DNA from: a virus
Virus record (IMG/VR): IMGVR_UViG_3300043427_000906
Coordinates: 1-60,217 of that record
Length of the DNA: 60,217 bases
Direction: 5' to 3' (one strand)
Of this stretch, positions 1 through 60,217 are shown piece by piece (within the stretch, counting starts at the first letter, position 1; every line of letters starts with the position of its first letter). A program made the translations under genes and the position numbers. The notes beneath the pieces are model-generated. The model did no database searches and was not told the DNA's origin. It worked only from the letters and a program-made list of their open reading frames with translations.

Positions 1-22
1 GCATTTTTTTACGCGTTCTCAT
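1..22 (-). CDS. N-terminal fragment of the 63-aa early protein (cut by the window edge)
   Basis: The minus strand from the ATG at 20-22 reads MRTRKKM and then leaves the window. It is the start of the same gene seen complete at 59792-59983, so the gene is split only by where the circular map was opened. Confidence 0.6.
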
Positions 23-182
23 AGGATAAAGATTTTATAAGGATTTCAGTTATAGTGTCTTGTACTTCGAATTCATCTTGGTCATCGGTGTCAATGCAAT
101 CCTTCACGTAACCAAGTTCGACTAGCTTATCCGTAATTCGAATAGCGATGTCGGTGATGTCATTTTCAGATAGCTTCTTCAT
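9..182 (-). CDS. Small acidic protein, 57 aa, absent from the other end copy
   Basis: It starts MKKLSENDITDIA and ends LSYENA. It is acidic and mostly helical in appearance, with no recognised domain. Its start overlaps the end of the 44-aa gene (166-300), and its stop overlaps the start of the 63-aa gene, so it fits the tightly packed early operon. The right-hand copy lacks nearly all of this gene through a 160-bp deletion and keeps only the last codons (ENA-stop), which there become the end of the neighbouring protein. The gene is therefore dispensable accessory content. Function unknown. Confidence 0.65.
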   Translation of the reverse strand: MKKLSENDITDIAIRITDKLVELGYVKDCIDTDDQDEFEVQDTITEILIKSLSYENA

Positions 183-300
183 AGGTAGGAGATTTTAAGA
201 TGATTGAATCGGATTCGAATTTTACTATAGCCCATCCCAAGTACATTAGTTGGGCGGCTAGTTGCTGACCACTGAGGGTGGTTAGGTCAATTGTCTGCAT
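166..300 (-). CDS. Small protein, 44 aa
   Basis: It starts MQTIDLTTLSG and contains the hydrophobic stretch LMYLGWAIVKF. No recognised family. The 3' end overlaps the 57-aa gene by 17 bases. The homologue at 59970-60101 differs by Q/N-type substitutions near residue 12 and has a different C-terminus (THENA instead of TYEEAI) because of the 160-bp deletion. Conservation of the frame despite several base changes supports a real gene. Confidence 0.6.
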   Translation of the reverse strand: MQTIDLTTLSGQQLAAQLMYLGWAIVKFESDSIILKSPTYEEAI

Positions 301-317
301 AACTGATTTTTAAATGA

Positions 318-422
318 TTAAAACAATGTTGATGCGATAAGTAGGCAGATGCCAAACACCGCGATAAAATAGCAAAAACCTTCGATAATTTGTCTTGCTT
401 CGTTCGTAGTTTGATGCTTCAT
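318..422 (-). CDS. Single-pass membrane peptide, 34 aa
   Basis: It starts MKHQTTNEARQ and is followed by one hydrophobic helix of about 18 residues (CYFIAVFGICLLIASTLF) to the end. It would be a small inner-membrane protein, probably with the N-terminus in the cytoplasm. It lies directly downstream of the hammerhead ribozyme, so ribozyme cleavage would leave this gene with a short 5' leader. Its 3' part is repeated at 60119-60217. Function unknown. Confidence 0.55.
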   Translation of the reverse strand: MKHQTTNEARQIIEGFCYFIAVFGICLLIASTLF

Positions 423-434
423 AACTATGGGGTT

Positions 435-485
435 AGGTTTCGCCTTGCTGAGGCTCATCAGTACGGACAGCATATCCGTAGACCT
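435..485 (-). ncRNA. Hammerhead ribozyme, type III
   Basis: On the minus strand all core elements are present in order. Stem III 5' strand is AGGT (485-482), followed by cleavage nucleotide C at 481 (GTC site). Stem I is TACGGA/TCCGTA, closing a 7-nt loop (474-468). The core is CTGATGA (461-455). Stem II is GCCT/AGGC with loop CAGCA. GAAA is at 441-438, and the stem III 3' strand ACCT follows. The TGCTG part of loop I is fully complementary to loop II CAGCA, the kissing contact expected in natural fast-cleaving hammerheads. Cleavage should fall between 481 and 480. It sits between the origin region and the small early genes, upstream of the 34-aa membrane peptide. Confidence 0.92.
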
Positions 486-729
486 TGTCACTTACCGAGC
501 AGATACCAGTGATAAATCGACTGGCTCGTTAACCCGACCAGTGCAGACCTTTCGGCTCTCTGCACCCAACACCCTAACTTCGACTGGCGAAGGTTTGGCG
601 CGACCTAACGTGAACACTGGGAGTTGGTACGAAACCGCCAGTGTGCCTGATGTTTATTTGCTGAGGAGGGCATCCTCAAGTCCCATTCCCACTCTTCGTG
701 GTGGCTCACAACGTTTTACAACGGAAGGC
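486..729 (-). other. Hairpin-rich noncoding RNA region upstream of the hammerhead
   Basis: The minus strand holds a series of hairpins and no convincing gene. Examples are ACACTGG/CCAGTGT around 610-640, GTGCAGA/TCTGCAC around a GAAA tetraloop near 540-565, CTTCG/CGAAG near 580-595, CCAGT/ACTGG near 507-527, and GAGGA/TCCTC near 660-680. Base composition is much richer in GC than the neighbouring genes. I read it as a long structured RNA leader ending in the ribozyme. I could not match it to a named RNA family. Confidence 0.5.
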
Positions 730-912
730 TCATATCGGGACTATCGCTATGCATTTATCGTGGTTTGGTGACTGGCTATCCATCGTAAGCACCTTGTCGG
801 GTGGATGGGTAAGAGTGCGTTGCCCTAACACGTTGTAGCGAACATTTGAAAGAACTGCGGACTCATTGTCGAATCCGATGCAAACATAGGGTGGCAGGGT
901 AACTACTTCCAA
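730..912 (-). CDS. Doubtful 60-aa open frame with TTG start
   Basis: An open frame from a TTG at 912 would give a 60-residue protein with an internal MDSQSPNH. No family is recognised. The frame contains complementary segments (ATCCACC with GGTG and TGGAT), and its start codon would fall inside a possible -7 promoter box, so it may only be part of the structured RNA. Confidence 0.22.
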   Translation of the reverse strand: MEVVTLPPYVCIGFDNESAVLSNVRYNVLGQRTLTHPPDKVLTMDSQSPNHDKCIAIVPI

Positions 913-917
913 ATTTA
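910..917 (-). promoter_or_regulatory. Possible -7 box (TAAATTTG)
   Basis: This matches the Bacteroidetes TAnnTTTG element and points towards the structured RNA, hammerhead and small early genes. The nearest TTTG upstream is 25 bp away, further than the usual 19-21, so support is partial. Confidence 0.35.
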
Positions 918-930
918 TTTTTAAAATTGA

Positions 931-1125
931 TGGTTATCCACACAAAAAAACCTTCGTAACTTGGTGAAAATCATAGCATAGAAAAGTTATCCACATTCCA
1001 AAAGTTTTTTTACGAGGGGTGGTGAAAACGGGTAAAAATGGGCAAAATAATCCCAAAATATTTAGCAAACGAATGCTAAAGAAATTAGTCGCTCACAATG
1101 AAAGCAAAATGCTAAAGAGATTAGC
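931..1125. other. Candidate replication origin
   Basis: Two perfect DnaA boxes TTATCCACA lie at 934-942 and 987-995 in the same orientation, 53 bp apart, which is close to five helical turns. Next to them, four A-tracts at about 1025, 1034, 1045 and 1055 are spaced by 10 bp, a pattern that bends DNA. Repeats of ATGCTAAAGARATTAG follow. The segment lies between the two divergent arms, beside a winged-helix protein gene. The genome also encodes a DnaA domain IV-like protein (53144-53470) and a primase-helicase but no polymerase, which fits use of host initiation machinery. Origin function is inferred. Confidence 0.6.
1061..1125. repeat. Direct and inverted repeats beside the origin
   Basis: ATGCTAAAGAAATTAG (1073-1088) and ATGCTAAAGAGATTAG (1109-1124) match at 15 of 16 bases. 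The second is inside the inverted repeat GCTAA-AGAGA-TTAGC (1111-1125). TTTAGCA (1061-1067) is inverted at 1074-1080. These look like iterons or binding sites, perhaps for the winged-helix protein encoded at 1150-1629. Confidence 0.6.
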
Positions 1126-1149
1126 AATGGTAGGGGGTTCGGGGGTATA

Positions 1150-1629
1150 CTAGAGCCGTTTATTCACTAGGTAGTTACGTAAGTAAGAAAGGTATTCACG
1201 TCCAGTAGAAGAGATAGAATAATACTTGCCTTCACGTATAAGCAAACCCAGTTGGACAAGAGTGTTAAGAGTGTTCCAACTATTGCGGACATCCGGCACA
1301 ACGACGTGGGGACGGAAGCCGTTAACGTATCCAGTCAGATGAGAGATAGAAGAACGACCAAGCCGACGCGAAGCATAGAGGTAACGCAACTGGGAGTCAC
1401 TGAGTGGACGAACACCGATGCGACGAGAAGCACGATAGTTTGCCGCATCCCCCATTAGATAGTATTTTTCCGGCTTCATTGGTTGGGTATTTTTACTGGT
1501 GGTAGGTTCATAAGGATGGTTGAATTGAAGAGGGGGAGGGGTGGCTACTGTATCTTTAAACACACACGCATAACCTACACATTCACAATATTTTACGAGC
1601 ATTATATGTAGTTCAGTTTCCCTATTCAT
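1150..1629 (-). CDS. Winged-helix DNA-binding protein next to the origin
   Basis: This is a 159-residue basic protein. The C-terminal half (about residues 85-155) has the pattern of a winged helix: a helix with SISHLTGYVNG, a longer helix NSWNTLNTLVQLGLL, then the wing IREGKYYSISSTGREYL. The first 60 residues look poorly ordered, and an internal Met before KPEKYY is an alternative start. The stop is followed within 5 bases by CCCCCGAAC, the same signature that opens the structured intergenic elements further along this strand. Its position beside repeats and DnaA boxes suggests an initiator or early regulator. That role is inferred. Confidence 0.6.
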   Translation of the reverse strand: MNRETELHIMLVKYCECVGYACVFKDTVATPPPLQFNHPYEPTTSKNTQPMKPEKYYLMGDAANYRASRRIGVRPLSDSQLRYLYASRRLGRSSISHLTGYVNGFRPHVVVPDVRNSWNTLNTLVQLGLLIREGKYYSISSTGREYLSYLRNYLVNKRL

Positions 1630-1779
1630 TCTATATCACTGGGATTCCATACTAGAATAACCACAACCTAACGCAATATGTGTCAGCCAGTTAGCTATTG
1701 TATGGGGGTTATATGGTATTACCCGTTCGGGCATAAAATCGTTTTTGGAACTGCCTAAAACACCCCCACCCAGTTTGCG

Positions 1780-1796
1780 TTTTGCGATTCGCAAAA
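1780..1796. promoter_or_regulatory. Perfect palindrome TTTTGCGA-T-TCGCAAAA in the divergent intergenic region
   Basis: The arms are 8 bp with a 1-bp centre. The palindrome lies in a gene-free stretch (1630-2282) between the minus-strand gene 1150-1629 and the plus-strand early genes. It has the size and symmetry of a dimeric repressor operator. The adjacent A-run (to 1799) leaves a terminator as an alternative for either direction. Confidence 0.5.
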
Positions 1797-1932
1797 AAAT
1801 TCAAAAGCCACTTAAATAATACATAACCCCCACTCCATACCCACACACAACCCATATAAAATCCCAGATCCAAAACTCCCGCCTTTTTGCGCGCTATCCT
1901 TCCCCTCAAATCTTATCACTGGCGTATCTATT

Positions 1933-1940
1933 CAAAGATA
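1933..1940 (-). promoter_or_regulatory. Possible -7 box TATCTTTG for the leftward gene
   Basis: This matches TAnnTTTG and points to the gene at 1150-1629. No good TTTG is seen 19-21 bp upstream, and the leader would be about 300 nt long, so the call is tentative. Confidence 0.3.
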
Positions 1941-1997
1941 ATAATAAGCCCGTAATCGGTCTGGAAATGGATACTCACATCTGTGGAGAAATGGGTG

Positions 1998-2029
1998 TTT
2001 GTCGGTTCGGGGTTTTGTTTGTATGTTTG
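1998..2029 (+). promoter_or_regulatory. Bacteroidetes-type promoter, full consensus
   Basis: TTTG at 1998-2001, a 20-bp spacer, then TATGTTTG at 2022-2029 match the Bacteroidetes primary sigma consensus TTTG-N19-21-TAnnTTTG. Transcription should begin near 2033-2036, exactly where the structured RNA GGCTAC starts. This is the best promoter in the window and is the main evidence for the host group. It probably drives the rightward early genes. Confidence 0.8.
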
Positions 2030-2032
2030 TGT

Positions 2033-2200
2033 GGCTACGTTATCCGGGTGCATGGAGATAACATCAAGGGGGCCCCGTAGCTGTGCGAAGATTGAAACTT
2101 CGGCGACGATTTAATAGGACAGGTCAACACGTATAAACCGGCGGAAGACCCTCCACAGGCGATGCCACCAAATAGGATGGACGGCCTTAAACAACCCTAA
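2033..2200 (+). ncRNA. Structured leader or small RNA starting at the promoter
   Basis: GGCTAC (2033-2038) pairs with GTAGCT (2077-2082), enclosing GTTATC/GATAAC (2039-2044 with 2057-2062) whose loop contains CGGG. That loop could pair with the CCCCG at 2073-2077. CGAAG/CTTCG (2086-2090 with 2098-2102) follows, then GGTC/GACC and GGC-GAT-GCC hairpins. No open frame covers it, and it is richer in GC than the genes around it. It begins within a few bases of the predicted start site and ends before the first small gene at 2283. No named family was matched. The ends are approximate. Confidence 0.55.
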
Positions 2201-2282
2201 GGGGGGAAAGGGGGGTGTGCTCAGAATTTTCTTGGCTCAGATTTAATGCTTTTTTATCTCTCGTTTAATTAATTTGCACCTT

Positions 2283-2444
2283 ATGGAAATGTTACTTCGT
2301 AAAGATGGTTCTTATTCTCGTCGTGGTCTATGGGATAATATCAGGGCCAAGGCTGGTAGTAATAAGAAGCCAACTAAGAAAATGCTAGAGCAGGAACGTA
2401 AAATAAAAAAAGATGCCTCTAAAAAAAGCAAAAAAGAAAAGTGA
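2283..2444 (+). CDS. Small lysine-rich protein, 53 aa
   Basis: It starts MEMLLRKDGSYSRRG and ends in a run of lysines. It is strongly basic, so nucleic-acid binding is possible, but no family is recognised. It is the first gene after the leader RNA and overlaps the next gene by 32 bases. Confidence 0.55.
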   Translation: MEMLLRKDGSYSRRGLWDNIRAKAGSNKKPTKKMLEQERKIKKDASKKSKKEK

Positions 2445-2586
2445 GCTCCAGTCAGCCATCTCGGCTAACATCCGTGAGCTGATGGCGGATAACAAGAAAA
2501 AGGGTAAGGCAAAGGGAGCTGGTGGTAAGGCCAGATCCAAGAAGCAGATCCTTGCTATTGCTATATCAGCCGCTAAAGGTAAATGA
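2413..2586 (+). CDS. Small basic protein, DUF6496-like, 57 aa
   Basis: It is very lysine rich, and the C-terminal motif RSKKQILAIAISAAKG resembles the phage DUF6496 pattern (RSRKQAIAIAL type). Function of that family is unknown. It overlaps the upstream gene, and its stop overlaps the ATG of the HNH gene (ATGA), indicating translational coupling. Confidence 0.6.
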   Translation: MPLKKAKKKSELQSAISANIRELMADNKKKGKAKGAGGKARSKKQILAIAISAAKGK

Positions 2587-2852
2587 GAAAGCACACTAAG
2601 GTTTACTTAGACTTCTTTGGTTACGGGATGGATAGCTGGATGCCCTGTGAGGTATGCGGATCTACTGCCGTGGATATTCACCATATCGCGGCTCGGGGTA
2701 TGGGTGGGTCTAAGAATAAAGATGAGATTGACAACCTAATGGGTCTTTGTCGGTCCTGCCATATTGAGTATGGCGATAAGAAAAAGTACATGGATATGCT
2801 TTCTGAGGCGCACATGCGTTTCATGGATAAGTATAGTAATTCACATTTGTAG
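2583..2852 (+). CDS. HNH endonuclease-like protein
   Basis: This 89-residue protein has CEVC at about residues 22-25, HHI with a glycine-rich stretch at about 33-45, and CRSCH near residue 59, the layout of a zinc-stabilised HNH nuclease. The asparagine of the motif is likely in the DNLMGLC segment. Proteins of this size in phages can be free nicking enzymes, packaging-associated HNH proteins, or homing-type enzymes. Here it stands far from terminase, in the early plus-strand run. Role inferred. Confidence 0.75.
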   Translation: MRKHTKVYLDFFGYGMDSWMPCEVCGSTAVDIHHIAARGMGGSKNKDEIDNLMGLCRSCHIEYGDKKKYMDMLSEAHMRFMDKYSNSHL

Positions 2853-2866
2853 ATAAGTAATATGAT

Positions 2867-2884
2867 CAAGATATCCACATCTTG
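2867..2884 (+). promoter_or_regulatory. Short hairpin before the GroES-like gene
   Basis: CAAGAT and ATCTTG (6-bp arms) enclose ATCCAC, 16 bases before the next ATG. It could act on translation. No U-run follows, so it is not a terminator. Confidence 0.3.
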
Positions 2885-2899
2885 TAGTAATTTAGTCAT

Positions 2900-3469
2900 A
2901 TGCAGCCTATCTACAAGATATTCGTTAAGATTGACAAGCGGTTTCAGGACGAGATAGAAACCGAGTCTGGCTTAAAGCTATACAAAGATACTTCATTCAA
3001 ACAAGAGGAGAACTCAACAATTGTTGGGCAGGTGGTTGCTGTACCAGATAAGTATGACCACTCTATGGGATCTGAAGATTTCAAGGCTAACGTAAAAGCA
3101 GGAGATAAACTATATTTCCATTTCTTGGTGGCCATGGATGAAGAGAATAGGATAGAGGTGGATGGTGAGGAGTACTGGATGGTAGATTATTTTAACGCGA
3201 TCGCGCTGGTGCGCGATGGTAAGATAATACCTGTCGGTGATTATATATTATTAGATCCAATCAAAGAAAAGATTGAGACCAGCTTGATAGTCCCAGACAC
3301 TGTTGATAAGGAAGGTACTCGCGGACTGGTGGTAGCAAGTAATGATCCTAGTATCTCGGAAGGGTCTATTGTGGAGTATGAAGAGGTCGGAAAGTTTTGG
3401 AATATCATCGAGGGGCGTAGGCTATATTGCATGTTCAACCAAAACATTTTATTTATACACAATGACTAA
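2900..3469 (+). CDS. GroES-like co-chaperonin with two GroES-type halves
   Basis: This 189-residue protein has two beta-rich halves. The first resembles a GroES barrel with KIFVKID at the start, a mobile-loop-like segment (about 18-38), VGQVVAVPD and GDKLYFH. It closes with EEYWMVDYFNAIALV, like the GroES LRESDILAV end. The second half repeats part of the pattern (GDYILLDPI, SLIVPD, GLVVAS, GSIVEYEE). Such phage proteins replace host GroES during folding of the capsid protein (as gp31 does in T4). The duplicated second half is unusual. Confidence 0.7.
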   Translation: MQPIYKIFVKIDKRFQDEIETESGLKLYKDTSFKQEENSTIVGQVVAVPDKYDHSMGSEDFKANVKAGDKLYFHFLVAMDEENRIEVDGEEYWMVDYFNAIALVRDGKIIPVGDYILLDPIKEKIETSLIVPDTVDKEGTRGLVVASNDPSISEGSIVEYEEVGKFWNIIEGRRLYCMFNQNILFIHND

Positions 3470-3800
3470 GCAACAGATGAAACAGATAAGAGAGATTGCA
3501 CATAGGCTACCTATTGTTTATGAACAGTGTACTTCTGGTGGTCAGGTGGTAGAGAGTGGTGATGGTAATGATGTATTTATGCCAAATATTTATAACCACC
3601 CGGTCAATCATGTTCGTAGAATGAGGAAGGCTTATGAGCAGCTTGGGATGGATGGTATTAAAAGCTATTTAGAAAGTATTCACCAACTTCAATTAAAGAG
3701 AAATGAAACTCTCAAAGAAGACATCGCAAGTGGTAAGTTCTCACCCCAAGGGGATAGTTTACCAGCAGATAGTAAGTCTATTCCTGAAGATAGGAAGTAA
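3462..3800 (+). CDS. Hypothetical protein, 112 aa
   Basis: The start MTKQQMKQI overlaps the GroES-like stop, which favours it over longer upstream options. The protein is mostly helical and charged, with a middle segment NHVRRMRKAYEQLG. No family recognised. Confidence 0.65.
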   Translation: MTKQQMKQIREIAHRLPIVYEQCTSGGQVVESGDGNDVFMPNIYNHPVNHVRRMRKAYEQLGMDGIKSYLESIHQLQLKRNETLKEDIASGKFSPQGDSLPADSKSIPEDRK

Positions 3801-3891
3801 GACGTTTTCTATCCACTTTAGCTATCCCGGTCTTGTAAAGACTTGGGAAGAGTGGCAGCATGAAATAGATTTAAACTTCTACGAATGCTAG
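3703..3891 (+). CDS. Hypothetical small protein, start uncertain
   Basis: The last 30 residues (from FSIHFSYPGLV to FYEC) look like a genuine protein, and the stop overlaps the ATG of the next gene (ATGCTAG), as at real junctions here. The ATG at 3703 would make a 98-base overlap with the previous gene. A later non-ATG start is possible. Confidence 0.4.
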   Translation: MKLSKKTSQVVSSHPKGIVYQQIVSLFLKIGSKTFSIHFSYPGLVKTWEEWQHEIDLNFYEC

Positions 3892-4382
3892 ACTGCCAGA
3901 CAGAGCTTGGTGAGTTCTTTATGCAAGAACAGTATCGGGTACAGGGTGTGCTTGAGACTAGAGGTTACACGGTTATTAATACCAGTGGTCTGGAGAATAA
4001 CAGCGATGTAATACTCGTCAAGCCTGTTGACGGTAGGTTGACGATTGTAGGGCTAGCAGAGATCAAGTGTAGAAAAAGTGCAGGTTGGGTACCACTTACT
4101 AGAAAGTACTTGTCAGAGAATGGCGGTTATCTCATAACCAACCAGAAACTAAAGTATGGCGGGTTTGCTAGTTCTTTATACCGTGTACCATTCTTTGTGA
4201 TTGTATCACTAATGGAGGAAGGTGTAATACTAGTGTGGCAGATAACAGATAGTAAGGGTAACTTTGTAGAGAAGTATGATATTAAAAAAACGGTTACTAG
4301 GAAGACGGTGAATGGAGGTGAGATAGCTAGAGAAAATGCGTTCCTTCCTATTAACTCAAAATATTTAACAACCATTGAGTAA
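3885..4382 (+). CDS. PD-(D/E)XK-like nuclease
   Basis: In this 165-residue protein the centre carries SDVILVKP (about residues 39-46) followed by GLAEIKCR (about 55-62), the D...ExK layout of the PD-(D/E)XK fold. A preceding helix, EQYRVQGVLETRGY, fits the fold. It could be a restriction-like or structure-specific nuclease. It is followed directly by another protein of similar fold, with overlapping stop and start. Substrate unknown. Confidence 0.6.
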   Translation: MLDCQTELGEFFMQEQYRVQGVLETRGYTVINTSGLENNSDVILVKPVDGRLTIVGLAEIKCRKSAGWVPLTRKYLSENGGYLITNQKLKYGGFASSLYRVPFFVIVSLMEEGVILVWQITDSKGNFVEKYDIKKTVTRKTVNGGEIARENAFLPINSKYLTTIE

Positions 4383-4740
4383 AGGAATAGCTGCCGAGGT
4401 TTTGTTTGACTACCACATCATTGAGCGTGGTATGATGACAGCACGCCCGATATATGATTCTGGTTATGATCGTATTGTTGATCATAAAGGCAATCTAACC
4501 CGGGTGCAGATTAAGATGACCGCCTGCAAGCAGAGTGGTTCTTACTGGGTATCTACTAGTGGTGTAAAAAGAAGAAGGTATGTTAATGAATTTGATGTAC
4601 TGGCTATTTATATAAAGCCTGCGTGTGCGTGGTTACTGATGCCGTTTTCTGAAATCACTGGCAGCGCAATGCGTGTGAAGGTTGATGGTAGATTTGAAAA
4701 GTATGTAAACAATTGGGGAATATTCTATGCGAAGAACTAA
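4375..4740 (+). CDS. PD-(D/E)XK endonuclease-like protein, TTG start
   Basis: It starts at a TTG that overlaps the previous stop (TTGAGTAA), giving MSKGIAAEVLFDYHI. The early Glu, the YDRIVDHKG segment (about residues 31-38) and VQIKMT (about 44-49) form the E...D...QxK pattern of small PD-(D/E)XK endonucleases. An internal ATGATG near residue 20 would remove the first helix and is less likely. Substrate unknown. Confidence 0.6.
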   Translation: MSKGIAAEVLFDYHIIERGMMTARPIYDSGYDRIVDHKGNLTRVQIKMTACKQSGSYWVSTSGVKRRRYVNEFDVLAIYIKPACAWLLMPFSEITGSAMRVKVDGRFEKYVNNWGIFYAKN

Positions 4741-5173
4741 AAATATAAAGATAAATATGTACCAGTGTGCGGTACATTTTATTCTTACCGATGATCTAGC
4801 TAAGGAGTATAACCGCATTTACCGTAAGCATAAGGAACTGCCTATATACGCAGCGGAAGATGGTGAGGCTTGGACACTTACGTTTGATATTTCTGATTAT
4901 TATATCCTAGTATCAGAGAAACATAAGTTTGTTAATACAATAGCGCACGAGGTATATCATGTTGTATACAGTATACTTAATGATAGGGATATTGATGACG
5001 AGGAGAATGGGGCTTGGCTGTGTGGTATGCTGATTGATGAGGCGTTTAAATTTTATTTTAAAACTAAGGATAATGGCATTCATAGACCGGTTCGTAAAAT
5101 TGAAGGTGATGTTGGAGGGACCATCGGGGTCAGCTCTGATAACGTACGTCTACATAAACCCAATGACGATTGA
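4727..5173 (+). CDS. Zinc metallopeptidase-like protein
   Basis: This 148-residue protein contains AHEVYHVVYS (HExxH, about residues 78-82), followed about 15 residues later by EENGAW, which provides a downstream acidic ligand as in minimal gluzincin-like phage proteins. The start overlaps the preceding gene. The target is unknown, and the N-terminal 25 residues lack a signal peptide, so it acts in the cytoplasm. Confidence 0.65.
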   Translation: MRRTKNIKINMYQCAVHFILTDDLAKEYNRIYRKHKELPIYAAEDGEAWTLTFDISDYYILVSEKHKFVNTIAHEVYHVVYSILNDRDIDDEENGAWLCGMLIDEAFKFYFKTKDNGIHRPVRKIEGDVGGTIGVSSDNVRLHKPNDD

Positions 5174-5321
5174 CGCATTCACAGAAGAGGTTGTTACTTA
5201 CGATCTTGACTATGAGAAGGGTATCGATCAGGATGCGGTTCGTGTTTGGACAAAGCATGATATACATCTTGTGCTCATGCATGTAGATGATTTTATGGAA
5301 ATGTTAAACAAGAGATATTGA
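5163..5321 (+). CDS. Hypothetical small acidic protein, 52 aa
   Basis: The start at the ATG at 5163 (MTIDAFTEEVV) overlaps the preceding stop. Upstream in-frame starts would overlap that gene by over 100 bases. It is acidic, with the pattern VRVWTKHDIHLVLMHVDDF. No family recognised. Confidence 0.55.
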   Translation: MTIDAFTEEVVTYDLDYEKGIDQDAVRVWTKHDIHLVLMHVDDFMEMLNKRY

Positions 5322-6289
5322 AAATATTATCTTGGATAAAAGCGTTAGATGGATGTTCTTACCATCGTGTGTTTATGCCTAATAGCTATGTTAAGGCTGA
5401 GGTTAAAACTGTGTCTAACTTAACTGAAGAGGATCTAAAGTGGTGTGATATATTACACTACTCTAGGCATGTAATGATCTCTCCTGTTTTTATAGCTCAG
5501 CAGGCCAAGAAGCATAATGTTAAAGTGGTGGTTGATACGGACGACTGGTGGGAGGTGGGTAAGGATCATCCTAAGTATCATATGTGGAAGAAGAGTGATA
5601 TTGGTTTGCAGATACGCCAGCATTTGATTTATGCTGATGCGGTAATAGCTACTACAGATAAGCTGGCTTCTATAGTCCCAAATAAGAATGTGTATGTAAT
5701 TCCTAATGCACTACCATATGGGGTAGGACAGTTTAGAGAACACGAGCTGCCAAATAGTGATAAGATACGATTGATATATGCTAGTTCTGCCATGAACTAT
5801 GCGAATACATTTTTAATAGCTGGCGCCATGAAACAACTAGTTGATCTGCCGGTAGAGTGGGTTATAGTTGGTTATGTAGAGGGTGATGTGTATGATATTA
5901 TATTACATAACCTTACTGCAGATGGTAAGATACCACACACTACTGTTGAATGGTCTGGTGTAGAGGATTATATGTCTGGGTATAAAGGAGATATACTAGT
6001 CGTACCAAGCAAATCTAATGAGTTTAATTCTTACAAGAGTAACATAAAAGTTCTTGAAGCTGCCGCTTTGAATATCCCTATCCTTATATCAAAGGCAGAA
6101 CCATACTTAAACATGCCAGTAAATTATTTTTCTGGTGATAATGAATTTATTTCCGAGTTAACTAGACTAGTAAAATCAGTAGAGTATAGAAGACAATCAG
6201 CAGCTAGGACTAGAAAGTTTTGTTTAGATAATTATGACCTATACAAGTGGGGTGAAAAAAGATTAAAAATTTATGAGCAAATCCTTTAA
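5318..6289 (+). CDS. GT-B glycosyltransferase (GT4-like)
   Basis: This 323-residue protein starts at a TTG overlapping the previous stop. VVVDTDDWWE (about residues 68-77), the central IRLIYASSAMNYANTFL and the late E-x-A-A-L-N-I-P-I-L segment (about 248-258) match the donor-binding side of GT4 transferases. It is first of three consecutive glycosyltransferases just before terminase. They may decorate virion proteins, DNA or the host surface. The acceptor cannot be read from sequence. Confidence 0.75.
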   Translation: MKILSWIKALDGCSYHRVFMPNSYVKAEVKTVSNLTEEDLKWCDILHYSRHVMISPVFIAQQAKKHNVKVVVDTDDWWEVGKDHPKYHMWKKSDIGLQIRQHLIYADAVIATTDKLASIVPNKNVYVIPNALPYGVGQFREHELPNSDKIRLIYASSAMNYANTFLIAGAMKQLVDLPVEWVIVGYVEGDVYDIILHNLTADGKIPHTTVEWSGVEDYMSGYKGDILVVPSKSNEFNSYKSNIKVLEAAALNIPILISKAEPYLNMPVNYFSGDNEFISELTRLVKSVEYRRQSAARTRKFCLDNYDLYKWGEKRLKIYEQIL

Positions 6290-6941
6290 CGTAATAATAG
6301 CTACAGCTGGTAGACCAACCCTACAAAGGATGGTTGATAGCATTGCACCACAGCTACAGGAGCAGGATTATCTTACTATCATATGGGATTGTCAACCTAT
6401 AGCTTTACAAATTGATAGCGCTTGTAAAGTTATATCTTTACATAACCCCGAACCATTAGGATTCTGGGGGCATGGTTCTAGAAACAGGTGGCAGGACGAG
6501 CTACCCGGAGATTATTTTATGAACGCCGATGATGATGATATATATACAAAGGATGCTATGTCTATCATTAGAGAATATTGCACAGATAATAAACTATACA
6601 TATTTCAGTTCTTGTATGCAAATTCTAAGATACCAGATGGTGATGTTATTAAAGTTGGCAATATTGGTACGCCTTGTGGTGTATATCCTAAAGTCAATAA
6701 GTTTCCAACTTGGGAGCATATGTTTGGCGGGGATGGTGAATTTTATATTAAGCTTGCTAAGATGATACCTTACCAACATATTAATAAGGTTATATATTCT
6801 GTAAAACCAACAGAGAATGATAATACGATACCAGAGAAGGAGTATAAGCATTGCACTTGTGGTGTTATGGCTAATATGTACTATGATGAAATTTTTAAAA
6901 CGTGGCGTGGTTTTTGCCATAGATGTGATAAGCAATTATGA
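6273..6941 (+). CDS. GT-A glycosyltransferase with C-terminal zinc ribbon
   Basis: This 222-residue protein has an N-terminal IIATAGRPTLQRMVDSI nucleotide-binding start and an extended DXD-like run NADDDD near residue 87, as in GT2 enzymes. The C-terminal 35 residues hold CTC and CHRC pairs, which could bind zinc. This appendage is not usual for GT2 enzymes and may bind a partner. The start overlaps the preceding gene by 17 bases. Confidence 0.7.
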   Translation: MSKSFNVIIATAGRPTLQRMVDSIAPQLQEQDYLTIIWDCQPIALQIDSACKVISLHNPEPLGFWGHGSRNRWQDELPGDYFMNADDDDIYTKDAMSIIREYCTDNKLYIFQFLYANSKIPDGDVIKVGNIGTPCGVYPKVNKFPTWEHMFGGDGEFYIKLAKMIPYQHINKVIYSVKPTENDNTIPEKEYKHCTCGVMANMYYDEIFKTWRGFCHRCDKQL

Positions 6942-7564
6942 TACACTATTTTTTAGAAGGTAATTTAGGGTTTGACTATAGAGACAGCTGGCATAAATAT
7001 GCTGGTCATTTAGAGCTCATACATTGGGATTGCTCTAATCTTCCATTAGATAAATACCCAGAATTAAAAAAGTTAATTGATAACAAGAAGTATTCTATGT
7101 TATCGGATTTTATTAGATGGTGGGCGATTTATGAATACGGTGGAGTGTACCTAGACTTTGATGTAGAACTGATTGCACCTTTAGATAAGGTTCTAGAGTT
7201 TGATTCTTTTGTTTCTATAGAAGGCCATCCAGTATTCCCTAATGGTGCTGTGTCTGGTGGGAAGAAAGGGAACAAGTACCATGCTGAAATATTGAATTGC
7301 TACTTTGATGTAGTTAACGGCGTAAAAAATTACAATGTTCCTATTGAAGTAGCCTGTAGCCCATGGATGTTAAAGGATTATGTAGAAGCTAAGAAAGGCA
7401 AACCGTTAGATGATTCAGATTTATATCAAGTAAAAGAATATAATGGATTTGTAACGCTGCCAAAAGAATATTTCTATCCATATAATTGGAACGAGGAGTA
7501 TAGGCCATCATTATTAACACCAAACACCATTGGGATACATTGGTGGAAACATAGTTGGAAATGA
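6938..7564 (+). CDS. DXD-type glycosyltransferase (Gly_transf_sug / OCH1-like)
   Basis: In this 208-residue protein the block SDFIRWWAIYEYGGVYLDFD (about residues 55-74) is the signature of the Gly_transf_sug family, with the catalytic DXD as DFD. A late IGIHWWKHSW closes the domain. ATGA overlaps link it to both neighbours, so the three transferases are probably made together. Substrate unknown. Confidence 0.8.
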   Translation: MIHYFLEGNLGFDYRDSWHKYAGHLELIHWDCSNLPLDKYPELKKLIDNKKYSMLSDFIRWWAIYEYGGVYLDFDVELIAPLDKVLEFDSFVSIEGHPVFPNGAVSGGKKGNKYHAEILNCYFDVVNGVKNYNVPIEVACSPWMLKDYVEAKKGKPLDDSDLYQVKEYNGFVTLPKEYFYPYNWNEEYRPSLLTPNTIGIHWWKHSWK

Positions 7565-8166
7565 TACCAGAAGTTGAATATAAAAAGATGGAGTTTAATC
7601 CAACGGTTAAAAAACCGTTGTTTTCGTCGTACCCTAAATTAACCCAAATTTTAGGCAAAGCTGACGACAAGCTAACTCGTTATGTGTTACTTATGTATGA
7701 CATGAATTCGCCACTTCGTGAGTACTATCCAGAGATATCGAAGCGTAAGCAATTTGCTGCTTCTATTGCTGGATTTGATTTAGATACCGAAGACGTTACT
7801 GGCCTATTTGATTTTAAAGTAAAGGTTGATGATGACGAGGTACCTTATGAAGAACTTTTAAATCTAATTGTTAAGTATTTAAAATACCAGAATAACTATG
7901 TATGGTCAATGATCGTAAGTAACGAGCAGGCGTTCTATGAATTTAATAAGAGGGTTATGCTGCCGGTGGATGGTAATAGAGATAAGGATATCTTACAAGC
8001 AATTACTATCAAGACGCAGATTATGACAGCACAAGATGAGATTGTCCAAAGACTTCACCGGTATCTTCGTCAGCTTACTGGTGAGGATGACCAGTTAGAA
8101 GAAGCAATGACAAAACGTAAACGAATAAGACCGGAGGATATAGCCAATGTTCAGTCCAATAAATAA
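7561..8166 (+). CDS. Conserved protein before terminase (small terminase candidate)
   Basis: This protein of 201 residues starts at an ATG overlapping the preceding stop. It is mostly helical and has no recognised motif. It overlaps terL by 20 bases, and the position directly before the large subunit is where small terminases usually lie. No helix-turn-helix is obvious, so the role is inferred from position only. Confidence 0.5.
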   Translation: MIPEVEYKKMEFNPTVKKPLFSSYPKLTQILGKADDKLTRYVLLMYDMNSPLREYYPEISKRKQFAASIAGFDLDTEDVTGLFDFKVKVDDDEVPYEELLNLIVKYLKYQNNYVWSMIVSNEQAFYEFNKRVMLPVDGNRDKDILQAITIKTQIMTAQDEIVQRLHRYLRQLTGEDDQLEEAMTKRKRIRPEDIANVQSNK

Positions 8167-10150
8167 TGGTTCTAAAGAAAATATACAGGGGTTATTATGT
8201 TATACACCCCCACCCGGTTTTGTATTCAATATACTAAATGGGGAACTAGAGGAGCGATCTGTATACGCTAGGTCCCCAAAGAAGTCTGAACAGTATTTTG
8301 ATTATACTCCTTTGCCAAAGGATTATGCAAAGATTAGGGCTAAGGAGCAGCAAAGACAGAACGAGGACTCTGAGTATTTTGATCCTAAGCTGGAGCAATT
8401 TCGTCAGCAGGAGTGGGACCGTAGGCTTAATGGTTACTGGTTTTACAATAATGGCGTTCCCACATATATAACAGGGTTACACTATTTCTATTTAAATTAC
8501 TGGAATCTAGACACTGGATTACCAAAGTATAGGGACACTGATAGGAAATATTTTTATTTCATGCAGTACTGTATTGAAGATCCAGAGTGCATGGGTATGG
8601 TAGAGATTACTAAACGTAGGCAGGGTAAGACATTCCGTGGAGGTGTGTTCTTATATGAATATCCTTCTAGGACTAACAATGCAAAGTCTGGTATCCAGTC
8701 TAAGACAGGTGCAGATGCTAAGGAGGTGTTCCGTAAAGCTGTTATCCAACCATTTAAAAAACTTCCTGACTTCTTTGTTCCGATCTTTGATACGTCTAAG
8801 GGTTTAACCCCGACCTCCGAGCTTCGATTCTATCAAACTACTGTTAAGGGACGTAGAGCAAATACAATTAAGGATGAGCATGAGCTAGAGTCTGCAATAG
8901 ACTGGAAGACATCTGAAGCTATATCTTATGACGGCCAGAAGCTACATAGATACTTAGGAGATGAGGTTGGTAAGACAATGGAGGTTGATGTGTGGAATAG
9001 ATGGCTGGTTACAAAGTACTGTCATCTAGATGATGAGGGCCGTATTATAGGCAAGGCACTTCTTACTACAACAGTTGAGGATATGGAGCAGGGCGGTGCT
9101 TCTTTTAAAAAGATATGGGAGAACTCAGATCAGAATAATAAAAAGGGGAAAAGGACTGCATCTGGGCTTTATCGTTACTTCTGTAGCGCTGCAGAGACTA
9201 GATATTACAATGAATATGGCATAGCGGATAGGGCTAAGGCTGAGCAGGAGATTAGAGATGAAAGGAAGCTATTAGCCCACGACCCCCGAGCTTTAAGTTC
9301 TGTGATAAGAAAGGAGCCTATTGAGTGGGAAGAGGCATTCAGGATTGACGGTAGCAAGTGCTTATACAACCCTGAGTTACTGAACGAAAGAATGGATAGG
9401 TTAAGTTGGAAGGATAATTTGACAACAAGAGGTAACTTTGTGTGGCTTAATGGCGACCGAGACACTAGGGTTGTTTTTGAACCATCAAAGACTGGCCGGT
9501 GGGAGGTTTCAAAGCTATTTGAAAAGGAAGAGGAGAGCAACAATGTCAAAAGGGGTGGCGGTCTATTTTCCCCTGCTAACGGTTTGAACTTTGTTATTGG
9601 CGTGGACCCTGTGGACCACAACGTAACAGAAGATGGCAGGCGGTCTAATGGTGCTGGCATGGTACTACAGAAGTACAGCGCAGCTCGGGAGAACGACATC
9701 TATAACTACGCATTCGTTGCTAAGTACGCCTACCGTCCTGAGTCAGTCCAGATATTCTATGAGGATATGATTAAGATGGCCGTGTACTATGGTGCACCGG
9801 TATTGTTTGAGAACCAAAAGATTGGTCTCATGCACTACTTTGATGATAGGGGATATGCTCCATTCCTTATGTGGTTACCGGAAAGGAATCAGCCGGGTAT
9901 TGCGGCAAGTGCTAAAACGCACCAGCAGATAGCCGAGCTGACAGAGGATTATATCAACAAGATGTACGATCGGGTTTATTTTAAAGATCTGATCCAAGAC
10001 TGGCTAGAGTTTGATATATCCAAGACAACTAAGTTTGACTTGGCCATGGCAGCTGGGTACGCCCTAATCGCCGACCAAGTTAAAGTAAACGTGAAAGGAA
10101 CTGGTCAGATACGAGACGTGTCTGATTATTTTAGGAAGAATAAAATATAA
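8147..10150 (+). CDS. terL: Terminase large subunit
   Basis: This 667-residue packaging ATPase-nuclease has a Walker A-like KRRQGKTF at about residues 154-161, a Walker B-like HRYLGDEVG at about 266-274, and a TTT coupling segment near 305. The nuclease half contains FVIGVDPVDHN (about 480-490), NQKIG (about 562) and the last acidic residue in TTKFDLAMAAGYAL (about 627-640), matching the RNase H-like fold. It drives DNA into the prohead and cuts it. The length is typical of Bacteroidota podovirus-like phages. Portal follows after 2 bases. Confidence 0.92.
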   Translation: MFSPINNGSKENIQGLLCYTPPPGFVFNILNGELEERSVYARSPKKSEQYFDYTPLPKDYAKIRAKEQQRQNEDSEYFDPKLEQFRQQEWDRRLNGYWFYNNGVPTYITGLHYFYLNYWNLDTGLPKYRDTDRKYFYFMQYCIEDPECMGMVEITKRRQGKTFRGGVFLYEYPSRTNNAKSGIQSKTGADAKEVFRKAVIQPFKKLPDFFVPIFDTSKGLTPTSELRFYQTTVKGRRANTIKDEHELESAIDWKTSEAISYDGQKLHRYLGDEVGKTMEVDVWNRWLVTKYCHLDDEGRIIGKALLTTTVEDMEQGGASFKKIWENSDQNNKKGKRTASGLYRYFCSAAETRYYNEYGIADRAKAEQEIRDERKLLAHDPRALSSVIRKEPIEWEEAFRIDGSKCLYNPELLNERMDRLSWKDNLTTRGNFVWLNGDRDTRVVFEPSKTGRWEVSKLFEKEEESNNVKRGGGLFSPANGLNFVIGVDPVDHNVTEDGRRSNGAGMVLQKYSAARENDIYNYAFVAKYAYRPESVQIFYEDMIKMAVYYGAPVLFENQKIGLMHYFDDRGYAPFLMWLPERNQPGIAASAKTHQQIAELTEDYINKMYDRVYFKDLIQDWLEFDISKTTKFDLAMAAGYALIADQVKVNVKGTGQIRDVSDYFRKNKI

Positions 10151-10152
10151 AA

Positions 10153-12636
10153 ATGGACAAACTCCAGAAGACTGATTTCCCAAGTCACCTAATCGATCCA
10201 AGAGAAAAGGGTCGCGACTGGGTTCTTCAGTATTGTAAAGCAGCGTGGAGCTCTTTTGATAATGATCTACCACGCGAGATCTTTTACCATGCCCGCTACC
10301 GTTATGAGGTAATCATGCAGTATGCTGTTGGTAATCAATCAATTAATAAGTACAGACCTTTAATGCAAGTGGATGAAGCCTCTAACGAGGATTGGCTTAA
10401 TATCGACTGGTCTGTTATGCCAATTGTCCCAAAGTTTAGAAGAATCGCTTTAGGTAAATTAAACAAAGTTGGATATAATATTGTCGCTACTCCGATCGAC
10501 TCCTTGGCTAATGATGAAATTCAGGATTACTTTGCTAATCTTAAAGCTAAGATTCAGCTTCGTGAAGAAGCGGCCAAGCTTGACGCCTCATTGCTGGAAT
10601 CGCCAGCACTGCAGTTAATGCCTAATGAGGCAAAGGATATGGAGGAGCTAGAGATGCAGATGAACTACACGTTCAAGCATCAGATGGCTATTGAGGCAGA
10701 GCAGGGGATTAAACTTGTACTTGAGCAGAATCAGATCGAAAAGCTTCGTGAAGGTGTGCGTCAGGATTTGTTTGACTACGGAGTCGCTGGGTATAAAGAA
10801 TATATTGATAGTAATGGTGCTGTTAAAGTTAGAAAGGTAAACCCTAGAAATATTCTTATAAACAATTGTAAGAATAAAGATTTCTCCGATGCTTCTTATA
10901 TTGGTGAGATAACAGAGATGAGCATATCTGATTTAAAGCAGATGGCTGGTCATCAGTTTAGCGAAGAGGAGTATGAAGAAATTGCTAAGAAACATGTAGG
11001 TTATCTAGGTAATCCATCTGAATGGCCTTCTTCATTATCTGTATATAATAAGGGTTATGATAGATTCAGGATTCGTGTACTTGATTTGGAGTTCTTTTCT
11101 GTCAATGAGATGGTTTTTGAAAGTCGTATTGATCGCCGTGGTAATAAGGTTTATGCTCGGGGAAAGTATGATGAGAAGAATAAAAGAAAAGATAAGTTTG
11201 AGCGTGTAGCATACAAGGTAGTATATAAAGGTAAATGGATTGTTGGTACAGACTATTTATTTGATTATGGTCTTTGTACTAATATGAAGCGTGCTAAGTC
11301 GTCTCTCATGGATACACAGTTGAGTTATCACTTGATTGCTCCTGAGTTCTGGGATATGAAGGCTTATGGCATTATGCAGCACTTGATACCAATGGCTGAT
11401 GCTATTCAGATTGCATGGTATCGTTTGCAAAATGCAATCAATCAGGCTAGACCTAAAGGTATTATGATCGAGATGGGCGCACTAGAGGATATCCCACTTG
11501 GTGCTGGCGGTAAGAGATTAACGCCAATGAAGGTATTAGATCTTTACAACAAGACTGGTACATTGGTTTATCGTAAGAGCGATCAACAGGGACGTATGAC
11601 CAACTACAAGCCAATCGAAGAGTTGGAGAATGGGTTAGGTCGTGATGCAATGAATTACTGGCAGATCATTCAAAATAATATCCAGCTCATCCGCGATGTA
11701 ACTGGTATGAATGAAATGACTGATGGCTCTACCCCAGATCCTCGCACATTAACTACTGTAGCTAAGCTTGCTTATGAGGGTACTAATAATGCATTGACAA
11801 GTATTGTGCATGGTGAGAAGCAGTTATTAGAATCGTTATCTAATGCTGTTATATTAAGACTACAGGATGTTTCTTCTAGTGGTGAGGTTAAGGGTTATGT
11901 TCGTGCTCTTGGGTCTAACACTATGAAGTTCTTTAAGGCTTCTCCGCATTTAGCTCTATATGAGTTTGGTATATTCTTAGAGGATAAGCCAACAGACGAT
12001 GAGCGTGCTATGTTGCAGCAGCAAGTAATGGCTGGTCAGGCTAATGGCTTATTAGACATAGAGGATGCTATTATTATTCAGAATACCGATAACCTAAAGG
12101 TTGCTCAGCAGCTGCTTGCATATAAGATTAAAAAACGCCGTCAAGAAGAAGAGGATAAAGCAATGCGCATGCAGCAAATGAATGCACAGGTGCAACAGCA
12201 ATCCGCAATGGTAGCTGAACAAGCTAAGCAACAGACCATTCAAACAGAAGGTCAAGTTAAGAGCCAGCTTATCCAGTTAGAAAAGGAATACGATGCTAAG
12301 ATCTTAGAGATGAAATATAGCTATGAGATCGAGCTAGAGAAGATGCGTATGCAGGGCAAGGTTGAAACCAAGAAGGTAGAGAACAAGGGTAAGAAGAGTG
12401 TTACTAAGATAAAGATGGGTCAACCTGATACAGATGTTGAAGAGCCTGCAGAAACAATGGCTGTTGGGCAAGAGATGTTAATGGTACCTCAACAACCTAT
12501 AGAGCAGCCTACGCAACAGCAGATGATGCCAGAGCAGATGATGCTAGATCAGGAAATGCCAGAGGCAGAAGAAGAGGTAGAAGAAGTAGAAGAAATAGAA
12601 GAAGAAGGTGGAGAGATGGAGGGGGAGGAAAAATAA
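10153..12636 (+). CDS. Portal protein
   Basis: This 827-residue protein lies immediately after terminase. The body (to about residue 640) has the helix-rich pattern of portal subunits, including a long stem-like segment. The C-terminus is low complexity: a Q/M-rich coiled-coil-like part (about 660-760), then an almost purely acidic tail rich in E. It forms the dodecameric ring at the capsid vertex. Family assignment is based on position, size and general similarity to portals of crAss-like and related phages. Confidence 0.82.
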   Translation: MDKLQKTDFPSHLIDPREKGRDWVLQYCKAAWSSFDNDLPREIFYHARYRYEVIMQYAVGNQSINKYRPLMQVDEASNEDWLNIDWSVMPIVPKFRRIALGKLNKVGYNIVATPIDSLANDEIQDYFANLKAKIQLREEAAKLDASLLESPALQLMPNEAKDMEELEMQMNYTFKHQMAIEAEQGIKLVLEQNQIEKLREGVRQDLFDYGVAGYKEYIDSNGAVKVRKVNPRNILINNCKNKDFSDASYIGEITEMSISDLKQMAGHQFSEEEYEEIAKKHVGYLGNPSEWPSSLSVYNKGYDRFRIRVLDLEFFSVNEMVFESRIDRRGNKVYARGKYDEKNKRKDKFERVAYKVVYKGKWIVGTDYLFDYGLCTNMKRAKSSLMDTQLSYHLIAPEFWDMKAYGIMQHLIPMADAIQIAWYRLQNAINQARPKGIMIEMGALEDIPLGAGGKRLTPMKVLDLYNKTGTLVYRKSDQQGRMTNYKPIEELENGLGRDAMNYWQIIQNNIQLIRDVTGMNEMTDGSTPDPRTLTTVAKLAYEGTNNALTSIVHGEKQLLESLSNAVILRLQDVSSSGEVKGYVRALGSNTMKFFKASPHLALYEFGIFLEDKPTDDERAMLQQQVMAGQANGLLDIEDAIIIQNTDNLKVAQQLLAYKIKKRRQEEEDKAMRMQQMNAQVQQQSAMVAEQAKQQTIQTEGQVKSQLIQLEKEYDAKILEMKYSYEIELEKMRMQGKVETKKVENKGKKSVTKIKMGQPDTDVEEPAETMAVGQEMLMVPQQPIEQPTQQQMMPEQMMLDQEMPEAEEEVEEVEEIEEEGGEMEGEEK

Positions 12637-12704
12637 TTCACCCCCTCTAATCCATTGTTATTCAAAACCTTTGGTAAAACTTTGCATAACCAAATAATAT
12701 AAAT

Positions 12705-13709
12705 ATGAGCGATGAGCTGAATTTCAACGAGTTGTCATTGAATGATGTTACCGTTGGAGGTAAACCTATAGTAGAAGCTGCACCAGAACAGGCGCCAGTA
12801 GAAGCTAAAACAGAACCTGCTGCAGAAGAACAGACTCCCGTAGAGACTGCACTAGAGCAAAAGGTAGAAGCCCCAGTCGATGAAGAGGTATCCGGCAGGG
12901 CAAGACAGGCGGTCCCAAAGTATGAATTCAAAGATGACTTCATTAAGGGCGCCGTTGAATATTATGAGAAGACAGGTGATTTGACACCATATCTTCAAGC
13001 GAAAACTGTAGATTTTTCTACTATGGATGATGCGGCGGTTATGAGACGTAACCTACGCGAACAGTATCCAGATGTTTCTGAAAAGGCGTTTGATCGTCTT
13101 TTTCAGCAGCAGGTAGTTGATAAGTTTAAGCTTGACCCAGAGCAGTGGGGAGAAGATGACGTAGAACTTGGGAAAGAACTTCTAAGATCTGAAGCTCAGA
13201 AACTCCGCACACAGTATATGGACTGGCAGAAAAAATTTGTGGCTCCGGAACCACAAGCTAATCCAGAAGCTGAAGCTCAAGAGACTGCGATGCAAGAGGC
13301 GATTGCTCAATTTGAGAAATCGGTATCTGAGAACTCTCTTACTAGATCTATCTTAGAGGCTAAGAGACTTAGCATTAAGACGGGCGATGATGAGTTCAAT
13401 TATGAGTTGCAGAATCCTCAAGATATGGTTGAGATGACACTGGATAATAACAAGTTCTTTCAGCAATTCGCGTCTGGCGAAAACCAATTAGACTATAGTA
13501 AATGGTATAAGACCGTTGCCTACAGTCAGAATCCCGAGCAATTTGAACGTGCTCTGATTAACTTTGGTAAGACGCTTGGACGTTCCGAAGTGACGAAAGA
13601 AATTAAGAATCCATCTACTGCTCCTGTAGGTGATGTTCCGACAGAAAGTTCGGGGGACTTTACTTCAGGTCTTCTCCAAGCTTTCGCAAGTAGGGGTATT
13701 TCAAAATAA
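12705..13709 (+). CDS. Scaffolding protein candidate
   Basis: In this 334-residue protein the first 65 residues are A/E/P-rich and disordered (EAAPEQAPVEAKTEPAAEE). The rest is helical and charged. Placement between portal and major capsid protein, strong acidity and helical content are typical of scaffolds. A basic C-terminal end, often used to bind capsid protein, is not obvious. Confidence 0.65.
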   Translation: MSDELNFNELSLNDVTVGGKPIVEAAPEQAPVEAKTEPAAEEQTPVETALEQKVEAPVDEEVSGRARQAVPKYEFKDDFIKGAVEYYEKTGDLTPYLQAKTVDFSTMDDAAVMRRNLREQYPDVSEKAFDRLFQQQVVDKFKLDPEQWGEDDVELGKELLRSEAQKLRTQYMDWQKKFVAPEPQANPEAEAQETAMQEAIAQFEKSVSENSLTRSILEAKRLSIKTGDDEFNYELQNPQDMVEMTLDNNKFFQQFASGENQLDYSKWYKTVAYSQNPEQFERALINFGKTLGRSEVTKEIKNPSTAPVGDVPTESSGDFTSGLLQAFASRGISK

Positions 13710-13734
13710 TTTTTAACAAAAAAAATAATTAATC

Positions 13735-15063
13735 ATGGCGGGTGTTTTAGGAAACATTAACAAAAGTTATGTTTCATCAATCAACTTCCTCGATCAGCGT
13801 GAGATCCTGAACAAAGTTCTGGACGTAACCAACGAGGAAATCTCTTTCTTAGATATCATGGAGTTAACTAATCGTTCTACTCCTACTTCAGTTCCTGTTT
13901 ACAATCACTTCGTAAACGAAGAGCTTTATGTTCTCGGTACTGTTAGTGCTGTAACTGGTTCTGGTGTAACTGGTACAACTTCTGCTCCTCCTTCTGTAAC
14001 TGCTACAATCGACGCTACTGCTTTTGCTTATGTAAACGTAGGTGAGTTGGTTATGTTCCCTGATGGAAAAGTAGGATATGTGACTGGTAAAGCTGCTACT
14101 ACTAATATCGTAGTTAAGTCTGTAGATGGTTCTACATTGACTTTGGTTAGCGGTGACAAGATTTCTTTCTTCTCTAATGCTGCTGGTGAAGGTTCTCTTT
14201 CTCCTGAGGCTAAGAAGTGGGGAGTAACTAAGTACGACAACCAAGTGCAAATCTTCAAAGGTAAGTTCAGTATCACTGACATCCAGAAGGCTTCTAAGGT
14301 TGAAGTTGAGTTCCAAGGTAAACCTTTCTACATGTACAAGGGTCAGCACGAGAGCTTAATGAAGTTCCGTGGCGATATCTCTACTGCTTTGATGTTCGGA
14401 CGTAAGAGCTCTACTCTGTTCGCAGATGCTGCTCCTGCTCTAACTGATGCTGATGGTAAGCCTGTACAAACTACAGGTGGTATGGATCAGCTTGTTACAT
14501 CTCGTGGTATCAACCAATCTTTGTTAACTGCAGGTACTGCAACTCTTGCTGACATTCAGACTCTGACTCAGACTTTGAACAAAGCTCGTTGCCCTCAAGA
14601 GTACTTCTTGTTTGTAGGTACAACTATGAACATTGCTCTTGACAACTTGTTTAACAACTTAGGTAACAGTGCATTGCTTTCTCAAGGTGCTCGTTTCCAG
14701 ATCGATGGTAAAACTTTGGATCTTGGAATCGATACTGTTAAGATCTACGGACGTACTTACCACAAAAAGTATTTACCTCTGTTAGACCACCAGAACATCG
14801 TAAACTACACTGGTTCTCCAAACTTTAAGAACAGTGCTTACGGTGCTCCTGCTGGAAAGATCAAGACTAACGACGGTCAAATGTTGGATCGCTTTGGCGT
14901 TCGCTACATGGCTGGTGACGGAACTGACCTGAAGTATCGTGAGATCCTTCTTGGTGGTTTGGCTCCTGTTCCAACTAACGAGCGTTCTGTATTGGAGATC
15001 CACTACGAGAGCGTACAAGGTCTGGAGATCCTCGGTGCAAACCAGTTCTTCAAGCTTTCCTAA
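13735..15063 (+). CDS. Major capsid protein
   Basis: This 442-residue protein lies after the scaffold candidate. It has an N-terminal helical arm (MAGVLGNINKSY...EILNKVLDV), beta-rich insertion (about 60-150) and a central helix region, which fits an HK97-fold capsid protein. Codon choice differs visibly from neighbours (preferred GCT, GGT, AAC, TTC), as expected for the most highly expressed gene. The leader is A-rich (TTTTTAACAAAAAAAATAATTAATC) without a Shine-Dalgarno site. A strong terminator follows. Confidence 0.85.
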   Translation: MAGVLGNINKSYVSSINFLDQREILNKVLDVTNEEISFLDIMELTNRSTPTSVPVYNHFVNEELYVLGTVSAVTGSGVTGTTSAPPSVTATIDATAFAYVNVGELVMFPDGKVGYVTGKAATTNIVVKSVDGSTLTLVSGDKISFFSNAAGEGSLSPEAKKWGVTKYDNQVQIFKGKFSITDIQKASKVEVEFQGKPFYMYKGQHESLMKFRGDISTALMFGRKSSTLFADAAPALTDADGKPVQTTGGMDQLVTSRGINQSLLTAGTATLADIQTLTQTLNKARCPQEYFLFVGTTMNIALDNLFNNLGNSALLSQGARFQIDGKTLDLGIDTVKIYGRTYHKKYLPLLDHQNIVNYTGSPNFKNSAYGAPAGKIKTNDGQMLDRFGVRYMAGDGTDLKYREILLGGLAPVPTNERSVLEIHYESVQGLEILGANQFFKLS

Positions 15064-15094
15064 GCTGATTATCAATCAATTAGCTATAGCATAC

Positions 15095-15125
15095 GGTAAG
15101 GGGATAAAACCCCTTACCTTTGCTT
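15095..15125 (+). terminator. Rho-independent terminator after the capsid gene
   Basis: GGTAAGGGG and CCCCTTACC (9-bp stem) enclose ATAAAA, followed by TTTGCTTTTT. It would end or reduce transcription after the capsid gene. Confidence 0.85.
15115..15122 (+). promoter_or_regulatory. -7-like box TACCTTTG at the terminator foot
   Basis: This matches TAnnTTTG and lies 30 bases before the next ATG. No TTTG lies at the expected distance upstream, and it overlaps the terminator stem. It may be fortuitous. Confidence 0.3.
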
Positions 15126-15151
15126 TTTATCAATAACCAAAAACACACCAG

Positions 15152-15982
15152 ATGAAAAAAACAGAAATGTACAATCAGCTATCTGATAAGCTGATTAAAT
15201 CAACCATGCTGAAGCCGGGTCAATCTGTAACCTATCGGCTACACAACATTCAGAGAGATGCTTTTGACCCAAACAGATTAGCTATCCCAGCTGTAAAGGG
15301 AGTTCCACTTATTGATACAATTTGGGATGAAGAGAAGGGAGAATTTGTAGATATCGCTGCTGTCCGTTCTGTTGACGGTCAGGGCAATCACATCTTCCAT
15401 GAAATAAACTTCTACTCAAATATGGCGGGTCATATGATCCTGACTGGAGGTCGTGCATTTGATCAGGAGATCCATAGCTATCTTAGTCTATGCGATTATA
15501 ACGCCTCAAAACCAAACAGAGATAATACTAAAGAAGCTATCTTTGAGCTTGTTGATGAGACAGCTACTGCAGAGAAAGAAAGTAGAACACGTAATCAGCG
15601 CCGTGAGGCATTGAATGCTGCTGCTGACTTAAGCGCTGAAGATGTTAAGACATACGCTTCTGCATTAGGTAAAGATGATTCTAAAGCTGTTTCTGTTCTA
15701 AGAAATGAACTAGAGGAATTGGCTGATAAAGATCCCGGTGCATTCTTAGATCTTATTAGTAATAAACTTGCTGTAGTTACTGCTACAGTAAATAGGGCGA
15801 TTAAAAAAGGAACCATCCTGTACAATCAGGAGCAGTCCAGATTTGAATGGCCTAATAAAGAAGTGATCTTGGTTGTTGCCAGAACTGGCAGCGATGCGAT
15901 CGATGAGTTTGTAAGTTTCTGTACCAGCTCTCCAAAGGGTGAAAAGGTACTCCAGACTCTTCAGAGTAAAACCAAAAAGTGA
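15152..15982 (+). CDS. Hypothetical head-associated protein
   Basis: In this 276-residue protein the first half is beta-rich (SVTYRLHNIQ, VRSVDGQGNHIFHEI) and the second half is helical and charged (about 130-190). No family recognised. It sits between two terminators directly after the capsid gene, so it may be a capsid decoration or accessory head protein. This is inferred from position. Confidence 0.6.
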   Translation: MKKTEMYNQLSDKLIKSTMLKPGQSVTYRLHNIQRDAFDPNRLAIPAVKGVPLIDTIWDEEKGEFVDIAAVRSVDGQGNHIFHEINFYSNMAGHMILTGGRAFDQEIHSYLSLCDYNASKPNRDNTKEAIFELVDETATAEKESRTRNQRREALNAAADLSAEDVKTYASALGKDDSKAVSVLRNELEELADKDPGAFLDLISNKLAVVTATVNRAIKKGTILYNQEQSRFEWPNKEVILVVARTGSDAIDEFVSFCTSSPKGEKVLQTLQSKTKK

Positions 15983-16034
15983 TCCTTAGCTTACGACTAA
16001 GCTGAGGTTCATCTCGTGTTTGGTTGTTTGGTGA

Positions 16035-16066
16035 AAGCCTCCTGTTTCTACAGGGGGCTTTTTTGT
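16035..16066 (+). terminator. Rho-independent terminator
   Basis: AAGCCTCCTG and CAGGGGGCTT pair (10 bp, one G-U) around TTTCTA, followed by TTTTTT. It separates the head genes from the fibre cluster. Confidence 0.88.
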
Positions 16067-16090
16067 GCCTCCTTTCTGAGTGGAATTATT

Positions 16091-16098
16091 TACCTTTG
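16091..16098 (+). promoter_or_regulatory. -7 box TACCTTTG before the fibre cluster
   Basis: This matches TAnnTTTG and lies 15 bases before the ATG at 16114, directly after a terminator. The upstream TTTG at 16062-16065 is 25 bp away, so only the -7 part is well supported. Confidence 0.5.
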
Positions 16099-16113
16099 AC
16101 TTAATTTTGCTTC

Positions 16114-17289
16114 ATGCCCATGATATCTAATATGTCTTTTGGGGTCAAATTTGATCTTGATGGCATACCTACGCTAGTTCTTACGGATACTACCACATCT
16201 CCACCTGTTGGGTTTGTGGGCATATTCTCTATTACTCAGCCAGATGGCTACACACGAACTGGGAATATTTCTAGCCCAGATATACCATCAGCAGGTTCTA
16301 GCTTTTCATATGTTTTAACACTAGACTCAACAGGTCAGGTACAGCGTGGTTCATACACGATTGTGTTTACGGGGGCGGCTCCGGGGTATATATCTACAGA
16401 TTTCAATAGGACGTTCCAGTTTCAATACTTACCAGTTACCTTAAGCCTTACAGAAGAGTTTGATGTATTTACGCCGAAACTTGAATATATAGATTCAACT
16501 GTTTATCAAGTAGCTAACTATAATAACACATCTGTAACAAGAGCTTGGACGGCTGTATCTACACCAACAGGAACTATAACTGGTAATACTTCTACGTTTG
16601 ATGTTAAATATCTAAACCAGTATTGGGATGCCTATTATACAATTACATTAAGCGCTAGTACTGTCTATACACATCAGGTGTATTCTTGGTTAACTGTAGA
16701 GGAGACTATTACTAAATCAGTATCTACATATGCAGAAACTCCTAAGACGCTTCTGCAGATAATCACACTTATTAGTGCGCTTAAAACAAAAGTAGATCTA
16801 GCGGTAGATACGGTTTCTAATCTAGAGCAGGTTAAGGAAGACTTTGAATATGCGCAGAGCTTACTTGTGCATATTATAGATAAGCTGAAAGTTAACAATC
16901 TAGCTAACATAGATCGTGATCTAAAGGATCTATTAGCCGTATTGCATAACTATCAAATACCAACATACGTACCAACAAACTTACCAATACCGCCATATAA
17001 CTGGAGTGCATACAATACAGTTGCTTGGGGTAACATAACTGGTAATATACAAAACCAAACCGATCTATGGACTATTCTTCAGACGCTAACAGTACAGAAT
17101 AATTATGTGCATGATCAGCAAGTAGCAAGTGCTTCTTGGGTTATAGTTCATAATATGGGGAAGAAGCCAAGTGTTAGTATTGTAGATACTGCGGATGATG
17201 AAGTAATTGCAAAAGTAACTTATAACTCTAATAATCAAGTAACATTAACTTTTTCTTCTCCAATTAGCGGGAAGGCATATTTAAATTAA
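16114..17289 (+). CDS. Tail fibre or baseplate-type protein
   Basis: This 391-residue protein is beta-rich and Ser/Thr-rich in its first half. A helical, coiled-coil-like part lies at about 210-285. The C-terminal 50 residues (WVIVHNMGKKPSVSIVD ... SGKAYLN) match the small C-terminal domain common in phage tail fibres and upper baseplate proteins. It begins a cluster of fibre genes after a terminator and -7 box. Confidence 0.75.
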   Translation: MPMISNMSFGVKFDLDGIPTLVLTDTTTSPPVGFVGIFSITQPDGYTRTGNISSPDIPSAGSSFSYVLTLDSTGQVQRGSYTIVFTGAAPGYISTDFNRTFQFQYLPVTLSLTEEFDVFTPKLEYIDSTVYQVANYNNTSVTRAWTAVSTPTGTITGNTSTFDVKYLNQYWDAYYTITLSASTVYTHQVYSWLTVEETITKSVSTYAETPKTLLQIITLISALKTKVDLAVDTVSNLEQVKEDFEYAQSLLVHIIDKLKVNNLANIDRDLKDLLAVLHNYQIPTYVPTNLPIPPYNWSAYNTVAWGNITGNIQNQTDLWTILQTLTVQNNYVHDQQVASASWVIVHNMGKKPSVSIVDTADDEVIAKVTYNSNNQVTLTFSSPISGKAYLN

Positions 17290-17293
17290 TCCT

Positions 17294-18388
17294 ATGTCAA
17301 AAAAGATGTTGGTCAATTTAGACCTAACGAAAAATCAGATCCTCAACGTAGCGTTGCAGAATCTTGGTGGCCCACCCGCTTCTCCAGTGGCTGGTCAGAT
17401 TTATTATAACACATCTGATAATAATGTTTATTATTGGAATGGTACAGCTTGGGTAAGCATCTCAGGAGATATTACTGCTGTAGTTGCTGGCGCAGGTCTT
17501 ACTGGTGGTGGTACTAGCGGATCTGTAACTTTAGATCTTAACCCAGATAATACTACAATTGAAGTTGACTCTGACATTGTAAGAATTAAAGATCTTGGGG
17601 TTAGTACTGGTAAATTAGCAAATGATGCTGTTACGACTATTAAGGTGACAGATTCTAATATTACATTCGCTAAAATACAGAACATTGCTACAATGACCGT
17701 TATGGGTCGTGTGGCTTCTGGCACTGGTGTTGCTAGTGAGATTTCAATTCTAGACAGCAATACAATGTCAGGCGCGTCTTCTTTAAACTTAGCAACAGCT
17801 GGTTCAATTAAGGCATATGTTGATAACACTGTGGCTGGCCTAGGTAATCTTGAAGGTGGGTTCGCCGCAGGTTCTTCTGTTAACTTCCCTACTGGTGCTG
17901 GTGGCACTAAGAAAGGAGACTATTGGTATGTTACCAGTGCGGGTACAGTTCAAGGAGTTGCATTAAATATTGGCGATGTATTGATCGCTAATATCGATAA
18001 CGCTTCTCCCACTTCAGCTTCTGACTGGACATTCCTTGAGTCTAATCGTGATCAGGCTACTGAAACAGTTCTTGGTGTTGTAAGACTTGCGACTCAAGTA
18101 GAAGCTGATGCAGGAATAAATGATACTGCAGTTATCACCCCATTAAAATTAAAAACAGTTCTTGATAACCGTGTTGGCGGCTATGCTGCTAATATTGGTA
18201 ACGGAGCTGCTACATCTTACGCTGTTACTCACTCGCTGAATACAATTGATGTTATTGTTATGATTAAGGACAACGCAACTCTTGAAGAAGTTTTTGCTGA
18301 CGTCGTTATAACAGATGCAAATACCGTGACGGTAAGTTTTGCAATTGCTCCACTTAGTAATGCATACAGAGTAATAATTAAGAAATAA
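17294..18388 (+). CDS. Tail fibre protein
   Basis: This 364-residue protein starts with GQIYYNTSDNNVYYWNGTAW, a sequence module common at the start of fibre proteins. Beta-rich repeats follow (GAGLTGGGTSGSVTL). The C-terminus (HSLNTIDVIVMIKDN ... NAYRVIIKK) resembles the end of the preceding protein, suggesting a shared trimer-ending domain. Its stop overlaps the next fibre start (TAATGA). Confidence 0.8.
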   Translation: MSKKMLVNLDLTKNQILNVALQNLGGPPASPVAGQIYYNTSDNNVYYWNGTAWVSISGDITAVVAGAGLTGGGTSGSVTLDLNPDNTTIEVDSDIVRIKDLGVSTGKLANDAVTTIKVTDSNITFAKIQNIATMTVMGRVASGTGVASEISILDSNTMSGASSLNLATAGSIKAYVDNTVAGLGNLEGGFAAGSSVNFPTGAGGTKKGDYWYVTSAGTVQGVALNIGDVLIANIDNASPTSASDWTFLESNRDQATETVLGVVRLATQVEADAGINDTAVITPLKLKTVLDNRVGGYAANIGNGAATSYAVTHSLNTIDVIVMIKDNATLEEVFADVVITDANTVTVSFAIAPLSNAYRVIIKK

Positions 18389-21300
18389 TGAGATTTCTAA
18401 CAAACATATTAGCAAAGGCTGGTTTAATAGTAGACGGTACTACGCAGTTAAATACAATTGCTAACGCTACTGTTGACACAGATAAGTTTCTTGTAAGTGA
18501 TGCGGGTGTCATTAAATATAGAACAGCTCCCCAGTTGGTTGCTGATCTTGGCCCGCTACCATCATCTATATTAAGACATCAGGTAAAACTTGGTGAGGCA
18601 ATTAATAAAGGACAGGCAGTATACGTATCTAGTGCAGACGGTACTAATATGATTGTGTCTAAGGCGTCAAATGTTACAGACTTAACATCATCAAAGACGC
18701 TTGGGCTTATAGAGACAAGTGGTGTAACTAATGATCAGGTTAATGTAGTCACAGAAGGATTACTTGCTGGTCTTGATACATCTACCGCAACTGCTGGAGA
18801 TCCAGTATGGTTGGGAACAAATGGCAACCTAATATTTGGATTAGTTAATAAACCATCTGCGCCAGCTCACCTAGTATTTATAGGAGTTGTAACAAGAGTT
18901 CAATCTGTCAATGGTGAGATTTTTGTTAAAGTGCAGAACGGGTTTGAGGTGGAAGAGCTTCACGATGTTGCTATATCTTCTATAGCAAATAAAAACTTGT
19001 TGATGTATGAAGCAGCGACAAGTCTATGGAAGAATAAAACACTTGGTAATGTTATTGGCGGTACATCTACACAGTATGTAAAAGGAGACGGTACTCTTGG
19101 TTCGTTCCCTGACATTGGTGGAGGTGGTGGATTGGTATACTACCTAAATGGAAGTGTCTCTTCTGGTGTTGCTGGATATTTTCAAATGAGTAAAACTCCG
19201 GTTATTGGTTCCGGAACTGATTTTAGTAAAACAGGAGATGGATTAATATGCCAGTTTTTAACTGATGTGAATGATCCTTCATTACTTAGTGTGCCATCTG
19301 GTGCTTGGAGATTCGGTTTATATGCTTCAATGGGCACAGCAGGCAACTCATCAAAGTTTTATGTTGAGGTGTTTAAGTATGATGGTGCTACATTTACATT
19401 AATAGGTAGTTCTTCTGGTACTCCGGAATCGGTTGATCATGGTACTGCGACAGAGTACTATACTACTACGGTAGCGATGGCTACTACTGCTTTAACTGTT
19501 ACAGATAGAATAGCGGTAAAAATATACGCCACAGATAATGCCACCAGAACAATGACTATTCATACTGAGAATAGTAACCTGTGTGATATTGCAACTACAT
19601 TCCCTTCTGGTATAGCCTCTATCAATGGATTAATTACTCCTTCACAATATCTATCTACAACAACTACTGGAACTGATTTTACAATCTCTTCCTCTAGTAA
19701 TACACATTATTTTAATCTTCCTGTTGCTAGTGCTACTGTAACTGGTAAGCTTAGCTCCACTGACTGGTCTACCTTTAACAATAAGCAAAATGCTTTAGGA
19801 TATACTCCTGTTAATCAGACTAGGACATTAACGATTAATGGAGTCACATATGATCTATCTTCTGATAGAACTTGGAGCGTAGGTACGGTTACTTCAGTTG
19901 GGCTATCTGTTCCAACTGGATTTTCAGTATCTAATACTCCAGTGACAGGAAGTGGAACAATAGGACTTTCTTTTACTGCTGGTTATTCTTTACCAACCAC
20001 TGCATCTCAATCGAATTGGGACGTAGCATATACAAATAGAATTACATCCCTGACTACTACTGGTACAAGCGGCGCTGCTACATTAGTTAGTAACGTACTT
20101 AATATACCTCAGTATCAAGCTCAGGGTAGTTATATAACTTCATTAACAGGTGAAGCTACGGCGTCAGGTCCGGGGTCTGCATCTGTAACACTATCTACAT
20201 CCGCAGTCACAGGTAAGGTGCTTACCGGTTTAAACGTAACCGGTGGCACTGTACTTGCTACGGATTCTATCCTAACTGCGTTTGGTAAGTTACAGAATCA
20301 GGTGAACGGTTTGGCAGGTGGTGTAACTTATCAGGGTGCTTGGAACGCCTCTACTAACTCCCCATCTCTTACGAGCTCTGTTGGGACTAAGGGATATTAT
20401 TATGTGGTATCTGTTGCTGGTTCTACAAACCTAAACGGTATCACAGACTGGAAGCTTGGAGATTGGGCGATCTTTAATGGTACTGCATGGGAAAAGGTTG
20501 ACAACACAGACGCGGTAGTTTCTGTAAACGGGTTTACTGGCGCTGTTAGTTTAACAACTACAAATATTGCTGAAGGTACTAACCTATATTATACAGACAC
20601 TAGAGCAAGAGCTGCAATCAGCTTAACTACAACAGGTACATCTGGCGCTGCTACCTATTCTGCAGGAGTATTAAATATTCCTCAGTATAGTTTAGCTGGG
20701 CTCGGGGGAGTTCCAAGTAATAGAACACTAACAATAAACGGAACATCCTATGATCTTTCTGCTGATAGAACATGGACGATAACAAACATATCAGGTACAG
20801 CAGCAGGGGAGACATTAGCTACAGTTACCGGAAGAGGCGCAAGCACTTCAACAGACTTGACTTTCAATGGTACTCTAACAATGGGTACAGGAGGAACTCA
20901 GTATATTAGAATGGGTAGGTTCCCTGCGAGTGTTACCAACACAGGAGAGGCGTGGATAGGAAGAGCTTCTGATAGGAACTCTGGTACTATGACTGTACAG
21001 CTTGGAGGTAATAGTGCATCAGGTAGAAATTTTGAGGTTGTTGATTATGCTTGGTCTACTGTTCTTTTTAATGTAAACAGTGGAGGAGTTGCAACGGCTT
21101 CTGATTCATTCCGCGCTCCATATTTCTACGATTCATCTAATACATCGTATTATGGTAGATTCTCAGGTACATCAAGAATGTATGGCGCTCAGTTTGATTA
21201 TGTAGGTATTGGTCAGGGCATTAGTACGAGTTATAGTTTAATAACTAATGGATCGATTTATCTTAACAGTAACTCTAACGGCTGGGCGGAAGGTACTTGG

Positions 21301-23883
21301 AAACAGCGTAGAGGTGGTGCAACATTCTATGATGTTATTGATACGGGTAATTATAATTCATATTCTCCAACCTTAACAGGTGGCGGAGCAAGTGGAACTT
21401 GGGGGATAAGTATTACAGGAAATGCTGACACAACAGATGGTTATCACGTAGGTAATAGTACTAACCAAATCGCTTATTGGAATAGCAATAGAAATCTTTA
21501 TGTTAATAATCCTGAAAATTATTCTGGTGAAGTAAGACTTGGTGCGGCATGGGATAGAGGGGGTGTGTATGCATCAAGTACTCTTTCTTTATCTACTTCA
21601 GCTAGTGATATACACTTTGTGTTTAATAATGCTACAAAAGCATACTTTAATAGCTTAGGTAATTTATACGTAGGTCAAGGAACAGCATATTCTTCTATTT
21701 TTATGGGGGATAATGATGAAGGACAGCGTGAGATTCACTGTAACTCTAATCGTATTGGATTCTTAAACCAATCTGCAAGTTGGGGATCTTGGTGTGAAGA
21801 TAATGGATCTTGGTATTCGGCTGTTGCTATGTATTCTCCTAGATTTTATGATTCAGATAATACATCATATTATTTAGATCCTGCAAGTACATCCATTCTT
21901 AATGGTTTGCAAGTGGGAGGATCAGCAGTTGTAACCAACAATGGAGGAACATGGAATATAAACGTTACAGGATCAGCGGGTAGTGCATCTACAGCATCTC
22001 AAGTAACTATTAACTATAATAATGACTCTAACTCAACATATCAAATGTTGTGGGGATCAGGTAATAGTGTATACGGAACAGCAGGTGTATATGTAAATCC
22101 AAATTCTGATACAGTATATGCAACTGCATTTGTATCCAATGGATATATACGTATTGCTGCTAATAATAACCTATACTTAGATTATAACTATGGTCAATCT
22201 ATTGTAGGTGTATATGCATCTACAAGATATCAGGGCGTCTTTGCAATGGGGGATTCTTATAAACTACCTATTGATGGCACAGGTCCCGGTAATTTATATG
22301 GGCTTGCGTGGTCTCACCCTAACGCAGGTGGTGTAGCAGGAAACTTAAATGATCATGGTTTACTTGTTCTGATAAATGGAGGATTTGCTGCTGCTATATC
22401 AAGTAGTATTAGAGCTGCAAGTGATATGAGAGCACCTGTCTTCTACGACTCTGCTAATACAGCCTTTTATTTAGATCCTAATGCCACAGGTACATCATTG
22501 AATGTAGCAGGTAGGATGGTTGGTACTGCGTGGACAACAACTGCTAGAAACTACTCTAATGAATGGATAGAGTTCCCTAACCATAGTGGTTTATATTCTC
22601 CCCTTAATGGCGCACACTTCTATCCTAATAATGCTACTTATGGTGGATGGAGAATGTCAGGAACAAGAAACGGATGGAACGGTATGACGATTGATGCTAA
22701 CAATGGTCACATTGCTTTAATGGTAAATCCTAGCTCTAATGAAACAGGTTTCCATAATCAGAATTATGGATGGCAAATTTATTGGACAAGTGGAACTTTA
22801 TATTGTTACAAGAGCACATATGGTGGAGGAACGCAAGCTACTGTATTAGATAGCAGTAACTCTCCATATGCTTGGAATATGAATCAGTATGTGAGAACAA
22901 CTGATAGTGTAACATTTGCTACTTTATCAGTGAGTGGGGCAACCTATCTACCAAACAATGCTTTAATATCGGTAAACGGTGAATCAGATGTTTGGGGTGC
23001 AAGGTTTAGAACTACCACAAGTACAACTAACCTTGGTGCTCAATTAAAAAATATTATTTGGTGTGGAGGTGGAGCATCAGAAGGTCTCGCTGTTAAAGGA
23101 GTTTACGCTGGTGCTCCCACTGCATTTGAAGTGAGAAATGATGGTATTGTTTGGGCATCTAGTTCATTCCGTGCTCCTATATTCTACGACTCTAATGATA
23201 CTACCTATTATGCAGACTTTGCTAATACAGGTACTTCAATTTTTACCGCAGGTATTATTAGATCCTCAGGTATGATTATGAAGGGCAGCTCAGGAGGTGG
23301 TCAGATTTATCCTACTATGTCTAATGGCGGGGTTAGTTTGTATGGTGGTAATAACCTTACCAATGGCGCATACTTTACCGTAACAGGTCTTGACTACGCT
23401 TCATCACCCGGAGCTGGTAGTGCAGAGTTTGTAATTAGAAGTGCAGCATCTTCTAAGTTTGCATTGTTTAGTTATAACGGGTCTACTTGGACAGGAAGAT
23501 ATGGTTTATTCGGGTCAACTGGTAACGTGACTATAGGAGATGCTAATACTGATATTGGATATCGTCTATATGTTATCGGAGATATCTATGCTACTGCTAG
23601 TATCATTGCTTATTCTGATGAAAGAGTTAAGACTAATGTTAGGAAAATTGAAAACCCATTAGATCGTATCCTTAATACTCGTGGTGTTATTTACGACAGA
23701 ACGGATGTAGATCAAAAGGATCAAATCGGTTTTATTGCTCAAGAATTAGAAGAGCAGTTCCCTGAGTTAGTATCTACTAGTACAGATGGACGTAAAGGTG
23801 TGATGTATCAAAATATGGTGGCAGTTCTTTTAGAAGCTATCAAAGAGCAGCAGAAACAAATTGATGAACTTAAAAATAAATAA
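18388..23883 (+). CDS. Long tail fibre with C-terminal S74 chaperone domain
   Basis: This 1831-residue protein is a repetitive beta-structure. A module FYDSxNTxYYxxxxxT occurs four times (around residues 912, 1153, 1351 and 1597), and paired modules TLTINGxxYDLSxDRTW (around 480 and 785) and SLTTTGTSGAATxxxxVLNIPQY also recur. The last about 90 residues are a Peptidase_S74 intramolecular chaperone (SDERVKTNVRKI ... IGFIAQELEEQFPELV), which cuts itself off after trimer folding. The expected catalytic Ser-Lys side is S-D-E-R-V-K near residue 1743. It is probably the main receptor-binding fibre. Confidence 0.88.
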   Translation: MRFLTNILAKAGLIVDGTTQLNTIANATVDTDKFLVSDAGVIKYRTAPQLVADLGPLPSSILRHQVKLGEAINKGQAVYVSSADGTNMIVSKASNVTDLTSSKTLGLIETSGVTNDQVNVVTEGLLAGLDTSTATAGDPVWLGTNGNLIFGLVNKPSAPAHLVFIGVVTRVQSVNGEIFVKVQNGFEVEELHDVAISSIANKNLLMYEAATSLWKNKTLGNVIGGTSTQYVKGDGTLGSFPDIGGGGGLVYYLNGSVSSGVAGYFQMSKTPVIGSGTDFSKTGDGLICQFLTDVNDPSLLSVPSGAWRFGLYASMGTAGNSSKFYVEVFKYDGATFTLIGSSSGTPESVDHGTATEYYTTTVAMATTALTVTDRIAVKIYATDNATRTMTIHTENSNLCDIATTFPSGIASINGLITPSQYLSTTTTGTDFTISSSSNTHYFNLPVASATVTGKLSSTDWSTFNNKQNALGYTPVNQTRTLTINGVTYDLSSDRTWSVGTVTSVGLSVPTGFSVSNTPVTGSGTIGLSFTAGYSLPTTASQSNWDVAYTNRITSLTTTGTSGAATLVSNVLNIPQYQAQGSYITSLTGEATASGPGSASVTLSTSAVTGKVLTGLNVTGGTVLATDSILTAFGKLQNQVNGLAGGVTYQGAWNASTNSPSLTSSVGTKGYYYVVSVAGSTNLNGITDWKLGDWAIFNGTAWEKVDNTDAVVSVNGFTGAVSLTTTNIAEGTNLYYTDTRARAAISLTTTGTSGAATYSAGVLNIPQYSLAGLGGVPSNRTLTINGTSYDLSADRTWTITNISGTAAGETLATVTGRGASTSTDLTFNGTLTMGTGGTQYIRMGRFPASVTNTGEAWIGRASDRNSGTMTVQLGGNSASGRNFEVVDYAWSTVLFNVNSGGVATASDSFRAPYFYDSSNTSYYGRFSGTSRMYGAQFDYVGIGQGISTSYSLITNGSIYLNSNSNGWAEGTWKQRRGGATFYDVIDTGNYNSYSPTLTGGGASGTWGISITGNADTTDGYHVGNSTNQIAYWNSNRNLYVNNPENYSGEVRLGAAWDRGGVYASSTLSLSTSASDIHFVFNNATKAYFNSLGNLYVGQGTAYSSIFMGDNDEGQREIHCNSNRIGFLNQSASWGSWCEDNGSWYSAVAMYSPRFYDSDNTSYYLDPASTSILNGLQVGGSAVVTNNGGTWNINVTGSAGSASTASQVTINYNNDSNSTYQMLWGSGNSVYGTAGVYVNPNSDTVYATAFVSNGYIRIAANNNLYLDYNYGQSIVGVYASTRYQGVFAMGDSYKLPIDGTGPGNLYGLAWSHPNAGGVAGNLNDHGLLVLINGGFAAAISSSIRAASDMRAPVFYDSANTAFYLDPNATGTSLNVAGRMVGTAWTTTARNYSNEWIEFPNHSGLYSPLNGAHFYPNNATYGGWRMSGTRNGWNGMTIDANNGHIALMVNPSSNETGFHNQNYGWQIYWTSGTLYCYKSTYGGGTQATVLDSSNSPYAWNMNQYVRTTDSVTFATLSVSGATYLPNNALISVNGESDVWGARFRTTTSTTNLGAQLKNIIWCGGGASEGLAVKGVYAGAPTAFEVRNDGIVWASSSFRAPIFYDSNDTTYYADFANTGTSIFTAGIIRSSGMIMKGSSGGGQIYPTMSNGGVSLYGGNNLTNGAYFTVTGLDYASSPGAGSAEFVIRSAASSKFALFSYNGSTWTGRYGLFGSTGNVTIGDANTDIGYRLYVIGDIYATASIIAYSDERVKTNVRKIENPLDRILNTRGVIYDRTDVDQKDQIGFIAQELEEQFPELVSTSTDGRKGVMYQNMVAVLLEAIKEQQKQIDELKNK

Positions 23884-23885
23884 TT

Positions 23886-24512
23886 ATGTCGGTTACATTA
23901 AACCTTGATAACGTAAATATAGTTGGATCATCTTCTACAGATTCAGCATATCTTGGTCCATATAATGTTAGTGGTAACTATGGTGGTGCAGGATTGAGTG
24001 GAAATTGGAATCTTGCAGGAGGTGGCGCAAACGGTGGTGATGGATTTAACTTTTTTAACTATTATGGCAGTTATATTCAGGTAAACCCTCAAAATGGTGA
24101 AAACTTCTTATACGATCCTAATAATTGGTTTGGGTTAGGCAATGGGGCTTTAGCTATTGGTGGAGTTCTTTATCAAAACTATTACTCTGATTCTAAGTAT
24201 AAAGATAATGTAACTGCTATTCCAAGCGCACTTGATAAAGTAAACGCTATGAGAGGAGTAGAGTTTGAGTGGAATGAATTAGCTAATGAGGAGCAAGGAA
24301 GAACAGGTCACGATGTGGGGGTGATTGCTCAAGAGGTACAGGCTGTATACCCTATAGCGGTGAGAGAGGTAGATAAAGAAAGAGAAGACCACGTAGTTAC
24401 TGCTTTAGTGGTTGACTATGAAAAACTTATCCCACTACTTCTTCAGTCTATTAAGGAACTTAGCGCAGAAGTAACTAATCTAAAACAACAAATCAATGGA
24501 GCCAACATTTAA
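23886..24512 (+). CDS. Short fibre-tip protein with second S74 chaperone domain
   Basis: In this 208-residue protein the first 95 residues are Gly/Asn/Tyr-rich (YGGAGLSGNWNLAGGG). The remainder is an S74-type domain (SDSKYKDNVTAI ... VGVIAQEVQAVYP) with a terminal coiled coil. It follows the long fibre after 2 bases. It may be a separate tip or an exchangeable adhesin module. Two S74 domains in a row are uncommon. Confidence 0.78.
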   Translation: MSVTLNLDNVNIVGSSSTDSAYLGPYNVSGNYGGAGLSGNWNLAGGGANGGDGFNFFNYYGSYIQVNPQNGENFLYDPNNWFGLGNGALAIGGVLYQNYYSDSKYKDNVTAIPSALDKVNAMRGVEFEWNELANEEQGRTGHDVGVIAQEVQAVYPIAVREVDKEREDHVVTALVVDYEKLIPLLLQSIKELSAEVTNLKQQINGANI

Positions 24513-24789
24513 GTGGGAAATAAAATCAGTATTCTGTAGACCTACTTTTACTGATAAGTATGGCAATCTTAGAACTGATGTAATAAAGACAGTCGTATTG
24601 GTTTATATAGGTATACAAGGTAAAAAGAAAGAAGAGTATCCCTTAAATGCCAGTCTTAGTCTTATTGATTTATCTAACTTTGTTGATAAGAATGACTTAT
24701 CTAATGAGCAGATTCTTGAGATGGCTCTATCTTCTCAAAGCCCTAAACAAATAGAGTATATAGAAACATTAATAAAAAGTAAATTTTAA
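24496..24789 (+). CDS. Hypothetical protein in the fibre cluster, 97 aa
   Basis: This small protein starts in an overlap with the S74 protein. A beta-strand-rich first half (VVLVYIGIQG) and a helical second half are visible. No family is assigned with confidence. By position it could be a fibre accessory or chaperone. Confidence 0.6.
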   Translation: MEPTFKWEIKSVFCRPTFTDKYGNLRTDVIKTVVLVYIGIQGKKKEEYPLNASLSLIDLSNFVDKNDLSNEQILEMALSSQSPKQIEYIETLIKSKF

Positions 24790-24794
24790 AAACA

Positions 24795-25148
24795 ATGGTA
24801 CTTACAACAAAAGTAAACAGTATGCTGACTGCTAAGTCTGAAGATGGAATGACAGACGTAGTAAAAAGCGCAAGCTGGACAAGAACAGCTACAGAAGTAG
24901 TGGGTGAAGGTGAAGATGCAAAGACTTACATTGCTAGCTTCCCCGGCGTAACTCCTTTTAACACCCCCGATCCTGCATCTTTTACTCCTTACGAGGATAT
25001 CACAGAAGAGCAAGTAATTGGCTGGGTTGATGCAAAAGTAGATATGCCTGCTATTGATGCATCCTTAATATTAAACGTAGAAAATCAAATTGCCCCACCC
25101 ATCGTAGAGCTGCCTTTACCTTGGGCGCCTCCAACTGAAAACAATTAA
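24795..25148 (+). CDS. Hypothetical protein, fibre-cluster accessory, 117 aa
   Basis: It begins MVLTTKVNSMLTAKSEDG. A beta-rich middle and a proline-rich end (PPIVELPLPWAPPT) are visible. No family recognised. The end resembles the PP-rich tail of the next small protein (WAPPVTG), which hints at paired function. Confidence 0.6.
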   Translation: MVLTTKVNSMLTAKSEDGMTDVVKSASWTRTATEVVGEGEDAKTYIASFPGVTPFNTPDPASFTPYEDITEEQVIGWVDAKVDMPAIDASLILNVENQIAPPIVELPLPWAPPTENN

Positions 25149-25150
25149 TT

Positions 25151-25429
25151 ATGAAGACAATTCAACCTGTAGGTATTTGGGTTAATGGGCAGATAAAACA
25201 GGCTGGCATTCTAGACGCCTCTGCTGTAAAGGTAGAATTAGGGAGCTGGGCAAAGTTCCAATACTCTCTTATAGTGGAAGGAGAGGGTGCTGTGGTTACT
25301 GGTAATTTAATCATGAAAGATGCTGATTATCAGAACTGGGATCAGGACTCATTTGCTTGGGACTGGATCGCAGAGCAGCTTAATATAGTTATTACTGGAG
25401 ATTGGGCGCCTCCTGTAACCGGTCAATAA
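25151..25429 (+). CDS. Hypothetical protein, 92 aa
   Basis: It starts MKTIQPVGIWVNGQ. The beta-rich centre and the end WDWIAEQLNIVITGDWAPP are noteworthy, as the WAPP end recalls the upstream neighbour. It is the last gene of the fibre cluster before a -7 box. No family recognised. Confidence 0.6.
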   Translation: MKTIQPVGIWVNGQIKQAGILDASAVKVELGSWAKFQYSLIVEGEGAVVTGNLIMKDADYQNWDQDSFAWDWIAEQLNIVITGDWAPPVTGQ

Positions 25430-25467
25430 ATAGTGTAATAATTTATTTATTTGTATAATGATTTATA

Positions 25468-25475
25468 TATCTTTG
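25468..25475 (+). promoter_or_regulatory. -7 box TATCTTTG
   Basis: This matches TAnnTTTG inside a very AT-rich 60-bp gap, 17 bases before the next ATG. TTTG at 25450-25453 is only 14 bp upstream, and TTTA-type variants lie at about 22 bp. It is probably a promoter for the lysis and connector genes. Confidence 0.5.
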
Positions 25476-25491
25476 TGCAAAATCAATATTT

Positions 25492-25767
25492 ATGCTAGAT
25501 TTTAACCAAGCAATGAAGGGGCTAGACGGGTCAGAAGTTAAGGATATGGACGGTACGTCCATTACCCTTGGTAAGCTTTTGTCTACTCAGTTAGCTTCAG
25601 CAAACAAAGGAGATGCACTGAAAATGTTTACATGGGCCCAGAAGATCTACAACGGCGAGACGTTGGATCTTGACCCCAGTGATGAGACAACACTTAAGGA
25701 TTTTATTAAATCTAATGAGCAGTTGACTGTACTGGCTAAGGCTCAGCTTTTAAGTGTATTCAAGTAA
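25492..25767 (+). CDS. Hypothetical protein, 91 aa
   Basis: This short, helical protein starts MLDFNQAMKGLDGSE. The pattern LDGSEVKDMDGTSITLGKLL resembles small phage proteins of unknown role found near lysis genes. Family assignment is not certain. Confidence 0.6.
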   Translation: MLDFNQAMKGLDGSEVKDMDGTSITLGKLLSTQLASANKGDALKMFTWAQKIYNGETLDLDPSDETTLKDFIKSNEQLTVLAKAQLLSVFK

Positions 25768-25773
25768 TTAATC

Positions 25774-26037
25774 ATGGCGAACAGTTTAGACAGGGTAAAG
25801 AGTTGGATCAGCCCAATGATCATCTCCGGATTTAGCGTGGTTTTATGGAGCCTACTACAGGAGATAAGAACGGATGTGAAATCTCTACTACAGGCGGAAG
25901 CTGCTACAAACATTAAGATCGAGAATCTTGATAGAAGAGTAACCAGTCTTGAAGCCTTTATCGCCCAGAATAGACTGTTCGCTATTAAACCTGAAGAAAT
26001 TGAAATACCTAGGCGTACTACTGCAAAACGTAACTAA
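25774..26037 (+). CDS. Holin-like membrane protein (class III-like topology)
   Basis: This 87-residue protein has one hydrophobic segment (MIISGFSVVLWSLLQ, about residues 15-29), then a coiled-coil-like charged part (LLQAEAATNIKIENLDRRV) and a basic tail. Small phage proteins with this layout near lysis genes are often holins or holin partners. A second membrane protein and a spanin follow directly. Confidence 0.5.
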   Translation: MANSLDRVKSWISPMIISGFSVVLWSLLQEIRTDVKSLLQAEAATNIKIENLDRRVTSLEAFIAQNRLFAIKPEEIEIPRRTTAKRN

Positions 26038-26197
26038 GGGATGGAAGACATCTCTTATAGGGTCTGTGATTATTATCGCGGCATTACTAAGCGTTTTCAT
26101 TAAGGACGCAACTTGGGTAGACGCTGCAGTGGCTATCTCGATTGGCATTGGGCTACTGTTTGCCCCTGACGATGCCATCAAGAAAGCTAACCAATGA
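26000..26197 (+). CDS. Holin candidate with two membrane segments
   Basis: The likely start is the TTG at 26000 (MKYLGVLLQNV), overlapping the previous gene. An ATG at 25949 is an alternative. The 65-residue protein has two hydrophobic helices (LIGSVIIIAALLSVFI and AAVAISIGIGLLF) with the WVDAA turn between them, as in small phage holins. It overlaps the spanin start (ATGA). Confidence 0.6.
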   Translation: MKYLGVLLQNVTKGWKTSLIGSVIIIAALLSVFIKDATWVDAAVAISIGIGLLFAPDDAIKKANQ

Positions 26198-26730
26198 AGT
26201 ACCTGATAATCATACTGTTACTGGTTTCTTGTAGTCCCGTCAAGCAGGTGTTAAAAGATCCAGCTAAACTAGATGAGGTAGCTCAGGAGGTTATTAGAAG
26301 AGGGTATTGTGTTAACGATACCACAATTATTACTGAAACAAAGGATAGCGTAATTTATCGCGACTCCATTATTGAGAAGGTAGAAAGAATACCTTGTAAA
26401 GATTTCGATACCACTATTGGACGAGCTAGAATATCTGTCAGCTCGGGGGTGCTAAAATACAGTGCTAAAGATTCTGTAGTCTACAGAACTAAAACAGTTA
26501 CAAATACGGTTAGGGATAGGGAGTACGAAAGAATACTCCTACATGATATACGCATTCTTAAGGATACCTTATACATGGAGCGTGCAGATGCCGCCATTAT
26601 CAAATCCGAGTTTAAGGCGTACAAGCTGGACTCAAGAATTGACAGGGCGAAATTGTGGCTATTGATCGTAGCTATTGGGATATTTGCATTAAGAAAACAA
26701 ATCTCTTCTGTATGGCGCTTTTTCATGTAA
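26194..26730 (+). CDS. Unimolecular spanin candidate
   Basis: This 178-residue protein has an N-terminal lipoprotein signal with lipobox LLLVSC (Cys at about residue 13) and a C-terminal hydrophobic segment (LWLLIVAIGIFAL, about 153-165). One protein thus has an outer-membrane lipid anchor and an inner-membrane helix, the layout of u-spanins (as T1 gp11), which fuse the two membranes at lysis. The beta-rich periplasmic middle fits the family. Holin-like genes precede it. Confidence 0.7.
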   Translation: MKYLIIILLLVSCSPVKQVLKDPAKLDEVAQEVIRRGYCVNDTTIITETKDSVIYRDSIIEKVERIPCKDFDTTIGRARISVSSGVLKYSAKDSVVYRTKTVTNTVRDREYERILLHDIRILKDTLYMERADAAIIKSEFKAYKLDSRIDRAKLWLLIVAIGIFALRKQISSVWRFFM

Positions 26731-26990
26731 TGGCTGCGAAGGATGGTAAGCACGCTTGGAAGGCTACCGGTACCAACCCAAAGACGGACCGGGAGATTAC
26801 CTTGAAGGGTGGTGAGGCTAAGCACCGTGGAAAGTGGGGTACGAAGGGTGGCAAGAGTGAAGGTCAGGTTAAAAGTTTCTTTGCTCGCCACGCCAAGAAT
26901 GATAGCCCAGTTGCATTTATTAATGCGCTGAATTGGAAGAAAGGTTCACAAATTGGAAAGACAGTTAATATCCCTAATAGTAAGTTCTGA
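26730..26990 (+). CDS. Hypothetical basic protein, 86 aa
   Basis: The start is at the ATG overlapping the spanin stop (TAATG), giving MAAKDGKHAWKATG. It is rich in Lys and Gly, with GKWGTKGGKSEGQVKSF in the middle. No family recognised. Confidence 0.6.
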   Translation: MAAKDGKHAWKATGTNPKTDREITLKGGEAKHRGKWGTKGGKSEGQVKSFFARHAKNDSPVAFINALNWKKGSQIGKTVNIPNSKF

Positions 26991-27682
26991 TGAATATCAA
27001 TGATGTCCATAAAACAATTCTGTACTTCGTTAACAAGGAGCAGAATGCATTTATCACCCCAGCGGAGATAGATCTTGTATTGGACAAAGCTCAACTGGTG
27101 CTGTTCAACCAGTACCACACAAACCCTAAATTGCCTTCGAATGTACAGGCAAAGAACTATGGGGATTCTCAACGTATTGACGATGCGCTTAGTGCGTTTA
27201 AGTCTAAGTATACATTCACAAGCTTAACATCTCCTGCTGGATTAATTACACTACCGGGTGACTATATGCATTTAATATCACTGTTTACTACAGTATATAA
27301 TGCGCAGCTCGGGAGAAACGTATACTCATCCGTTCAGGTAATGAATGAGGATGAGTTAATTGAGCGACTAGAGTCTCAAGTTATCCCTGTTAATGCGGAT
27401 GAGCCTGTAGCTATTATGAATAGCTTTAATAGAATTCAGCTATTCCCAGAGGCGACTGCCACTGGTGGTGTTTATTACTTTAGAAGACCGGCTGTTCCTG
27501 TTTTCGGATACACACAGTCTGGTCGTACTATAACATACAATCCTCTTACTTCTACTCAGCTTGAGTGGAGAGATGCTGACATTATGAATATCATTGTTAT
27601 TGCTCTCTCTTACTATGGATTGAATATGTCTAGTGAGATGATTGCTCAGTTTGCTAACGTCAAAGAAGTACAAGGTCAATGA
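26990..27682 (+). CDS. Virion connector/ring protein candidate 1
   Basis: This 230-residue protein is first of three similar-sized proteins ahead of the stabilisation protein. Helical N-terminus (DLVLDKAQLVLFNQYH), a LTSPAGLITLPGDYMHL beta region and EWRDADIMNIIVIALSYYGLNM at the end recall the ring or connector proteins of crAss-like phages. The stop overlaps the next start (ATGACA). Assigned by context. Confidence 0.6.
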   Translation: MNINDVHKTILYFVNKEQNAFITPAEIDLVLDKAQLVLFNQYHTNPKLPSNVQAKNYGDSQRIDDALSAFKSKYTFTSLTSPAGLITLPGDYMHLISLFTTVYNAQLGRNVYSSVQVMNEDELIERLESQVIPVNADEPVAIMNSFNRIQLFPEATATGGVYYFRRPAVPVFGYTQSGRTITYNPLTSTQLEWRDADIMNIIVIALSYYGLNMSSEMIAQFANVKEVQGQ

Positions 27683-28299
27683 CAACTAAATATAAAATAG
27701 CGGAACAGGTGCAGCGTTTGCTTAACGGCAACCCTGTAATTAGTGGTCGTTTTAACCTGAACGAGATTAAGGTTCTTGTGGCGCAGGTAGCCAATCAGTT
27801 ATTAAAGGCTGATCACTTCTCTGTTAACATGCCTGAGGGTGATACTATACCTACTAACTGTATGGTATATACTTATGACAACGTACCTGTTACTACATAT
27901 AAGACAACATTAAGTAAGGCGACATTACCATCTATCCCTATTGGTCTTCCAAGGAATATGGGTGTGCTGCACGTATCTAAGATTGATGCTATCGAGGAGC
28001 CATTTATCCCCATCCCTACCAGCATGTATGGTATTATCAAGCCACAGGATTTGCTTGGCGAATTATCTGGGTTGATTGGGTATGAGGTTGTTGGTAAGGA
28101 TATTATCTTTACTAAGAACCTACCGGGTATGAGTGTGAGTTCAGTGTATATTAGACTGGTTGGTGTGGATTTAAGTACTGTCTCTGATTATGAGACGCTT
28201 CCATTAACAGCTGATCTAGAGGCACAGGTTGTTACACAGGTTTATAATATACTTGTTCAGACTCCATCTGGAGAGAATAAATTAGATGAAAGGCAATGA
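27679..28299 (+). CDS. Virion connector/ring protein candidate 2
   Basis: This 206-residue protein is beta-rich, with a helical start FNLNEIKVLVAQVANQLL and the end LTADLEAQVVTQVYNIL. The arrangement in series with its neighbours suggests a head-tail ring component. No catalytic motif. Confidence 0.6.
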   Translation: MTTKYKIAEQVQRLLNGNPVISGRFNLNEIKVLVAQVANQLLKADHFSVNMPEGDTIPTNCMVYTYDNVPVTTYKTTLSKATLPSIPIGLPRNMGVLHVSKIDAIEEPFIPIPTSMYGIIKPQDLLGELSGLIGYEVVGKDIIFTKNLPGMSVSSVYIRLVGVDLSTVSDYETLPLTADLEAQVVTQVYNILVQTPSGENKLDERQ

Positions 28300-29057
28300 A
28301 AGTAAGTACACTAGATAAAATCGTAAGGGGCGCTCTCGCTGACAGGAATTATCCAATGCATTGGTATTTACAATTTATGACCTATGCGGTTTCTTGTCTG
28401 CGTGAGTTAAACTTTGATGTGCTCCAGAATATTAAGAGTGTTCGCTTGCCAGTAAATTCATATAAAGCTGCTACTCTTCCAGTAGACTTCGTGGATTATA
28501 TAAGGGTCGGTAATGAACTAGGCCAGTATATATCTCCTTGGGGTGAGAAGAGAGATTCCTTTAATCGTTTAAACAAATTTGATTCACAAGGAAACAAAAT
28601 TCCCTATGGAGACTTCGAAGCAGCCAATGGAATACTTCCTAATAACTGGGAAGGGTTCTGGTATACGAATTATATTAATGACAAAGGTGAGCATCTGGGA
28701 CGTATATTCAATAACATCCCGGGCTTTAGAGAATCCTTTGTTATCCTCAGAGAGCGTAGTGAGATCCAACTAGACGTAAGCTACATTGGGCAGTTTATCG
28801 TTATGGATTACATATCTGATGGCATGTTACTTAGCGCTTCAAATTCGGTTCATCCTTATGCGATCGAGACGATCAAGGCATATATATTTTGGAAGATGAA
28901 AGAGCATAGTAGACAATTCAACATGGGTGAGCGACAGCTTGCTAAGGATGAGTTCTACAATCAGCTCCGCATCCTCAGAGCTAGAATGAATACTATTGAT
29001 ACACTGGATATCCGTCGTAGTCTACAAGCTTCGTACGGTCCTGTGATAAAGAACTAA
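28296..29057 (+). CDS. Virion connector/ring protein candidate 3
   Basis: In this 253-residue protein the N-terminal half (PMHWYLQFMTYAVSCLREL ... VRLPVNSYKAATLPVDFVDY) is typical of the connector-like proteins that precede the stabilisation protein in Bacteroidota phages. ATGA-type overlaps join the series. It is a probable structural protein. Confidence 0.62.
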   Translation: MKVSTLDKIVRGALADRNYPMHWYLQFMTYAVSCLRELNFDVLQNIKSVRLPVNSYKAATLPVDFVDYIRVGNELGQYISPWGEKRDSFNRLNKFDSQGNKIPYGDFEAANGILPNNWEGFWYTNYINDKGEHLGRIFNNIPGFRESFVILRERSEIQLDVSYIGQFIVMDYISDGMLLSASNSVHPYAIETIKAYIFWKMKEHSRQFNMGERQLAKDEFYNQLRILRARMNTIDTLDIRRSLQASYGPVIKN

Positions 29058-29059
29058 TA

Positions 29060-32000
29060 ATGCCTGTAGTAAAAAAAATATTTACTGGGGGAATCAACTC
29101 GGATGATGCCTCATACTTGGTGGACCCAAAGGAATACCTTAACGCCGTCAACGCCAGATTTATTACATCTGAGAGTGGTGAGGTAGGTAAGGTTATGCCT
29201 GTTGAGGGTACCACACTAAAGGCACAGACTATAAATTCTATTGGTACTACTATACCTTTTGTACTTCCAGCTGGGACTAATCAGGTGATTGGCGCAGTCG
29301 AGGATGCTACAAAGAGGAGAGTAGTTTGGTTTGTTTGGAACAGCTTAGGTAGTCATGCTATCTACTGCTATGACGCTGATACAGATCGTGTGTATAGAGT
29401 ACTAGAAAATGCTGATGTTACTGGAGGTTTGAATTTTCTGAAAACTAAGTTCATACACTCGTGCTCTATCGTGTATGGTATTTTATATTGGACAGATAAC
29501 AATTCCCAGCCTAGAAGAATTAATATAGAGGCTGGTATTGTAACACATCATCCTACATTCGTAACTACTCAGTCATCATATACTACTCCGATGGATCAGA
29601 GCATTATTACTGTGATCCGTCCTCAGCCAGTCTACCCAATGACTGTTGCATATGTAGCTGATATAAATTTAAAACTTGTAACAGACGGTTTCCAGAGTGC
29701 TTATCGATTTGGTTATAGAGATAAAGAATATAGTACATTTTCTATGTTCTCTAGAGCATCTCTTCCAACAGTCGGGCTTAGTGTATTCACTGGATACCTT
29801 ACATTCACAATACCATTTTCGCAGAAAGTAGCACAAGATGTACAAATTATTGAAGCTGCTGTGAAGTTCCCGGGCAGTAAGATGTTTATACAGAAGAGAT
29901 GGGATAAGAGCAATGCTACAGATGCTGCTGCAATAATTGCACATAATGCTGGGACTACTGCATTATCATTCAGTTTTTACGCCGATTCTGTTGGTGAAGC
30001 CGTAGATGATGCTACTACTTTTAAGGCGTACGATGATGTTCCTATTGTAGCTGCAACTATGGATGTAGCTAATGATAGGTTATTCTTTGCAAACACAATT
30101 AATGGGTACCAAATGCCAAATGAGGTGCCCTTAGGTTTTGGTACAACTCTTGGCGCTGCATTACCCGTCCCGATTGACGGCGCTAGAGTTATGAAATCTG
30201 GGTCTACTTATAAGCTTGGTATAGTTTATTATGATGAATTTGGAAGAAGCTCTGGAGTTGTGGCTGGGCCTACACTTAGTGTACCATTTCATGGGGATCA
30301 AGGGCCTTGGTATGGTAATTCAAGCTGGTCTTTTTTAAATACTGGATCTGCTATACCTTTATGGGCTAAGTATTATTCTATAGTTAGAACTAAATCTAAG
30401 AAGTGCACAACATTCTTGCAATTCAGAGTACCTGAATTTAAGTATGTAACAAAGGATACTAGTGGTGCTTTTGTGTTTAACACAACTCCTCCTACAAATA
30501 CATCTGATATTTACGGGATTGGTTTGAGAGCATCAACACTTTATAATACTGGTTATGGATATAGTTTTACAGAAGGTGATCTAGCACAGGTTGCTGGCAC
30601 ATCTGCTACATATACACTAAATATACTTAATCAGTACTCTGATTTTATTATAGTAGAATATAATTCCAATTTAGGTACGCCTACACAGGCTGAAATATAT
30701 ACACCTGTTACTAATACAGCTGTAGAGTACTACTACGAGATTGGGCAGAAGTATGATGTTTTGAACCCCGGGACCCCATCAAGATCTTTCTCTACAATAA
30801 CAGGTCCTATTAATGGTGATGTTTACTTAAAAAGTAGAACATACGTCTTTGGTGCAACTCCTGTTACTAAATATTACGAGGTAATGAATATGGTGGATCA
30901 GAACTGGCAGAGCTGGTATACTGATGCTGGCAGGGGATTGACTGAGATATTTACAAAAATAGAAAGACAACCCACTAATATTTGTTTCAGCGCCCCATTT
31001 ACTATTGGAGTTAATGGGCTTAGCTCTTTTAATTCATTAGATGCTAATATTCTACCTAACGAATTAGATTCTATACAGAAGATTATTAATACATCAAAAG
31101 TAGAATCTCAAGGTGGTGTACTTCTTATAATTGGAGAACAAGAGACTGCCTCACAGTATGTAGGTGAGTCTCAATTGTTTGATAACACTGGGTCATCGTT
31201 TATAGCAAAGAGCTCTGGTGTACTAGGCAACATTAATATGTTGAAAGGGTCATATGGTACATTGCACCCAGAGAGTGTATTTGGTTTTGGTGAAGAGGTG
31301 GTGTTCTTTGATGTCAATAAAGGTAGTGTCGTTAGATATAGCTCAAATGGATTAACCCCAATCTCTGACAATAAGATGCGCAAGTACTGGAGAAATGTGG
31401 GTCAGGATATTATAGGATACTATAAAGATCCTACTGTACACAACCAGATGAACCCAGACAGTCCTATGAAGGTATTGGGTATGGTTGACCCGTTTAATAA
31501 TGAGTATCTGATGTACACACCTAATATGAGTACAACCTCTAAGGCTGGGTATATTCAGGACGTTACCAATATATGTACTGTATATACTTATGAATTCCCT
31601 CTAGGAGCTACTAGTATGCTGTACACACTCCCGCTAGTTCCCGGTACAATGTATTACTTTGACACACTTTGGAGAGAGACTGTAGTTACATATAACGGGC
31701 AGAATCTTTTTGATAACCCATACTTTATTGCGGTACCCGGAGTAACTCAGATACTAATATCTTCAAATACTCAATTCGGAGGAGAATTCACTCTATGTGA
31801 TGTAATGAAGTCGTACTACGATACATATGACGGGAATGGTGGTGTGGTTAGCTTTAGTGCTGATATAGACAAGTGGGTTACCAAGTATAGCTATACACCT
31901 GAGTGGATGTGCAATATAATTAACAGGCTGGCGTCATTTAAGAACGGGAATCTTTATATACATAACGGAGCGTATAACTCATTTTACGGTAGCGCCGCTG

Positions 32001-32359
32001 ATACTATTATGGTTGGTATGCATAATGATAATGGTAATAATATCAAGGTATACGATAGCGTGGCGATTGAGGGTGATGCTCCAAGAATGATCCATTTCAG
32101 AACAGAAGATCCTAATGTGCAGAGTACCAACATGTTATCTAATGAGTTTGTTAACAAGGAGGGTGTGAAGTATTCCCCTATCCTTAGGGACAGGCTTAGC
32201 CCTAACACGACAGGTACCTATGATCAGAAGATGTGGAAGGGTGATAAGCTACGTGGGGAGGTTTGTAAGTTCACGGTTATCTACAGCCCTGCCGGTAGCG
32301 CCAAAGAGCTTGAGTTTGTTAACATCGGATTCAATGGTAGTAATGGACAAACTGTGTAA
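29060..32359 (+). CDS. Stabilisation/tail hub-type protein
   Basis: In this 1099-residue protein the start VKKIFTGGINSDDASYLVDP followed by EYLNAVNARF is characteristic of the large stabilisation or tube proteins of podovirus-like Bacteroidota phages (related to the P22 gp10 group). The rest is beta-rich with YWTDNNSQPRRI and a late LSNEFVNKEG segment. It probably closes the portal and forms the tail hub. Confidence 0.75.
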   Translation: MPVVKKIFTGGINSDDASYLVDPKEYLNAVNARFITSESGEVGKVMPVEGTTLKAQTINSIGTTIPFVLPAGTNQVIGAVEDATKRRVVWFVWNSLGSHAIYCYDADTDRVYRVLENADVTGGLNFLKTKFIHSCSIVYGILYWTDNNSQPRRINIEAGIVTHHPTFVTTQSSYTTPMDQSIITVIRPQPVYPMTVAYVADINLKLVTDGFQSAYRFGYRDKEYSTFSMFSRASLPTVGLSVFTGYLTFTIPFSQKVAQDVQIIEAAVKFPGSKMFIQKRWDKSNATDAAAIIAHNAGTTALSFSFYADSVGEAVDDATTFKAYDDVPIVAATMDVANDRLFFANTINGYQMPNEVPLGFGTTLGAALPVPIDGARVMKSGSTYKLGIVYYDEFGRSSGVVAGPTLSVPFHGDQGPWYGNSSWSFLNTGSAIPLWAKYYSIVRTKSKKCTTFLQFRVPEFKYVTKDTSGAFVFNTTPPTNTSDIYGIGLRASTLYNTGYGYSFTEGDLAQVAGTSATYTLNILNQYSDFIIVEYNSNLGTPTQAEIYTPVTNTAVEYYYEIGQKYDVLNPGTPSRSFSTITGPINGDVYLKSRTYVFGATPVTKYYEVMNMVDQNWQSWYTDAGRGLTEIFTKIERQPTNICFSAPFTIGVNGLSSFNSLDANILPNELDSIQKIINTSKVESQGGVLLIIGEQETASQYVGESQLFDNTGSSFIAKSSGVLGNINMLKGSYGTLHPESVFGFGEEVVFFDVNKGSVVRYSSNGLTPISDNKMRKYWRNVGQDIIGYYKDPTVHNQMNPDSPMKVLGMVDPFNNEYLMYTPNMSTTSKAGYIQDVTNICTVYTYEFPLGATSMLYTLPLVPGTMYYFDTLWRETVVTYNGQNLFDNPYFIAVPGVTQILISSNTQFGGEFTLCDVMKSYYDTYDGNGGVVSFSADIDKWVTKYSYTPEWMCNIINRLASFKNGNLYIHNGAYNSFYGSAADTIMVGMHNDNGNNIKVYDSVAIEGDAPRMIHFRTEDPNVQSTNMLSNEFVNKEGVKYSPILRDRLSPNTTGTYDQKMWKGDKLRGEVCKFTVIYSPAGSAKELEFVNIGFNGSNGQTV

Positions 32360-32422
32360 AAATATATACTGGTTTATCAATTAAGTTACAATATATTAAC
32401 GAAATTTGCAAATACTTAGATT

Positions 32423-33136
32423 ATGGCTGGAGAAGGAAATTTATTAAGTAAAGTTGCTGGCGTAGCTGGCCCTTTAGGATTAGCTGTTGGCGCAGCTCAA
32501 GGCATCTTTGGAATATTCCAAGGTGCTAAGATGTTAAAAGAAGCCAAGAAGATTAAGCCTGTTTGGGAGCAATATAAGACTAGCCCATATGCGTCGGCTG
32601 CTTTAGGTTTAGCTCAGACAAGTATGGGTGCTAGGAACCCAGCTAGGGCAGCAATGGAAAGGCAGATGCTTGCCACTCAAGCCAATATTTTAGCCTCTGG
32701 TCAAAGAGCTGGTTTGACTCCAACTCAACAAGCACAGCTGGCCCTTTCATCTCAAGGACAAATTGAGCAGGGAATAGAAAATCTTGGCACCATGGATATG
32801 GCTTTTAGACAGCAGAATAGAGCTGAGCTGAATAGAGCATTAGATGCTATGACAGGTGAAGAGCGTATGAAGTTCCAGTCTATGGCTATGAAGTATCAGA
32901 TGGACCAAGATCAAAAAAATGCTCTTAGAAGTGCTGGTATCCAGAATATATTTGGTGCTATTGGGCGTATTGGTGCAACAGCATACGGTGCTTCTAGACT
33001 TGGTGGTGGTGCACCGGGTGCGATGGGTGCGGGTGCTACTCAAGGTGGTGGTATTTCTCAAGGTATTGGTTTTGGAGACTTTATGAATTCTGTTCAAGGG
33101 GCAAACTCTGGAAGGCCAAGCCCTTGGGGTAATTAA
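32423..33136 (+). CDS. Internal virion protein candidate 1
   Basis: In this 237-residue protein a Gly/Ala-rich hydrophobic N-terminal part (GPLGLAVGAAQGIFGIFQG, about residues 15-33) is followed by Q/A/M-rich helices and a Gly-rich end. The composition resembles T7 gp14-like ejection proteins that enter the host membrane. It is first of three proteins in an ejection-type series. Role inferred. Confidence 0.6.
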   Translation: MAGEGNLLSKVAGVAGPLGLAVGAAQGIFGIFQGAKMLKEAKKIKPVWEQYKTSPYASAALGLAQTSMGARNPARAAMERQMLATQANILASGQRAGLTPTQQAQLALSSQGQIEQGIENLGTMDMAFRQQNRAELNRALDAMTGEERMKFQSMAMKYQMDQDQKNALRSAGIQNIFGAIGRIGATAYGASRLGGGAPGAMGAGATQGGGISQGIGFGDFMNSVQGANSGRPSPWGN

Positions 33137-33145
33137 ATAAAATAA

Positions 33146-34573
33146 ATGGCAGACATAAGACCCATACAGTTCGAAACAGAATCACTCCAGATGCTATCAG
33201 CTCTTGGTGACATTCAAGAGAAGAGAGAGATTCTTGAGCGCCAGAGAATGCAGGAGGAGATCCGCCAGAAGCGTGAGCTAATGGGTATGATAGACCCTAT
33301 TACTCTTAGTAAGAACTTAGAGTCTGAAGTGGTTAACGCAAGAATGAGTGAGCTTAGAAATGGCATTGCTTCATTTATAAAGAATAATCCTAACCAAAGT
33401 AGCGATGAACTTAGGTATGAAATACAGAGACAGTTAGGTGAGCTTGTACAGTGGAATGCTAAGGTTAAGACAATCAAGACAAATATTGATGAGTCTATGA
33501 AGGCGATGCCACAAGATAAGACTGTTAACAAGTCTGCTTGGCGTAGTGCTGCTATATCTAAAGCTTTATATAATCCAAATACTGGTACATTAAAAAATCT
33601 TAATGAGTTAGATGATCAGTATGATTTTGTTTCTGACGTTTGGAATAATAATGGCGATGTGCTGGTGAATATGGATGAGGTTGGTGTTGAATTGAAAAAG
33701 AGGATTAAAGAGCAGCCAATGGTAAAAATGGACGTAACGGTTACTAAGCCAGTTGGTAAAGTTAAAAAGACTGTACAAGAAAGAATAGAGATTCCATCAT
33801 TTGCAACTTGGGATTCTACTAATAATAAGATTGTATTAAAGACTGATAAGAACGGTAATCTAGACCAGAATGTATATACTGATTTTATTGGTCAGACCGG
33901 ATCTGCTAATGATAAACTAGTTGGTAGAAAAGCAAAAGATTTGATTCTATCAGGCAACGCTGGTGTTAAGCCAGAGGAAGTACTCAACCCGGATGGCTCT
34001 GTGAAGGATGAAGATTTGTTCCTTAATGCAAAGAAGAAGTGGTTGGGTAATTATCTATACAATAATTCGCCAATTACTCAGATAGAGAAAGACATTACTC
34101 AGCCAATAAATATTACTATTGGAGATAAATCTGCTACCGGCCAAGAGGCTAAGCCATATCATCCAACTACAATTGTACAGGGTATTATAGAAAATAGAGG
34201 TGGTTTTAGGGGCGCGCCAGTAAAAGCTGCAGGGCTGGATCTGGTTGATGTTACCGACGCATTTAGCTCGTATAAACCTTTCAAGGTTGGCAGCTATCAG
34301 CAATCATACAAGAGGGTGTTATATTCTCCTGAGAAGAATAGATTCTATTATAGCCCATCAGCTACTGGTAAATTAACTGGTCAGTCTCCTGATCAATTCC
34401 AGTCTTCTATTATTCAGTCTGCACCTGATATTGGATTCAAAGCAGACCCAGAAATATTTAAAACATTACCTCCAGCCTCTCAGCCAGCAAAGACCATAAC
34501 TGCTGATGAGTTTAGAAAAATGAGCATTCAGCAGAGAACAGAGTTTATTAATAGTGGCGGAGTTGTAAAATAA
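33146..34573 (+). CDS. Internal virion protein candidate 2
   Basis: In this 475-residue protein a charged coiled-coil-like N-terminus (EKREILERQRMQEEIRQK) and a mixed beta region follow in order. It is soluble with no membrane segment. Located between a membrane-type and a giant ejection-type protein, it is likely carried in the head or channel. No enzyme motif. Confidence 0.58.
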   Translation: MADIRPIQFETESLQMLSALGDIQEKREILERQRMQEEIRQKRELMGMIDPITLSKNLESEVVNARMSELRNGIASFIKNNPNQSSDELRYEIQRQLGELVQWNAKVKTIKTNIDESMKAMPQDKTVNKSAWRSAAISKALYNPNTGTLKNLNELDDQYDFVSDVWNNNGDVLVNMDEVGVELKKRIKEQPMVKMDVTVTKPVGKVKKTVQERIEIPSFATWDSTNNKIVLKTDKNGNLDQNVYTDFIGQTGSANDKLVGRKAKDLILSGNAGVKPEEVLNPDGSVKDEDLFLNAKKKWLGNYLYNNSPITQIEKDITQPINITIGDKSATGQEAKPYHPTTIVQGIIENRGGFRGAPVKAAGLDLVDVTDAFSSYKPFKVGSYQQSYKRVLYSPEKNRFYYSPSATGKLTGQSPDQFQSSIIQSAPDIGFKADPEIFKTLPPASQPAKTITADEFRKMSIQQRTEFINSGGVVK

Positions 34574-34579
34574 TAACCA

Positions 34580-37500
34580 ATGCCAGATCCAATTAAAAGT
34601 TTATTCGAAGCCATGAAGTCTAAGAAGCTATTCTTAGATGAGGCAGATTTTAAATCTCAGTTAAGCAAAGATCCTCAAGGGGTTTTTAATGCAGTGTCTG
34701 ACAGCAAGCTGTTCATTGACTTCAATGACTTTGAAAATACATTAGGCTTAAAAAAAAAAGAGCCTTCGCCTTTTATTGGTCCAAGTTCTACTCAATCGTT
34801 TGTAGACCTACCTTGGAATACATCCATAAAGCAGCCCATTGTTTCCCAATCACAATCACTATTACCATCGGTAAAAAGTAAGTCGATTGAAAGGATAGAA
34901 TCCTTCAGTGCCGACACTAACGATTTCTTTAAAGCATTTCAAGAAGATCCTAAGAAGTTTACTGACTGGGCTTCTACTGCATTCCCTACTATTAGCTATG
35001 ATGAGATTAAGAAGTCTAAGGGTGAAGCTGATAAAAGCTTTGTTGACGATGCGTTTATCTTCAGAGTAAGTAAGGCGTATGAGGATAAGAAGAATGACAT
35101 CATACTTCAGAACTCAAGAACGCAAAGAAAAAATATTGAGGGTACATTACAGGGTAATCTAACAGAGCTATCTAAGGTTGCTGGTAAGGATATACAAATC
35201 CCTACCACTATTGAGCAGGCTCAGCAATTAATACAGGAGCTTAAGCCTAGACCAATTACAGACCCTGTTACTAAACCTGCTGTTGATCAGTACAATAAAA
35301 CATTAGATGGATTAAAGGGTAACATAACTGGTAATTTAAATGCCGTTATAGGATCTATTGTGCTTAGAGATATGAGTGCTAGGAATCCTAATGTTACTCC
35401 TATAGAGATAGGACGTGAAGTTATGAAACTCACGAACCCCGAGCTTTTCAAACAATATGAAGCTGCTGGTGGAGGTAAGCCTTATGGTGGATGGGGTGGA
35501 ATTAGTGTAAGAGAAACGCCATTATACGCTGATGATATTAATCGTCAGATGACACAGATAGGCGGTGAGATCATGAAGATGTATGGTAATAAGACAGCTA
35601 TTGAAAGAGCTAATCTTGAGGAGAAGGTATTACAAAATAAATTTACATACGGAGAACAAGAGCGCGTAAAGAATAAGATTGCTTCTGCATTATATCAAAA
35701 GGGCGTCAAGCCTACTTCTGCTAGTCAAGATCAGATTAATCAGATTGTTGAATCGTTACCAGAAGAGGATAAGAGCTTTTGGAAGCAGGCGCAAGAAGAT
35801 AATAATGTTAAGTTGCCATCAAGTGGATTTGGATATTCATTAAAGAATGGATACTCAGGGGTTGTTACAGATGCTGTGAAGACATTACTAACTCCATTAA
35901 TACCAAATAAAACAAGAGAGCAGGCATTAGAGAATTTAAAATCAATGTCATCATCTGATGTTGTTGGTGAGAATCCTCAAGAGGTTTCAAGATTTGAGGC
36001 TCTTAATAAAAAGAAAGCTGATGGTGTAATTACAGCACAAGAGACTACTGAACTTGAAGATTTGAAAGGACGTGTTCGCGTAAGAACTGGTCTAGAAAAA
36101 ATATTAGATTTTGCTGGTGGTGGTGTAGGACAGATTGTTGGACTTGGCACTATCTCTGCTTTTACTGGTGGATTATCTCAAGCTAGAACAGTAGGTGGTG
36201 CGCTAAAGTCTTTAGCATTCCCTTCAGGTGGATCAAAAGGTATCAGTGCTGCTGCTTATTTAATGGCTAATGAGGGCAACCAAAAGGAAGCAATAAGACT
36301 ATTCCCAGACAGCGATGTAAAGCAAGCCGTTGCTTCGACTGCATTCAATGCAATTGATATGCTTGTTGAACGCCTGTTCCCGGAAGAACAAGTCCTTACA
36401 AGAACAATTAAGAATGACGTTGTTGGTCAATTGTCTAAAATATCTAGAGATAAGATTAGCGAACAGCTTGTAGATAATGTTGCAAAGCAAGCGGCAAGAA
36501 CTATCGTTAGATCTGGTAAGGAATTATTAAAGGCGCCTTTGCAAGAAACTGCGGAAGAGGAAATAGCTATGGTATTAAAGGATGCTATTGTTCAGCCTAT
36601 CCTTAATCCAGAGTTTTCTAAAGAAGGAGTAACACTTAAGAAGATTATTGAGACAGGAGAGCAAGCTTTCTGGGGTGCTGCATTACTTGGTGCGCCGAAA
36701 GGATTAATGGCGCTAAGAGATACACGCGTACCTATCGAGACAATATGGAATACAGTATCTAGCCCTACAGAGTTTATTAATATTAGTAACACCATCAATA
36801 AGATGGAGAAAGCGGGTGATATTACTGCAGAAGACGCGCAGGAAAAGAGAACAATTATTGCACAAGGTATTAAAGAATACAATAGTAATCCAGTGGTCAC
36901 TGGACAGGTTGGTAAGCTATCATTAAAAGAAAGACAGAATTACTTTGCACGTTTGATGCATGAGAAGACTCTGGAAAATCAGATGAACTCAACAACAGAT
37001 GACAATGTAAAAGCTGATCTACAATCTAAGATAAATGATAGCAAGGCACAGAGAGAAAAGATATTTAAGAATCAAGTAACTGTAAACGAGGATAATAGAG
37101 AGATGCCTGCTGGTATGACAGAAGAGGCATTCAACATAAAGGAAAGATTAAAGACGACACAGGGATTAACTGATGCTGATTTTGTGGCCGAGCCATTTAC
37201 TACTGAAGAGGATGCGGCAGATCGTGAGGCATTACCTCAATCTCAATTCGGAACAGAAGCTGATTTAGAAAACACGTTGAAGACTGGGCAGTTTGCTATG
37301 CTTACTGGTATGAATCCTAGTGCACAACCGATCAGTAAGGCTGGTAATAAGAAGCTTAACGAGAGAGCTAAGCAATGGTTAATAGATAAAGGGTTTAAAC
37401 CTATAGAGATATTTGGTAAGTATGATAACTCTGAGCGTTCATTCTTTGTTCCTGATATGACTAGAGAACAGGCGATTGAATTTGCTAAAGAGTTTGGGCA

Positions 37501-40500
37501 GGAGGCTGTGGCACATAGCAGTGGAATGGTTTATCAAGATGGATCATTTAACCCCCGAACTGGCGTGGTTGAGGTAGCCCCTAGCTTTGGTCAGGAAGGC
37601 GCCAACTATTTCTCAAGTATTAATATCGGAGGTAAGCCAGTTGATTTTAAAGTTGATTACGATACCAATAAAAGATATTCAGCTGATGGCAAATTAATTC
37701 AAGGTCAGCCTACAGATGTTGAGCAAAGATTATCTGATACAATGGGTGATGCTGAGTTTATGGATAAGGTTGCAGCTGCACAGAAGTCATTAGAGAAGAC
37801 TGGTGTATCTATTAATGTAATAGATAATGCCGATGAGTATGATAGAATAACTGGAGAGGTCGGGGGACAAAAGGGGACTGAAGGTATCTTCGTATCTGAT
37901 GATGGAAAGATTTATATCAACAAAGCAAAATTAGAAAAAGGAATTACAGACGGGTTAGTTGTGTGGCATGAGGCCGCACACCCTGTAGTTAATATCGTAA
38001 GAAATACTAACAGATCTTTATTTGATAGTGTAGTTAATGGTGTAAAAGAATTAGCTAAGACAAATAAGGATGTCGCTGATGCGCTTGCTTGGGCAGAGAA
38101 AGAATACCAAGGACAAGAGACAGTAAATGATGAGGCTGTGGTAGAAGTAATCGCCAGAGTAGCTGATGGTATTATTGATTTGAATCAGGTACCTACTGGA
38201 TTCAAGCAGTCATTGATTGATTTGATTAATAAGATGGCTAAGGCTTTAGGTCTTGGTCAGATCGTAAATGATACAGATGTTGCTGCGATTAAGAAACTTG
38301 CAGGCGATGTAGCCAATTCACTTACAACTGGTAGAGATATATCAGAAGTAGTAGGCGCCGAGAATGTAAAAGAATACAACGCAAGTATACCAGATACTAA
38401 ACAGGCGTTTAACAACAAAAATGTACAAGCTAGATTTTCTACAGATTATTTTGAAGACTCAAATGACTTTACTAAGCTTGAAGAAGATGGGTTTATTGTA
38501 CATAACTCAAACATTAATGACTTCAATGGAGAGACTGTAGTAATACACAATCCAGATAGTTTTGCTTCTGGTAATATAAAGTTTAGAGATAAAGACTTGG
38601 TTAAAGGTGAAGGTGGTGTATACTTTGTTCTAATGTTTGGTGATGTATGGGCTTCTAGTAAGGCAGAAACCGCTAATCAGATGGCTGGTCTTATTAATAC
38701 TTCATTAAAAGAGTCTACTGATGGTAAGGCGAGAGTTGTTCTTGTAAAGGGAGATCCCAGTAAAAATCTTACTAGTGTAAAAGGGGCTAAGGCTTTGATG
38801 GGCGTTATGGAGATATTAGCTGATGATGGATTAATACCTCTGTCAGCTTTCCGTAAAGCATTAACTGCGGCTGGTAAGAAGTATGGTGTAGAGTTTGATG
38901 GAAGAAGTGATGCTAAATCTATACACAAAGACATTCAAGATAAGTTCATGAATGTATCTAACTCTTCATTCGAAAAAAGAGGAGATTTTGTAAAAGATGT
39001 AATTGACGAGATTGCAAAGCAGGATGTATTATCTAAAGATGATATTGCCAAGATAGCTGAGTCTATCGGAGCCAAACGTAAGATGACTAAATTTTCTAAG
39101 GCTAGTATTATAGATTCAGTTTCATTTGCTACTACAGAAAGAATGCTTCGAGATGTACCTAACTCACATGCCTATGCGGTAATCGAAACATCTTCTCCTG
39201 TAACTATTAAAGAAGATGGTAGACACGAGTCTTATCCTTGGCATATTGTTACCGAGGATGGAAGCAGGCCAAAGATTTATATATTAAATGAAAGACCTTA
39301 CTTTAATGATGCATTTATTGCAGCAAAGAATACAGAGAAGGTTAAGGCTGGTGAAAGATTTGAAGATGTTTCTCGCGCTGGTCTTGCGCAGCGTGGTATG
39401 GGGCTTGCTAAGATTGACATGCGTGAGCCATCTAAAGTACAAGCTTCAAAAGGCGGCCGCAATCTAGTTGCTGATGCTGGGCTAAATAAAGAAATGACCA
39501 GTGACGATCAAGGTAATTATGTTTTCTATCACTATTCTGGTTCTAAGATTAAATCTATTGATCCTAAAAAGTTTGGTAAGAACTTAGCTACTGGGAAGGA
39601 CGAGCGTCCCGGTGTTGGCATCTCTATGTATTACACCAGACCTGATATTAAAGAGGCTAATGTGCCATCTGAGTTTGGGTATGTAGTACGTATCCCAGAA
39701 AATCAAGTATATCCTTTTAATGAGGACCCGCTAGATTTATTACCAGAAGCAGAGAAACAATTTAAAAAGCAATACCCCGGACAGGCTTTTGATTTTAATA
39801 AGCAGGTAGGGTTTGTTACCAAGGTTGCGGCAGATCGGGGGTACCCAATGACCGTAGCTGAATGGAATATTAAGGGACGTAAGGTATTAAGAGCACAGAC
39901 TACTGAGGCAATCAAGCCTGAGGTTTATCAAGAGAAGGTATTCCAAGATGGATATCAGGTTACTAAGACTACTTCCGAACTGGAATTTAAGCCTAACGCT
40001 AAGCGCAGACAAGCTTCTGTTGGTGGAAGAGACTTAGATCAAAGACTAAAGAACTTCGTTGATGGTGAAAGAGCTAAAGGTACCAGTGACGCCGACATTG
40101 AGCGTGCTATTAGAAATAGATTCCCTCTTATTGATCAGCAGAGAATGAACACAATCATGGGAATGCCAACAGTTGCTGAGCCTACTCCAGAAGAGAAGCT
40201 TGCAACAGTGGTACAACCAGAGGGTGAGGAAAGAACAAGAGGAATGGAGAAAAGGTTTGGTGATCTGGATGAGGACACAGCAAGAAAGATTGAAGACGAA
40301 GCAAAGACATATTTTGCACAGACTAATAAGCAGACAGAGAAGGCGGCTGAAGAGTTTATGAAGGGTAAGCCAGTTGAATATATGGCTGATTATGTGGTAT
40401 CTAATCCTAATATACCCGGAGCTGTCAATGTTTGGATGGCGGCTACTACTGCTAAGAACTTAGGCAAGGAGATAGAGGCGGCTAAGAAAGCTGGAGATAT

Positions 40501-42709
40501 GAATAGAGTAGAGACGCTTTCAACAATGAGAGCTAATATCTACAATCACTTTGCATCTAAGGCTACAGAGATTGGTCAGACTATTCAGGCATTCGTATCA
40601 TTCAAGGACGATCCTGCTGCTAACCAGTTCATGTTCAATAAGATACTAAAGCAACTGGAGGATAAGGGTGTTACTGGTTTAAGCGATGCACAGAAGGTAG
40701 AGATTAAAAAGATGTTGGATGATGTGTCGACTGCTGCTGCTGGTCTTCCAAAAGACATGGCGATTACTAAGCTGTCACACTATCTTGGTAAGCTTACGCC
40801 GATCAGTGCGTTTGATATTATGCAGGCTATGTGGTATGCAAAGATCCTATCTGGTATTACGACACAGTCTAAGAACTTCTTCGCCAACATGGTGAATACA
40901 TTCATAGAGGTGCCAGTCGTTGCTATGAGAATGTCTGTGCAGACTGGTAGCTTACAGCCTATATTCTATGCGATGAAGGGATTAGGTGGCGGTACACTTA
41001 AGGGGTTAGTAAAGGCTGGCGATATATTAAAGTCTGGTGTTACATCAAAGTCTGAAGATAAGTTTTTTAATAATGATAATCTACTAGAGTACTTTACTTG
41101 GTCTGATACAAAAATTGGTAAAGGATTTGGTGGTGCTGTTGGTAAGATATTAGACTTCCCTCTGTTCTTTGAGACGAGCCCACGAGCACTCAAGTTTGTA
41201 GGACGTTCTCTGACTGCATCCGATGCCCTGTTCTCTACAGCTAACCAAGAAGCAGTTGCTAATATGTTAGCATTTGCTCAAGCTAAGCAAGAGGGATTGA
41301 AGGGTAATGTTTATAATAGAGTACAGCAGATTCTTAATAATACTAAGCAGTCTGTTGTAGATGCTAAAGCGCAAGCTACACAAGAAGGGTTCAAGCCCGG
41401 TACAGTTCAACATAAGAGAAGGGTGATAGAGATTGTGAATCAGAAAAGAGGTGAGGAAATTGTTGCTAAGGCTGAAGAGATGGGTAAGCGTGCAACACTT
41501 ACTAACGAGCCAGAAGGATTTACTAGGGGTATATACCTGATGGCAACCAAGATACAAGAGACTATGCCGATATCAAAAGTTATGATACCATTTACACGTA
41601 TCGTTGCTAATGTATCAGAGATGATGATAAACTTCTCTCCTGCTGGTACATATCGAGCAGTGACTGGTATTAAGAACCCTAAGTTTAGTTTTAAATTTAC
41701 GCCAAGCGGTGATAATAAATTAACCAAGGATCAGCGAGCTGACTTGTTTATTAAATCTATGATTGGTATCACAACGTTAACGGTTCTGGCTAATAATATT
41801 GGTGATGAAGAGGATGACTGGTTTGATATAACAGCCGGTGGCCCTACAGACTTTGCTAAGAAGTATGAATTAATGAAGGGGGGATGGAGACCATATACCA
41901 TCACAATGAAAGATGGTACAAAGATTAGCTATGCTGAATGGCCTATAGCTGGAGCATTATCTGCACTTGGTACTGTGTTAGATGTTGATAGATATGGTAA
42001 CGTAGAAGATTTAGAGTGGATAGATAAAATGGTTGTAGGTGCTTCTGGATATATGTCTGCTATCTATGACAAGTCGCTACTTAAAGGTATATCTGACTTC
42101 GTGGATATTTTTAGACCTACTGGAAAATATGGAGCTGGATCTGATGACTTTATCAAAAGAACAGTAGAGAATACTACCAAGTTTGGAGCACAGCAAGCTA
42201 AGGCGATAACACTATCTAACTTTTCACAGCAGGCATTAAAACTTACTGACGAATATAAAGACAATCCTATCAAGGAAGCAAAGGGTGCAGAGGTATTTTA
42301 CAGGGATATCCCACTTATCAATGATGGGCTAAACCCAATTGTGGATGTATTTGGCGATCCAGTTACCTACGCAACTACAGAAAGGTTACTACCTTGGATG
42401 AGTGTTAGTGATGAGAAAAAAGATCAGGTGCTTGCTTATCTAAATCGCAATAATGTATTTGTTGGGATGGCTAAGGAAAGGACGATGATTAATTTAGACA
42501 ATGGTGAAGAAAGGAAGATGACACGCCAAGAGTTGTATGAATATAGAAAACTTGCAGGTAAGTATACAAAAGATTTTTTATATGAAAATATTTCTACGTT
42601 GAAAGATATTAATGGAATGGAGAATGGTAAGGAGATGATGAAACAGGTAGTGTCAGACTTTACTTCTGCTGCAAGAGACAGGGCTTATGCAGAAATACTA
42701 ACTAAATAA
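34580..42709 (+). CDS. Giant multidomain internal virion protein, 2709 aa
   Basis: The start resembles helper-like PxSLFEAMKSKKLFLDE. A GIVxLG-type hydrophobic part is near residue 510. WHEAAHPVVNIV at about 1129 is an HExxH-like zinc metallopeptidase site, and the E is followed at a distance by EAVVEVIARVADG. A segment at about 1648-1720 (FYHYSGSKIKSIDPKKFG ... YYTRPD) resembles the polyvalent-protein/ART-like domains of large phage proteins. A hydrophobic helix (IGITTLTVLANNIG) lies at about 2393. Such chimeras are injected with DNA and act in the host. No RNA polymerase motif (DFDGD-like) was seen, unlike crAss phages. Confidence 0.75.
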   Translation: MPDPIKSLFEAMKSKKLFLDEADFKSQLSKDPQGVFNAVSDSKLFIDFNDFENTLGLKKKEPSPFIGPSSTQSFVDLPWNTSIKQPIVSQSQSLLPSVKSKSIERIESFSADTNDFFKAFQEDPKKFTDWASTAFPTISYDEIKKSKGEADKSFVDDAFIFRVSKAYEDKKNDIILQNSRTQRKNIEGTLQGNLTELSKVAGKDIQIPTTIEQAQQLIQELKPRPITDPVTKPAVDQYNKTLDGLKGNITGNLNAVIGSIVLRDMSARNPNVTPIEIGREVMKLTNPELFKQYEAAGGGKPYGGWGGISVRETPLYADDINRQMTQIGGEIMKMYGNKTAIERANLEEKVLQNKFTYGEQERVKNKIASALYQKGVKPTSASQDQINQIVESLPEEDKSFWKQAQEDNNVKLPSSGFGYSLKNGYSGVVTDAVKTLLTPLIPNKTREQALENLKSMSSSDVVGENPQEVSRFEALNKKKADGVITAQETTELEDLKGRVRVRTGLEKILDFAGGGVGQIVGLGTISAFTGGLSQARTVGGALKSLAFPSGGSKGISAAAYLMANEGNQKEAIRLFPDSDVKQAVASTAFNAIDMLVERLFPEEQVLTRTIKNDVVGQLSKISRDKISEQLVDNVAKQAARTIVRSGKELLKAPLQETAEEEIAMVLKDAIVQPILNPEFSKEGVTLKKIIETGEQAFWGAALLGAPKGLMALRDTRVPIETIWNTVSSPTEFINISNTINKMEKAGDITAEDAQEKRTIIAQGIKEYNSNPVVTGQVGKLSLKERQNYFARLMHEKTLENQMNSTTDDNVKADLQSKINDSKAQREKIFKNQVTVNEDNREMPAGMTEEAFNIKERLKTTQGLTDADFVAEPFTTEEDAADREALPQSQFGTEADLENTLKTGQFAMLTGMNPSAQPISKAGNKKLNERAKQWLIDKGFKPIEIFGKYDNSERSFFVPDMTREQAIEFAKEFGQEAVAHSSGMVYQDGSFNPRTGVVEVAPSFGQEGANYFSSINIGGKPVDFKVDYDTNKRYSADGKLIQGQPTDVEQRLSDTMGDAEFMDKVAAAQKSLEKTGVSINVIDNADEYDRITGEVGGQKGTEGIFVSDDGKIYINKAKLEKGITDGLVVWHEAAHPVVNIVRNTNRSLFDSVVNGVKELAKTNKDVADALAWAEKEYQGQETVNDEAVVEVIARVADGIIDLNQVPTGFKQSLIDLINKMAKALGLGQIVNDTDVAAIKKLAGDVANSLTTGRDISEVVGAENVKEYNASIPDTKQAFNNKNVQARFSTDYFEDSNDFTKLEEDGFIVHNSNINDFNGETVVIHNPDSFASGNIKFRDKDLVKGEGGVYFVLMFGDVWASSKAETANQMAGLINTSLKESTDGKARVVLVKGDPSKNLTSVKGAKALMGVMEILADDGLIPLSAFRKALTAAGKKYGVEFDGRSDAKSIHKDIQDKFMNVSNSSFEKRGDFVKDVIDEIAKQDVLSKDDIAKIAESIGAKRKMTKFSKASIIDSVSFATTERMLRDVPNSHAYAVIETSSPVTIKEDGRHESYPWHIVTEDGSRPKIYILNERPYFNDAFIAAKNTEKVKAGERFEDVSRAGLAQRGMGLAKIDMREPSKVQASKGGRNLVADAGLNKEMTSDDQGNYVFYHYSGSKIKSIDPKKFGKNLATGKDERPGVGISMYYTRPDIKEANVPSEFGYVVRIPENQVYPFNEDPLDLLPEAEKQFKKQYPGQAFDFNKQVGFVTKVAADRGYPMTVAEWNIKGRKVLRAQTTEAIKPEVYQEKVFQDGYQVTKTTSELEFKPNAKRRQASVGGRDLDQRLKNFVDGERAKGTSDADIERAIRNRFPLIDQQRMNTIMGMPTVAEPTPEEKLATVVQPEGEERTRGMEKRFGDLDEDTARKIEDEAKTYFAQTNKQTEKAAEEFMKGKPVEYMADYVVSNPNIPGAVNVWMAATTAKNLGKEIEAAKKAGDMNRVETLSTMRANIYNHFASKATEIGQTIQAFVSFKDDPAANQFMFNKILKQLEDKGVTGLSDAQKVEIKKMLDDVSTAAAGLPKDMAITKLSHYLGKLTPISAFDIMQAMWYAKILSGITTQSKNFFANMVNTFIEVPVVAMRMSVQTGSLQPIFYAMKGLGGGTLKGLVKAGDILKSGVTSKSEDKFFNNDNLLEYFTWSDTKIGKGFGGAVGKILDFPLFFETSPRALKFVGRSLTASDALFSTANQEAVANMLAFAQAKQEGLKGNVYNRVQQILNNTKQSVVDAKAQATQEGFKPGTVQHKRRVIEIVNQKRGEEIVAKAEEMGKRATLTNEPEGFTRGIYLMATKIQETMPISKVMIPFTRIVANVSEMMINFSPAGTYRAVTGIKNPKFSFKFTPSGDNKLTKDQRADLFIKSMIGITTLTVLANNIGDEEDDWFDITAGGPTDFAKKYELMKGGWRPYTITMKDGTKISYAEWPIAGALSALGTVLDVDRYGNVEDLEWIDKMVVGASGYMSAIYDKSLLKGISDFVDIFRPTGKYGAGSDDFIKRTVENTTKFGAQQAKAITLSNFSQQALKLTDEYKDNPIKEAKGAEVFYRDIPLINDGLNPIVDVFGDPVTYATTERLLPWMSVSDEKKDQVLAYLNRNNVFVGMAKERTMINLDNGEERKMTRQELYEYRKLAGKYTKDFLYENISTLKDINGMENGKEMMKQVVSDFTSAARDRAYAEILTK

Positions 42710-42710
42710 T

Positions 42711-43175
42711 ATGCAGATATCAAAACATCTATCACTGGCTGAGGTTAGTCGTAGCGAAACTGCTAAAAGAAGGGGGATCAATAATACTCCAAGCGGAGAG
42801 CATTTAGAAAACTTTAAGAAGCTGGCGGATAATGTGTTTGAAAAGATACGTGAGCATTTCGGTGCGCCTATTCATATCAGCTCTGGATACAGAAGCAAGG
42901 AATTAAATAAGGCTATCGGTGGATCTGCTACGTCACAGCACTGCAGTGGTGAGGCAATTGATATTGATATGGACGGTTCAGCAAATGGTGTAACCAATGC
43001 TCAGGTATTTAATTTTATTAAAGATAATCTTCAGTTCGATCAGCTTATCTGGGAGTTCGGGAGCGATACTAATCCAGACTGGGTACACGTATCGTATGAG
43101 TCCACAGGTAAGCAACGCAAGCAGATCCTAAAGGCGGTTAAGTCTGGTGGTAAAACTGCATACATCCCAATGTAA
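42711..43175 (+). CDS. Endolysin, M15 D,D-carboxypeptidase-type
   Basis: In this 154-residue protein ISSGYRSKELN (about residues 56-66), SQHCSGEAIDID (about 75-86) and WVHVSY (about 122-127) provide the His, Asp and His zinc ligands of peptidase M15 (VanY/Ply500 type). It should cut peptidoglycan cross-bridges. It has no signal peptide, so release depends on a holin, and the holin-like genes are 16 kb away on the same strand. Confidence 0.88.
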   Translation: MQISKHLSLAEVSRSETAKRRGINNTPSGEHLENFKKLADNVFEKIREHFGAPIHISSGYRSKELNKAIGGSATSQHCSGEAIDIDMDGSANGVTNAQVFNFIKDNLQFDQLIWEFGSDTNPDWVHVSYESTGKQRKQILKAVKSGGKTAYIPM

Positions 43176-43180
43176 ATTAT

Positions 43181-43188
43181 TAACTTTG
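43181..43188 (+). promoter_or_regulatory. -7 box TAACTTTG before the transglycosylase-like gene
   Basis: This matches TAnnTTTG and lies 5 bases before the ATG at 43193. The transcript would be almost leaderless. No TTTG is seen at the right distance, so support is partial. Confidence 0.35.
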
Positions 43189-43192
43189 TACA

Positions 43193-44047
43193 ATGGCACT
43201 ATTTGATGTTTTCGGAAATGGAGAAAAGGAGCTGGTAAGAAAGAAGGCTACCAAGCCACTACCTATGGGTACTGGTCAATCTCTTACAGACCTATCTAAA
43301 AAGTACGGGCAGCAACTAGGAATCAACCCTAACATGCTGGCATCCAGTTCTTTAGTAGAGGGTGTTAATGAGATGTTCGGGGGTAATAAATTCTCTGCCG
43401 CCTATGAATCAGCTATTGAAGCTGGTAAGGTAGATCCAAAAAAATACCCAGTTGATGCCTTCTATTTTGCAGGTCTAGATAACTTCGGGCCAATGGTTGG
43501 TAAGCTAAAGGGTAAGGGGTATCTTCCAAAGGATATGGATTTCCAAATCTATCCAGCGTGGAATGAATCTATTGAAAAGAACATTGCTAAGTTTGATAAG
43601 AAGGGGAATATTACAGAATATATAATGCCTAAGCAAATTGTAGAGGATGCATACTTCGGTACTGGCCAGACAAGGCAGAAGGCAGTGGGAGAAATTAATA
43701 AGATGCTAAAGGCTAAGGGCGTTGAGCCTAACCAGACTGTGGCATTTAAGAATGCGGATGATATGATCTTAGCTAAGGGTGCCTACCTGCGTGAGTTACA
43801 GGATGAGACACAGGCATATGCTAAGAAGAAAGGCATAACCCCGAGCCGCGAAGAATTAGACTATCTTACGATGTCTGCTTACAACGGCGGACCCGGAGCT
43901 ATGCAAGAGTTAGTGGATCAAATGAAAGCTGGAGAAAAAGAGGTGACTAAGAAAGGCGGTAAGCGCCAGCAGGTACATACTAACGTAGCCAAGAGAATGG
44001 GTTATATGGGTTACATGAGTGACCTATTCAGCGAACCAAATCGTTGA
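43193..44047 (+). CDS. Lytic transglycosylase-like virion protein
   Basis: In this 284-residue protein INPNMLASSSLVEGVNEMFG (about residues 42-61) carries a Glu at the place of the SLT catalytic residue, and LDYLTMSAYNGGPGAMQELV (about 222-241) matches the AYNaGpg motif of SLT domains. It may open peptidoglycan during DNA entry or help lysis. Its end overlaps the convergent CAP-domain gene by 24 bases. Confidence 0.7.
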   Translation: MALFDVFGNGEKELVRKKATKPLPMGTGQSLTDLSKKYGQQLGINPNMLASSSLVEGVNEMFGGNKFSAAYESAIEAGKVDPKKYPVDAFYFAGLDNFGPMVGKLKGKGYLPKDMDFQIYPAWNESIEKNIAKFDKKGNITEYIMPKQIVEDAYFGTGQTRQKAVGEINKMLKAKGVEPNQTVAFKNADDMILAKGAYLRELQDETQAYAKKKGITPSREELDYLTMSAYNGGPGAMQELVDQMKAGEKEVTKKGGKRQQVHTNVAKRMGYMGYMSDLFSEPNR

Positions 44048-44518
44048 TACATTCTTATAGATACTCACACCCATCTTTGTAAAGGGTTTACTCCATCCAT
44101 CTTCTAGTATAACTTTTTTATGTGGTATAGACTTTAACCACCACTTGAGTGCATCCTCTGGGCGCATCTCCCACTTCGAAGGGAAGTTCATTACCGCTAT
44201 CTCATACCCTATCGCATCCATACCAAGTAATTCTTTCGGCTTACTGTACATGATATCCCATTTATTATTCTTGCCTTCTGGTATACAACCGCCAGTCCAT
44301 CTCTTGGAGTAGGACCATGTGTGTAGGCTACAGGGATTATCTTCTTTGAAATTAAAGAATAGATCAATGCTGTGCGTCTCTGCTACATAGGATAAAGAAT
44401 CGCTATAGGCTAGTCTTGTTTTGCCTTGGCTGATTCTATATTCGTTTACTAAATTAAAAAGCCTGATCTCCTCAGGCTCTCTTTCATGTAAGAATAAAAA
44501 TATTAGTGGTAGTATCAT
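44024..44518 (-). CDS. CAP/SCP-domain secreted protein
   Basis: In this 164-residue protein a very short hydrophobic N-terminus (MILPLIFLFL) may be a signal. FNLVNEYRISQGKTRLAYSD (about residues 21-40) and ETHSIDLFFN (about 47-56) are the first blocks of the CAP family. HTWSYSKRW near 66 provides the second His region. Function of phage CAP proteins is unknown. It is the last gene of the minus-strand early arm and overlaps the convergent transglycosylase-like gene tail to tail. Confidence 0.7.
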   Translation of the reverse strand: MILPLIFLFLHEREPEEIRLFNLVNEYRISQGKTRLAYSDSLSYVAETHSIDLFFNFKEDNPCSLHTWSYSKRWTGGCIPEGKNNKWDIMYSKPKELLGMDAIGYEIAVMNFPSKWEMRPEDALKWWLKSIPHKKVILEDGWSKPFTKMGVSIYKNVSTIWFAE

Positions 44519-44643
44519 GGCTGGTTTATTATGTCTTCTAATTCTTTTAATGTCTGTCCGAGAACAATCCCTATTTTAAGTGAGTCCCCTGACTGCACTG
44601 CCTGTGCTAGTGCGATATAGATTTTTTTTAATTCATCTTTCAT
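44515..44643 (-). CDS. Small helical protein, 42 aa
   Basis: MKDELKKIYIALAQ to DIINQP, predicted helix-rich. The stop overlaps the ATG of the CAP gene (ATGA), and the start lies within the end of the gene upstream. Too short to assign. Confidence 0.55.
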   Translation of the reverse strand: MKDELKKIYIALAQAVQSGDSLKIGIVLGQTLKELEDIINQP

Positions 44644-44851
44644 AGTATTGTTTATAATATTTAAATGACATGTACCCATTATAGCCTGTGCTTAAGTTAT
44701 CATAACTGAACATATACTTGGTCTTGTTCATGCCAGTTACTACAAGCTTATCACCCTTGAACATAAATGTCTGGCCTCTATATACTGGTGAGGCAACCAT
44801 AACTGGATTATCCATACTAGGTTCGCCTGAGAATAGTGTTTCTATTATCAT
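44633..44851 (-). CDS. Hypothetical protein, 72 aa
   Basis: Beta-rich (VYRGQTFMFKGDKLVVTGM) with a Tyr-rich end. The ATG overlaps the upstream stop (ATGA). No family recognised. Confidence 0.6.
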   Translation of the reverse strand: MIIETLFSGEPSMDNPVMVASPVYRGQTFMFKGDKLVVTGMNKTKYMFSYDNLSTGYNGYMSFKYYKQYYER

Positions 44852-45039
44852 CTGTTTTTAGTTGGTGTTCTAATAGCGGTTACTGATCCTACCTTATCTA
44901 CTTTGATGTCTTTAAATCCTAAAGTAGCGCCGCAGTTGCATTTAAACTTTGCCTTATGGATATCATTATCCCATACATACTCTTTAATCTCAGCGCCACA
45001 TTTACATTTGTAGGTTCTTGGGATTAGTTTATTCCTCAT
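44848..45039 (-). CDS. Small zinc-ribbon protein, 63 aa
   Basis: CKCG (residues 12-15) and CNCG (about 34-37) form a four-Cys zinc site with about 18 residues between the pairs. It starts inside the end of the dNMP kinase gene. It could bind nucleic acid or a protein partner. Confidence 0.65.
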   Translation of the reverse strand: MRNKLIPRTYKCKCGAEIKEYVWDNDIHKAKFKCNCGATLGFKDIKVDKVGSVTAIRTPTKNR

Positions 45040-45754
45040 TGCGTCTTCTTTTAATCATCTCCATAACAATGGAAACGCTTTGGTTAAGCGATACAATATC
45101 TGATGCGTTAAATATCTTGTAATCAAAATCCCAGTTGTCTAATGCAGTCTCCGATGGATGGTCGTTCACTGGCTTTACCCCCGGTCTGTCGATACGTATA
45201 ATTACTCCGCCTCTATCTTTAATCGCCTGTGCCTCATTAGGGAACCTGCAATCAGTAAATATCCAGTTCTGATCAGACATCACTGGAGATCCGTTTGCAT
45301 CATATCCAAATACTTCTGGTTTATATCGGGCCATAACTGCGTTTACCCATGCATTAGGATGAAGGCCGTCACGTATAGCATCAGTACCTAGTTTTTGTAA
45401 GAAGTCTCTTACAGTCATTGGTGTTTGTGTATCTGTCCAATCTTCTACATGCCCGTCATAATATTCACCGAATGTTCTTACTGTTTTATTCCATTCAGGT
45501 CCAAGATTAGTTTTCTTAAACTCCTGATCCTCAAATTTATCTATGGATATACCAGTCAATATGCTGGCTATCTTTTTTAATGGGCCAGAGAATTTTTTAA
45601 TCTGCCAGTTTGATTTCATCTCCAGTATAAAGGATTGACTGTCGTGTGTAACTTCTTCTAATGCAATATCCTTATCCTTCATACAGCAGTATTGTATGAG
45701 CTTAGCGGTTAGGTCTTTCCCCGAACCGGCGTATCCTGATAATCCTATAATCAT
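45029..45754 (-). CDS. Deoxynucleoside monophosphate kinase
   Basis: In this 241-residue protein GLSGYAGSGKDLTAK (about residues 4-18) is a P-loop. RDFLQKLGTDAIRDGLHPNAWVNAV (about 118-142) and the late FTDCRFPNEAQAI (about 168-180) are the family blocks of phage dNMP kinases (T4 gp1-like). It phosphorylates dNMPs released from host DNA for phage replication. It lies downstream of a structured intergenic element. Confidence 0.85.
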   Translation of the reverse strand: MIIGLSGYAGSGKDLTAKLIQYCCMKDKDIALEEVTHDSQSFILEMKSNWQIKKFSGPLKKIASILTGISIDKFEDQEFKKTNLGPEWNKTVRTFGEYYDGHVEDWTDTQTPMTVRDFLQKLGTDAIRDGLHPNAWVNAVMARYKPEVFGYDANGSPVMSDQNWIFTDCRFPNEAQAIKDRGGVIIRIDRPGVKPVNDHPSETALDNWDFDYKIFNASDIVSLNQSVSIVMEMIKRRRNEE

Positions 45755-45774
45755 AGTATAAATTTAAAAAAGAG

Positions 45775-45847
45775 GGAAGGCATACAGGTACATCCGCGAT
45801 GTAGCATTTGCCGTAGCGTTCCGGCTTGCTCTGACTCTCCTCCCCGG
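45775..45847 (-). ncRNA. Structured intergenic element with outer stem GGGGAGG/CCTTCCC
   Basis: It begins 9 bases after the stop codon of the gene at 45853. A 7-bp outer stem encloses GCCG/CGGC (8-nt loop) and TACATC/GATGTA hairpins, a three-way layout of tRNA-like size. TCTTTTTT follows the 3' strand, so terminator activity is possible too. Like the other elements on this strand it stands exactly between two genes. Confidence 0.55.
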
Positions 45848-45852
45848 GTTAA

Positions 45853-46083
45853 TTAAAACGGTAACTTCTCTTCTGCTGTTGCAGGAGCAGGAGTATACAC
45901 CTGAAGATAAGGCTTACCCTCCTTACTCTTGCGCAAGGTTACATTAACCCAACCCTTCTCGTTTAGGTTGTCTGTCAGCTTTTGAATGTCATCAGCTGTG
46001 AATCCAATACGGGTTTCTAGTTCTCCAAACTTGTTGGTTGCTTCTGTTGTACGTCCTACGTACACTTTGTCTGTGTTTGCCAT
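45853..46083 (-). CDS. Small protein with an SSB-like C-terminal tip, 76 aa
   Basis: The first 55 residues are beta-rich (IGFTADDIQKLTDNLNEKGW then VNVTLRKSKEGKPYLQVY). The end PAPATAEEKLPF is a short flexible linker and an acidic tip resembling the DDxxPF end by which SSBs dock replication proteins. Lying beside resolvase-like and primase-helicase genes, it may bind ssDNA or a replication partner. This is inferred. Confidence 0.6.
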   Translation of the reverse strand: MANTDKVYVGRTTEATNKFGELETRIGFTADDIQKLTDNLNEKGWVNVTLRKSKEGKPYLQVYTPAPATAEEKLPF

Positions 46084-46084
46084 G

Positions 46085-46237
46085 TTACTTGGTTTTAAAA
46101 TTGGTTAAAATTGTTAATGTGTATTTGTAAATTCCTAGTTCAATGTAAAGTTCTTTCTCATGTATGTGCCAGACTATTGCAAATACTGGGAAGATAATAA
46201 ACTCTTTGTGTTTTTCTGTGGTTGCGGTGATGGTCAT
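46085..46237 (-). CDS. Small protein with hydrophobic segment, 50 aa
   Basis: MTITATTEKHKEF is followed by IIFPVFAIVW and an amphipathic rest. It overlaps the resolvase-like gene stop (ATGA). Function unknown. Confidence 0.5.
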   Translation of the reverse strand: MTITATTEKHKEFIIFPVFAIVWHIHEKELYIELGIYKYTLTILTNFKTK

Positions 46238-46578
46238 ATAATTTTATTTATTTTAAGCATGTCGATCAGTTCCTGAAAGTCTTCAAGTGTCATCGCTACT
46301 ATTGTCCCCTGTCTGTTTTTTTTGTGGAATACCAAATTTATGTTAGAATCTTGTGGCATCTCTGTTAATACTCTATGAATACTCCCCAAGTTTTCCACAG
46401 CCTTACACTGACATGAGAATGGAGGAGTGTTTGTGAGGTCTACCTTCTTGTCATCCAGCATCTTAGATTCGTATCTTGATGTTTGGCATTTCTCCCACCC
46501 CCGATCCCTCCACCATTCAGCCATCTGTCTTTCAAACTGGTGCCCTTTTATACGTGCACTCCGTCCTTTAGTCGCCAT
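46234..46578 (-). CDS. Holliday junction resolvase-like nuclease
   Basis: In this 114-residue protein GHQFERQMAEWWRDRGW (about residues 12-28), KKVDL (about 44-48) and CQCKAVE (about 56-62) give the E...D...QxK active-site order of PD-(D/E)XK resolvase-like proteins. It would trim branched DNA made by replication and Rad52-type recombination. Confidence 0.65.
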   Translation of the reverse strand: MATKGRSARIKGHQFERQMAEWWRDRGWEKCQTSRYESKMLDDKKVDLTNTPPFSCQCKAVENLGSIHRVLTEMPQDSNINLVFHKKNRQGTIVAMTLEDFQELIDMLKINKII

Positions 46579-46841
46579 ATGCGTTTATATTTAATTAGTG
46601 TTAGAATCGTATCCCATTCTACCAGTGAAGAGAAGTGGCATTCATAGAATACAGTTGGCCTCATTGCGTTAATCATGTAGTAGTTAGTGTCTGGCTTGAT
46701 ATCATCCTCGGTGCATAGCGTTAGTATCTCATTTCCTTCTGTAAGTAAATGCCATTTACCGTTTAGACATCTATAGACTTCCTGCGCTGATAAGCTTTTC
46801 GTACGGCTGCTTGACGAACTTTTCTTTGTCCGAGCCATCAT
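46548..46841 (-). CDS. Hypothetical protein, 97 aa
   Basis: Basic Ser-rich start (RTKKSSSSSRTKS), then a mixed fold. It overlaps the primase-helicase end by 71 bases, so the true start may be internal. No family recognised. Confidence 0.55.
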   Translation of the reverse strand: MMARTKKSSSSSRTKSLSAQEVYRCLNGKWHLLTEGNEILTLCTEDDIKPDTNYYMINAMRPTVFYECHFSSLVEWDTILTLIKYKRIWRLKDGVHV

Positions 46842-48492
46842 TTATTTTTTGAGTGGGTGAGTAAATAGAATTAGCTATATCAAACTTAAAGTAGTCCGTC
46901 TCTTCCTTGCCACTGAACCTGAACCTTATCTTCCAGAAATGTATCTCCGTTTGATTGGTCTCTCTGTTACGATATACAGTGACGCCATTATCGGGGGCAT
47001 TATAGTAGTGAGAACTATCGCCTACATCATAACCAGTGGGTACTTCATAAGCACCCTGCTTGATCTTAGTTAGTTTTTTGGGGTGTGCTACTAGCCAAAT
47101 ATGTATGCCGTGCTCCCGAGCAAACGCCCTAAGGTCTCGCATCATGTTACCAATTTGGTTGTGTCTGTTGTCTGAGTTACTCCCGAACTGGCGCTCTACT
47201 GTACTCATATTATCAATGACCAGACCTCTGATACCTAACCTCTTCACCATCTCTTCCGCCTTACTCATAATCGCTTCTACTGTAGACTCATTCTCATTTA
47301 GCTTGTAGTACTTGAAGTGATCGTTTAAGAACGGCGTACTATCTATCACCTCTTCTCTTGTGATACGTTGGCAGTTCGGGGCATTAAAGAATGACTTACC
47401 AGTCTTGATAGATAATAGATCAGTCATAGCAAACGTAGCGTTAGCCTCCTCTGCTGAGTACAGTAAGTAGGACCAGTCATGTCTATCCGCCAGCCTAACT
47501 AACAGATTCTTTAACCATGTTGTTTTACCGTGTCCGGGGATTCCTGTGATGAGGGTGACCATCCCGGGGTGCCAGACGAAGTGGTCGTCCATGTTGTCCC
47601 ACCCTGTGTCAAATCCTTTTGGGTATCCCTCTTCCCAAAGTCCGAGTAGGTCATGGTCTGTGACGACATCGATTCCGTCCACTGGGTACGGCTCTGCGTT
47701 TTGGTAACATTCCAACAGCCGTTCCTTACCGTGTTTAAGAAGCGTTTCATTGGCGTCTTTCTCTGGAAAGTTAATGATAAAGCAGTTAGTCTTACCCAGT
47801 CTGCGAGCAAGCTCAGTGCGAAGACCAATACCTGCATCATCATTGTCAGTAGCAAGATATATTTTCTTGCCTTCGATATACGGTAGCATCTCTTCGAGCC
47901 ATTCCAATTTCTGATTGCCTTTACTTGCTCCATTTGGTACACTGACTGCTGTTTTGATTCCGGCTTCATAGAATGATAGTGTGTCGATTTCACCTTCGGT
48001 TATAATAATTTCAGTATCAGAATTATCCATGGAAACATCAATGCCATAAATACTAAGCATAGCCCCACTAACAAGCTTGAAATTCTTTTGACTATCTCGA
48101 TACTTAATGTTAACAACTTCGCCATGTAAATAATAATTAAAGTTTATACATAATGATTCTGTGCCAGTCTGTGGCATGTACTCAATAGACTCAGTGACCT
48201 TATACCTAAGCAGTGTTTGATTTGTTATACCTCTACCTGCGAACCAAGTGATTACCTTATCAGATAGTACTTTGTATTCACTTACAGGTTTAGTGTATTC
48301 TTTCTTCTGCTTTACAACGCCACCTTTCCAGCCACAGTTATGGCAATTCCATATACCATCTGTTGCATTAACAGACAGGCATGGATCGCTCTTGTGCTTA
48401 CGTGTGCCGGAACACTTAGGGCATGTGGTCTTCACATCTCCTCGTGATCCGGCCCGCACATGGATGCCATATCTTTTTAACTGGTCTATCAT
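46771..48492 (-). CDS. Primase-helicase (T7 gp4-like)
   Basis: This 573-residue protein has a zinc-binding primase part, CPKC near residue 24 and CHNC near 51. A TOPRIM domain has IIITEGEIDTLSF (about 160-172) and LATDNDDAG (about 213-221). A DnaB-type helicase has a P-loop GIPGHGKTTW (about 311-320), followed by NMSTVERQFGS and WLVAHPKKL segments. It unwinds the fork and makes primers. With no phage polymerase seen, it probably works with the host enzyme. Confidence 0.92.
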   Translation of the reverse strand: MIDQLKRYGIHVRAGSRGDVKTTCPKCSGTRKHKSDPCLSVNATDGIWNCHNCGWKGGVVKQKKEYTKPVSEYKVLSDKVITWFAGRGITNQTLLRYKVTESIEYMPQTGTESLCINFNYYLHGEVVNIKYRDSQKNFKLVSGAMLSIYGIDVSMDNSDTEIIITEGEIDTLSFYEAGIKTAVSVPNGASKGNQKLEWLEEMLPYIEGKKIYLATDNDDAGIGLRTELARRLGKTNCFIINFPEKDANETLLKHGKERLLECYQNAEPYPVDGIDVVTDHDLLGLWEEGYPKGFDTGWDNMDDHFVWHPGMVTLITGIPGHGKTTWLKNLLVRLADRHDWSYLLYSAEEANATFAMTDLLSIKTGKSFFNAPNCQRITREEVIDSTPFLNDHFKYYKLNENESTVEAIMSKAEEMVKRLGIRGLVIDNMSTVERQFGSNSDNRHNQIGNMMRDLRAFAREHGIHIWLVAHPKKLTKIKQGAYEVPTGYDVGDSSHYYNAPDNGVTVYRNRETNQTEIHFWKIRFRFSGKEETDYFKFDIANSIYSPTQKINDGSDKEKFVKQPYEKLISAGSL

Positions 48493-48659
48493 TTCTTTAA
48501 TTCTTTAGCTACTAATTTTATTTTCTGTTCTAATTCGTATATCTTTTTCTTTAGAGAATCTGCTCTCTCATATGACCTAGCCAATTTATTAACCAATTCT
48601 TCTCGCTGATCTTCCATCTGGTCGTACTTAATATACAACTCTTTTCTTTTGTCTGTCAT
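48489..48659 (-). CDS. Small coiled-coil protein, 56 aa
   Basis: The start is at the ATG overlapping the upstream stop (ATGA), giving MTDKRKELYIKYDQ. Heptad pattern through EELVNKLARSYERADSLKKK. It sits between a replication-initiation-like protein and primase-helicase and may bridge them. Confidence 0.55.
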   Translation of the reverse strand: MTDKRKELYIKYDQMEDQREELVNKLARSYERADSLKKKIYELEQKIKLVAKELKK

Positions 48660-49063
48660 ATCTGTTTGTGTTTTTGAATCCAATAATTTGTTGCGTCGTC
48701 TAGGTACTGAAGGAACTTATTCTTAGAACCGAAGAGTGTGGCTGGACGAATATAATCCTTCATCTTGATATCCTTACCCCATGTTTCTTTTTTGTGTAGA
48801 ATTACCGACTGGAACTGGTCGAACCCGACCTTAGGTATCTGTCTAATGACAGCACGTATCTTGTCAGCATTCTTATAGTGGGTTTCGTTTACCTCATTGA
48901 AGTAGTCCATTACCTTCTGCGCTAGGTCCTCATCTTGATGGCTGTCAATCTCCTGCCATAACAGTTGATAGCTATTATCGTACTTTATCAACATGTCAAG
49001 AGCAACCATTGCATCCCTCTTTGTACTAAACTTCTTCAGGAAATTCTGTGCGTCCGTATTCAT
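48656..49063 (-). CDS. Replication-associated protein with Phg_2220_C-like C-terminus
   Basis: This 135-residue protein starts at the ATG MNTDAQNFLKKF. An upstream TTG is an alternative. The second half IRAVIRQIPKVGFDQFQSVI ... IRPATLFGSKNKFLQYLD matches the conserved phage C-terminal domain found in replication initiators and helicase-loader-like proteins. Position directly before the primase-helicase operon section agrees. Confidence 0.65.
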   Translation of the reverse strand: MNTDAQNFLKKFSTKRDAMVALDMLIKYDNSYQLLWQEIDSHQDEDLAQKVMDYFNEVNETHYKNADKIRAVIRQIPKVGFDQFQSVILHKKETWGKDIKMKDYIRPATLFGSKNKFLQYLDDATNYWIQKHKQI

Positions 49064-49247
49064 ACATGGTGTCTTTAATAGTTTGTTCAAGCCATCCGCC
49101 TGCTACAAGTAGTGCCGCAAATTTTTCTATTATATCATCAATAGGTGTCTCGTCTATCTTGTTATCACCCATGAATGGTAGACCGTCTGTACCGTACTGG
49201 CTTTCCCAAACGAATTTTTGTCCGTAGTATTCAACTGTTATTCTCAT
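49026..49247 (-). CDS. Hypothetical protein, 73 aa
   Basis: The start chosen is MRITVEYYGQKF, placed 1 base from the preceding stop. The C-terminal half is helical (IDDIIEKFAALLVAGGW). The WLEQTI end is frequent in small replication-region proteins. Family not assigned. Confidence 0.6.
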   Translation of the reverse strand: MRITVEYYGQKFVWESQYGTDGLPFMGDNKIDETPIDDIIEKFAALLVAGGWLEQTIKDTMYEYGRTEFPEEV

Positions 49248-49248
49248 G

Positions 49249-49635
49249 TTATTCGTATTTAATTGTACCGAAAGATAGATAACTACCGCCATACATATAC
49301 TTAATGGCGTTTAAAGTTAAGTTAACTTTCAAATAAAATTTCTTGATGTTATCATCTACAGCATAGATACTATCGTTAGCTTCTCTTACCCTACATTCTT
49401 TAATGTTATCTCGAAATGTGGATAGCTTGTTACGATATGAATCAAATCGCATGTCAAGATAGTTCTGCACCTCTTCACTTTTAAATCCGTGCATATCAGC
49501 TATGCCAACGAAGATCATACGTGCAATATCCTTTGCACCCTCTTGAGTCTCAAGAGTTTGCAATGGTTTCGCTGGACTCTTTTCCCATACGAATTGGCTA
49601 CGCATGGCTTTCTCTAATTGTGTTAGATTGTTCAT
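49249..49635 (-). CDS. Hypothetical helical protein, 128 aa
   Basis: Helix-rich. ADMHGFKSEEVQNYLDM (about residues 46-62) looks like a helix-turn-helix of the kind used to bind DNA at origins. It precedes replication genes and follows the cloverleaf-like element. No family assigned. Confidence 0.55.
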   Translation of the reverse strand: MNNLTQLEKAMRSQFVWEKSPAKPLQTLETQEGAKDIARMIFVGIADMHGFKSEEVQNYLDMRFDSYRNKLSTFRDNIKECRVREANDSIYAVDDNIKKFYLKVNLTLNAIKYMYGGSYLSFGTIKYE

Positions 49636-49652
49636 ATTTGTTTTTTTATTGG

Positions 49653-49722
49653 TGAGTAGTCAGAGAAGGTCCTGCCCCTGCATCTCTTACATTAGTAAGC
49701 GCTTTACTTTAAGCTACCTGAC
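49653..49722 (-). ncRNA. Cloverleaf-like structured element
   Basis: On the minus strand AGTCAG pairs with CTGACT as outer stem. Inside are GCTT/AAGC (6-nt loop, 4 bp), CTTAC/GTAAG (4-nt loop, 5 bp) and a third arm AGA/TCT. Stem lengths follow a tRNA cloverleaf (4 and 5 bp), but there is no usual T-loop and no 7-nt anticodon loop, so it is not a working tRNA. It follows a terminator and leads into the gene at 49249-49635 through CTCACCAA, as in the other elements. Confidence 0.5.
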
Positions 49723-49748
49723 TAAAAAAGACCAGCCGAAACTGGTCT
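49723..49748 (-). terminator. Rho-independent terminator after the exonuclease gene
   Basis: AGACCAG and CTGGTCT pair around TTTCGG and are followed by TTTTTT, all on the minus strand. Confidence 0.85.
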
Positions 49749-49749
49749 A

Positions 49750-49802
49750 TTGCCGAGGTTAAACACGACCAAAACCCCTTTTAATAATGGTTAATTCGGC
49801 AA
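49750..49802 (-). ncRNA. Long-stem element between exonuclease stop and terminator
   Basis: TTGCCGA and TCGGCAA pair (with further TTAA/TTAA inside) around an AC-rich loop of about 28 nt. It sits in the 3' untranslated part of the exonuclease gene. Confidence 0.45.
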
Positions 49803-50798
49803 TTATGTTAAGCGCACATTGAATTGTTTGCGCCATGTAATCTTTCCATTAGGCATCTCCATAATCTGAGCGCCACCATTCTGTTCCATATACTGCTTCA
49901 GCTGGTTACCATAGAGAAGCTTATGCGATTCCCAGTGCTTGATAGTATCATTGATGCGTACATATTCTTCTGCCCACTGCGCTTGTTCTTGCCCGCCTTG
50001 TATGGTGATATCATTCTCTCTATCCTTATGCTTAATGGATATGAATGCGTTGAAGTCTTCTGAGTTATCAGCAGGTGGTTCGAACTGTGCGGCGATACCA
50101 TAGATCTCTTCCTTATCACTGGCGCCTGCTTCACGTATAGCCTCCCGAGCTGACTGCACACGCATCTGATGTTCAGTTGCTTTACGTAAGATAGCTTCTT
50201 GGATATCCGGATCAGCTTCGAATGTCTTCACTAACATATCCTGACCATCAACTTGCATGCATATCTCTGCGTACTTCAGCCCAGTAACTAGCATGTAATG
50301 ATTCATCTGAGCGATGTAGTTCGGGGGAACACCATCGATATAAGAATCAACAGTCATCTTACCCACATTCTTAATCTCCAATACCCCTTTCTTCTTACCG
50401 TACACTGGGTGCTGCGTAACCATCCCATCTAGGTTAGCGAATAGCATCGGGTATTCTGGATTCTCGATGATGGCCTTCACCTTCTTGAACTTGCGAACCT
50501 TTGCCTTGTGTATAATATTCTGAATAAACTTCTCTTCACCATCCCAATACTGCCACATCTCTGCAATAGTATCCTCTAGCATCTTACCGAATGCCATCTG
50601 CCTATTCATTTTAGTAGGCAATAAATCCATACCGATTGACTGGTAGAATAGATTGATAGGGGACTTCCATTTGTTCCATCCCAGTAATGTTCCGGCGTCT
50701 GATCCGCCGACCATACCCCGAGATGAAAACGACTGGCGTAATCTTTGCCAGTCGATCTCGGATAGGTTCTTCGTGCTTGTCTGTTTAAGCTTTGGCAT
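49803..50798 (-). CDS. YqaJ-type (lambda exonuclease-like) recombinase nuclease
   Basis: In this 331-residue protein GGSDAGTLLG (about residues 31-40), FANLDGMVTQH (about 118-128) and GVLEIKNVGK (about 137-146) hold the D...ExK site of YqaJ-family exonucleases. It degrades one DNA strand to make ssDNA. It overlaps the Rad52-like annealer by 14 bases, making the usual two-part phage recombination module. Exonuclease action in replication or repair. Confidence 0.88.
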   Translation of the reverse strand: MPKLKQTSTKNLSEIDWQRLRQSFSSRGMVGGSDAGTLLGWNKWKSPINLFYQSIGMDLLPTKMNRQMAFGKMLEDTIAEMWQYWDGEEKFIQNIIHKAKVRKFKKVKAIIENPEYPMLFANLDGMVTQHPVYGKKKGVLEIKNVGKMTVDSYIDGVPPNYIAQMNHYMLVTGLKYAEICMQVDGQDMLVKTFEADPDIQEAILRKATEHQMRVQSAREAIREAGASDKEEIYGIAAQFEPPADNSEDFNAFISIKHKDRENDITIQGGQEQAQWAEEYVRINDTIKHWESHKLLYGNQLKQYMEQNGGAQIMEMPNGKITWRKQFNVRLT

Positions 50799-51465
50799 CC
50801 TTGATTAGTTTGGTTAAGGTTGTCTTCTGTGCTAGGTTCAACTTATACTTTGGTAGTGCTGCTTCAACATCGGCAATCTTGCCTTCGCTAATAGCCTTTA
50901 CCATTGCATCAAATTGCTTTGGTGACAACACCGTTAGTTCGGGGGATTCAGGAACCTCAGGCTTGGGACTTTCCTGAGGCGCCTTAGCTGGTTGCTTCCC
51001 CTTCGTGTTTATGTGTTTGGTTACATCCCATATGCGCTCTCCTCTGTCATCTACTGGGTTGCCATACTGGTCGCACTTTAATGTGACCATGTCTAAGTCA
51101 TAGAGAAATCTCCCGATCCCCCACTGAACGGCCGCCCTCTTGAATGCATCGGAGGCTGCAGACTTTCCAGCCTGCTCATACATTTGGTCCTTCTCATCAT
51201 TCTCTACCCTAGCACCGCAGTCCCATCTCCAGACCACAATACCAGTGCCGGTTGTTATTCCTATCCCTGCAAAAATGAAGCCACCTATCTCTTTAAAGTC
51301 TGATTGCCAGCCAAATAGACAGTGTGTGTCAAGAACATCCATCACCTGACGTGCATCGATATAGGCAGAACAAAAGGCCTTTGTCTTATCCTTGTTACGA
51401 CTCTGTACCCTCCATTGATAGGGGATCGGTTGCTTCAGTTGAGCAACTAAAATTTTGATATCCAT
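50785..51465 (-). CDS. Rad52/Rad22-family ssDNA annealing protein
   Basis: In this 226-residue protein AYIDARQVMDVLD (about residues 33-45) and KSAASDAFKRAAVQWGIGRF (about 101-120) match the Rad52 superfamily core. The C-terminal part is a Pro-rich linker and a small helical end. It pairs with the neighbouring exonuclease in single-strand annealing recombination. Confidence 0.85.
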   Translation of the reverse strand: MDIKILVAQLKQPIPYQWRVQSRNKDKTKAFCSAYIDARQVMDVLDTHCLFGWQSDFKEIGGFIFAGIGITTGTGIVVWRWDCGARVENDEKDQMYEQAGKSAASDAFKRAAVQWGIGRFLYDLDMVTLKCDQYGNPVDDRGERIWDVTKHINTKGKQPAKAPQESPKPEVPESPELTVLSPKQFDAMVKAISEGKIADVEAALPKYKLNLAQKTTLTKLIKDAKA

Positions 51466-51476
51466 AAAAAATAATT

Positions 51477-51701
51477 TTAAAGTGTGGCTAAATAGTCATT
51501 GAAGAAACCGTACTCATTAGCAAGGAAGTAGATAGTCTGCCAGTCATAATAGAACTTGGTGTCCTTACCAATATTAATAGCCTTAACGAAATGACCGACT
51601 ACCAATGATTCGTGGTTATGCATGAGCCATTTTCTATATGGCTTGAGTGCATACTCCTTGCCATCGATAATTAGGATGTCCTTTGAGTAGTCGTATTTCA
51701 T
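51477..51701 (-). CDS. Hypothetical protein, 74 aa
   Basis: Aromatic-rich, with ILIIDGKEYALKPYRKWLM and an Asn/Tyr-rich end. Upstream of the Rad52-like gene, it may be co-transcribed with it. No family recognised. Confidence 0.55.
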   Translation of the reverse strand: MKYDYSKDILIIDGKEYALKPYRKWLMHNHESLVVGHFVKAINIGKDTKFYYDWQTIYFLANEYGFFNDYLATL

Positions 51702-51746
51702 ACATACTAAGTTACGAACTACCTGATATGTATAATTTTAAGTTAT

Positions 51747-51995
51747 TCACAAGTTATCTTCATCTGCAAATCCGTTTAGTCTGGCGTACTCTTGGTATAC
51801 TGGGCCGGAGGTAGTGCTACCCACCGTTGTTTTATCTAAGTCAAATTTAACCCAGTCACCATCACTAAGGGGCCATTTAGAATCCTTAATGGGAACCCAA
51901 CTCGTGCGGTTCATAATCATATCCTCGCGATAGATAATATGTTTCTGATACTTTACCCACCAACGGTTCTCTAATCTGTAAGTTTGTCCGATCAT
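51747..51995 (-). CDS. Hypothetical protein, 82 aa
   Basis: The start is at the ATG giving MIGQTYRLENRWWV. A TTG four codons upstream is an alternative. It is rich in Trp and Asp (WPLSDGDWVKFDLD). It is the first gene after the operator-like region (52021-52092). Confidence 0.55.
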   Translation of the reverse strand: MIGQTYRLENRWWVKYQKHIIYREDMIMNRTSWVPIKDSKWPLSDGDWVKFDLDKTTVGSTTSGPVYQEYARLNGFADEDNL

Positions 51996-52025
51996 AATGA
52001 TAATCAATTAATTGTGAATAAAAAC

Positions 52026-52054
52026 TGCATGAAATGTTACGCAAACTTCATGCA
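52026..52054. promoter_or_regulatory. Inverted repeat TGCATGAA-N13-TTCATGCA (operator candidate)
   Basis: The 8-bp arms are perfect and the centres are 21 bp apart (two turns). It lies 31 bp before the gene at 51747-51995, in a gap after the recombinase terminator. It could bind a dimeric regulator. Confidence 0.55.
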
Positions 52055-52076
52055 AATGTTTTACAAAATATATGCG

Positions 52077-52092
52077 TTTACGGAAACGTAAA
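52077..52092. promoter_or_regulatory. Inverted repeat TTTACG-GAAA-CGTAAA
   Basis: The 6-bp arms are perfect. Lying beside the previous palindrome, it may form part of one regulatory region. Its right end overlaps the terminator T-run. Confidence 0.45.
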
Positions 52093-52120
52093 AAGGCCCC
52101 AAGTGTAGAAACACAGGGCC
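52089..52120 (-). terminator. Rho-independent terminator after the recombinase
   Basis: On the minus strand GGCCC and GGGGCC close a hairpin with inner TGTGT/ACAC pairs and a TTCT loop, followed by TTTTTA. Confidence 0.8.
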
Positions 52121-52139
52121 GGTACCTATGAAAAACCAA

Positions 52140-53147
52140 CTATTTATTTAAGAACGTCTCGTAATAATTATTTATTTCGCTCTTGTGTACACTATCCACC
52201 CATCCCTGATACCTCTTGATGGCATCTGACTTGTGGCCGGATGCAAACCTTACATGGTCTAGTGATACACCACCAGCCAGCATCGTTGTGATAGCGGTCT
52301 TGCGTAGCATGTGTGGGTGTACAATATCGCAGAACTTCTTTGACTGGAGCGATTTATCACCGGTGTGGTCGGCCTTCTTGTATGTAGTCTCCTCGTGCAT
52401 CTCATGGTAGGTAGCAAAGAACGGCTTTAGGTTTTTGTTGATGAATGTATCCTTACATCCGAAGCGAATGGGTGTATACACTGAACCGTATTTCTCTATA
52501 TTATAAAGATATCTTTTGTAAAGAGATTCCGGCAGTGGCAGTGTGGTCATCGCCCCAGTCTTCTGATTCTCCTTCATAAGATATACCGAGCCGTTCATCA
52601 CAACATCTGACTTGCTTAGATTTATAGCATCTCCAACACGAAGGGATGTGACTAGCATCGTTGCGCTCAGTTCCCAAAGATACTTATGTTCGGGGGACAT
52701 AGAATTATAGCGGTTAGCAGTGTCGTTAATAAAGTCCTTAACGAACTGGATGGGTAGTGTAACGATTGGTACGTCAACTCCAATAGCACGTCTTACTTTC
52801 GGTAGGGTAAGAAAGTACTGCTCAGCCCAGTAGTCTGTCACTATTTTTAGAATATTAGTGACATCACGTCTTGTGTTAGCTGAGAATTTCTGACGAGTCA
52901 TCCAGTCAATGAAGAGGTCAATGTGTCTATTGAACTTATCTGCAACGGCGCGTTTATCCTCTAGTGATAGGTTGGTTAGGTTAAACTCTTCTAGGTCGAT
53001 ACCAATCTTTGCGTATCGTTGGTATGTCTTGAATGCGAAATTGTATGACTTGATGGACATAGGTTTATAGTTCGTGCCGGATCGTGTGCGTAGTTCCCCA
53101 GTCCTCATCATCGTTACATACTTCTCTAGTAATGGTGTTAGCTTCAT
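52140..53147 (-). CDS. Tyrosine recombinase (phage integrase family)
   Basis: In this 335-residue protein TSLRVGDAINLSK (about residues 170-182) gives the first Arg. HPHMLRKTAITTM (about 276-288) gives His and Arg. ASGHKSDAIKRYQGW (about 302-316) contains the H/W region, and Tyr follows at about 308-316 or in NNYYETF at the end. The N-terminus is SAM-like. It may integrate the genome or resolve multimers. There is no obvious repressor beside it and no tRNA-type att site. Confidence 0.85.
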   Translation of the reverse strand: MKLTPLLEKYVTMMRTGELRTRSGTNYKPMSIKSYNFAFKTYQRYAKIGIDLEEFNLTNLSLEDKRAVADKFNRHIDLFIDWMTRQKFSANTRRDVTNILKIVTDYWAEQYFLTLPKVRRAIGVDVPIVTLPIQFVKDFINDTANRYNSMSPEHKYLWELSATMLVTSLRVGDAINLSKSDVVMNGSVYLMKENQKTGAMTTLPLPESLYKRYLYNIEKYGSVYTPIRFGCKDTFINKNLKPFFATYHEMHEETTYKKADHTGDKSLQSKKFCDIVHPHMLRKTAITTMLAGGVSLDHVRFASGHKSDAIKRYQGWVDSVHKSEINNYYETFLNK

Positions 53148-53470
53148 GCGATTTGTCTTATATATTCTAGTATTACATTTAGTGATTCATCAGCGGGAGA
53201 CTTATATCTCTCTAGTTCATCGTGGACTTTTGCGTATGCTTGGTCTGACTGATATCTAGCATGATGAAGGGAACGGCAGTACACAATCACAGTATGGTCT
53301 ACACCCATCTGCTTACCTATTTCGGTTAGTGTGTAGCCTAGATTTACGCTGAGGATTTTACCTATGGCGTGACGTATTCTAACTGCTGCTGCTTTTCGGG
53401 ATCGGTCTTTTCTGACATCGATTCCGTACTTGTTTTTGGCGAATTCACAAAGGTCGTGGTACTCTTGCAT
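53144..53470 (-). CDS. DnaA domain IV-like protein, 108 aa
   Basis: The segment GYTLTEIGKQMGVDHTVIVYCRSLHHARY (about residues 50-78) matches the DnaA DNA-binding domain (IGxxxGxRDHTTVxxA type). The preceding SRKAAAVRIRHAIGKIL is like the KRxxxVxARqIAMYL helix. The ATPase domain is missing. It may bind DnaA boxes at 934-995 and recruit or hinder host DnaA. The ATG overlaps the recombinase start (ATGA). Its 5' end overlaps the next gene by over 100 bases. Confidence 0.75.
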   Translation of the reverse strand: MQEYHDLCEFAKNKYGIDVRKDRSRKAAAVRIRHAIGKILSVNLGYTLTEIGKQMGVDHTVIVYCRSLHHARYQSDQAYAKVHDELERYKSPADESLNVILEYIRQIA

Positions 53471-53622
53471 TGTTCGTATTTTTTAATTAATTCAATAACT
53501 GCATCTGCTAATTCCTCGTTGATGGTGCGTAGCTTATTCACAACCAGTGCGTTTCTTTCTATCTTGTCTAGTTCTTGGTTGATAGCGAAGAACACCTTCT
53601 TTGCTGATTCTAATCGTCCCAT
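53362..53622 (-). CDS. Hypothetical helical protein, 86 aa
   Basis: A helix-rich first half (KKVFFAINQELDKIERN) and a Ser/Thr/Glu-rich tail. Both ends overlap neighbours in other frames by 109 and 89 bases, an unusual arrangement, so either boundary may be mis-set. Confidence 0.55.
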   Translation of the reverse strand: MGRLESAKKVFFAINQELDKIERNALVVNKLRTINEELADAVIELIKKYEQCKSTTTFVNSPKTSTESMSEKTDPEKQQQLEYVTP

Positions 53623-53764
53623 ATTGTTTGTTTAACTGGTTAAAAATATTGGCGGATATCTCGTTGTAAGAAAGCCTCTCATCAGGGTACGTGCTTCTGA
53701 ACGTTGGCTTATACATAACTGATGGCTTATCAGCGAAGAATAATCTTTTAATCATCTGAAACAT
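53534..53764 (-). CDS. Hypothetical protein, 76 aa
   Basis: It starts MFQMIKRLFF. The middle SYNEISANIFNQLNKQYG is helical, the end is very basic. It overlaps both neighbours. A second Met at residue 4 is an alternative start. Confidence 0.5.
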   Translation of the reverse strand: MFQMIKRLFFADKPSVMYKPTFRSTYPDERLSYNEISANIFNQLNKQYGTIRISKEGVLRYQPRTRQDRKKRTGCE

Positions 53765-53958
53765 ATGCGTTTTTTTAGTTTATTAGATGAACAAATTGTC
53801 TTATCTCTTACGTAGTCAGTAACCCTAGACGCCGGTAGTCCAGCAAATTTGCCAGCCGCCGACCTAGATGGGAATACTCCCAGTAATAACTTTTTGTCTA
53901 CATCAAATACCTTTGTCTTGATTCCTTCTACGTGCAGTCCTATTTTTTCTATCCTCAT
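53752..53958 (-). CDS. NUMOD1-like small DNA-binding protein, 68 aa
   Basis: KVFDVDKKLLLGVFPSRSAAGKFAGL (about residues 16-41) has the strand-turn then helix layout of NUMOD1 (a motif found with homing endonucleases). No nuclease domain is attached, so it is either a stand-alone DNA-binding piece or a remnant. Confidence 0.55.
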   Translation of the reverse strand: MRIEKIGLHVEGIKTKVFDVDKKLLLGVFPSRSAAGKFAGLPASRVTDYVRDKTICSSNKLKKRICFR

Positions 53959-54155
53959 TTTACTTTTTTAGTTATGATGATACCATTGGGTGTTCTCTCT
54001 ACTAGATACCCATTCTTCTCCATCTCTTTTAGTTGTTCATCGAGTGGGGTGATAGGGCCGTCAGTTTTAGAGAAACCTACTGAGTCATGCAGTGGGCCAG
54101 TCAAAGTTTTCTTTACCTTGATACTTGATTTCTTGTTGAATGCGTTGTCGTTCAT
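53955..54155 (-). CDS. Hypothetical protein, 66 aa
   Basis: Basic N-terminus, then ITPLDEQLKEMEKNGYLVER. Overlapping ends (ATGA) tie it to neighbours. No family recognised. Confidence 0.55.
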   Translation of the reverse strand: MNDNAFNKKSSIKVKKTLTGPLHDSVGFSKTDGPITPLDEQLKEMEKNGYLVERTPNGIIITKKVK

Positions 54156-54346
54156 AGTTTGTTTTTAAATTTAATAATATCTTCTTTTAAAAATTCTAGG
54201 TAGGATAACATATCGTGTAGTTCGTGGTTCTTAATCTCGTCAAGTATTTTCTTTTCTTGATTAAGACCTGCTTCGTAGATACGATGGTCATCACTCATTA
54301 CAAAGTACCTATCGTAATCGATAAGTAGGTTAATTAGTTTCTTCAT
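54152..54346 (-). CDS. Hypothetical helical protein, 64 aa
   Basis: Charged and helical (EIKNHELHDMLSYLEFLKED). ATGA overlaps at both ends. No family recognised. Confidence 0.55.
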   Translation of the reverse strand: MKKLINLLIDYDRYFVMSDDHRIYEAGLNQEKKILDEIKNHELHDMLSYLEFLKEDIIKFKNKL

Positions 54347-54534
54347 AGTTCGGGTAGTTCTTGTAGTTGATTACATTCAATATCGCCGTCATCAAAATAG
54401 ATTACTTCGTAGTAGCCATCGTACTCGTAGTAGTCGGCGGTTCCTGACTTTGGTTCGGTTACTGGGAGTGTGCCTAGATTATTTCCGTAGGCATCTAACT
54501 CCTCAATCATTCTGAGGTTCACTGGTGTCTTCAT
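54343..54534 (-). CDS. Hypothetical acidic protein, 63 aa
   Basis: Acidic and Tyr-rich (YYEYDGYYEVIYFDDGD), a composition shared by several small proteins in this arm. The basis is unknown. One possibility is a DNA-mimic role against a host factor, which is speculative. Confidence 0.5.
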   Translation of the reverse strand: MKTPVNLRMIEELDAYGNNLGTLPVTEPKSGTADYYEYDGYYEVIYFDDGDIECNQLQELPEL

Positions 54535-54535
54535 A

Positions 54536-54694
54536 TTAGTTTAGTTTTAAATAACGTCTCCATCCAACTTGTTTCTCATCTTGTTTTACCAACTCTTCCC
54601 ATAACTGGCGCAACTCTTTGCGCTTGACTTTATCCTTGCAGATTTTATACTCATTCCATATCTGCTCTAGTTGTTCGTCAAGTGTTTTAGGCAT
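54536..54694 (-). CDS. Small charged protein, 52 aa
   Basis: MPKTLDEQLEQIWNEY to YLKLN, helical throughout. It ends 1 base before the next start. No family recognised. Confidence 0.55.
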   Translation of the reverse strand: MPKTLDEQLEQIWNEYKICKDKVKRKELRQLWEELVKQDEKQVGWRRYLKLN

Positions 54695-54698
54695 AGAT

Positions 54699-54932
54699 TT
54701 ATTTTAAGAATACGTATGTCATCCAACTATCTGATAGGTTATCTAACTCTTGGTTGTTAACTGCATCCATATAGTCGGAGATGTCTATTGTAAGAATGCC
54801 CTCTAGGTCTGCGCCAAGATTGAAGAGTGTCTCTTTAATCTCAGATACTTTAGTGAATGTGCATCCTTCTAGATTCTCTAACTTGCACCTATCGATTGTA
54901 TCGACATCGGCGATGATGATAACTGGCTTCAT
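54699..54932 (-). CDS. Hypothetical acidic protein, 77 aa
   Basis: It begins KPVIIIADVDTIDRCKL, so an alpha/beta start, and is acidic overall. No family recognised. Confidence 0.55.
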   Translation of the reverse strand: MKPVIIIADVDTIDRCKLENLEGCTFTKVSEIKETLFNLGADLEGILTIDISDYMDAVNNQELDNLSDSWMTYVFLK

Positions 54933-54955
54933 AGTGTTTAGTTTTTGTAGGTGAA

Positions 54956-55150
54956 TTATTCCCCATCCCAGTGTGATTGTATTACTTCATACTCTCTATT
55001 CTCATTAAGAATATATCCGTGTACATCCGATTCGGTTTCTTTAAACCTTTCAAATGCATACTGATACTGGCTTTCCGTTTTATAATAGTGCCAATCTTCG
55101 TTATGACCATCTGATATTGAGATGGCATACTTTTCAAGGAGTCCATTCAT
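54956..55150 (-). CDS. Hypothetical protein, 64 aa
   Basis: The pattern DWHYYKTESQYQYAFERFKE suggests a small alpha/beta protein. The leader is the common AAACACTATG type. No family recognised. Confidence 0.55.
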   Translation of the reverse strand: MNGLLEKYAISISDGHNEDWHYYKTESQYQYAFERFKETESDVHGYILNENREYEVIQSHWDGE

Positions 55151-55155
55151 AGTGT

Positions 55156-55281
55156 TTAATTTTTATAGGTGAATGTATTGCCATGCATATCTGCCAAGAA
55201 CCATATAGTTCGCTTGTAATCCACATACCCTAAGAATAGAAAGGGTTTGTTGTTGATGTAAATAGTTTGTCCGGACTTCAT
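55156..55281 (-). CDS. Hypothetical protein, 41 aa
   Basis: MKSGQTIYINNKPFLFLGY then IWFLADMHGNTF, a compact beta-type peptide. It lies 3 bases after the stop of the preceding gene and has an AAACACTATG-type follow-on. It is too short for family assignment. Confidence 0.5.
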   Translation of the reverse strand: MKSGQTIYINNKPFLFLGYVDYKRTIWFLADMHGNTFTYKN

Positions 55282-55284
55282 ATG

Positions 55285-55569
55285 TTAAGATTTAAAATAC
55301 ATTTCATCTCTCCAAGTAGGATGAGCCGGAACATACTTACCATCTTTATTCCAAAAACCTAACTCCAATATATCAAAATGGATAGGCTTTACAAATGGTT
55401 CTTCATCAGTATGCTTCTCGTACCAGTTACACCATTCTTCTAAATCAAATCTTTCTGCATCCAATAGATAGCATCTTTCTTTGCCATCATTTTCTAAAAG
55501 GTCTTTCTCGATTACTATACCATTATCATCGGTGGTGATAGTGCCCCAACTTGATTCGATAGTTATCAT
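55285..55569 (-). CDS. Hypothetical acidic protein, 94 aa
   Basis: The start chosen is MITIESSWGTITT after TTTAAAACT. Upstream Mets lie inside the structured element and are rejected. It is acidic (NWYEKHTDEEPF). Confidence 0.6.
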   Translation of the reverse strand: MITIESSWGTITTDDNGIVIEKDLLENDGKERCYLLDAERFDLEEWCNWYEKHTDEEPFVKPIHFDILELGFWNKDGKYVPAHPTWRDEMYFKS

Positions 55570-55587
55570 AGTTTTAAATTTTGATGA

Positions 55588-55635
55588 GGAACTGGTTGCC
55601 ATCGAAGGCCACGGCATATCCGCCAGTTCGAGGGA
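55588..55635 (-). ncRNA. Intergenic minihelix element 1
   Basis: It starts right after the stop at 55636 with CCCTCGAACTGG and ends CCAGTTCCTCATCAAA. The outer stem is AACTGG/CCAGTT. Inside are CGG-ATATG-CCG and GCC-TTCGAT-GGC. It is a looser member of the family, since its second hairpin is only 3 bp. Confidence 0.6.
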
Positions 55636-55950
55636 TTAATATTGAGGGAAGTCAATACCGTACTTGCTTGTGAAATTTATCTGCTCTTCCCTGCTGATGT
55701 AAATATGGATTGGATAGTCCATCATGCCCTTCAATTGGTTCATGTCAAAAATTGTATAGTGTGATTCATCATCCAACTTTAGTCCCATATTTTCTACGCT
55801 TGATAGGTAGAACTGGAGTGCCTTCTTGATAATATCTTTTTGGCCTTGTGGAATTTCAATTCGATTGTTGGATATTTCATTGAACTTAAATTCGAATTCC
55901 CAATCAATTTGATTTGCATCGATTCCTTTGTACGTGATTTTGTAACTCAT
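55636..55950 (-). CDS. Hypothetical protein, 104 aa
   Basis: The start MSYKITYKGIDAN follows the usual AAAACAA leader. The first upstream Met lies inside the preceding RNA element. Mixed strand and helix, no family recognised. Confidence 0.6.
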   Translation of the reverse strand: MSYKITYKGIDANQIDWEFEFKFNEISNNRIEIPQGQKDIIKKALQFYLSSVENMGLKLDDESHYTIFDMNQLKGMMDYPIHIYISREEQINFTSKYGIDFPQY

Positions 55951-55970
55951 TTGTTTTAGGGTTTTGGTGA

Positions 55971-56024
55971 GGAACTGCATCGGTCACGAGCCGATAGTCA
56001 AGCGGTCTTGAGCAGTTCGGGGGA
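55971..56024 (-). ncRNA. Intergenic minihelix element 2
   Basis: It opens one base after the stop at 56025 with CCCCCGAACTGC. The outer stem GAACTGC/GCAGTTC is 7 bp. Inside are TCAAG-ACCG-CTTGA and then ATCGG-CTCGTGA-CCGAT, i.e. a 5-bp arm with a 7-nt loop stacked on the 7-bp stem, exactly acceptor plus T-arm size. It leads into CTCACCAAAA before the next ATG. Confidence 0.7.
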
Positions 56025-56213
56025 TTATATACATAGCCTAATCTCAGAGATTTCAGTACCATCAACTAGCCTTAGACCAATGACTTCATCTACCGAAAAT
56101 TCATATAGGTCTTCAGTCCTATAACCTTCGTGTATCTCAACAACGACTGCATCTTCATCCCTAAAATCTGCTATGGCTTTTTTTAGTTCGCCAATGGTTG
56201 TTATCTTGCTCAT
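56025..56213 (-). CDS. Hypothetical protein, 62 aa
   Basis: It starts MSKITTIGELKKAIADF and is acidic with a small alpha/beta pattern. Followed directly by element 2. No family recognised. Confidence 0.55.
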   Translation of the reverse strand: MSKITTIGELKKAIADFRDEDAVVVEIHEGYRTEDLYEFSVDEVIGLRLVDGTEISEIRLCI

Positions 56214-56233
56214 ATGTTTTTAATTTTATTTAA

Positions 56234-56473
56234 TTAATCTACCCAGTCGGGTAAGCAAAGTTTTCTTTCTACTAATTCTGCACGTATCTTACTCTCATTC
56301 GCCATTAAGAAACTTTCCATACATTCATACTCACCCCTATCGGGATTGTTGTAGGAGGAATTTTCATACTTGGAATAGAGTAACAATAGGTCTTCATAGA
56401 GTAGGTCATACTCATACTGGATACCCACATACGCATTGTATAACTGGGTGAAGAGGAAGAAGGAGTAGTTCAT
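56234..56473 (-). CDS. Hypothetical Tyr-rich protein, 79 aa
   Basis: Tyr-rich helical start (YEYDLLYEDLLLLYSKYE) and a charged end. No family recognised. Confidence 0.55.
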   Translation of the reverse strand: MNYSFFLFTQLYNAYVGIQYEYDLLYEDLLLLYSKYENSSYNNPDRGEYECMESFLMANESKIRAELVERKLCLPDWVD

Positions 56474-56490
56474 AGTGTTTTATTTAAAGG

Positions 56491-56877
56491 TTAATAATCA
56501 TCGTACCATATCTCTTGCCATTCAGAACGTGGACGTATACTCTGACCGGCGGCATTGTAACATTTCCCACAATAACAGTAGCATAGACCTTCACTATCCA
56601 TATCCATCTCAAACCTCTTACCACATTCGCATTCAGCTATAGCCGGAGTAAACCTACTAAACTCTCTTTCTTGTACATATGGTGGTCTAATCGCGCCGAC
56701 CATACCATCAATGCATTGCTGATAGTTGTGCTTGGCATACTCATTTAAGCTATCAACATCAACGTGTCCATACTGGTCACAAGGGAAGGAGAAACCGCCA
56801 TTACTGGAGGTGTCATAGTTCAGCGAATGTTCCACGAAAAATTCTCTTTCGGAATGTTTGATGATTTTTGCGCTCAT
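56491..56877 (-). CDS. Zinc-ribbon protein, 128 aa
   Basis: Four Cys in ECECGKRF and CYCYCGKCY (about residues 85-110) probably bind zinc. The first 80 residues have no recognised domain. It could be a DNA- or protein-binding protein in the early arm. Confidence 0.6.
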   Translation of the reverse strand: MSAKIIKHSEREFFVEHSLNYDTSSNGGFSFPCDQYGHVDVDSLNEYAKHNYQQCIDGMVGAIRPPYVQEREFSRFTPAIAECECGKRFEMDMDSEGLCYCYCGKCYNAAGQSIRPRSEWQEIWYDDY

Positions 56878-56891
56878 AAAAATAGATTTGG

Positions 56892-56957
56892 TTAAGAATT
56901 TTCTATCTCTTCCGCGAGGCGGATTAACTCATCGATTGCTTCTTGTATCTCATCCAT
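56892..56957 (-). CDS. Very short helical peptide, 21 aa
   Basis: MDEIQEAIDELIRLAEEIENS starts in a TAATG overlap with the preceding gene and would form one amphipathic acidic helix. The overlap pattern supports it, the length does not. Confidence 0.4.
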   Translation of the reverse strand: MDEIQEAIDELIRLAEEIENS

Positions 56958-57223
56958 TACCACTCATTTTCGGTGAAGAATTTAATTGAATTTTGGATGC
57001 TACCAGTTGTGCCTTTCTTAATCTCATCACGACTGGGGATGTAGTTACCATAGTAGTCGCGGTGGGATTCTTTTGGTAGGAAACACGCGCCAGTCTTCAG
57101 CATATCCATAGCCGATCGACCAATCGCACCTTCCATCTTCCAAGCAGTACCAGTTTCGATGAGGAACTGCATCTCCGCGTAGCCTTGCTCACGTTGATGC
57201 TTTCTAATTGTTTGGATGTTCAT
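56957..57223 (-). CDS. Hypothetical protein, 88 aa
   Basis: It starts MNIQTIRKHQREQGYAEM. The pattern IETGTAWKMEGAIGRSAMDML suggests a small helical protein, and related proteins occur in many phages, but no name is assigned. It follows element 3b. Confidence 0.6.
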   Translation of the reverse strand: MNIQTIRKHQREQGYAEMQFLIETGTAWKMEGAIGRSAMDMLKTGACFLPKESHRDYYGNYIPSRDEIKKGTTGSIQNSIKFFTENEW

Positions 57224-57242
57224 AGGTTTGAAATTTAGTTAG

Positions 57243-57285
57243 GAACTGCCGGAGGAATCGAACCTCCGTAAGACCATCGCAGTTC
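57243..57285 (-). ncRNA. Intergenic minihelix element 3b, tRNA T-arm-like
   Basis: GAACTGC/GCAGTTC (7 bp) is joined by the 10-nt linker GATGGTCTTA to CGGAGG-TTCGATT-CCTCCG, whose 7-nt loop is a canonical tRNA T-loop. Total 13 stacked base pairs. The same 10-nt linker occurs in element 6. D and anticodon arms are missing, so it is not a tRNA. Confidence 0.75.
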
Positions 57286-57289
57286 TTTT

Positions 57290-57353
57290 GCCGAGCCGAT
57301 AGTGAACACATCTATGTCCTCCTATCCCCACACTATATGTGGTGGCTCTCGGC
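57290..57353 (-). ncRNA. Intergenic three-way element 3a
   Basis: It opens after the stop at 57365 with TCCCCCGAACC. The outer stem GCCGAG/CTCGGC encloses CCACA-TATAG-TGTGG and ATAG...CTAT with ACAT/ATGT inside. Element 3b follows after 4 bases, making a tandem pair. Confidence 0.6.
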
Positions 57354-57364
57354 GGTTCGGGGGA

Positions 57365-57640
57365 TTACTCAATCTCTACTAGTTCACCATCCTTTAGTAC
57401 GTACTGATAGTCATCTTCATCCTCCCATTCAGTCCAATAAGAATCAGTATCGGCTATTAACTCACCATCCTCATCCGTATCTCCCGAATAGACCATATCG
57501 TGCCATTCAGCATCGGTAAATTCTTTATTGAGGCAGTTTTGTGAGCAGTAGTATTCTACACCACCGCCAACTACATAGCCATCATTCATACCACATCCAC
57601 ACTCGGTGCATTTTCTTGCAAATTTCATAGGATTAATCAT
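57365..57640 (-). CDS. Small zinc-finger-like protein, 91 aa
   Basis: Cys pairs CTECGCG (about residues 10-16) and CSQNC (about 32-36) suggest a zinc site. The rest is very acidic (GDTDEDGELIADTDSYW). Start at MINPMKF or, four codons on, MKFARK just after the upstream stop. Confidence 0.6.
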   Translation of the reverse strand: MINPMKFARKCTECGCGMNDGYVVGGGVEYYCSQNCLNKEFTDAEWHDMVYSGDTDEDGELIADTDSYWTEWEDEDDYQYVLKDGELVEIE

Positions 57641-57785
57641 TTAATGAATTAATGTGTTCAATTTCAGCATCATCTAGGTAGATGCAGAGTCCGTTATCTA
57701 GTTTGATGTAGTGGTCACCGGCATCAATTATCTTTTTGCCTACTAGATAATCTTTGGTTTCGGGTGAGATTTTTTCAACTTGCAT
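57633..57785 (-). CDS. Hypothetical protein, 50 aa
   Basis: MQVEKISPETKDYLVGKK, then a small beta pattern DAGDHYIKLDNGLCIYL. ATGATTAA overlap with the next gene. No family recognised. Confidence 0.55.
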   Translation of the reverse strand: MQVEKISPETKDYLVGKKIIDAGDHYIKLDNGLCIYLDDAEIEHINSLND

Positions 57786-57803
57786 AGTTTGTGTTTTGGT
57801 TAT

Positions 57804-58013
57804 TTAGATAATAGTTTTTAGGACTCTATGCCCATAGAAGGCATATTGACCAAATTCTACGTAGTTACTTTCAGCATCAATGCAGTTCGTAACTTTCAAT
57901 AACTTACCTCTTGGAGGTGTGTCTCCTTCTAGGTCTTCAATGTCTAGAACAATGACCTCATCCCCAACTTCTAGGGTGTTGCCATCTACATCATTACAAA
58001 AAAAGTTTTTCAT
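57804..58013 (-). CDS. Hypothetical protein, 69 aa
   Basis: The start chosen is MKNFFCNDVDGN. Upstream Mets would read through element 4. The pattern VGDEVIVLDIEDLEG with later VLK is a small SH3-like barrel type often seen in phage proteins (inference). Confidence 0.6.
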   Translation of the reverse strand: MKNFFCNDVDGNTLEVGDEVIVLDIEDLEGDTPPRGKLLKVTNCIDAESNYVEFGQYAFYGHRVLKTII

Positions 58014-58032
58014 ATTATAGGGGGTTTGGTGA

Positions 58033-58080
58033 GGAACTGAGGGTGGTTTCGCTCCGACTTCGGTCAAACTTCGCAGTCCG
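58033..58080 (-). ncRNA. Intergenic minihelix element 4
   Basis: After the stop at 58086 comes TCCACCGGACTG. GGACTG/CAGTTC pairs (one G-U). The interior has GTTT/AAAC and CCGA/TCGG. The 3' end (ACCACCCTCAGTTCCTCACCAAA) is nearly identical to that of element 5, showing common origin. Confidence 0.6.
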
Positions 58081-58085
58081 GTGGA

Positions 58086-58262
58086 TTAAAATTTAATCCA
58101 TTGTTCTTCCGGAAGGAACTCAAGAAGATTGTCTTTGGGAATAAAGGACAATAATGCCCAAACAGCAGTAGTGTCTCCATCTTCAACATCTTTTAAAATC
58201 TGCTCAATTACTGCATCAATTAATGCTTTTTTTTCTACCATAACTTCAATAGTTGTCTTCAT
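58086..58262 (-). CDS. Small acidic helical protein, 58 aa
   Basis: MKTTIEVMVEKKALIDAV to EEQWIKF. Resembles small phage proteins seen next to replication genes, unnamed. Followed directly by element 4. Confidence 0.55.
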   Translation of the reverse strand: MKTTIEVMVEKKALIDAVIEQILKDVEDGDTTAVWALLSFIPKDNLLEFLPEEQWIKF

Positions 58263-58282
58263 TTGTGTTTTGATTTGGTGAG

Positions 58283-58328
58283 GAACTGAGGGTGGTAACG
58301 AACCACCTTCGCACGTTGCTCTCAGTTC
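58283..58328 (-). ncRNA. Intergenic minihelix element 5, acceptor/T-arm geometry
   Basis: One base after the stop at 58335 comes CCCCCGAACTGAG. AACTGAG/CTCAGTT (7 bp) stacks on GGTGG-TTCGTTA-CCACC (5 bp, 7-nt loop). The 13-nt linker is A-GC-AACGT-GC-GAA. Element 7 has the same linker layout with changed pairs, so the small inner hairpin covaries. The leader CTCACCAAATC and the next ATG follow. Confidence 0.78.
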
Positions 58329-58334
58329 GGGGGA

Positions 58335-58820
58335 TTAAAACTCCCAGTCATAGTGATACTCTGCAACACCGAAGAGGATATTAACCTTATCGAATGACTT
58401 CTTGACTTTAGTCACTCCATCAATCAATCGAAGGTCACCTCTATCATCCCATACGTTAAGTAGCTTCTGCGCATCCCATAACTCCTCTCTAGTGGCGAAA
58501 GAATTGTACCAATCATCGTTGAATACAATCATATTGCACTCTTTCCTCCACGCACGATTGCGGTATACTAAGGTATGCTTGGGGGCAGATAGGTCGGGGG
58601 TAATATCCCACTCTTGATGTCCCATACCTTCGCCTATCGCTTTATGCTTCATCGCTCTAATTACGCACCTCTTACCATCATTAGATACCTCTAGCACCTC
58701 GTAAGGGTATCGGTCGGAATACATTAGCAGAGTAGCACCTTTGCCTACTTCGGGAACGGATGAATTGTTGCCCATTAGGTAGTTGGTGAAGCTACCTTCT
58801 AGTTTTCTTTTTTGTCTCAT
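58335..58820 (-). CDS. Hypothetical protein, 161 aa
   Basis: Beta-rich, with YPYEVLEVSNDGKRCVIRAM (about residues 38-57) and a late WRKECNMIVFNDDW. No family recognised. It lies between elements 6 and 5. Confidence 0.6.
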   Translation of the reverse strand: MRQKRKLEGSFTNYLMGNNSSVPEVGKGATLLMYSDRYPYEVLEVSNDGKRCVIRAMKHKAIGEGMGHQEWDITPDLSAPKHTLVYRNRAWRKECNMIVFNDDWYNSFATREELWDAQKLLNVWDDRGDLRLIDGVTKVKKSFDKVNILFGVAEYHYDWEF

Positions 58821-58839
58821 AGGTTTAAAATTTGATTCG

Positions 58840-58882
58840 TAACTGGGAGGGGAGTCGAACCCCTCCTAAGACCATCCAGTTA
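58840..58882 (-). ncRNA. Intergenic minihelix element 6, tRNA T-arm-like
   Basis: TAACTG/CAGTTA (6 bp), linker GATGGTCTTA, then GGAGGGG-TTCGACT-CCCCTCC (7 bp, canonical T-loop). The stop codon TAA of the gene at 58880-59641 forms part of the 5' strand, so translation termination and folding are linked. Confidence 0.75.
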
Positions 58883-59641
58883 TCCGCATACGAACTCCGG
58901 TATGCTTACTTCAACCCCATTCTCTACGATATCTTTCAGCCAGTTCTTCTCCTTGCCACTCATCAGCAAGGTGAATCCTAATCTCTCTTCGGTTTCTACG
59001 TAGCGCTTGTATAGGTCGGGATTATGCTTAGCCGCTACTTTGATATCACTTTTATTGGACATAATACAAAACACACACGATAGTCGGCTCATACCTAAAT
59101 CGTAGGCATAGTGTCTCTTTTGACCTACTGATTCGATTTCTGCCCATACTTCCTTAACACTCCAGTCAAAAATGGGTAACCAGTCATACCATTCGCGACC
59201 GGCTTTGCTATTGCGTTCACTGATACGGAATGGGATTTGTTTTGCTCGTGCTGATGATTCTTCCGCGCGGATGCCCATACAATTCACGATGATATTTTTG
59301 CCGTTTTCCTTGCACCAGTTACGGATAAATTTCTCAATCGGTTGTCTCTTGAGGTCACTGGTACACTGGCGATAACTGGGGGATGGGAACATACCACGAT
59401 GCTCGACCATCTCAAAGAAAGTTTTTCCGGCACGTACCATATGCGCCTCAATGCCCATTGAATTCTGCTGAACGTGTTCCCAACATCCCTCCCAGTCAAC
59501 TTCGGGTAGGTCTGCGTGGATGATTACCAGTTGGTCGTGTGGAACGACTTTGCTCAAAAATATTTTCATTGCTTGAGAATCCTTTCCACCGGAATCATTG
59601 ATGAAAAATATTGCGCCTCTGTCAATTAATTGCTGAATCAT
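58880..59641 (-). CDS. PAPS reductase-family ATP-pyrophosphatase protein
   Basis: In this 253-residue protein FINDSGGKDSQAM (about residues 13-25) is the SGGxDS PP-loop. CTSDLKRQPI (about 93-102), MGIRAEESSARA (about 122-133) and LSCVFCIM (about 187-194) are blocks shared with PAPS reductase/DndC-like proteins. Family members reduce sulfate or make phosphorothioate or thiolated nucleic acids. Absence of other Dnd genes here leaves the reaction open. It is flanked by elements 6 and 7. Confidence 0.8.
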   Translation of the reverse strand: MIQQLIDRGAIFFINDSGGKDSQAMKIFLSKVVPHDQLVIIHADLPEVDWEGCWEHVQQNSMGIEAHMVRAGKTFFEMVEHRGMFPSPSYRQCTSDLKRQPIEKFIRNWCKENGKNIIVNCMGIRAEESSARAKQIPFRISERNSKAGREWYDWLPIFDWSVKEVWAEIESVGQKRHYAYDLGMSRLSCVFCIMSNKSDIKVAAKHNPDLYKRYVETEERLGFTLLMSGKEKNWLKDIVENGVEVSIPEFVCG

Positions 59642-59659
59642 AAAATTGGGGTTTGGTGG

Positions 59660-59705
59660 TAACTGGGGGCAGTATCGCTCTGCCTTCGGACTTTCCTCCC
59701 AGTTC
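59660..59705 (-). ncRNA. Intergenic minihelix element 7 with 3' ACCA
   Basis: After the stop at 59712 comes TCACCCGAACTGGG. AACTGGG/CCCAGTT (7 bp) stacks on GGCAG-AGCGATA-CTGCC (5 bp, 7-nt loop). The linker is A-GG-AAAGT-CC-GAA. The 3' strand is followed by A-CCA, i.e. like a tRNA discriminator plus CCA end. Together with element 5 it defines a consensus. Confidence 0.78.
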
Positions 59706-59711
59706 GGGTGA

Positions 59712-59795
59712 CTACTTACAAAACTGGTCTTGCAGTAGACCTACAACGTACCCTACTACTAGCAGAGTAACGAAGAGATAGATAACTTGTCTCAT
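59712..59795 (-). CDS. Tiny membrane peptide, 27 aa
   Basis: MRQVIYLFVTLLVVGYVVGLL then LQDQFCK. One hydrophobic helix with a short polar end. ATGA overlap with the upstream gene. Possibly a membrane-acting early protein. Confidence 0.5.
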   Translation of the reverse strand: MRQVIYLFVTLLVVGYVVGLLQDQFCK

Positions 59796-59983
59796 AAGGA
59801 TAAATTTGCTTGTCTACAAATGCGCTCCCATTTTAGGTCTCGGAGCAATTGCTTAGAATCACCGCCAATTTCGTTGAGAATCTGCCTTACCCTATTATGG
59901 GTGGAGATGGTAACCTCAGTACGGCGGATGAGCTGACCATTGGTCTTGGATGTGAATAACGGCATTTTTTTACGCGTTCTCAT
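59792..59983 (-). CDS. Small basic protein, 63 aa
   Basis: Basic, with HNRVRQILNEIGGDSKQLLRDLKWERI as two helices. Could bind nucleic acid. A second Met (residue 7) is an alternative start. In this copy its start directly abuts the shortened 43-aa gene. Confidence 0.6.
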   Translation of the reverse strand: MRTRKKMPLFTSKTNGQLIRRTEVTISTHNRVRQILNEIGGDSKQLLRDLKWERICRQANLSL

Positions 59984-60101
59984 GGGTAGGAGATTTTAAG
60001 ATGATTGAATCGGATTCGAATTTTACTATAGCCCATCCTAAGTACATTAGTTGGGCGGCAAGTTTCTGACCACTGAGGGTGGTTAGGTCGATTGTCTGCA
60101 T
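59970..60101 (-). CDS. Small protein, 43 aa (variant of the 44-aa protein)
   Basis: MQTIDLTTLSGQKLAAQ and onward match the protein at 166-300, but the end is THENA. The last three codons come from the deleted 57-aa gene frame. Confidence 0.6.
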   Translation of the reverse strand: MQTIDLTTLSGQKLAAQLMYLGWAIVKFESDSIILKSPTHENA

Positions 60102-60118
60102 AACTGATTTTTAAATGA

Positions 60119-60217
60119 TTAAAACAATGTTGATGCGATAAGTAGGCAGATGCCAAACACCGCGATAAAATAGCAAAAACCTTCGATAATTTGTCTTGCT
60201 TCGTTCGTAGTTTGATG
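60119..60217 (-). CDS. C-terminal part of the 34-aa membrane peptide (second copy)
   Basis: It is identical in sequence to part of 318-422 and enters from beyond the window end. Confidence 0.55.
   Translation of the reverse strand, partial: HQTTNEARQIIEGFCYFIAVFGICLLIASTLF

Follow-up and report, generated by a model that had tools for sequence, protein, structure and literature searches.

Transcripts are cut in mitochondria at tRNA-shaped sites that lie between the genes of a long RNA, an arrangement known as tRNA punctuation. In phages and prophages, Perreault et al. (2011) described clustered hammerhead ribozymes lying in one orientation around single genes, and proposed that long phage transcripts are thereby cut into gene-length mRNAs (PMC3088659). 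Tandem arrays cleaved in vitro, one was cleaved in E. coli, and hammerhead loop pseudoknots were described in the same study. HHphage, a hammerhead variant of haloviruses HF1 and HF2, lies 13 nt ahead of the gene that opens an early polycistron, with a mapped 5′ end no more than 3 nt from the cleavage site (PMC3088659). Kienbeck et al. (2024) found theta (HDV-like) ribozymes beside phage tRNAs and proposed that they mature the 3′ end of the real tRNA (PMC10879173). A 2017 review listed the role of prokaryotic hammerheads as open (PMC6155905).

We analyzed a viral sequence of 60,217 nt, hereafter the window (IMG/VR record IMGVR_UViG_3300043427_000906, positions 1 to 60,217). As in the clusters described earlier, several cutters of the same orientation are found around single genes, but here a single type III hammerhead holds the same position across a phage group, where a conserved leader ends, and at homologous gene borders hammerheads give way to tRNA-like minihelices. 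Unlike mitochondrial punctuation, the arrangement belongs to a phage, its minihelices lack a D stem and an anticodon arm, and they are mixed with ribozymes. The HF1/HF2 elements differ in their archaeal viruses and variant core, and no leader domain or tRNA-like elements were reported with them in PMC3088659. The theta system also associates a phage self-cleaving ribozyme with tRNA-type RNA (PMC10879173), whereas ribozyme and tRNA-like element are here alternatives in mRNA spacers; a ribozyme cut site at a tRNA 3′ end was not found in the window, which has neither a tRNA called by ARAGORN nor an HDV-like Rfam match. Our main reading, to which we assign a probability of roughly 0.78, is that the leader-ending hammerhead and the spacer cutters dice a polycistronic early RNA and free the leader, with catalysis, enzyme cleavage, timing and benefit all inferred. 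In the open-access literature we found no report of hammerhead/tRNA-like exchange or phage tRNA punctuation, nor of a type III hammerhead fixed at the end of a conserved phage leader. The exchange and the conserved leader family appear to be new; phage hammerheads themselves are already published.

The hammerhead is on the minus strand, read from 485 to 435:

435-485, minus strand: type III hammerhead ribozyme (Rfam model match, core search, alignment covariation, loop test)
468-472, minus strand: loop I, UGCUG, pairing with loop II (sequence, loop test)
446-450, minus strand: loop II, CAGCA (sequence, loop test)

On this strand, 486-435 reads AAGGUC UACGGAUAUGCUGUCCGUA CUGAUGA GCCUCAGCAAGGC GAAACCU, which divides into AGGU-C / UACGGA UAUGCUG UCCGUA - CUGAUGA - GCC UCAGCAA GGC - GAAA - CCU, with the cut after C17 (position 481). 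A sequence-only reading had claimed a complete type III hammerhead, and the full CUGANGA...GAAA core (C3 to A9 at 461-455, GAAA at 441-438), the NUH cleavage triplet (GUC at 483-481) and the stem order are indeed all present. Stem I pairs 480-475 with 467-462, stem II pairs 454-452 with 444-442 and adds U451-A445, and stem III consists of A485-U435, G484-C436, G483-C437 and U482-A438. Full complementarity of the loops, also claimed, was confirmed, with 5 complementary bases between 472-468 and 450-446. Scission is predicted from sequence at the 481/480 junction, and would leave a 2′,3′-cyclic phosphate on 481 and a 5′-OH on 480. The earlier reading left the strand unnamed; the 5′ end that it expected at 480 matches this cut and fits no strand but the minus. 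Its residue numbering was right in placing G5 at 459 and wrong in placing a G at 457, which is U7, G8 being 456 and G12 441. On these grounds, 485-435 is confirmed as a genuine, canonical type III hammerhead, with cleavage inferred.

The alignment to the Rfam Hammerhead_3 model (RF00008) covers the whole of that model (39.4 bits, E = 1.8e-6). This score is below the curated gathering cut-off of 48.5 bits, and for that reason a routine whole-window Rfam scan at gathering cut-offs reported no match. No relative tested passes the RF00008 gathering score either. A CTGANGA-N13-GAAA core without mismatches occurs once in the whole window. The core, three-stem junction, NUH site, stem order and pairing between the stem I and stem II loops are those of RF00008 type III ribozymes with a loop pseudoknot (PMC3088659); the differences are the low score, a short stem III (4 bp in the window, 3 in some relatives) and, in L006 and L024, an extra U between A9 and stem II. 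Because stem III has only 4 bp, activity probably depends on the loop contact, cleavage itself being inferred. Folding energy was weakly better than in shuffles for the ribozyme (z -1.0) and not better for the leader described below (z -0.24), and these scores support neither side. Other Rfam ribozymes (theta/HDV-like, twister, pistol) were considered for the window and gave no match in Rfam scans.

For comparison, terminase relatives were gathered from viral contigs. Nearly all of the closest carry a type III hammerhead at the same place and on the same strand, upstream of the structural gene block and directly before the first ORF of the opposite operon, and its distance to the ATG is likewise kept. 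We aligned 16 phage sequences, comprising the window, terminase relatives and three further phages. Loss of the core in close relatives had been named beforehand as an outcome that would refute the ribozyme; the core is invariant in all 16, and the stems covary. Compensatory changes that keep pairing occur in 13 of 15 base pairs and in all three helices, arranged about the core and open at stem III, and 95.8% of alignment cells are paired. The covariation score is 0.77, against 0.18 in shuffles (0 of 500 reach the observed value), and falls below 0.11 when the pairing partner is slid. Cleavage triplets among relatives are GUC, GUA, GUU or AUC. Cognate loops I and II are more complementary than reshuffled pairs (P = 0.0006, 15 distinct pairs), and a contact of at least 5 loop-loop pairs is present in only 3 of 16 sequences (the window, L013 and L205), so that the family as a whole does not share a pairing of about 5 bp. 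No clear type III hammerhead was seen in at least four of the related contigs searched (G007, G009, L018 and L021), and it is thus not indispensable. A descriptor scan found 23 hammerheads in 0.79 Mb of the phage group and none in 2.37 Mb of Markov-randomized sequence. The Rfam score under the curated cut-off and the lack of biochemical data would allow the hammerhead to be an inactive chance or vestigial likeness, but with an invariant core, massive covariation over 16 sequences and no match in 2.37 Mb of random sequence we give that idea almost no credence.

The region on either side of the ribozyme contains the following features:

881-913, minus strand: promoter of Bacteroidota type, TTTG-N21-TATGTTTG (sequence match), with a predicted transcription start at about 874
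481-874, minus strand: non-coding structured leader of about 390 nt (alignments, homology), its 3′ end at the ribozyme cleavage site
540-601, minus strand: conserved leader domain of four helices (601-597/573-569, 592-588/582-578, 566-560/546-540 and 555-554/549-548)
318-422, minus strand: first ORF after the ribozyme, 34 aa with one hydrophobic segment (ORF list); short first ORFs recur in relatives

The promoter was identified by the Bacteroidota consensus, and of the 16 sequences checked, 11 have a strict TTTG-N21-TAnnTTTG ahead of the ribozyme. The leader opens at its 5′ end with a 7-bp hairpin (CGGAUUC..GAGUCCG). No notable ORF lies between about 874 and 481, and the longest ATG ORF in the 400 nt upstream has 22 aa. 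In the conserved domain, 10 of 19 pairs show compensatory changes across 9 sequences, 98.2% of cells are paired, and none of 500 shuffles matches this. A covariance model of the domain (R2) matches the same 9 phages, with no other good match among 55 loci, and no Rfam family matched the leader to E ≤ 5. The ATG of the 34-aa ORF is 12 nt past the ribozyme; its sequence is not conserved, and first ORFs differ among relatives. The ribozyme had been placed between a hairpin-rich leader and a 34-aa membrane-peptide ORF, and this placement was verified, their separation by self-cleavage being inferred. That the transcript is early, as was also claimed, has not been shown; it is inferred from the Bacteroidota-type promoter and the replication and recombination genes on the minus strand, and the transcript is probably early.

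Leader and ribozyme are separable, since each occurs without the other in relatives. L208 has retained the leader domain, which ends there in AUGGUCUUAACC, but lacks a type III core, and the ribozyme follows other leaders, unrelated or partly related, in L004/L008, L012, L016/L195 and L274/L289. This bears on the possibility that the leader is the main product, with the hammerhead making the 3′ end of a trans-acting phage regulatory RNA and mRNA processing as a by-product. A non-coding leader with its own strong promoter, a covarying domain whose conservation does not depend on the genes downstream, and first ORFs that vary between relatives all speak for such an RNA. The ribozyme is nevertheless kept more widely than this leader, as in the contigs just named and in Elemovirus phages, and hammerheads are also found in spacers without a leader; we therefore hold this explanation to be possible but doubtful. 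Leader and ribozyme could instead form a cis-acting switch (riboswitch- or aptazyme-like) in which the fold of the leader governs cutting and, through it, operon expression, or the cut could release an antitermination leader, and a structured RNA directly upstream of a promoter-proximal site ahead of the whole operon would suit either role. We consider this unlikely, as leader and ribozyme showed no conserved alternative pairing with each other, several different leaders precede the ribozyme, and type I copies elsewhere stand alone.

Several further observations concern the leader region. In L208, the AUGGUCUUAACC at 7975 (plus strand) is the half of a type I hammerhead that serves as substrate, with no core; it may be a relic, or the ribozymes downstream may cleave it in trans. 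L004 and L008 carry a different conserved leader block (GGCAUCAGUAGUCACCUACCGCCCUCUCCUCCGU...) in place of the 601-540 domain, and the type III hammerhead after it is the same. Immediately ahead of the leader promoter, AATGCTAAAGAAATTAG occurs twice at 1072-1124 as direct repeats with CTAA-N-TTAG palindromes; similar TTAGC/GCTAA repeats lie upstream of the leader in relatives, and the repeats at 1072-1124 are possible operators. An ORF at 1150-1629 (minus strand), upstream of the leader, has a C-terminus (GREYLSYLRNYLVNKRL) also found ahead of the leader in relatives; it has no Pfam or PHROGs match, and its product is perhaps a small regulator. A 114-aa ORF at 427-771 on the plus strand overlaps leader and ribozyme, but it has no family match and is best read as spurious.

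The main reading, in which the hammerhead is one of several cutters of a polycistron, draws on the intergenic spacers of the window, which hold on the minus strand, besides the single hammerhead, four minihelices that are putative cutting elements:

58840-58882, minus strand: tRNA-like minihelix with a 7-bp acceptor-like stem, a D-loop-like GG and a 5-bp T-arm (UUCGACU), upstream of the ORF that starts at 58820
58284-58327, minus strand: tRNA-like minihelix in a spacer (minihelix scan)
57243-57285, minus strand: tRNA-like minihelix (minihelix scan), ATG 19 nt downstream
55972-56018, minus strand: tRNA-like minihelix in a spacer (minihelix scan)

The tRNA-like elements had been described as running in the same direction as the hammerhead, and they are real, occupying minus-strand spacers within the same block of genes. 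In each, a 7-bp acceptor-like stem is stacked on a T-arm of 5 bp with a UUCGANU-type loop, the D and anticodon arms having shrunk to a short linker, often GAUGGU. The T-arm at 58840-58882 matches the tmRNA model. No CCA is encoded. ARAGORN called no tRNA gene in the window and did not report the minihelices, which are presumably sites for RNase P and/or RNase Z, enzyme cleavage being assumed. Relatives carry up to eight minihelices, and shuffled genomes about 0.1 each. The window minihelices are often preceded by CCCCCGAACUG, and the same kind is present in at least 10 relatives.

A constant stem I (GGUUAA/UUAACC) characterizes the type I hammerheads found in such spacers of G010, G014 and, above all, G023; L208/G023 carries eight, one spacer after another across 3 kb, and has no minihelix:

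L208 (IMGVR_UViG_3300005528_000090) 8206-11090, plus strand: eight hammerheads of type I and, near 10893, a ninth that is degenerate

The calls across 16 contigs comprised 10 hammerheads of type I, 13 of type III, and 43 minihelices. An ATG lies 6-36 nt downstream of 60 of the 63 cutters that have a downstream ORF, compared with 22% of random positions in the same stretches; the distance is about 12 nt for type III, 13-16 nt for type I and, in most cases, 14-20 nt for minihelices. For three minihelix calls the 6-36 nt range contains no ATG, and one call, at G013 minus 7690, looks false. In other viral loci with at least two hammerheads, all copies are on one strand (41 of 41). We also considered that type I cores might cleave the GGUC of minihelices in trans, GAUGGUC being present in both; the motif fits a remnant of the D-loop and the window has no type I core, and the idea was dropped. 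Successive same-strand hammerheads flank single genes in L012, L016 and L208, and pairs of this kind could excise RNA segments that are then circularized. We regard excision as very improbable: the window contains a single hammerhead, a second that could complete a pair having been sought and not found; minihelices occupy equivalent borders; and circular or spliced products of the arrays were sought by Perreault et al. (2011) and not detected (PMC3088659).

The dicing of a polycistron finds its main support in the genes that follow the cutters. These were clustered to find homologs preceded by different cutter types, and five homologous pairs, with 33-61% protein identity, have a hammerhead before one member and a minihelix before the other:

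G023 9042 (type I) and L007 3329 (minihelix): 58% identity
G023 9737 (type I) and G013 3519 (minihelix): 47% identity
L324 1658 (type I) and G021 24164 (minihelix): 61% identity
G023 10253 (type I) and L127 6618 (minihelix): 41% identity
L195 7971 (type III) and L154 12182 (minihelix): 33% identity

The minihelix at L007 3329 was recognized by eye and has a mismatch in its T-arm; some pairs are distant (33-47% identity), and the operons of the relatives are heavily shuffled. Because five homologous borders have one type in one phage and the other type in another, hammerheads and minihelices look interchangeable, as far as sequence comparison can tell. We take this exchange as the strongest evidence on function, since the two devices are unrelated and their sole evident common trait is an RNA cut near the same site. 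Elements that replace each other at homologous borders, and almost always stand immediately ahead of a start codon, provide comparative evidence that selection acts on the cut itself. If this is true, replacement of a ribozyme by a tRNA-like element shows that precise cutting before start codons is the selected function of phage hammerheads.

In the proposed mechanism, the promoter at 881-913 would start a long minus-strand transcript, probably early, whose first ~390 nt would be the structured non-coding leader. The type III hammerhead is predicted to fold on transcription and to cut at 481/480, an inferred step that would free the leader with a 2′,3′-cyclic phosphate at its 3′ end and give the downstream mRNA a 5′-OH end capped by the two hairpins of the ribozyme, 12 nt before the first start codon. 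Further down, minihelices, as presumed RNase P and/or RNase Z sites, would split the same transcript, as would type I hammerheads in relatives, and the polycistron would thereby become mRNAs of one or a few genes. The inferred benefit may be defined, nuclease-resistant mRNA ends and uncoupled decay of single messages. Sequence, conserved structure, position, strand and the exchange of cutter types at homologous borders are the parts of this scheme that were observed directly. Whether a group of Bacteroidota phages punctuates its early polycistron with functionally interchangeable hammerheads and enzyme-cut minihelices, a promoter-proximal hammerhead releasing the leader as a separate phage RNA, we judge to be an even bet.

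The system is also present in cultivated phages with a known host, the Elemovirus phages of Flavobacterium sp. BAL314, whose terminase is ~30% identical to that of the window phage. In 5 of 5 genomes checked, a TTTG-N19-TATATTTG promoter is followed by a leader of <200 nt, a type III hammerhead and, shortly after, an ATG; a type I hammerhead also occupies the spacer that precedes the MRAKQV gene. In NC_055854, the type III site is on the minus strand directly upstream of 18126, and the type I site is near 16355. Compensatory changes distinguish stem II of the type I copy in elemoE from that in elemoA/B. In NC_055855 (elemoD) and NC_055853 (elemoF), the type I copy before the MRAKQV gene has a mismatched stem II, with one half of each version; it looks recombinant between elemoE and elemoA/B and is probably a natural loss-of-function variant. 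As cultivated phages carry it, with naturally intact and broken stem II variants, the system is directly testable. No ribozyme is listed in the parts examined of the Elemovirus annotation tables, and the parts searched of MW202828, Panino, phi13:2 and phi40:1 contained no hammerheads. Hammerheads of the whole phage group score under the gathering thresholds of Rfam RF00008 and RF00163, and annotation pipelines overlook them for this reason; standard thresholds miss every one of these ribozymes. No relative of the window at the DNA level was found among isolated phages, nor any relative in host genomes searched with a TerL alignment, and the host is inferred solely from isolates whose terminases are ~30% identical and from the type of promoter.

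The two ends of the record share sequence: 59980-60217 is a 98% match to 179-416, and the stretch from 59961 onwards corresponds to 1-37. The overlap (1-416 versus 59961-60217) holds an indel of ~178 bp with one small ORF, and the overlapping ends suggest a circular or circularly permuted genome with strain variation.

Follow-up and report, generated by a model that had tools for sequence, protein, structure and literature searches.

A covarying RNA family resembling the tRNA acceptor stem and T-arm at phage gene boundaries

Two small RNA elements of a phage genome, E3b and E6, are members of a covarying RNA class that extends well outside the DNA in which they were noticed. The shape of this unnamed phage RNA family is retained while the letters vary. 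It is apparently a widespread family that has been missed so far, its small size escaping tRNA finders and its variability defeating sequence searches. The window, meaning the whole stretch of DNA analysed, is a 60,217-base IMG/VR virus record that encodes a terminase, a primase/helicase, the recombination genes RecE and Erf, and an integrase. The seven sites picked out by the initial annotation are present on its minus strand, among the consecutive short genes at its right end, and each is placed between a stop codon and the next ATG. These elements and two of the neighbouring genes are as follows.

59661..59704, minus strand: E7, type B (mechanical scan, fold and type-B pair counts)
58880..59641, minus strand: phosphoadenosine phosphosulfate (PAPS) reductase-like gene between E7 and E6 (PHROG 424, E 2.6e-39)
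58840..58882, minus strand: E6, type A (R1 match of 51 bits over 58839-58882; mechanical scan)
58283..58328, minus strand: E5, type B (fold, mechanical scan and type-B pair counts)
58034..58079, minus strand: E4, mosaic (31/35 and 20/20 matches; poor fold)
57290..57353, minus strand: E3a, a larger forked hairpin that begins directly after the upstream stop and precedes E3b (fold)
57243..57285, minus strand: E3b, type A (R1 match of 65.6 bits over 57242-57285, R1 having been built from 19 sequences with E3b among them; mechanical scan)
56957..57223, minus strand: 88-aa gene, whose upstream boundary holds a type A, B or C element depending on the relative
55972..56018, minus strand: E2, type C (fold and mechanical scan)
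55589..55629, minus strand: E1, variant (closing stem GAACTGG/CCAGTTC, interior unlike the others; fold)

A mechanical scan of the region required three parts: a closing stem of 7 bp, a linker and, directly against that stem, an arm of 5 bp carrying a 7-nt loop. The scan returned exactly E2, E3b, E5, E6 and E7 and nothing else. Against these five matches, 200 dinucleotide-preserving shuffles averaged 0.23 and never exceeded 2, and the opposite strand had a single match. Together with folding, the scan bears out for the five elements the 12-13 stacked base pairs and 7-nt loop proposed earlier. E3b has the layout GAACTGC / GATGGTCTTA / CGGAGG / TTCGATT / CCTCCG / GCAGTTC, and E6 carries the D-loop-like linker ATGGTCTTAG and the T-loop TTCGACT, with the TAA stop of the PAPS-reductase-like gene sitting inside its stem. 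Types B and C are versions with a small second hairpin. In E7, the AACTGGG/CCCAGTT closing stem is combined with the hairpin GGA-AAG-UCC and the arm GGCAG/CTGCC with loop AGCGATA, while E5 has an 8-bp closing stem, the hairpin GCA-ACG-UGC and the arm GGTGG/CCACC with loop TTCGTTA. E2 is closed by GAACTGC/GCAGTTC and has a second hairpin, TCAAG-ACCG-CTTGA, and an arm, ATCGG/CCGAT, with loop CTCGTGA. Five of the sites fold as first described; E4 is broken, E1 has another interior, and E3 is the fork E3a followed by E3b. Two sequence features attributed to the sites are also less general than described. The TCCCCC lead said to stand at every site is absent from E6, and in place of the YCACCAAA leader E6 has CGAATCAAA and E3b has CTAACTAAA.

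Type A elements are composed of an acceptor-like stem, a D-loop-like strand (AUGGU), a T-stem and a T-loop UUCGAYU, with neither a D-stem nor an anticodon arm, so that the order reads stem, linker AUGGUNNNA, stem, loop UUCGAYU. In an alignment of 19 type A sequences, the GG of the linker and the TTCGA of the loop are invariant, standard pairs occupy 96% of the pair cells, and 10 of the 12 pairs have changed on both sides. The covariation score is 0.829 for these 19 sequences, compared to at most 0.17 with slid partners. Because the 19 had been selected partly by their stems, a second test was made free of that bias. Viral contigs were scanned with two patterns in which only the linker and the T-loop region, together with two GG/CC pairs flanking it, were fixed, and tRNAs detected by ARAGORN were removed before matches were counted. 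A closing stem of at least 5 bp is present in 87 of the 97 distinct matches listed, versus 7% for displaced partners, and at least 79 distinct closing-stem sequences occur among the matches listed. The type A elbow letters are therefore conserved while the stem letters vary. We take the linker AAUGGU to resemble tRNA D-loops. In tRNA, the conserved GG of the D-loop and UUC of the T-loop together form the elbow (PMC4810234).

These counts strongly support the proposed mimicry of acceptor stem and T-arm at gene boundaries, and type A adds to it a D-loop-like AUGGU strand that the initial annotation had not claimed. They also bear on where the copies come from. Recent duplication, named at the outset among the findings that would undo the proposal, does not by itself explain the copies, since both stems carry many two-sided changes. 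It is scarcely credible that the elements are decayed tRNA genes or integration (att) remnants, even though their T-arm letters match tRNA, one locus (L049) sits within a tRNA cluster and degenerate tRNA-like structures occur in Lactococcus phage 712. Compensatory change maintains the stems, several copies stand at gene boundaries within one operon, and ARAGORN detected no tRNA in the window or in most other phage loci scanned. tRNA relics, att sites and mobile repeats were all rejected, being disfavoured by the covariation, the closing-stem counts and the placement counts.

Type B covaries too, its small second hairpin included, and the type-B sequences had been selected for the first and third stems, not for the hairpin. 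Four relatives (L003-L006) were located through the PAPS-reductase-like protein, in which they are 85-93% identical, and their gene boundaries bear many more elements. In front of the 88-aa gene stands a type A element in the window; L003 has type C there, L005 and L006 have type B, and the upstream genes differ. The presence of an element is conserved at this boundary; its sequence is not. As the element type in front of one and the same gene varies from relative to relative, A, B and C appear to be interchangeable versions of one signal. E1 is identical in L005, whereas L003 shows a two-sided stem change (GAACTAT/ATAGTTC). E4 agrees with a type-B element of L005 at 31 of its first 35 positions and with E5 at all of its last 20 (20 of 20). 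With its 5' part like one element and its 3' part identical to another, E4 is a mosaic of the two; its stems are disrupted, it folds poorly, and it is probably a broken element.

The E4 mosaic and the gene order around the elements, which varies among relatives, would be expected if the elements were mainly recombination boundaries for gene-cassette shuffling, like the PeSL cassettes of T4-type phages. We regard this as very improbable as a main role. The elements of L060, L056 and mycobacteriophage Papyrus mostly differ in stem sequence and so offer little homology, and two-sided stem changes show selection on RNA pairing. Judging from E4 and the varying gene order, recombination does happen at the elements, but it would leave the stem differences within a genome unexplained.

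Type A elements are found in Bacteroides phage BF1-TP2, the crAss-like phage cr131_1, Flavobacterium phage FL-1, the mycobacteriophages Papyrus, Fowlmouth and Predator, and many uncultured phages. The initial placing of the elements in the early operon of this phage was too narrow, as the class occurs in many unrelated phages. Among 84,980 bacterial and archaeal species genomes (257 Gb), one type A pattern gave a single match, which was judged to be chance because it has no closing stem. The exact pattern CCCCGAACTG...CAGTTCCTCACC had no matches in viral contigs. Papyrus has 13 elements, nearly all at gene boundaries, in the order stop, element, hairpin, purine-rich GAGAGGATGG, ATG. A hairpin lies downstream of 21 of the 23 elements in Papyrus, Fowlmouth and Predator, versus 25% at random positions. 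As a general feature the downstream hairpin was discarded, as it follows 23 of 87 elements among the matches listed in the mixed metagenomic set, versus 28% at random; 5-bp downstream hairpins likewise show no excess in that set, and there is a mild excess at 6 bp.

Among the matches listed, a same-strand stop is nearby for 70 of 87 elements (median 8 nt upstream) and an ATG for 66 of 87 (median 29 nt downstream). Both flank the element in 60 of these 87, versus 10 of 87 on the flipped strand, and only 11 of the 87 listed lie inside an ORF of at least 100 aa, versus 64% of random positions. This placement suggests that a single transcript spans each element. An element nearer to the upstream stop than to the downstream start would also suit an uncut, compact 3'-UTR structure that blocks exonucleases or insulates the translation of neighbouring genes, and in L122 a terminator-like hairpin that carries a U run lies downstream of one element. 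However, any hairpin would serve such a purpose, and the conserved D-loop and T-loop letters and the N-C-D-A end would go unexplained; we consider this reading unlikely. The conserved elbow letters, the variable stems and the many copies per genome are all compatible with an excised, trans-acting small RNA, for example a decoy for tRNA-binding host enzymes or defences. Such an RNA would not need a placement tied to flanking stops and starts on one strand, and we hold this to be quite improbable.

The ends of the elements are also distinctive. N-C-N-A follows directly after the stem in 54 of 87 elements among the matches listed, versus 8-14 of 87 at control positions, and the 3' triplets of these 54 are CTA (20), CAA (20), CGA (12) and CCA (2). 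The N-C-D-A that comes after the stem resembles a tRNA end, except that CCA is avoided. CCA is an anti-determinant of RNase Z. Among the matches listed, the upstream stop codon ends inside the element in 15 of the 49 cases with a testable upstream ORF, E6 being one, and most elements (47 of 87) have an A immediately before the stem.

These ends bear on which side of the element might be cut. The initial annotation had favoured RNase P, which would cut at the 5' base of the element and so make the 3' end of the upstream message. The elements do have tRNA-like elbow parts, and all listed mycobacteriophage elements have G...C at the closing pair, like G1-C72. RNase P makes the upstream 3' end in mascRNA (PMC11693755). 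Where the stop lies inside the element, though, cutting on the 5' side would deprive the upstream message of its stop. RNase P favours U before the stem, not the A that mostly precedes these elements. Cleavage by RNase P at this position is therefore judged improbable. A 3' cut by RNase Z appears to fit better than an RNase P cut, as a 5' cut would remove the stop in cases such as E6 and the avoidance of CCA fits RNase Z.

Host tRNA-trimming enzymes probably cut or protect the phage message at the places that the elements mark. In the reading that we prefer, and for which we see an almost even case, they would be minimal tRNA mimics that punctuate polycistronic phage messages, with the cut made on the 3' side by host tRNA maturation. 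The GG of the linker and the UUC of the loop would join as in a tRNA elbow, and host tRNA 3'-maturation (RNase Z, possibly aided by RNase P) would read this elbow. The first unpaired base 3' of the stem would stay attached to it, with the cut directly behind this base. A protected tRNA-like structure would then terminate the upstream message, while the downstream message would gain a new 5' end and retain its own ribosome-binding leader. RNase Z works on precursors that lack CCA and grips the elbow (PMC4810234), and in mascRNA elbow mimicry recruits both RNase P and RNase Z (PMC11693755). Several observations count against the proposal. Type B and C loops (AGCGATA, YTCGYGA) deviate from the T-loop consensus, the stack length across elements is 10-14 bp versus 12 in tRNA, E7 has a real ACCA end, and downstream hairpins are not in excess in the mixed metagenomic set.

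More tentatively, the elements may constitute a phage-wide signal, essentially absent from cellular genomes and spanning hosts from Bacteroidetes to mycobacteria, in which a mimic of the elbow only recruits the tRNA-maturation machinery for gene-by-gene cutting. This would amount to tRNA punctuation in bacterial viruses by means of armless mini-tRNAs. If so, phages would borrow essential host tRNA enzymes to divide their operons, the regular 60-100 nt intergenic gaps of some phages would be explained, and the elements would offer RNase P and RNase Z a minimal substrate of natural origin.

The initial annotation knew of no named family like these elements, and this has stood: none was matched in Rfam, and no earlier description of such phage elements was found in open-access papers. 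At gathering score, Rfam 15 has no family in the window or in L003-L006, and in ten further phage loci its sole match is one real tRNA, in L252. The canonical four-arm cloverleaf is absent: no tRNA was detected in the window, and the aligned type A sequences have neither a D-stem nor an anticodon arm. The T-loop UUCRANY and D-loop GG are present in type A and only partly so in types B and C. An NCCA 3' end is likewise not a feature of the elements, given only 2 CCA in 54 among the matches listed, with ACCA in E7 as the exception. The tRNA-like domain of tmRNA has a D-loop strand without a D-stem. The phage elements share with it the acceptor stem, the T-arm and this D-loop strand, but they have no mRNA-like domain, CCA or tag reading frame, and among the Rfam matches in the window that resemble a piece of an element, the nearest is a 17-nt T-arm fragment of tmRNA, at 14 bits against a cut-off of 47.

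Two phage systems also place repeated or structured motifs at genes. PeSL cassettes of T4-type phages, reportedly described by Arbiol et al. in 2010, consist of an early promoter plus a stem-loop at gene boundaries. They are comparable as small structured cassettes linked with gene shuffling and differ in lacking a tRNA-like elbow. SAS is a fixed 13-bp sequence before a subset of cluster K mycobacteriophage genes, to which ESAS adds an inverted repeat; the letters of the ESAS repeats are conserved, and these repeats were considered likely to be DNA sites (PMC3203893). The likeness is in repeated motifs before a subset of genes; SAS and ESAS have no tRNA-like fold. The Papyrus gaps listed contain variable stems and GAGAGGATGG, not the GGGATAGGAGCCC repeat or fixed 17-bp inverted repeats.

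tRNA-like processing elements are already known in other settings; the phage element family is unnamed. Human mascRNA and menRNA, from MALAT1 and MEN-beta, are tRNA-like elements within a longer transcript, with an acceptor stem, a T-arm and two D-loop guanines that form an elbow. Within the phage elements, such a stack of acceptor stem and T-arm with elbow guanines inside a longer transcript is matched by type A only. mascRNA and menRNA keep a reduced D-stem and an anticodon-like stem, whereas type A has neither. Each also lies at one 3' end of a human lncRNA, with proven processing, while phage type A recurs many times between genes. In mitochondria, tRNA structures between genes mark the cut sites that free single messages. 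Those are genuine aminoacylated tRNAs, whereas the phage elements are without an anticodon arm and CCA end, and the two systems are alike in setting tRNA-type structures between genes.

Long non-coding stretches with conserved blocks lie upstream of the element-bearing genes in L003, L005 and L006, relatives of the window virus; these are listed with a previously unlisted small ORF of the window.

L003 3780-4560, long non-coding stretch
L003 8507-8970, long non-coding stretch
L005 4320-5000, long non-coding stretch
L006 241-660, long non-coding stretch
Window 59712-59795, minus strand, 27-aa ORF (product MRQVIYLFVTLLVVGYVVGLLQDQFCK)

One conserved block, for example, GACTAGGTGAGTACGATGGACGGACGG, is common to the stretches of L003 and L005. 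Rfam returned no matches for the stretches of the three relatives, which are possibly a large structured phage RNA. All three relatives also carry a conserved, small, membrane-like counterpart of the 27-aa ORF.

At other element-bearing loci, repeats adjoin the elements. The palindrome GGTGTCTTTGAAGACACC recurs beside several elements of L060 and L056. L137 has TTGACACAWCYGTGTCAA-type inverted repeats directly 3' of its elements and 5' of the ribosome-binding site; TTGACA there also resembles a -35 box. Five near-identical elements, with the stem GCGAGCC or similar, are spaced ~150-200 nt apart in L132 (1096-1771).

At the 3' end of Lactococcus phage 712 (L252), a non-coding stretch close to the genome end contains one real tRNA together with several tRNA-like structures that are degenerate; the stem AGCAGTAT/ATACTGCT and the D-loop TCTAATGGTAA belong to one of these structures.
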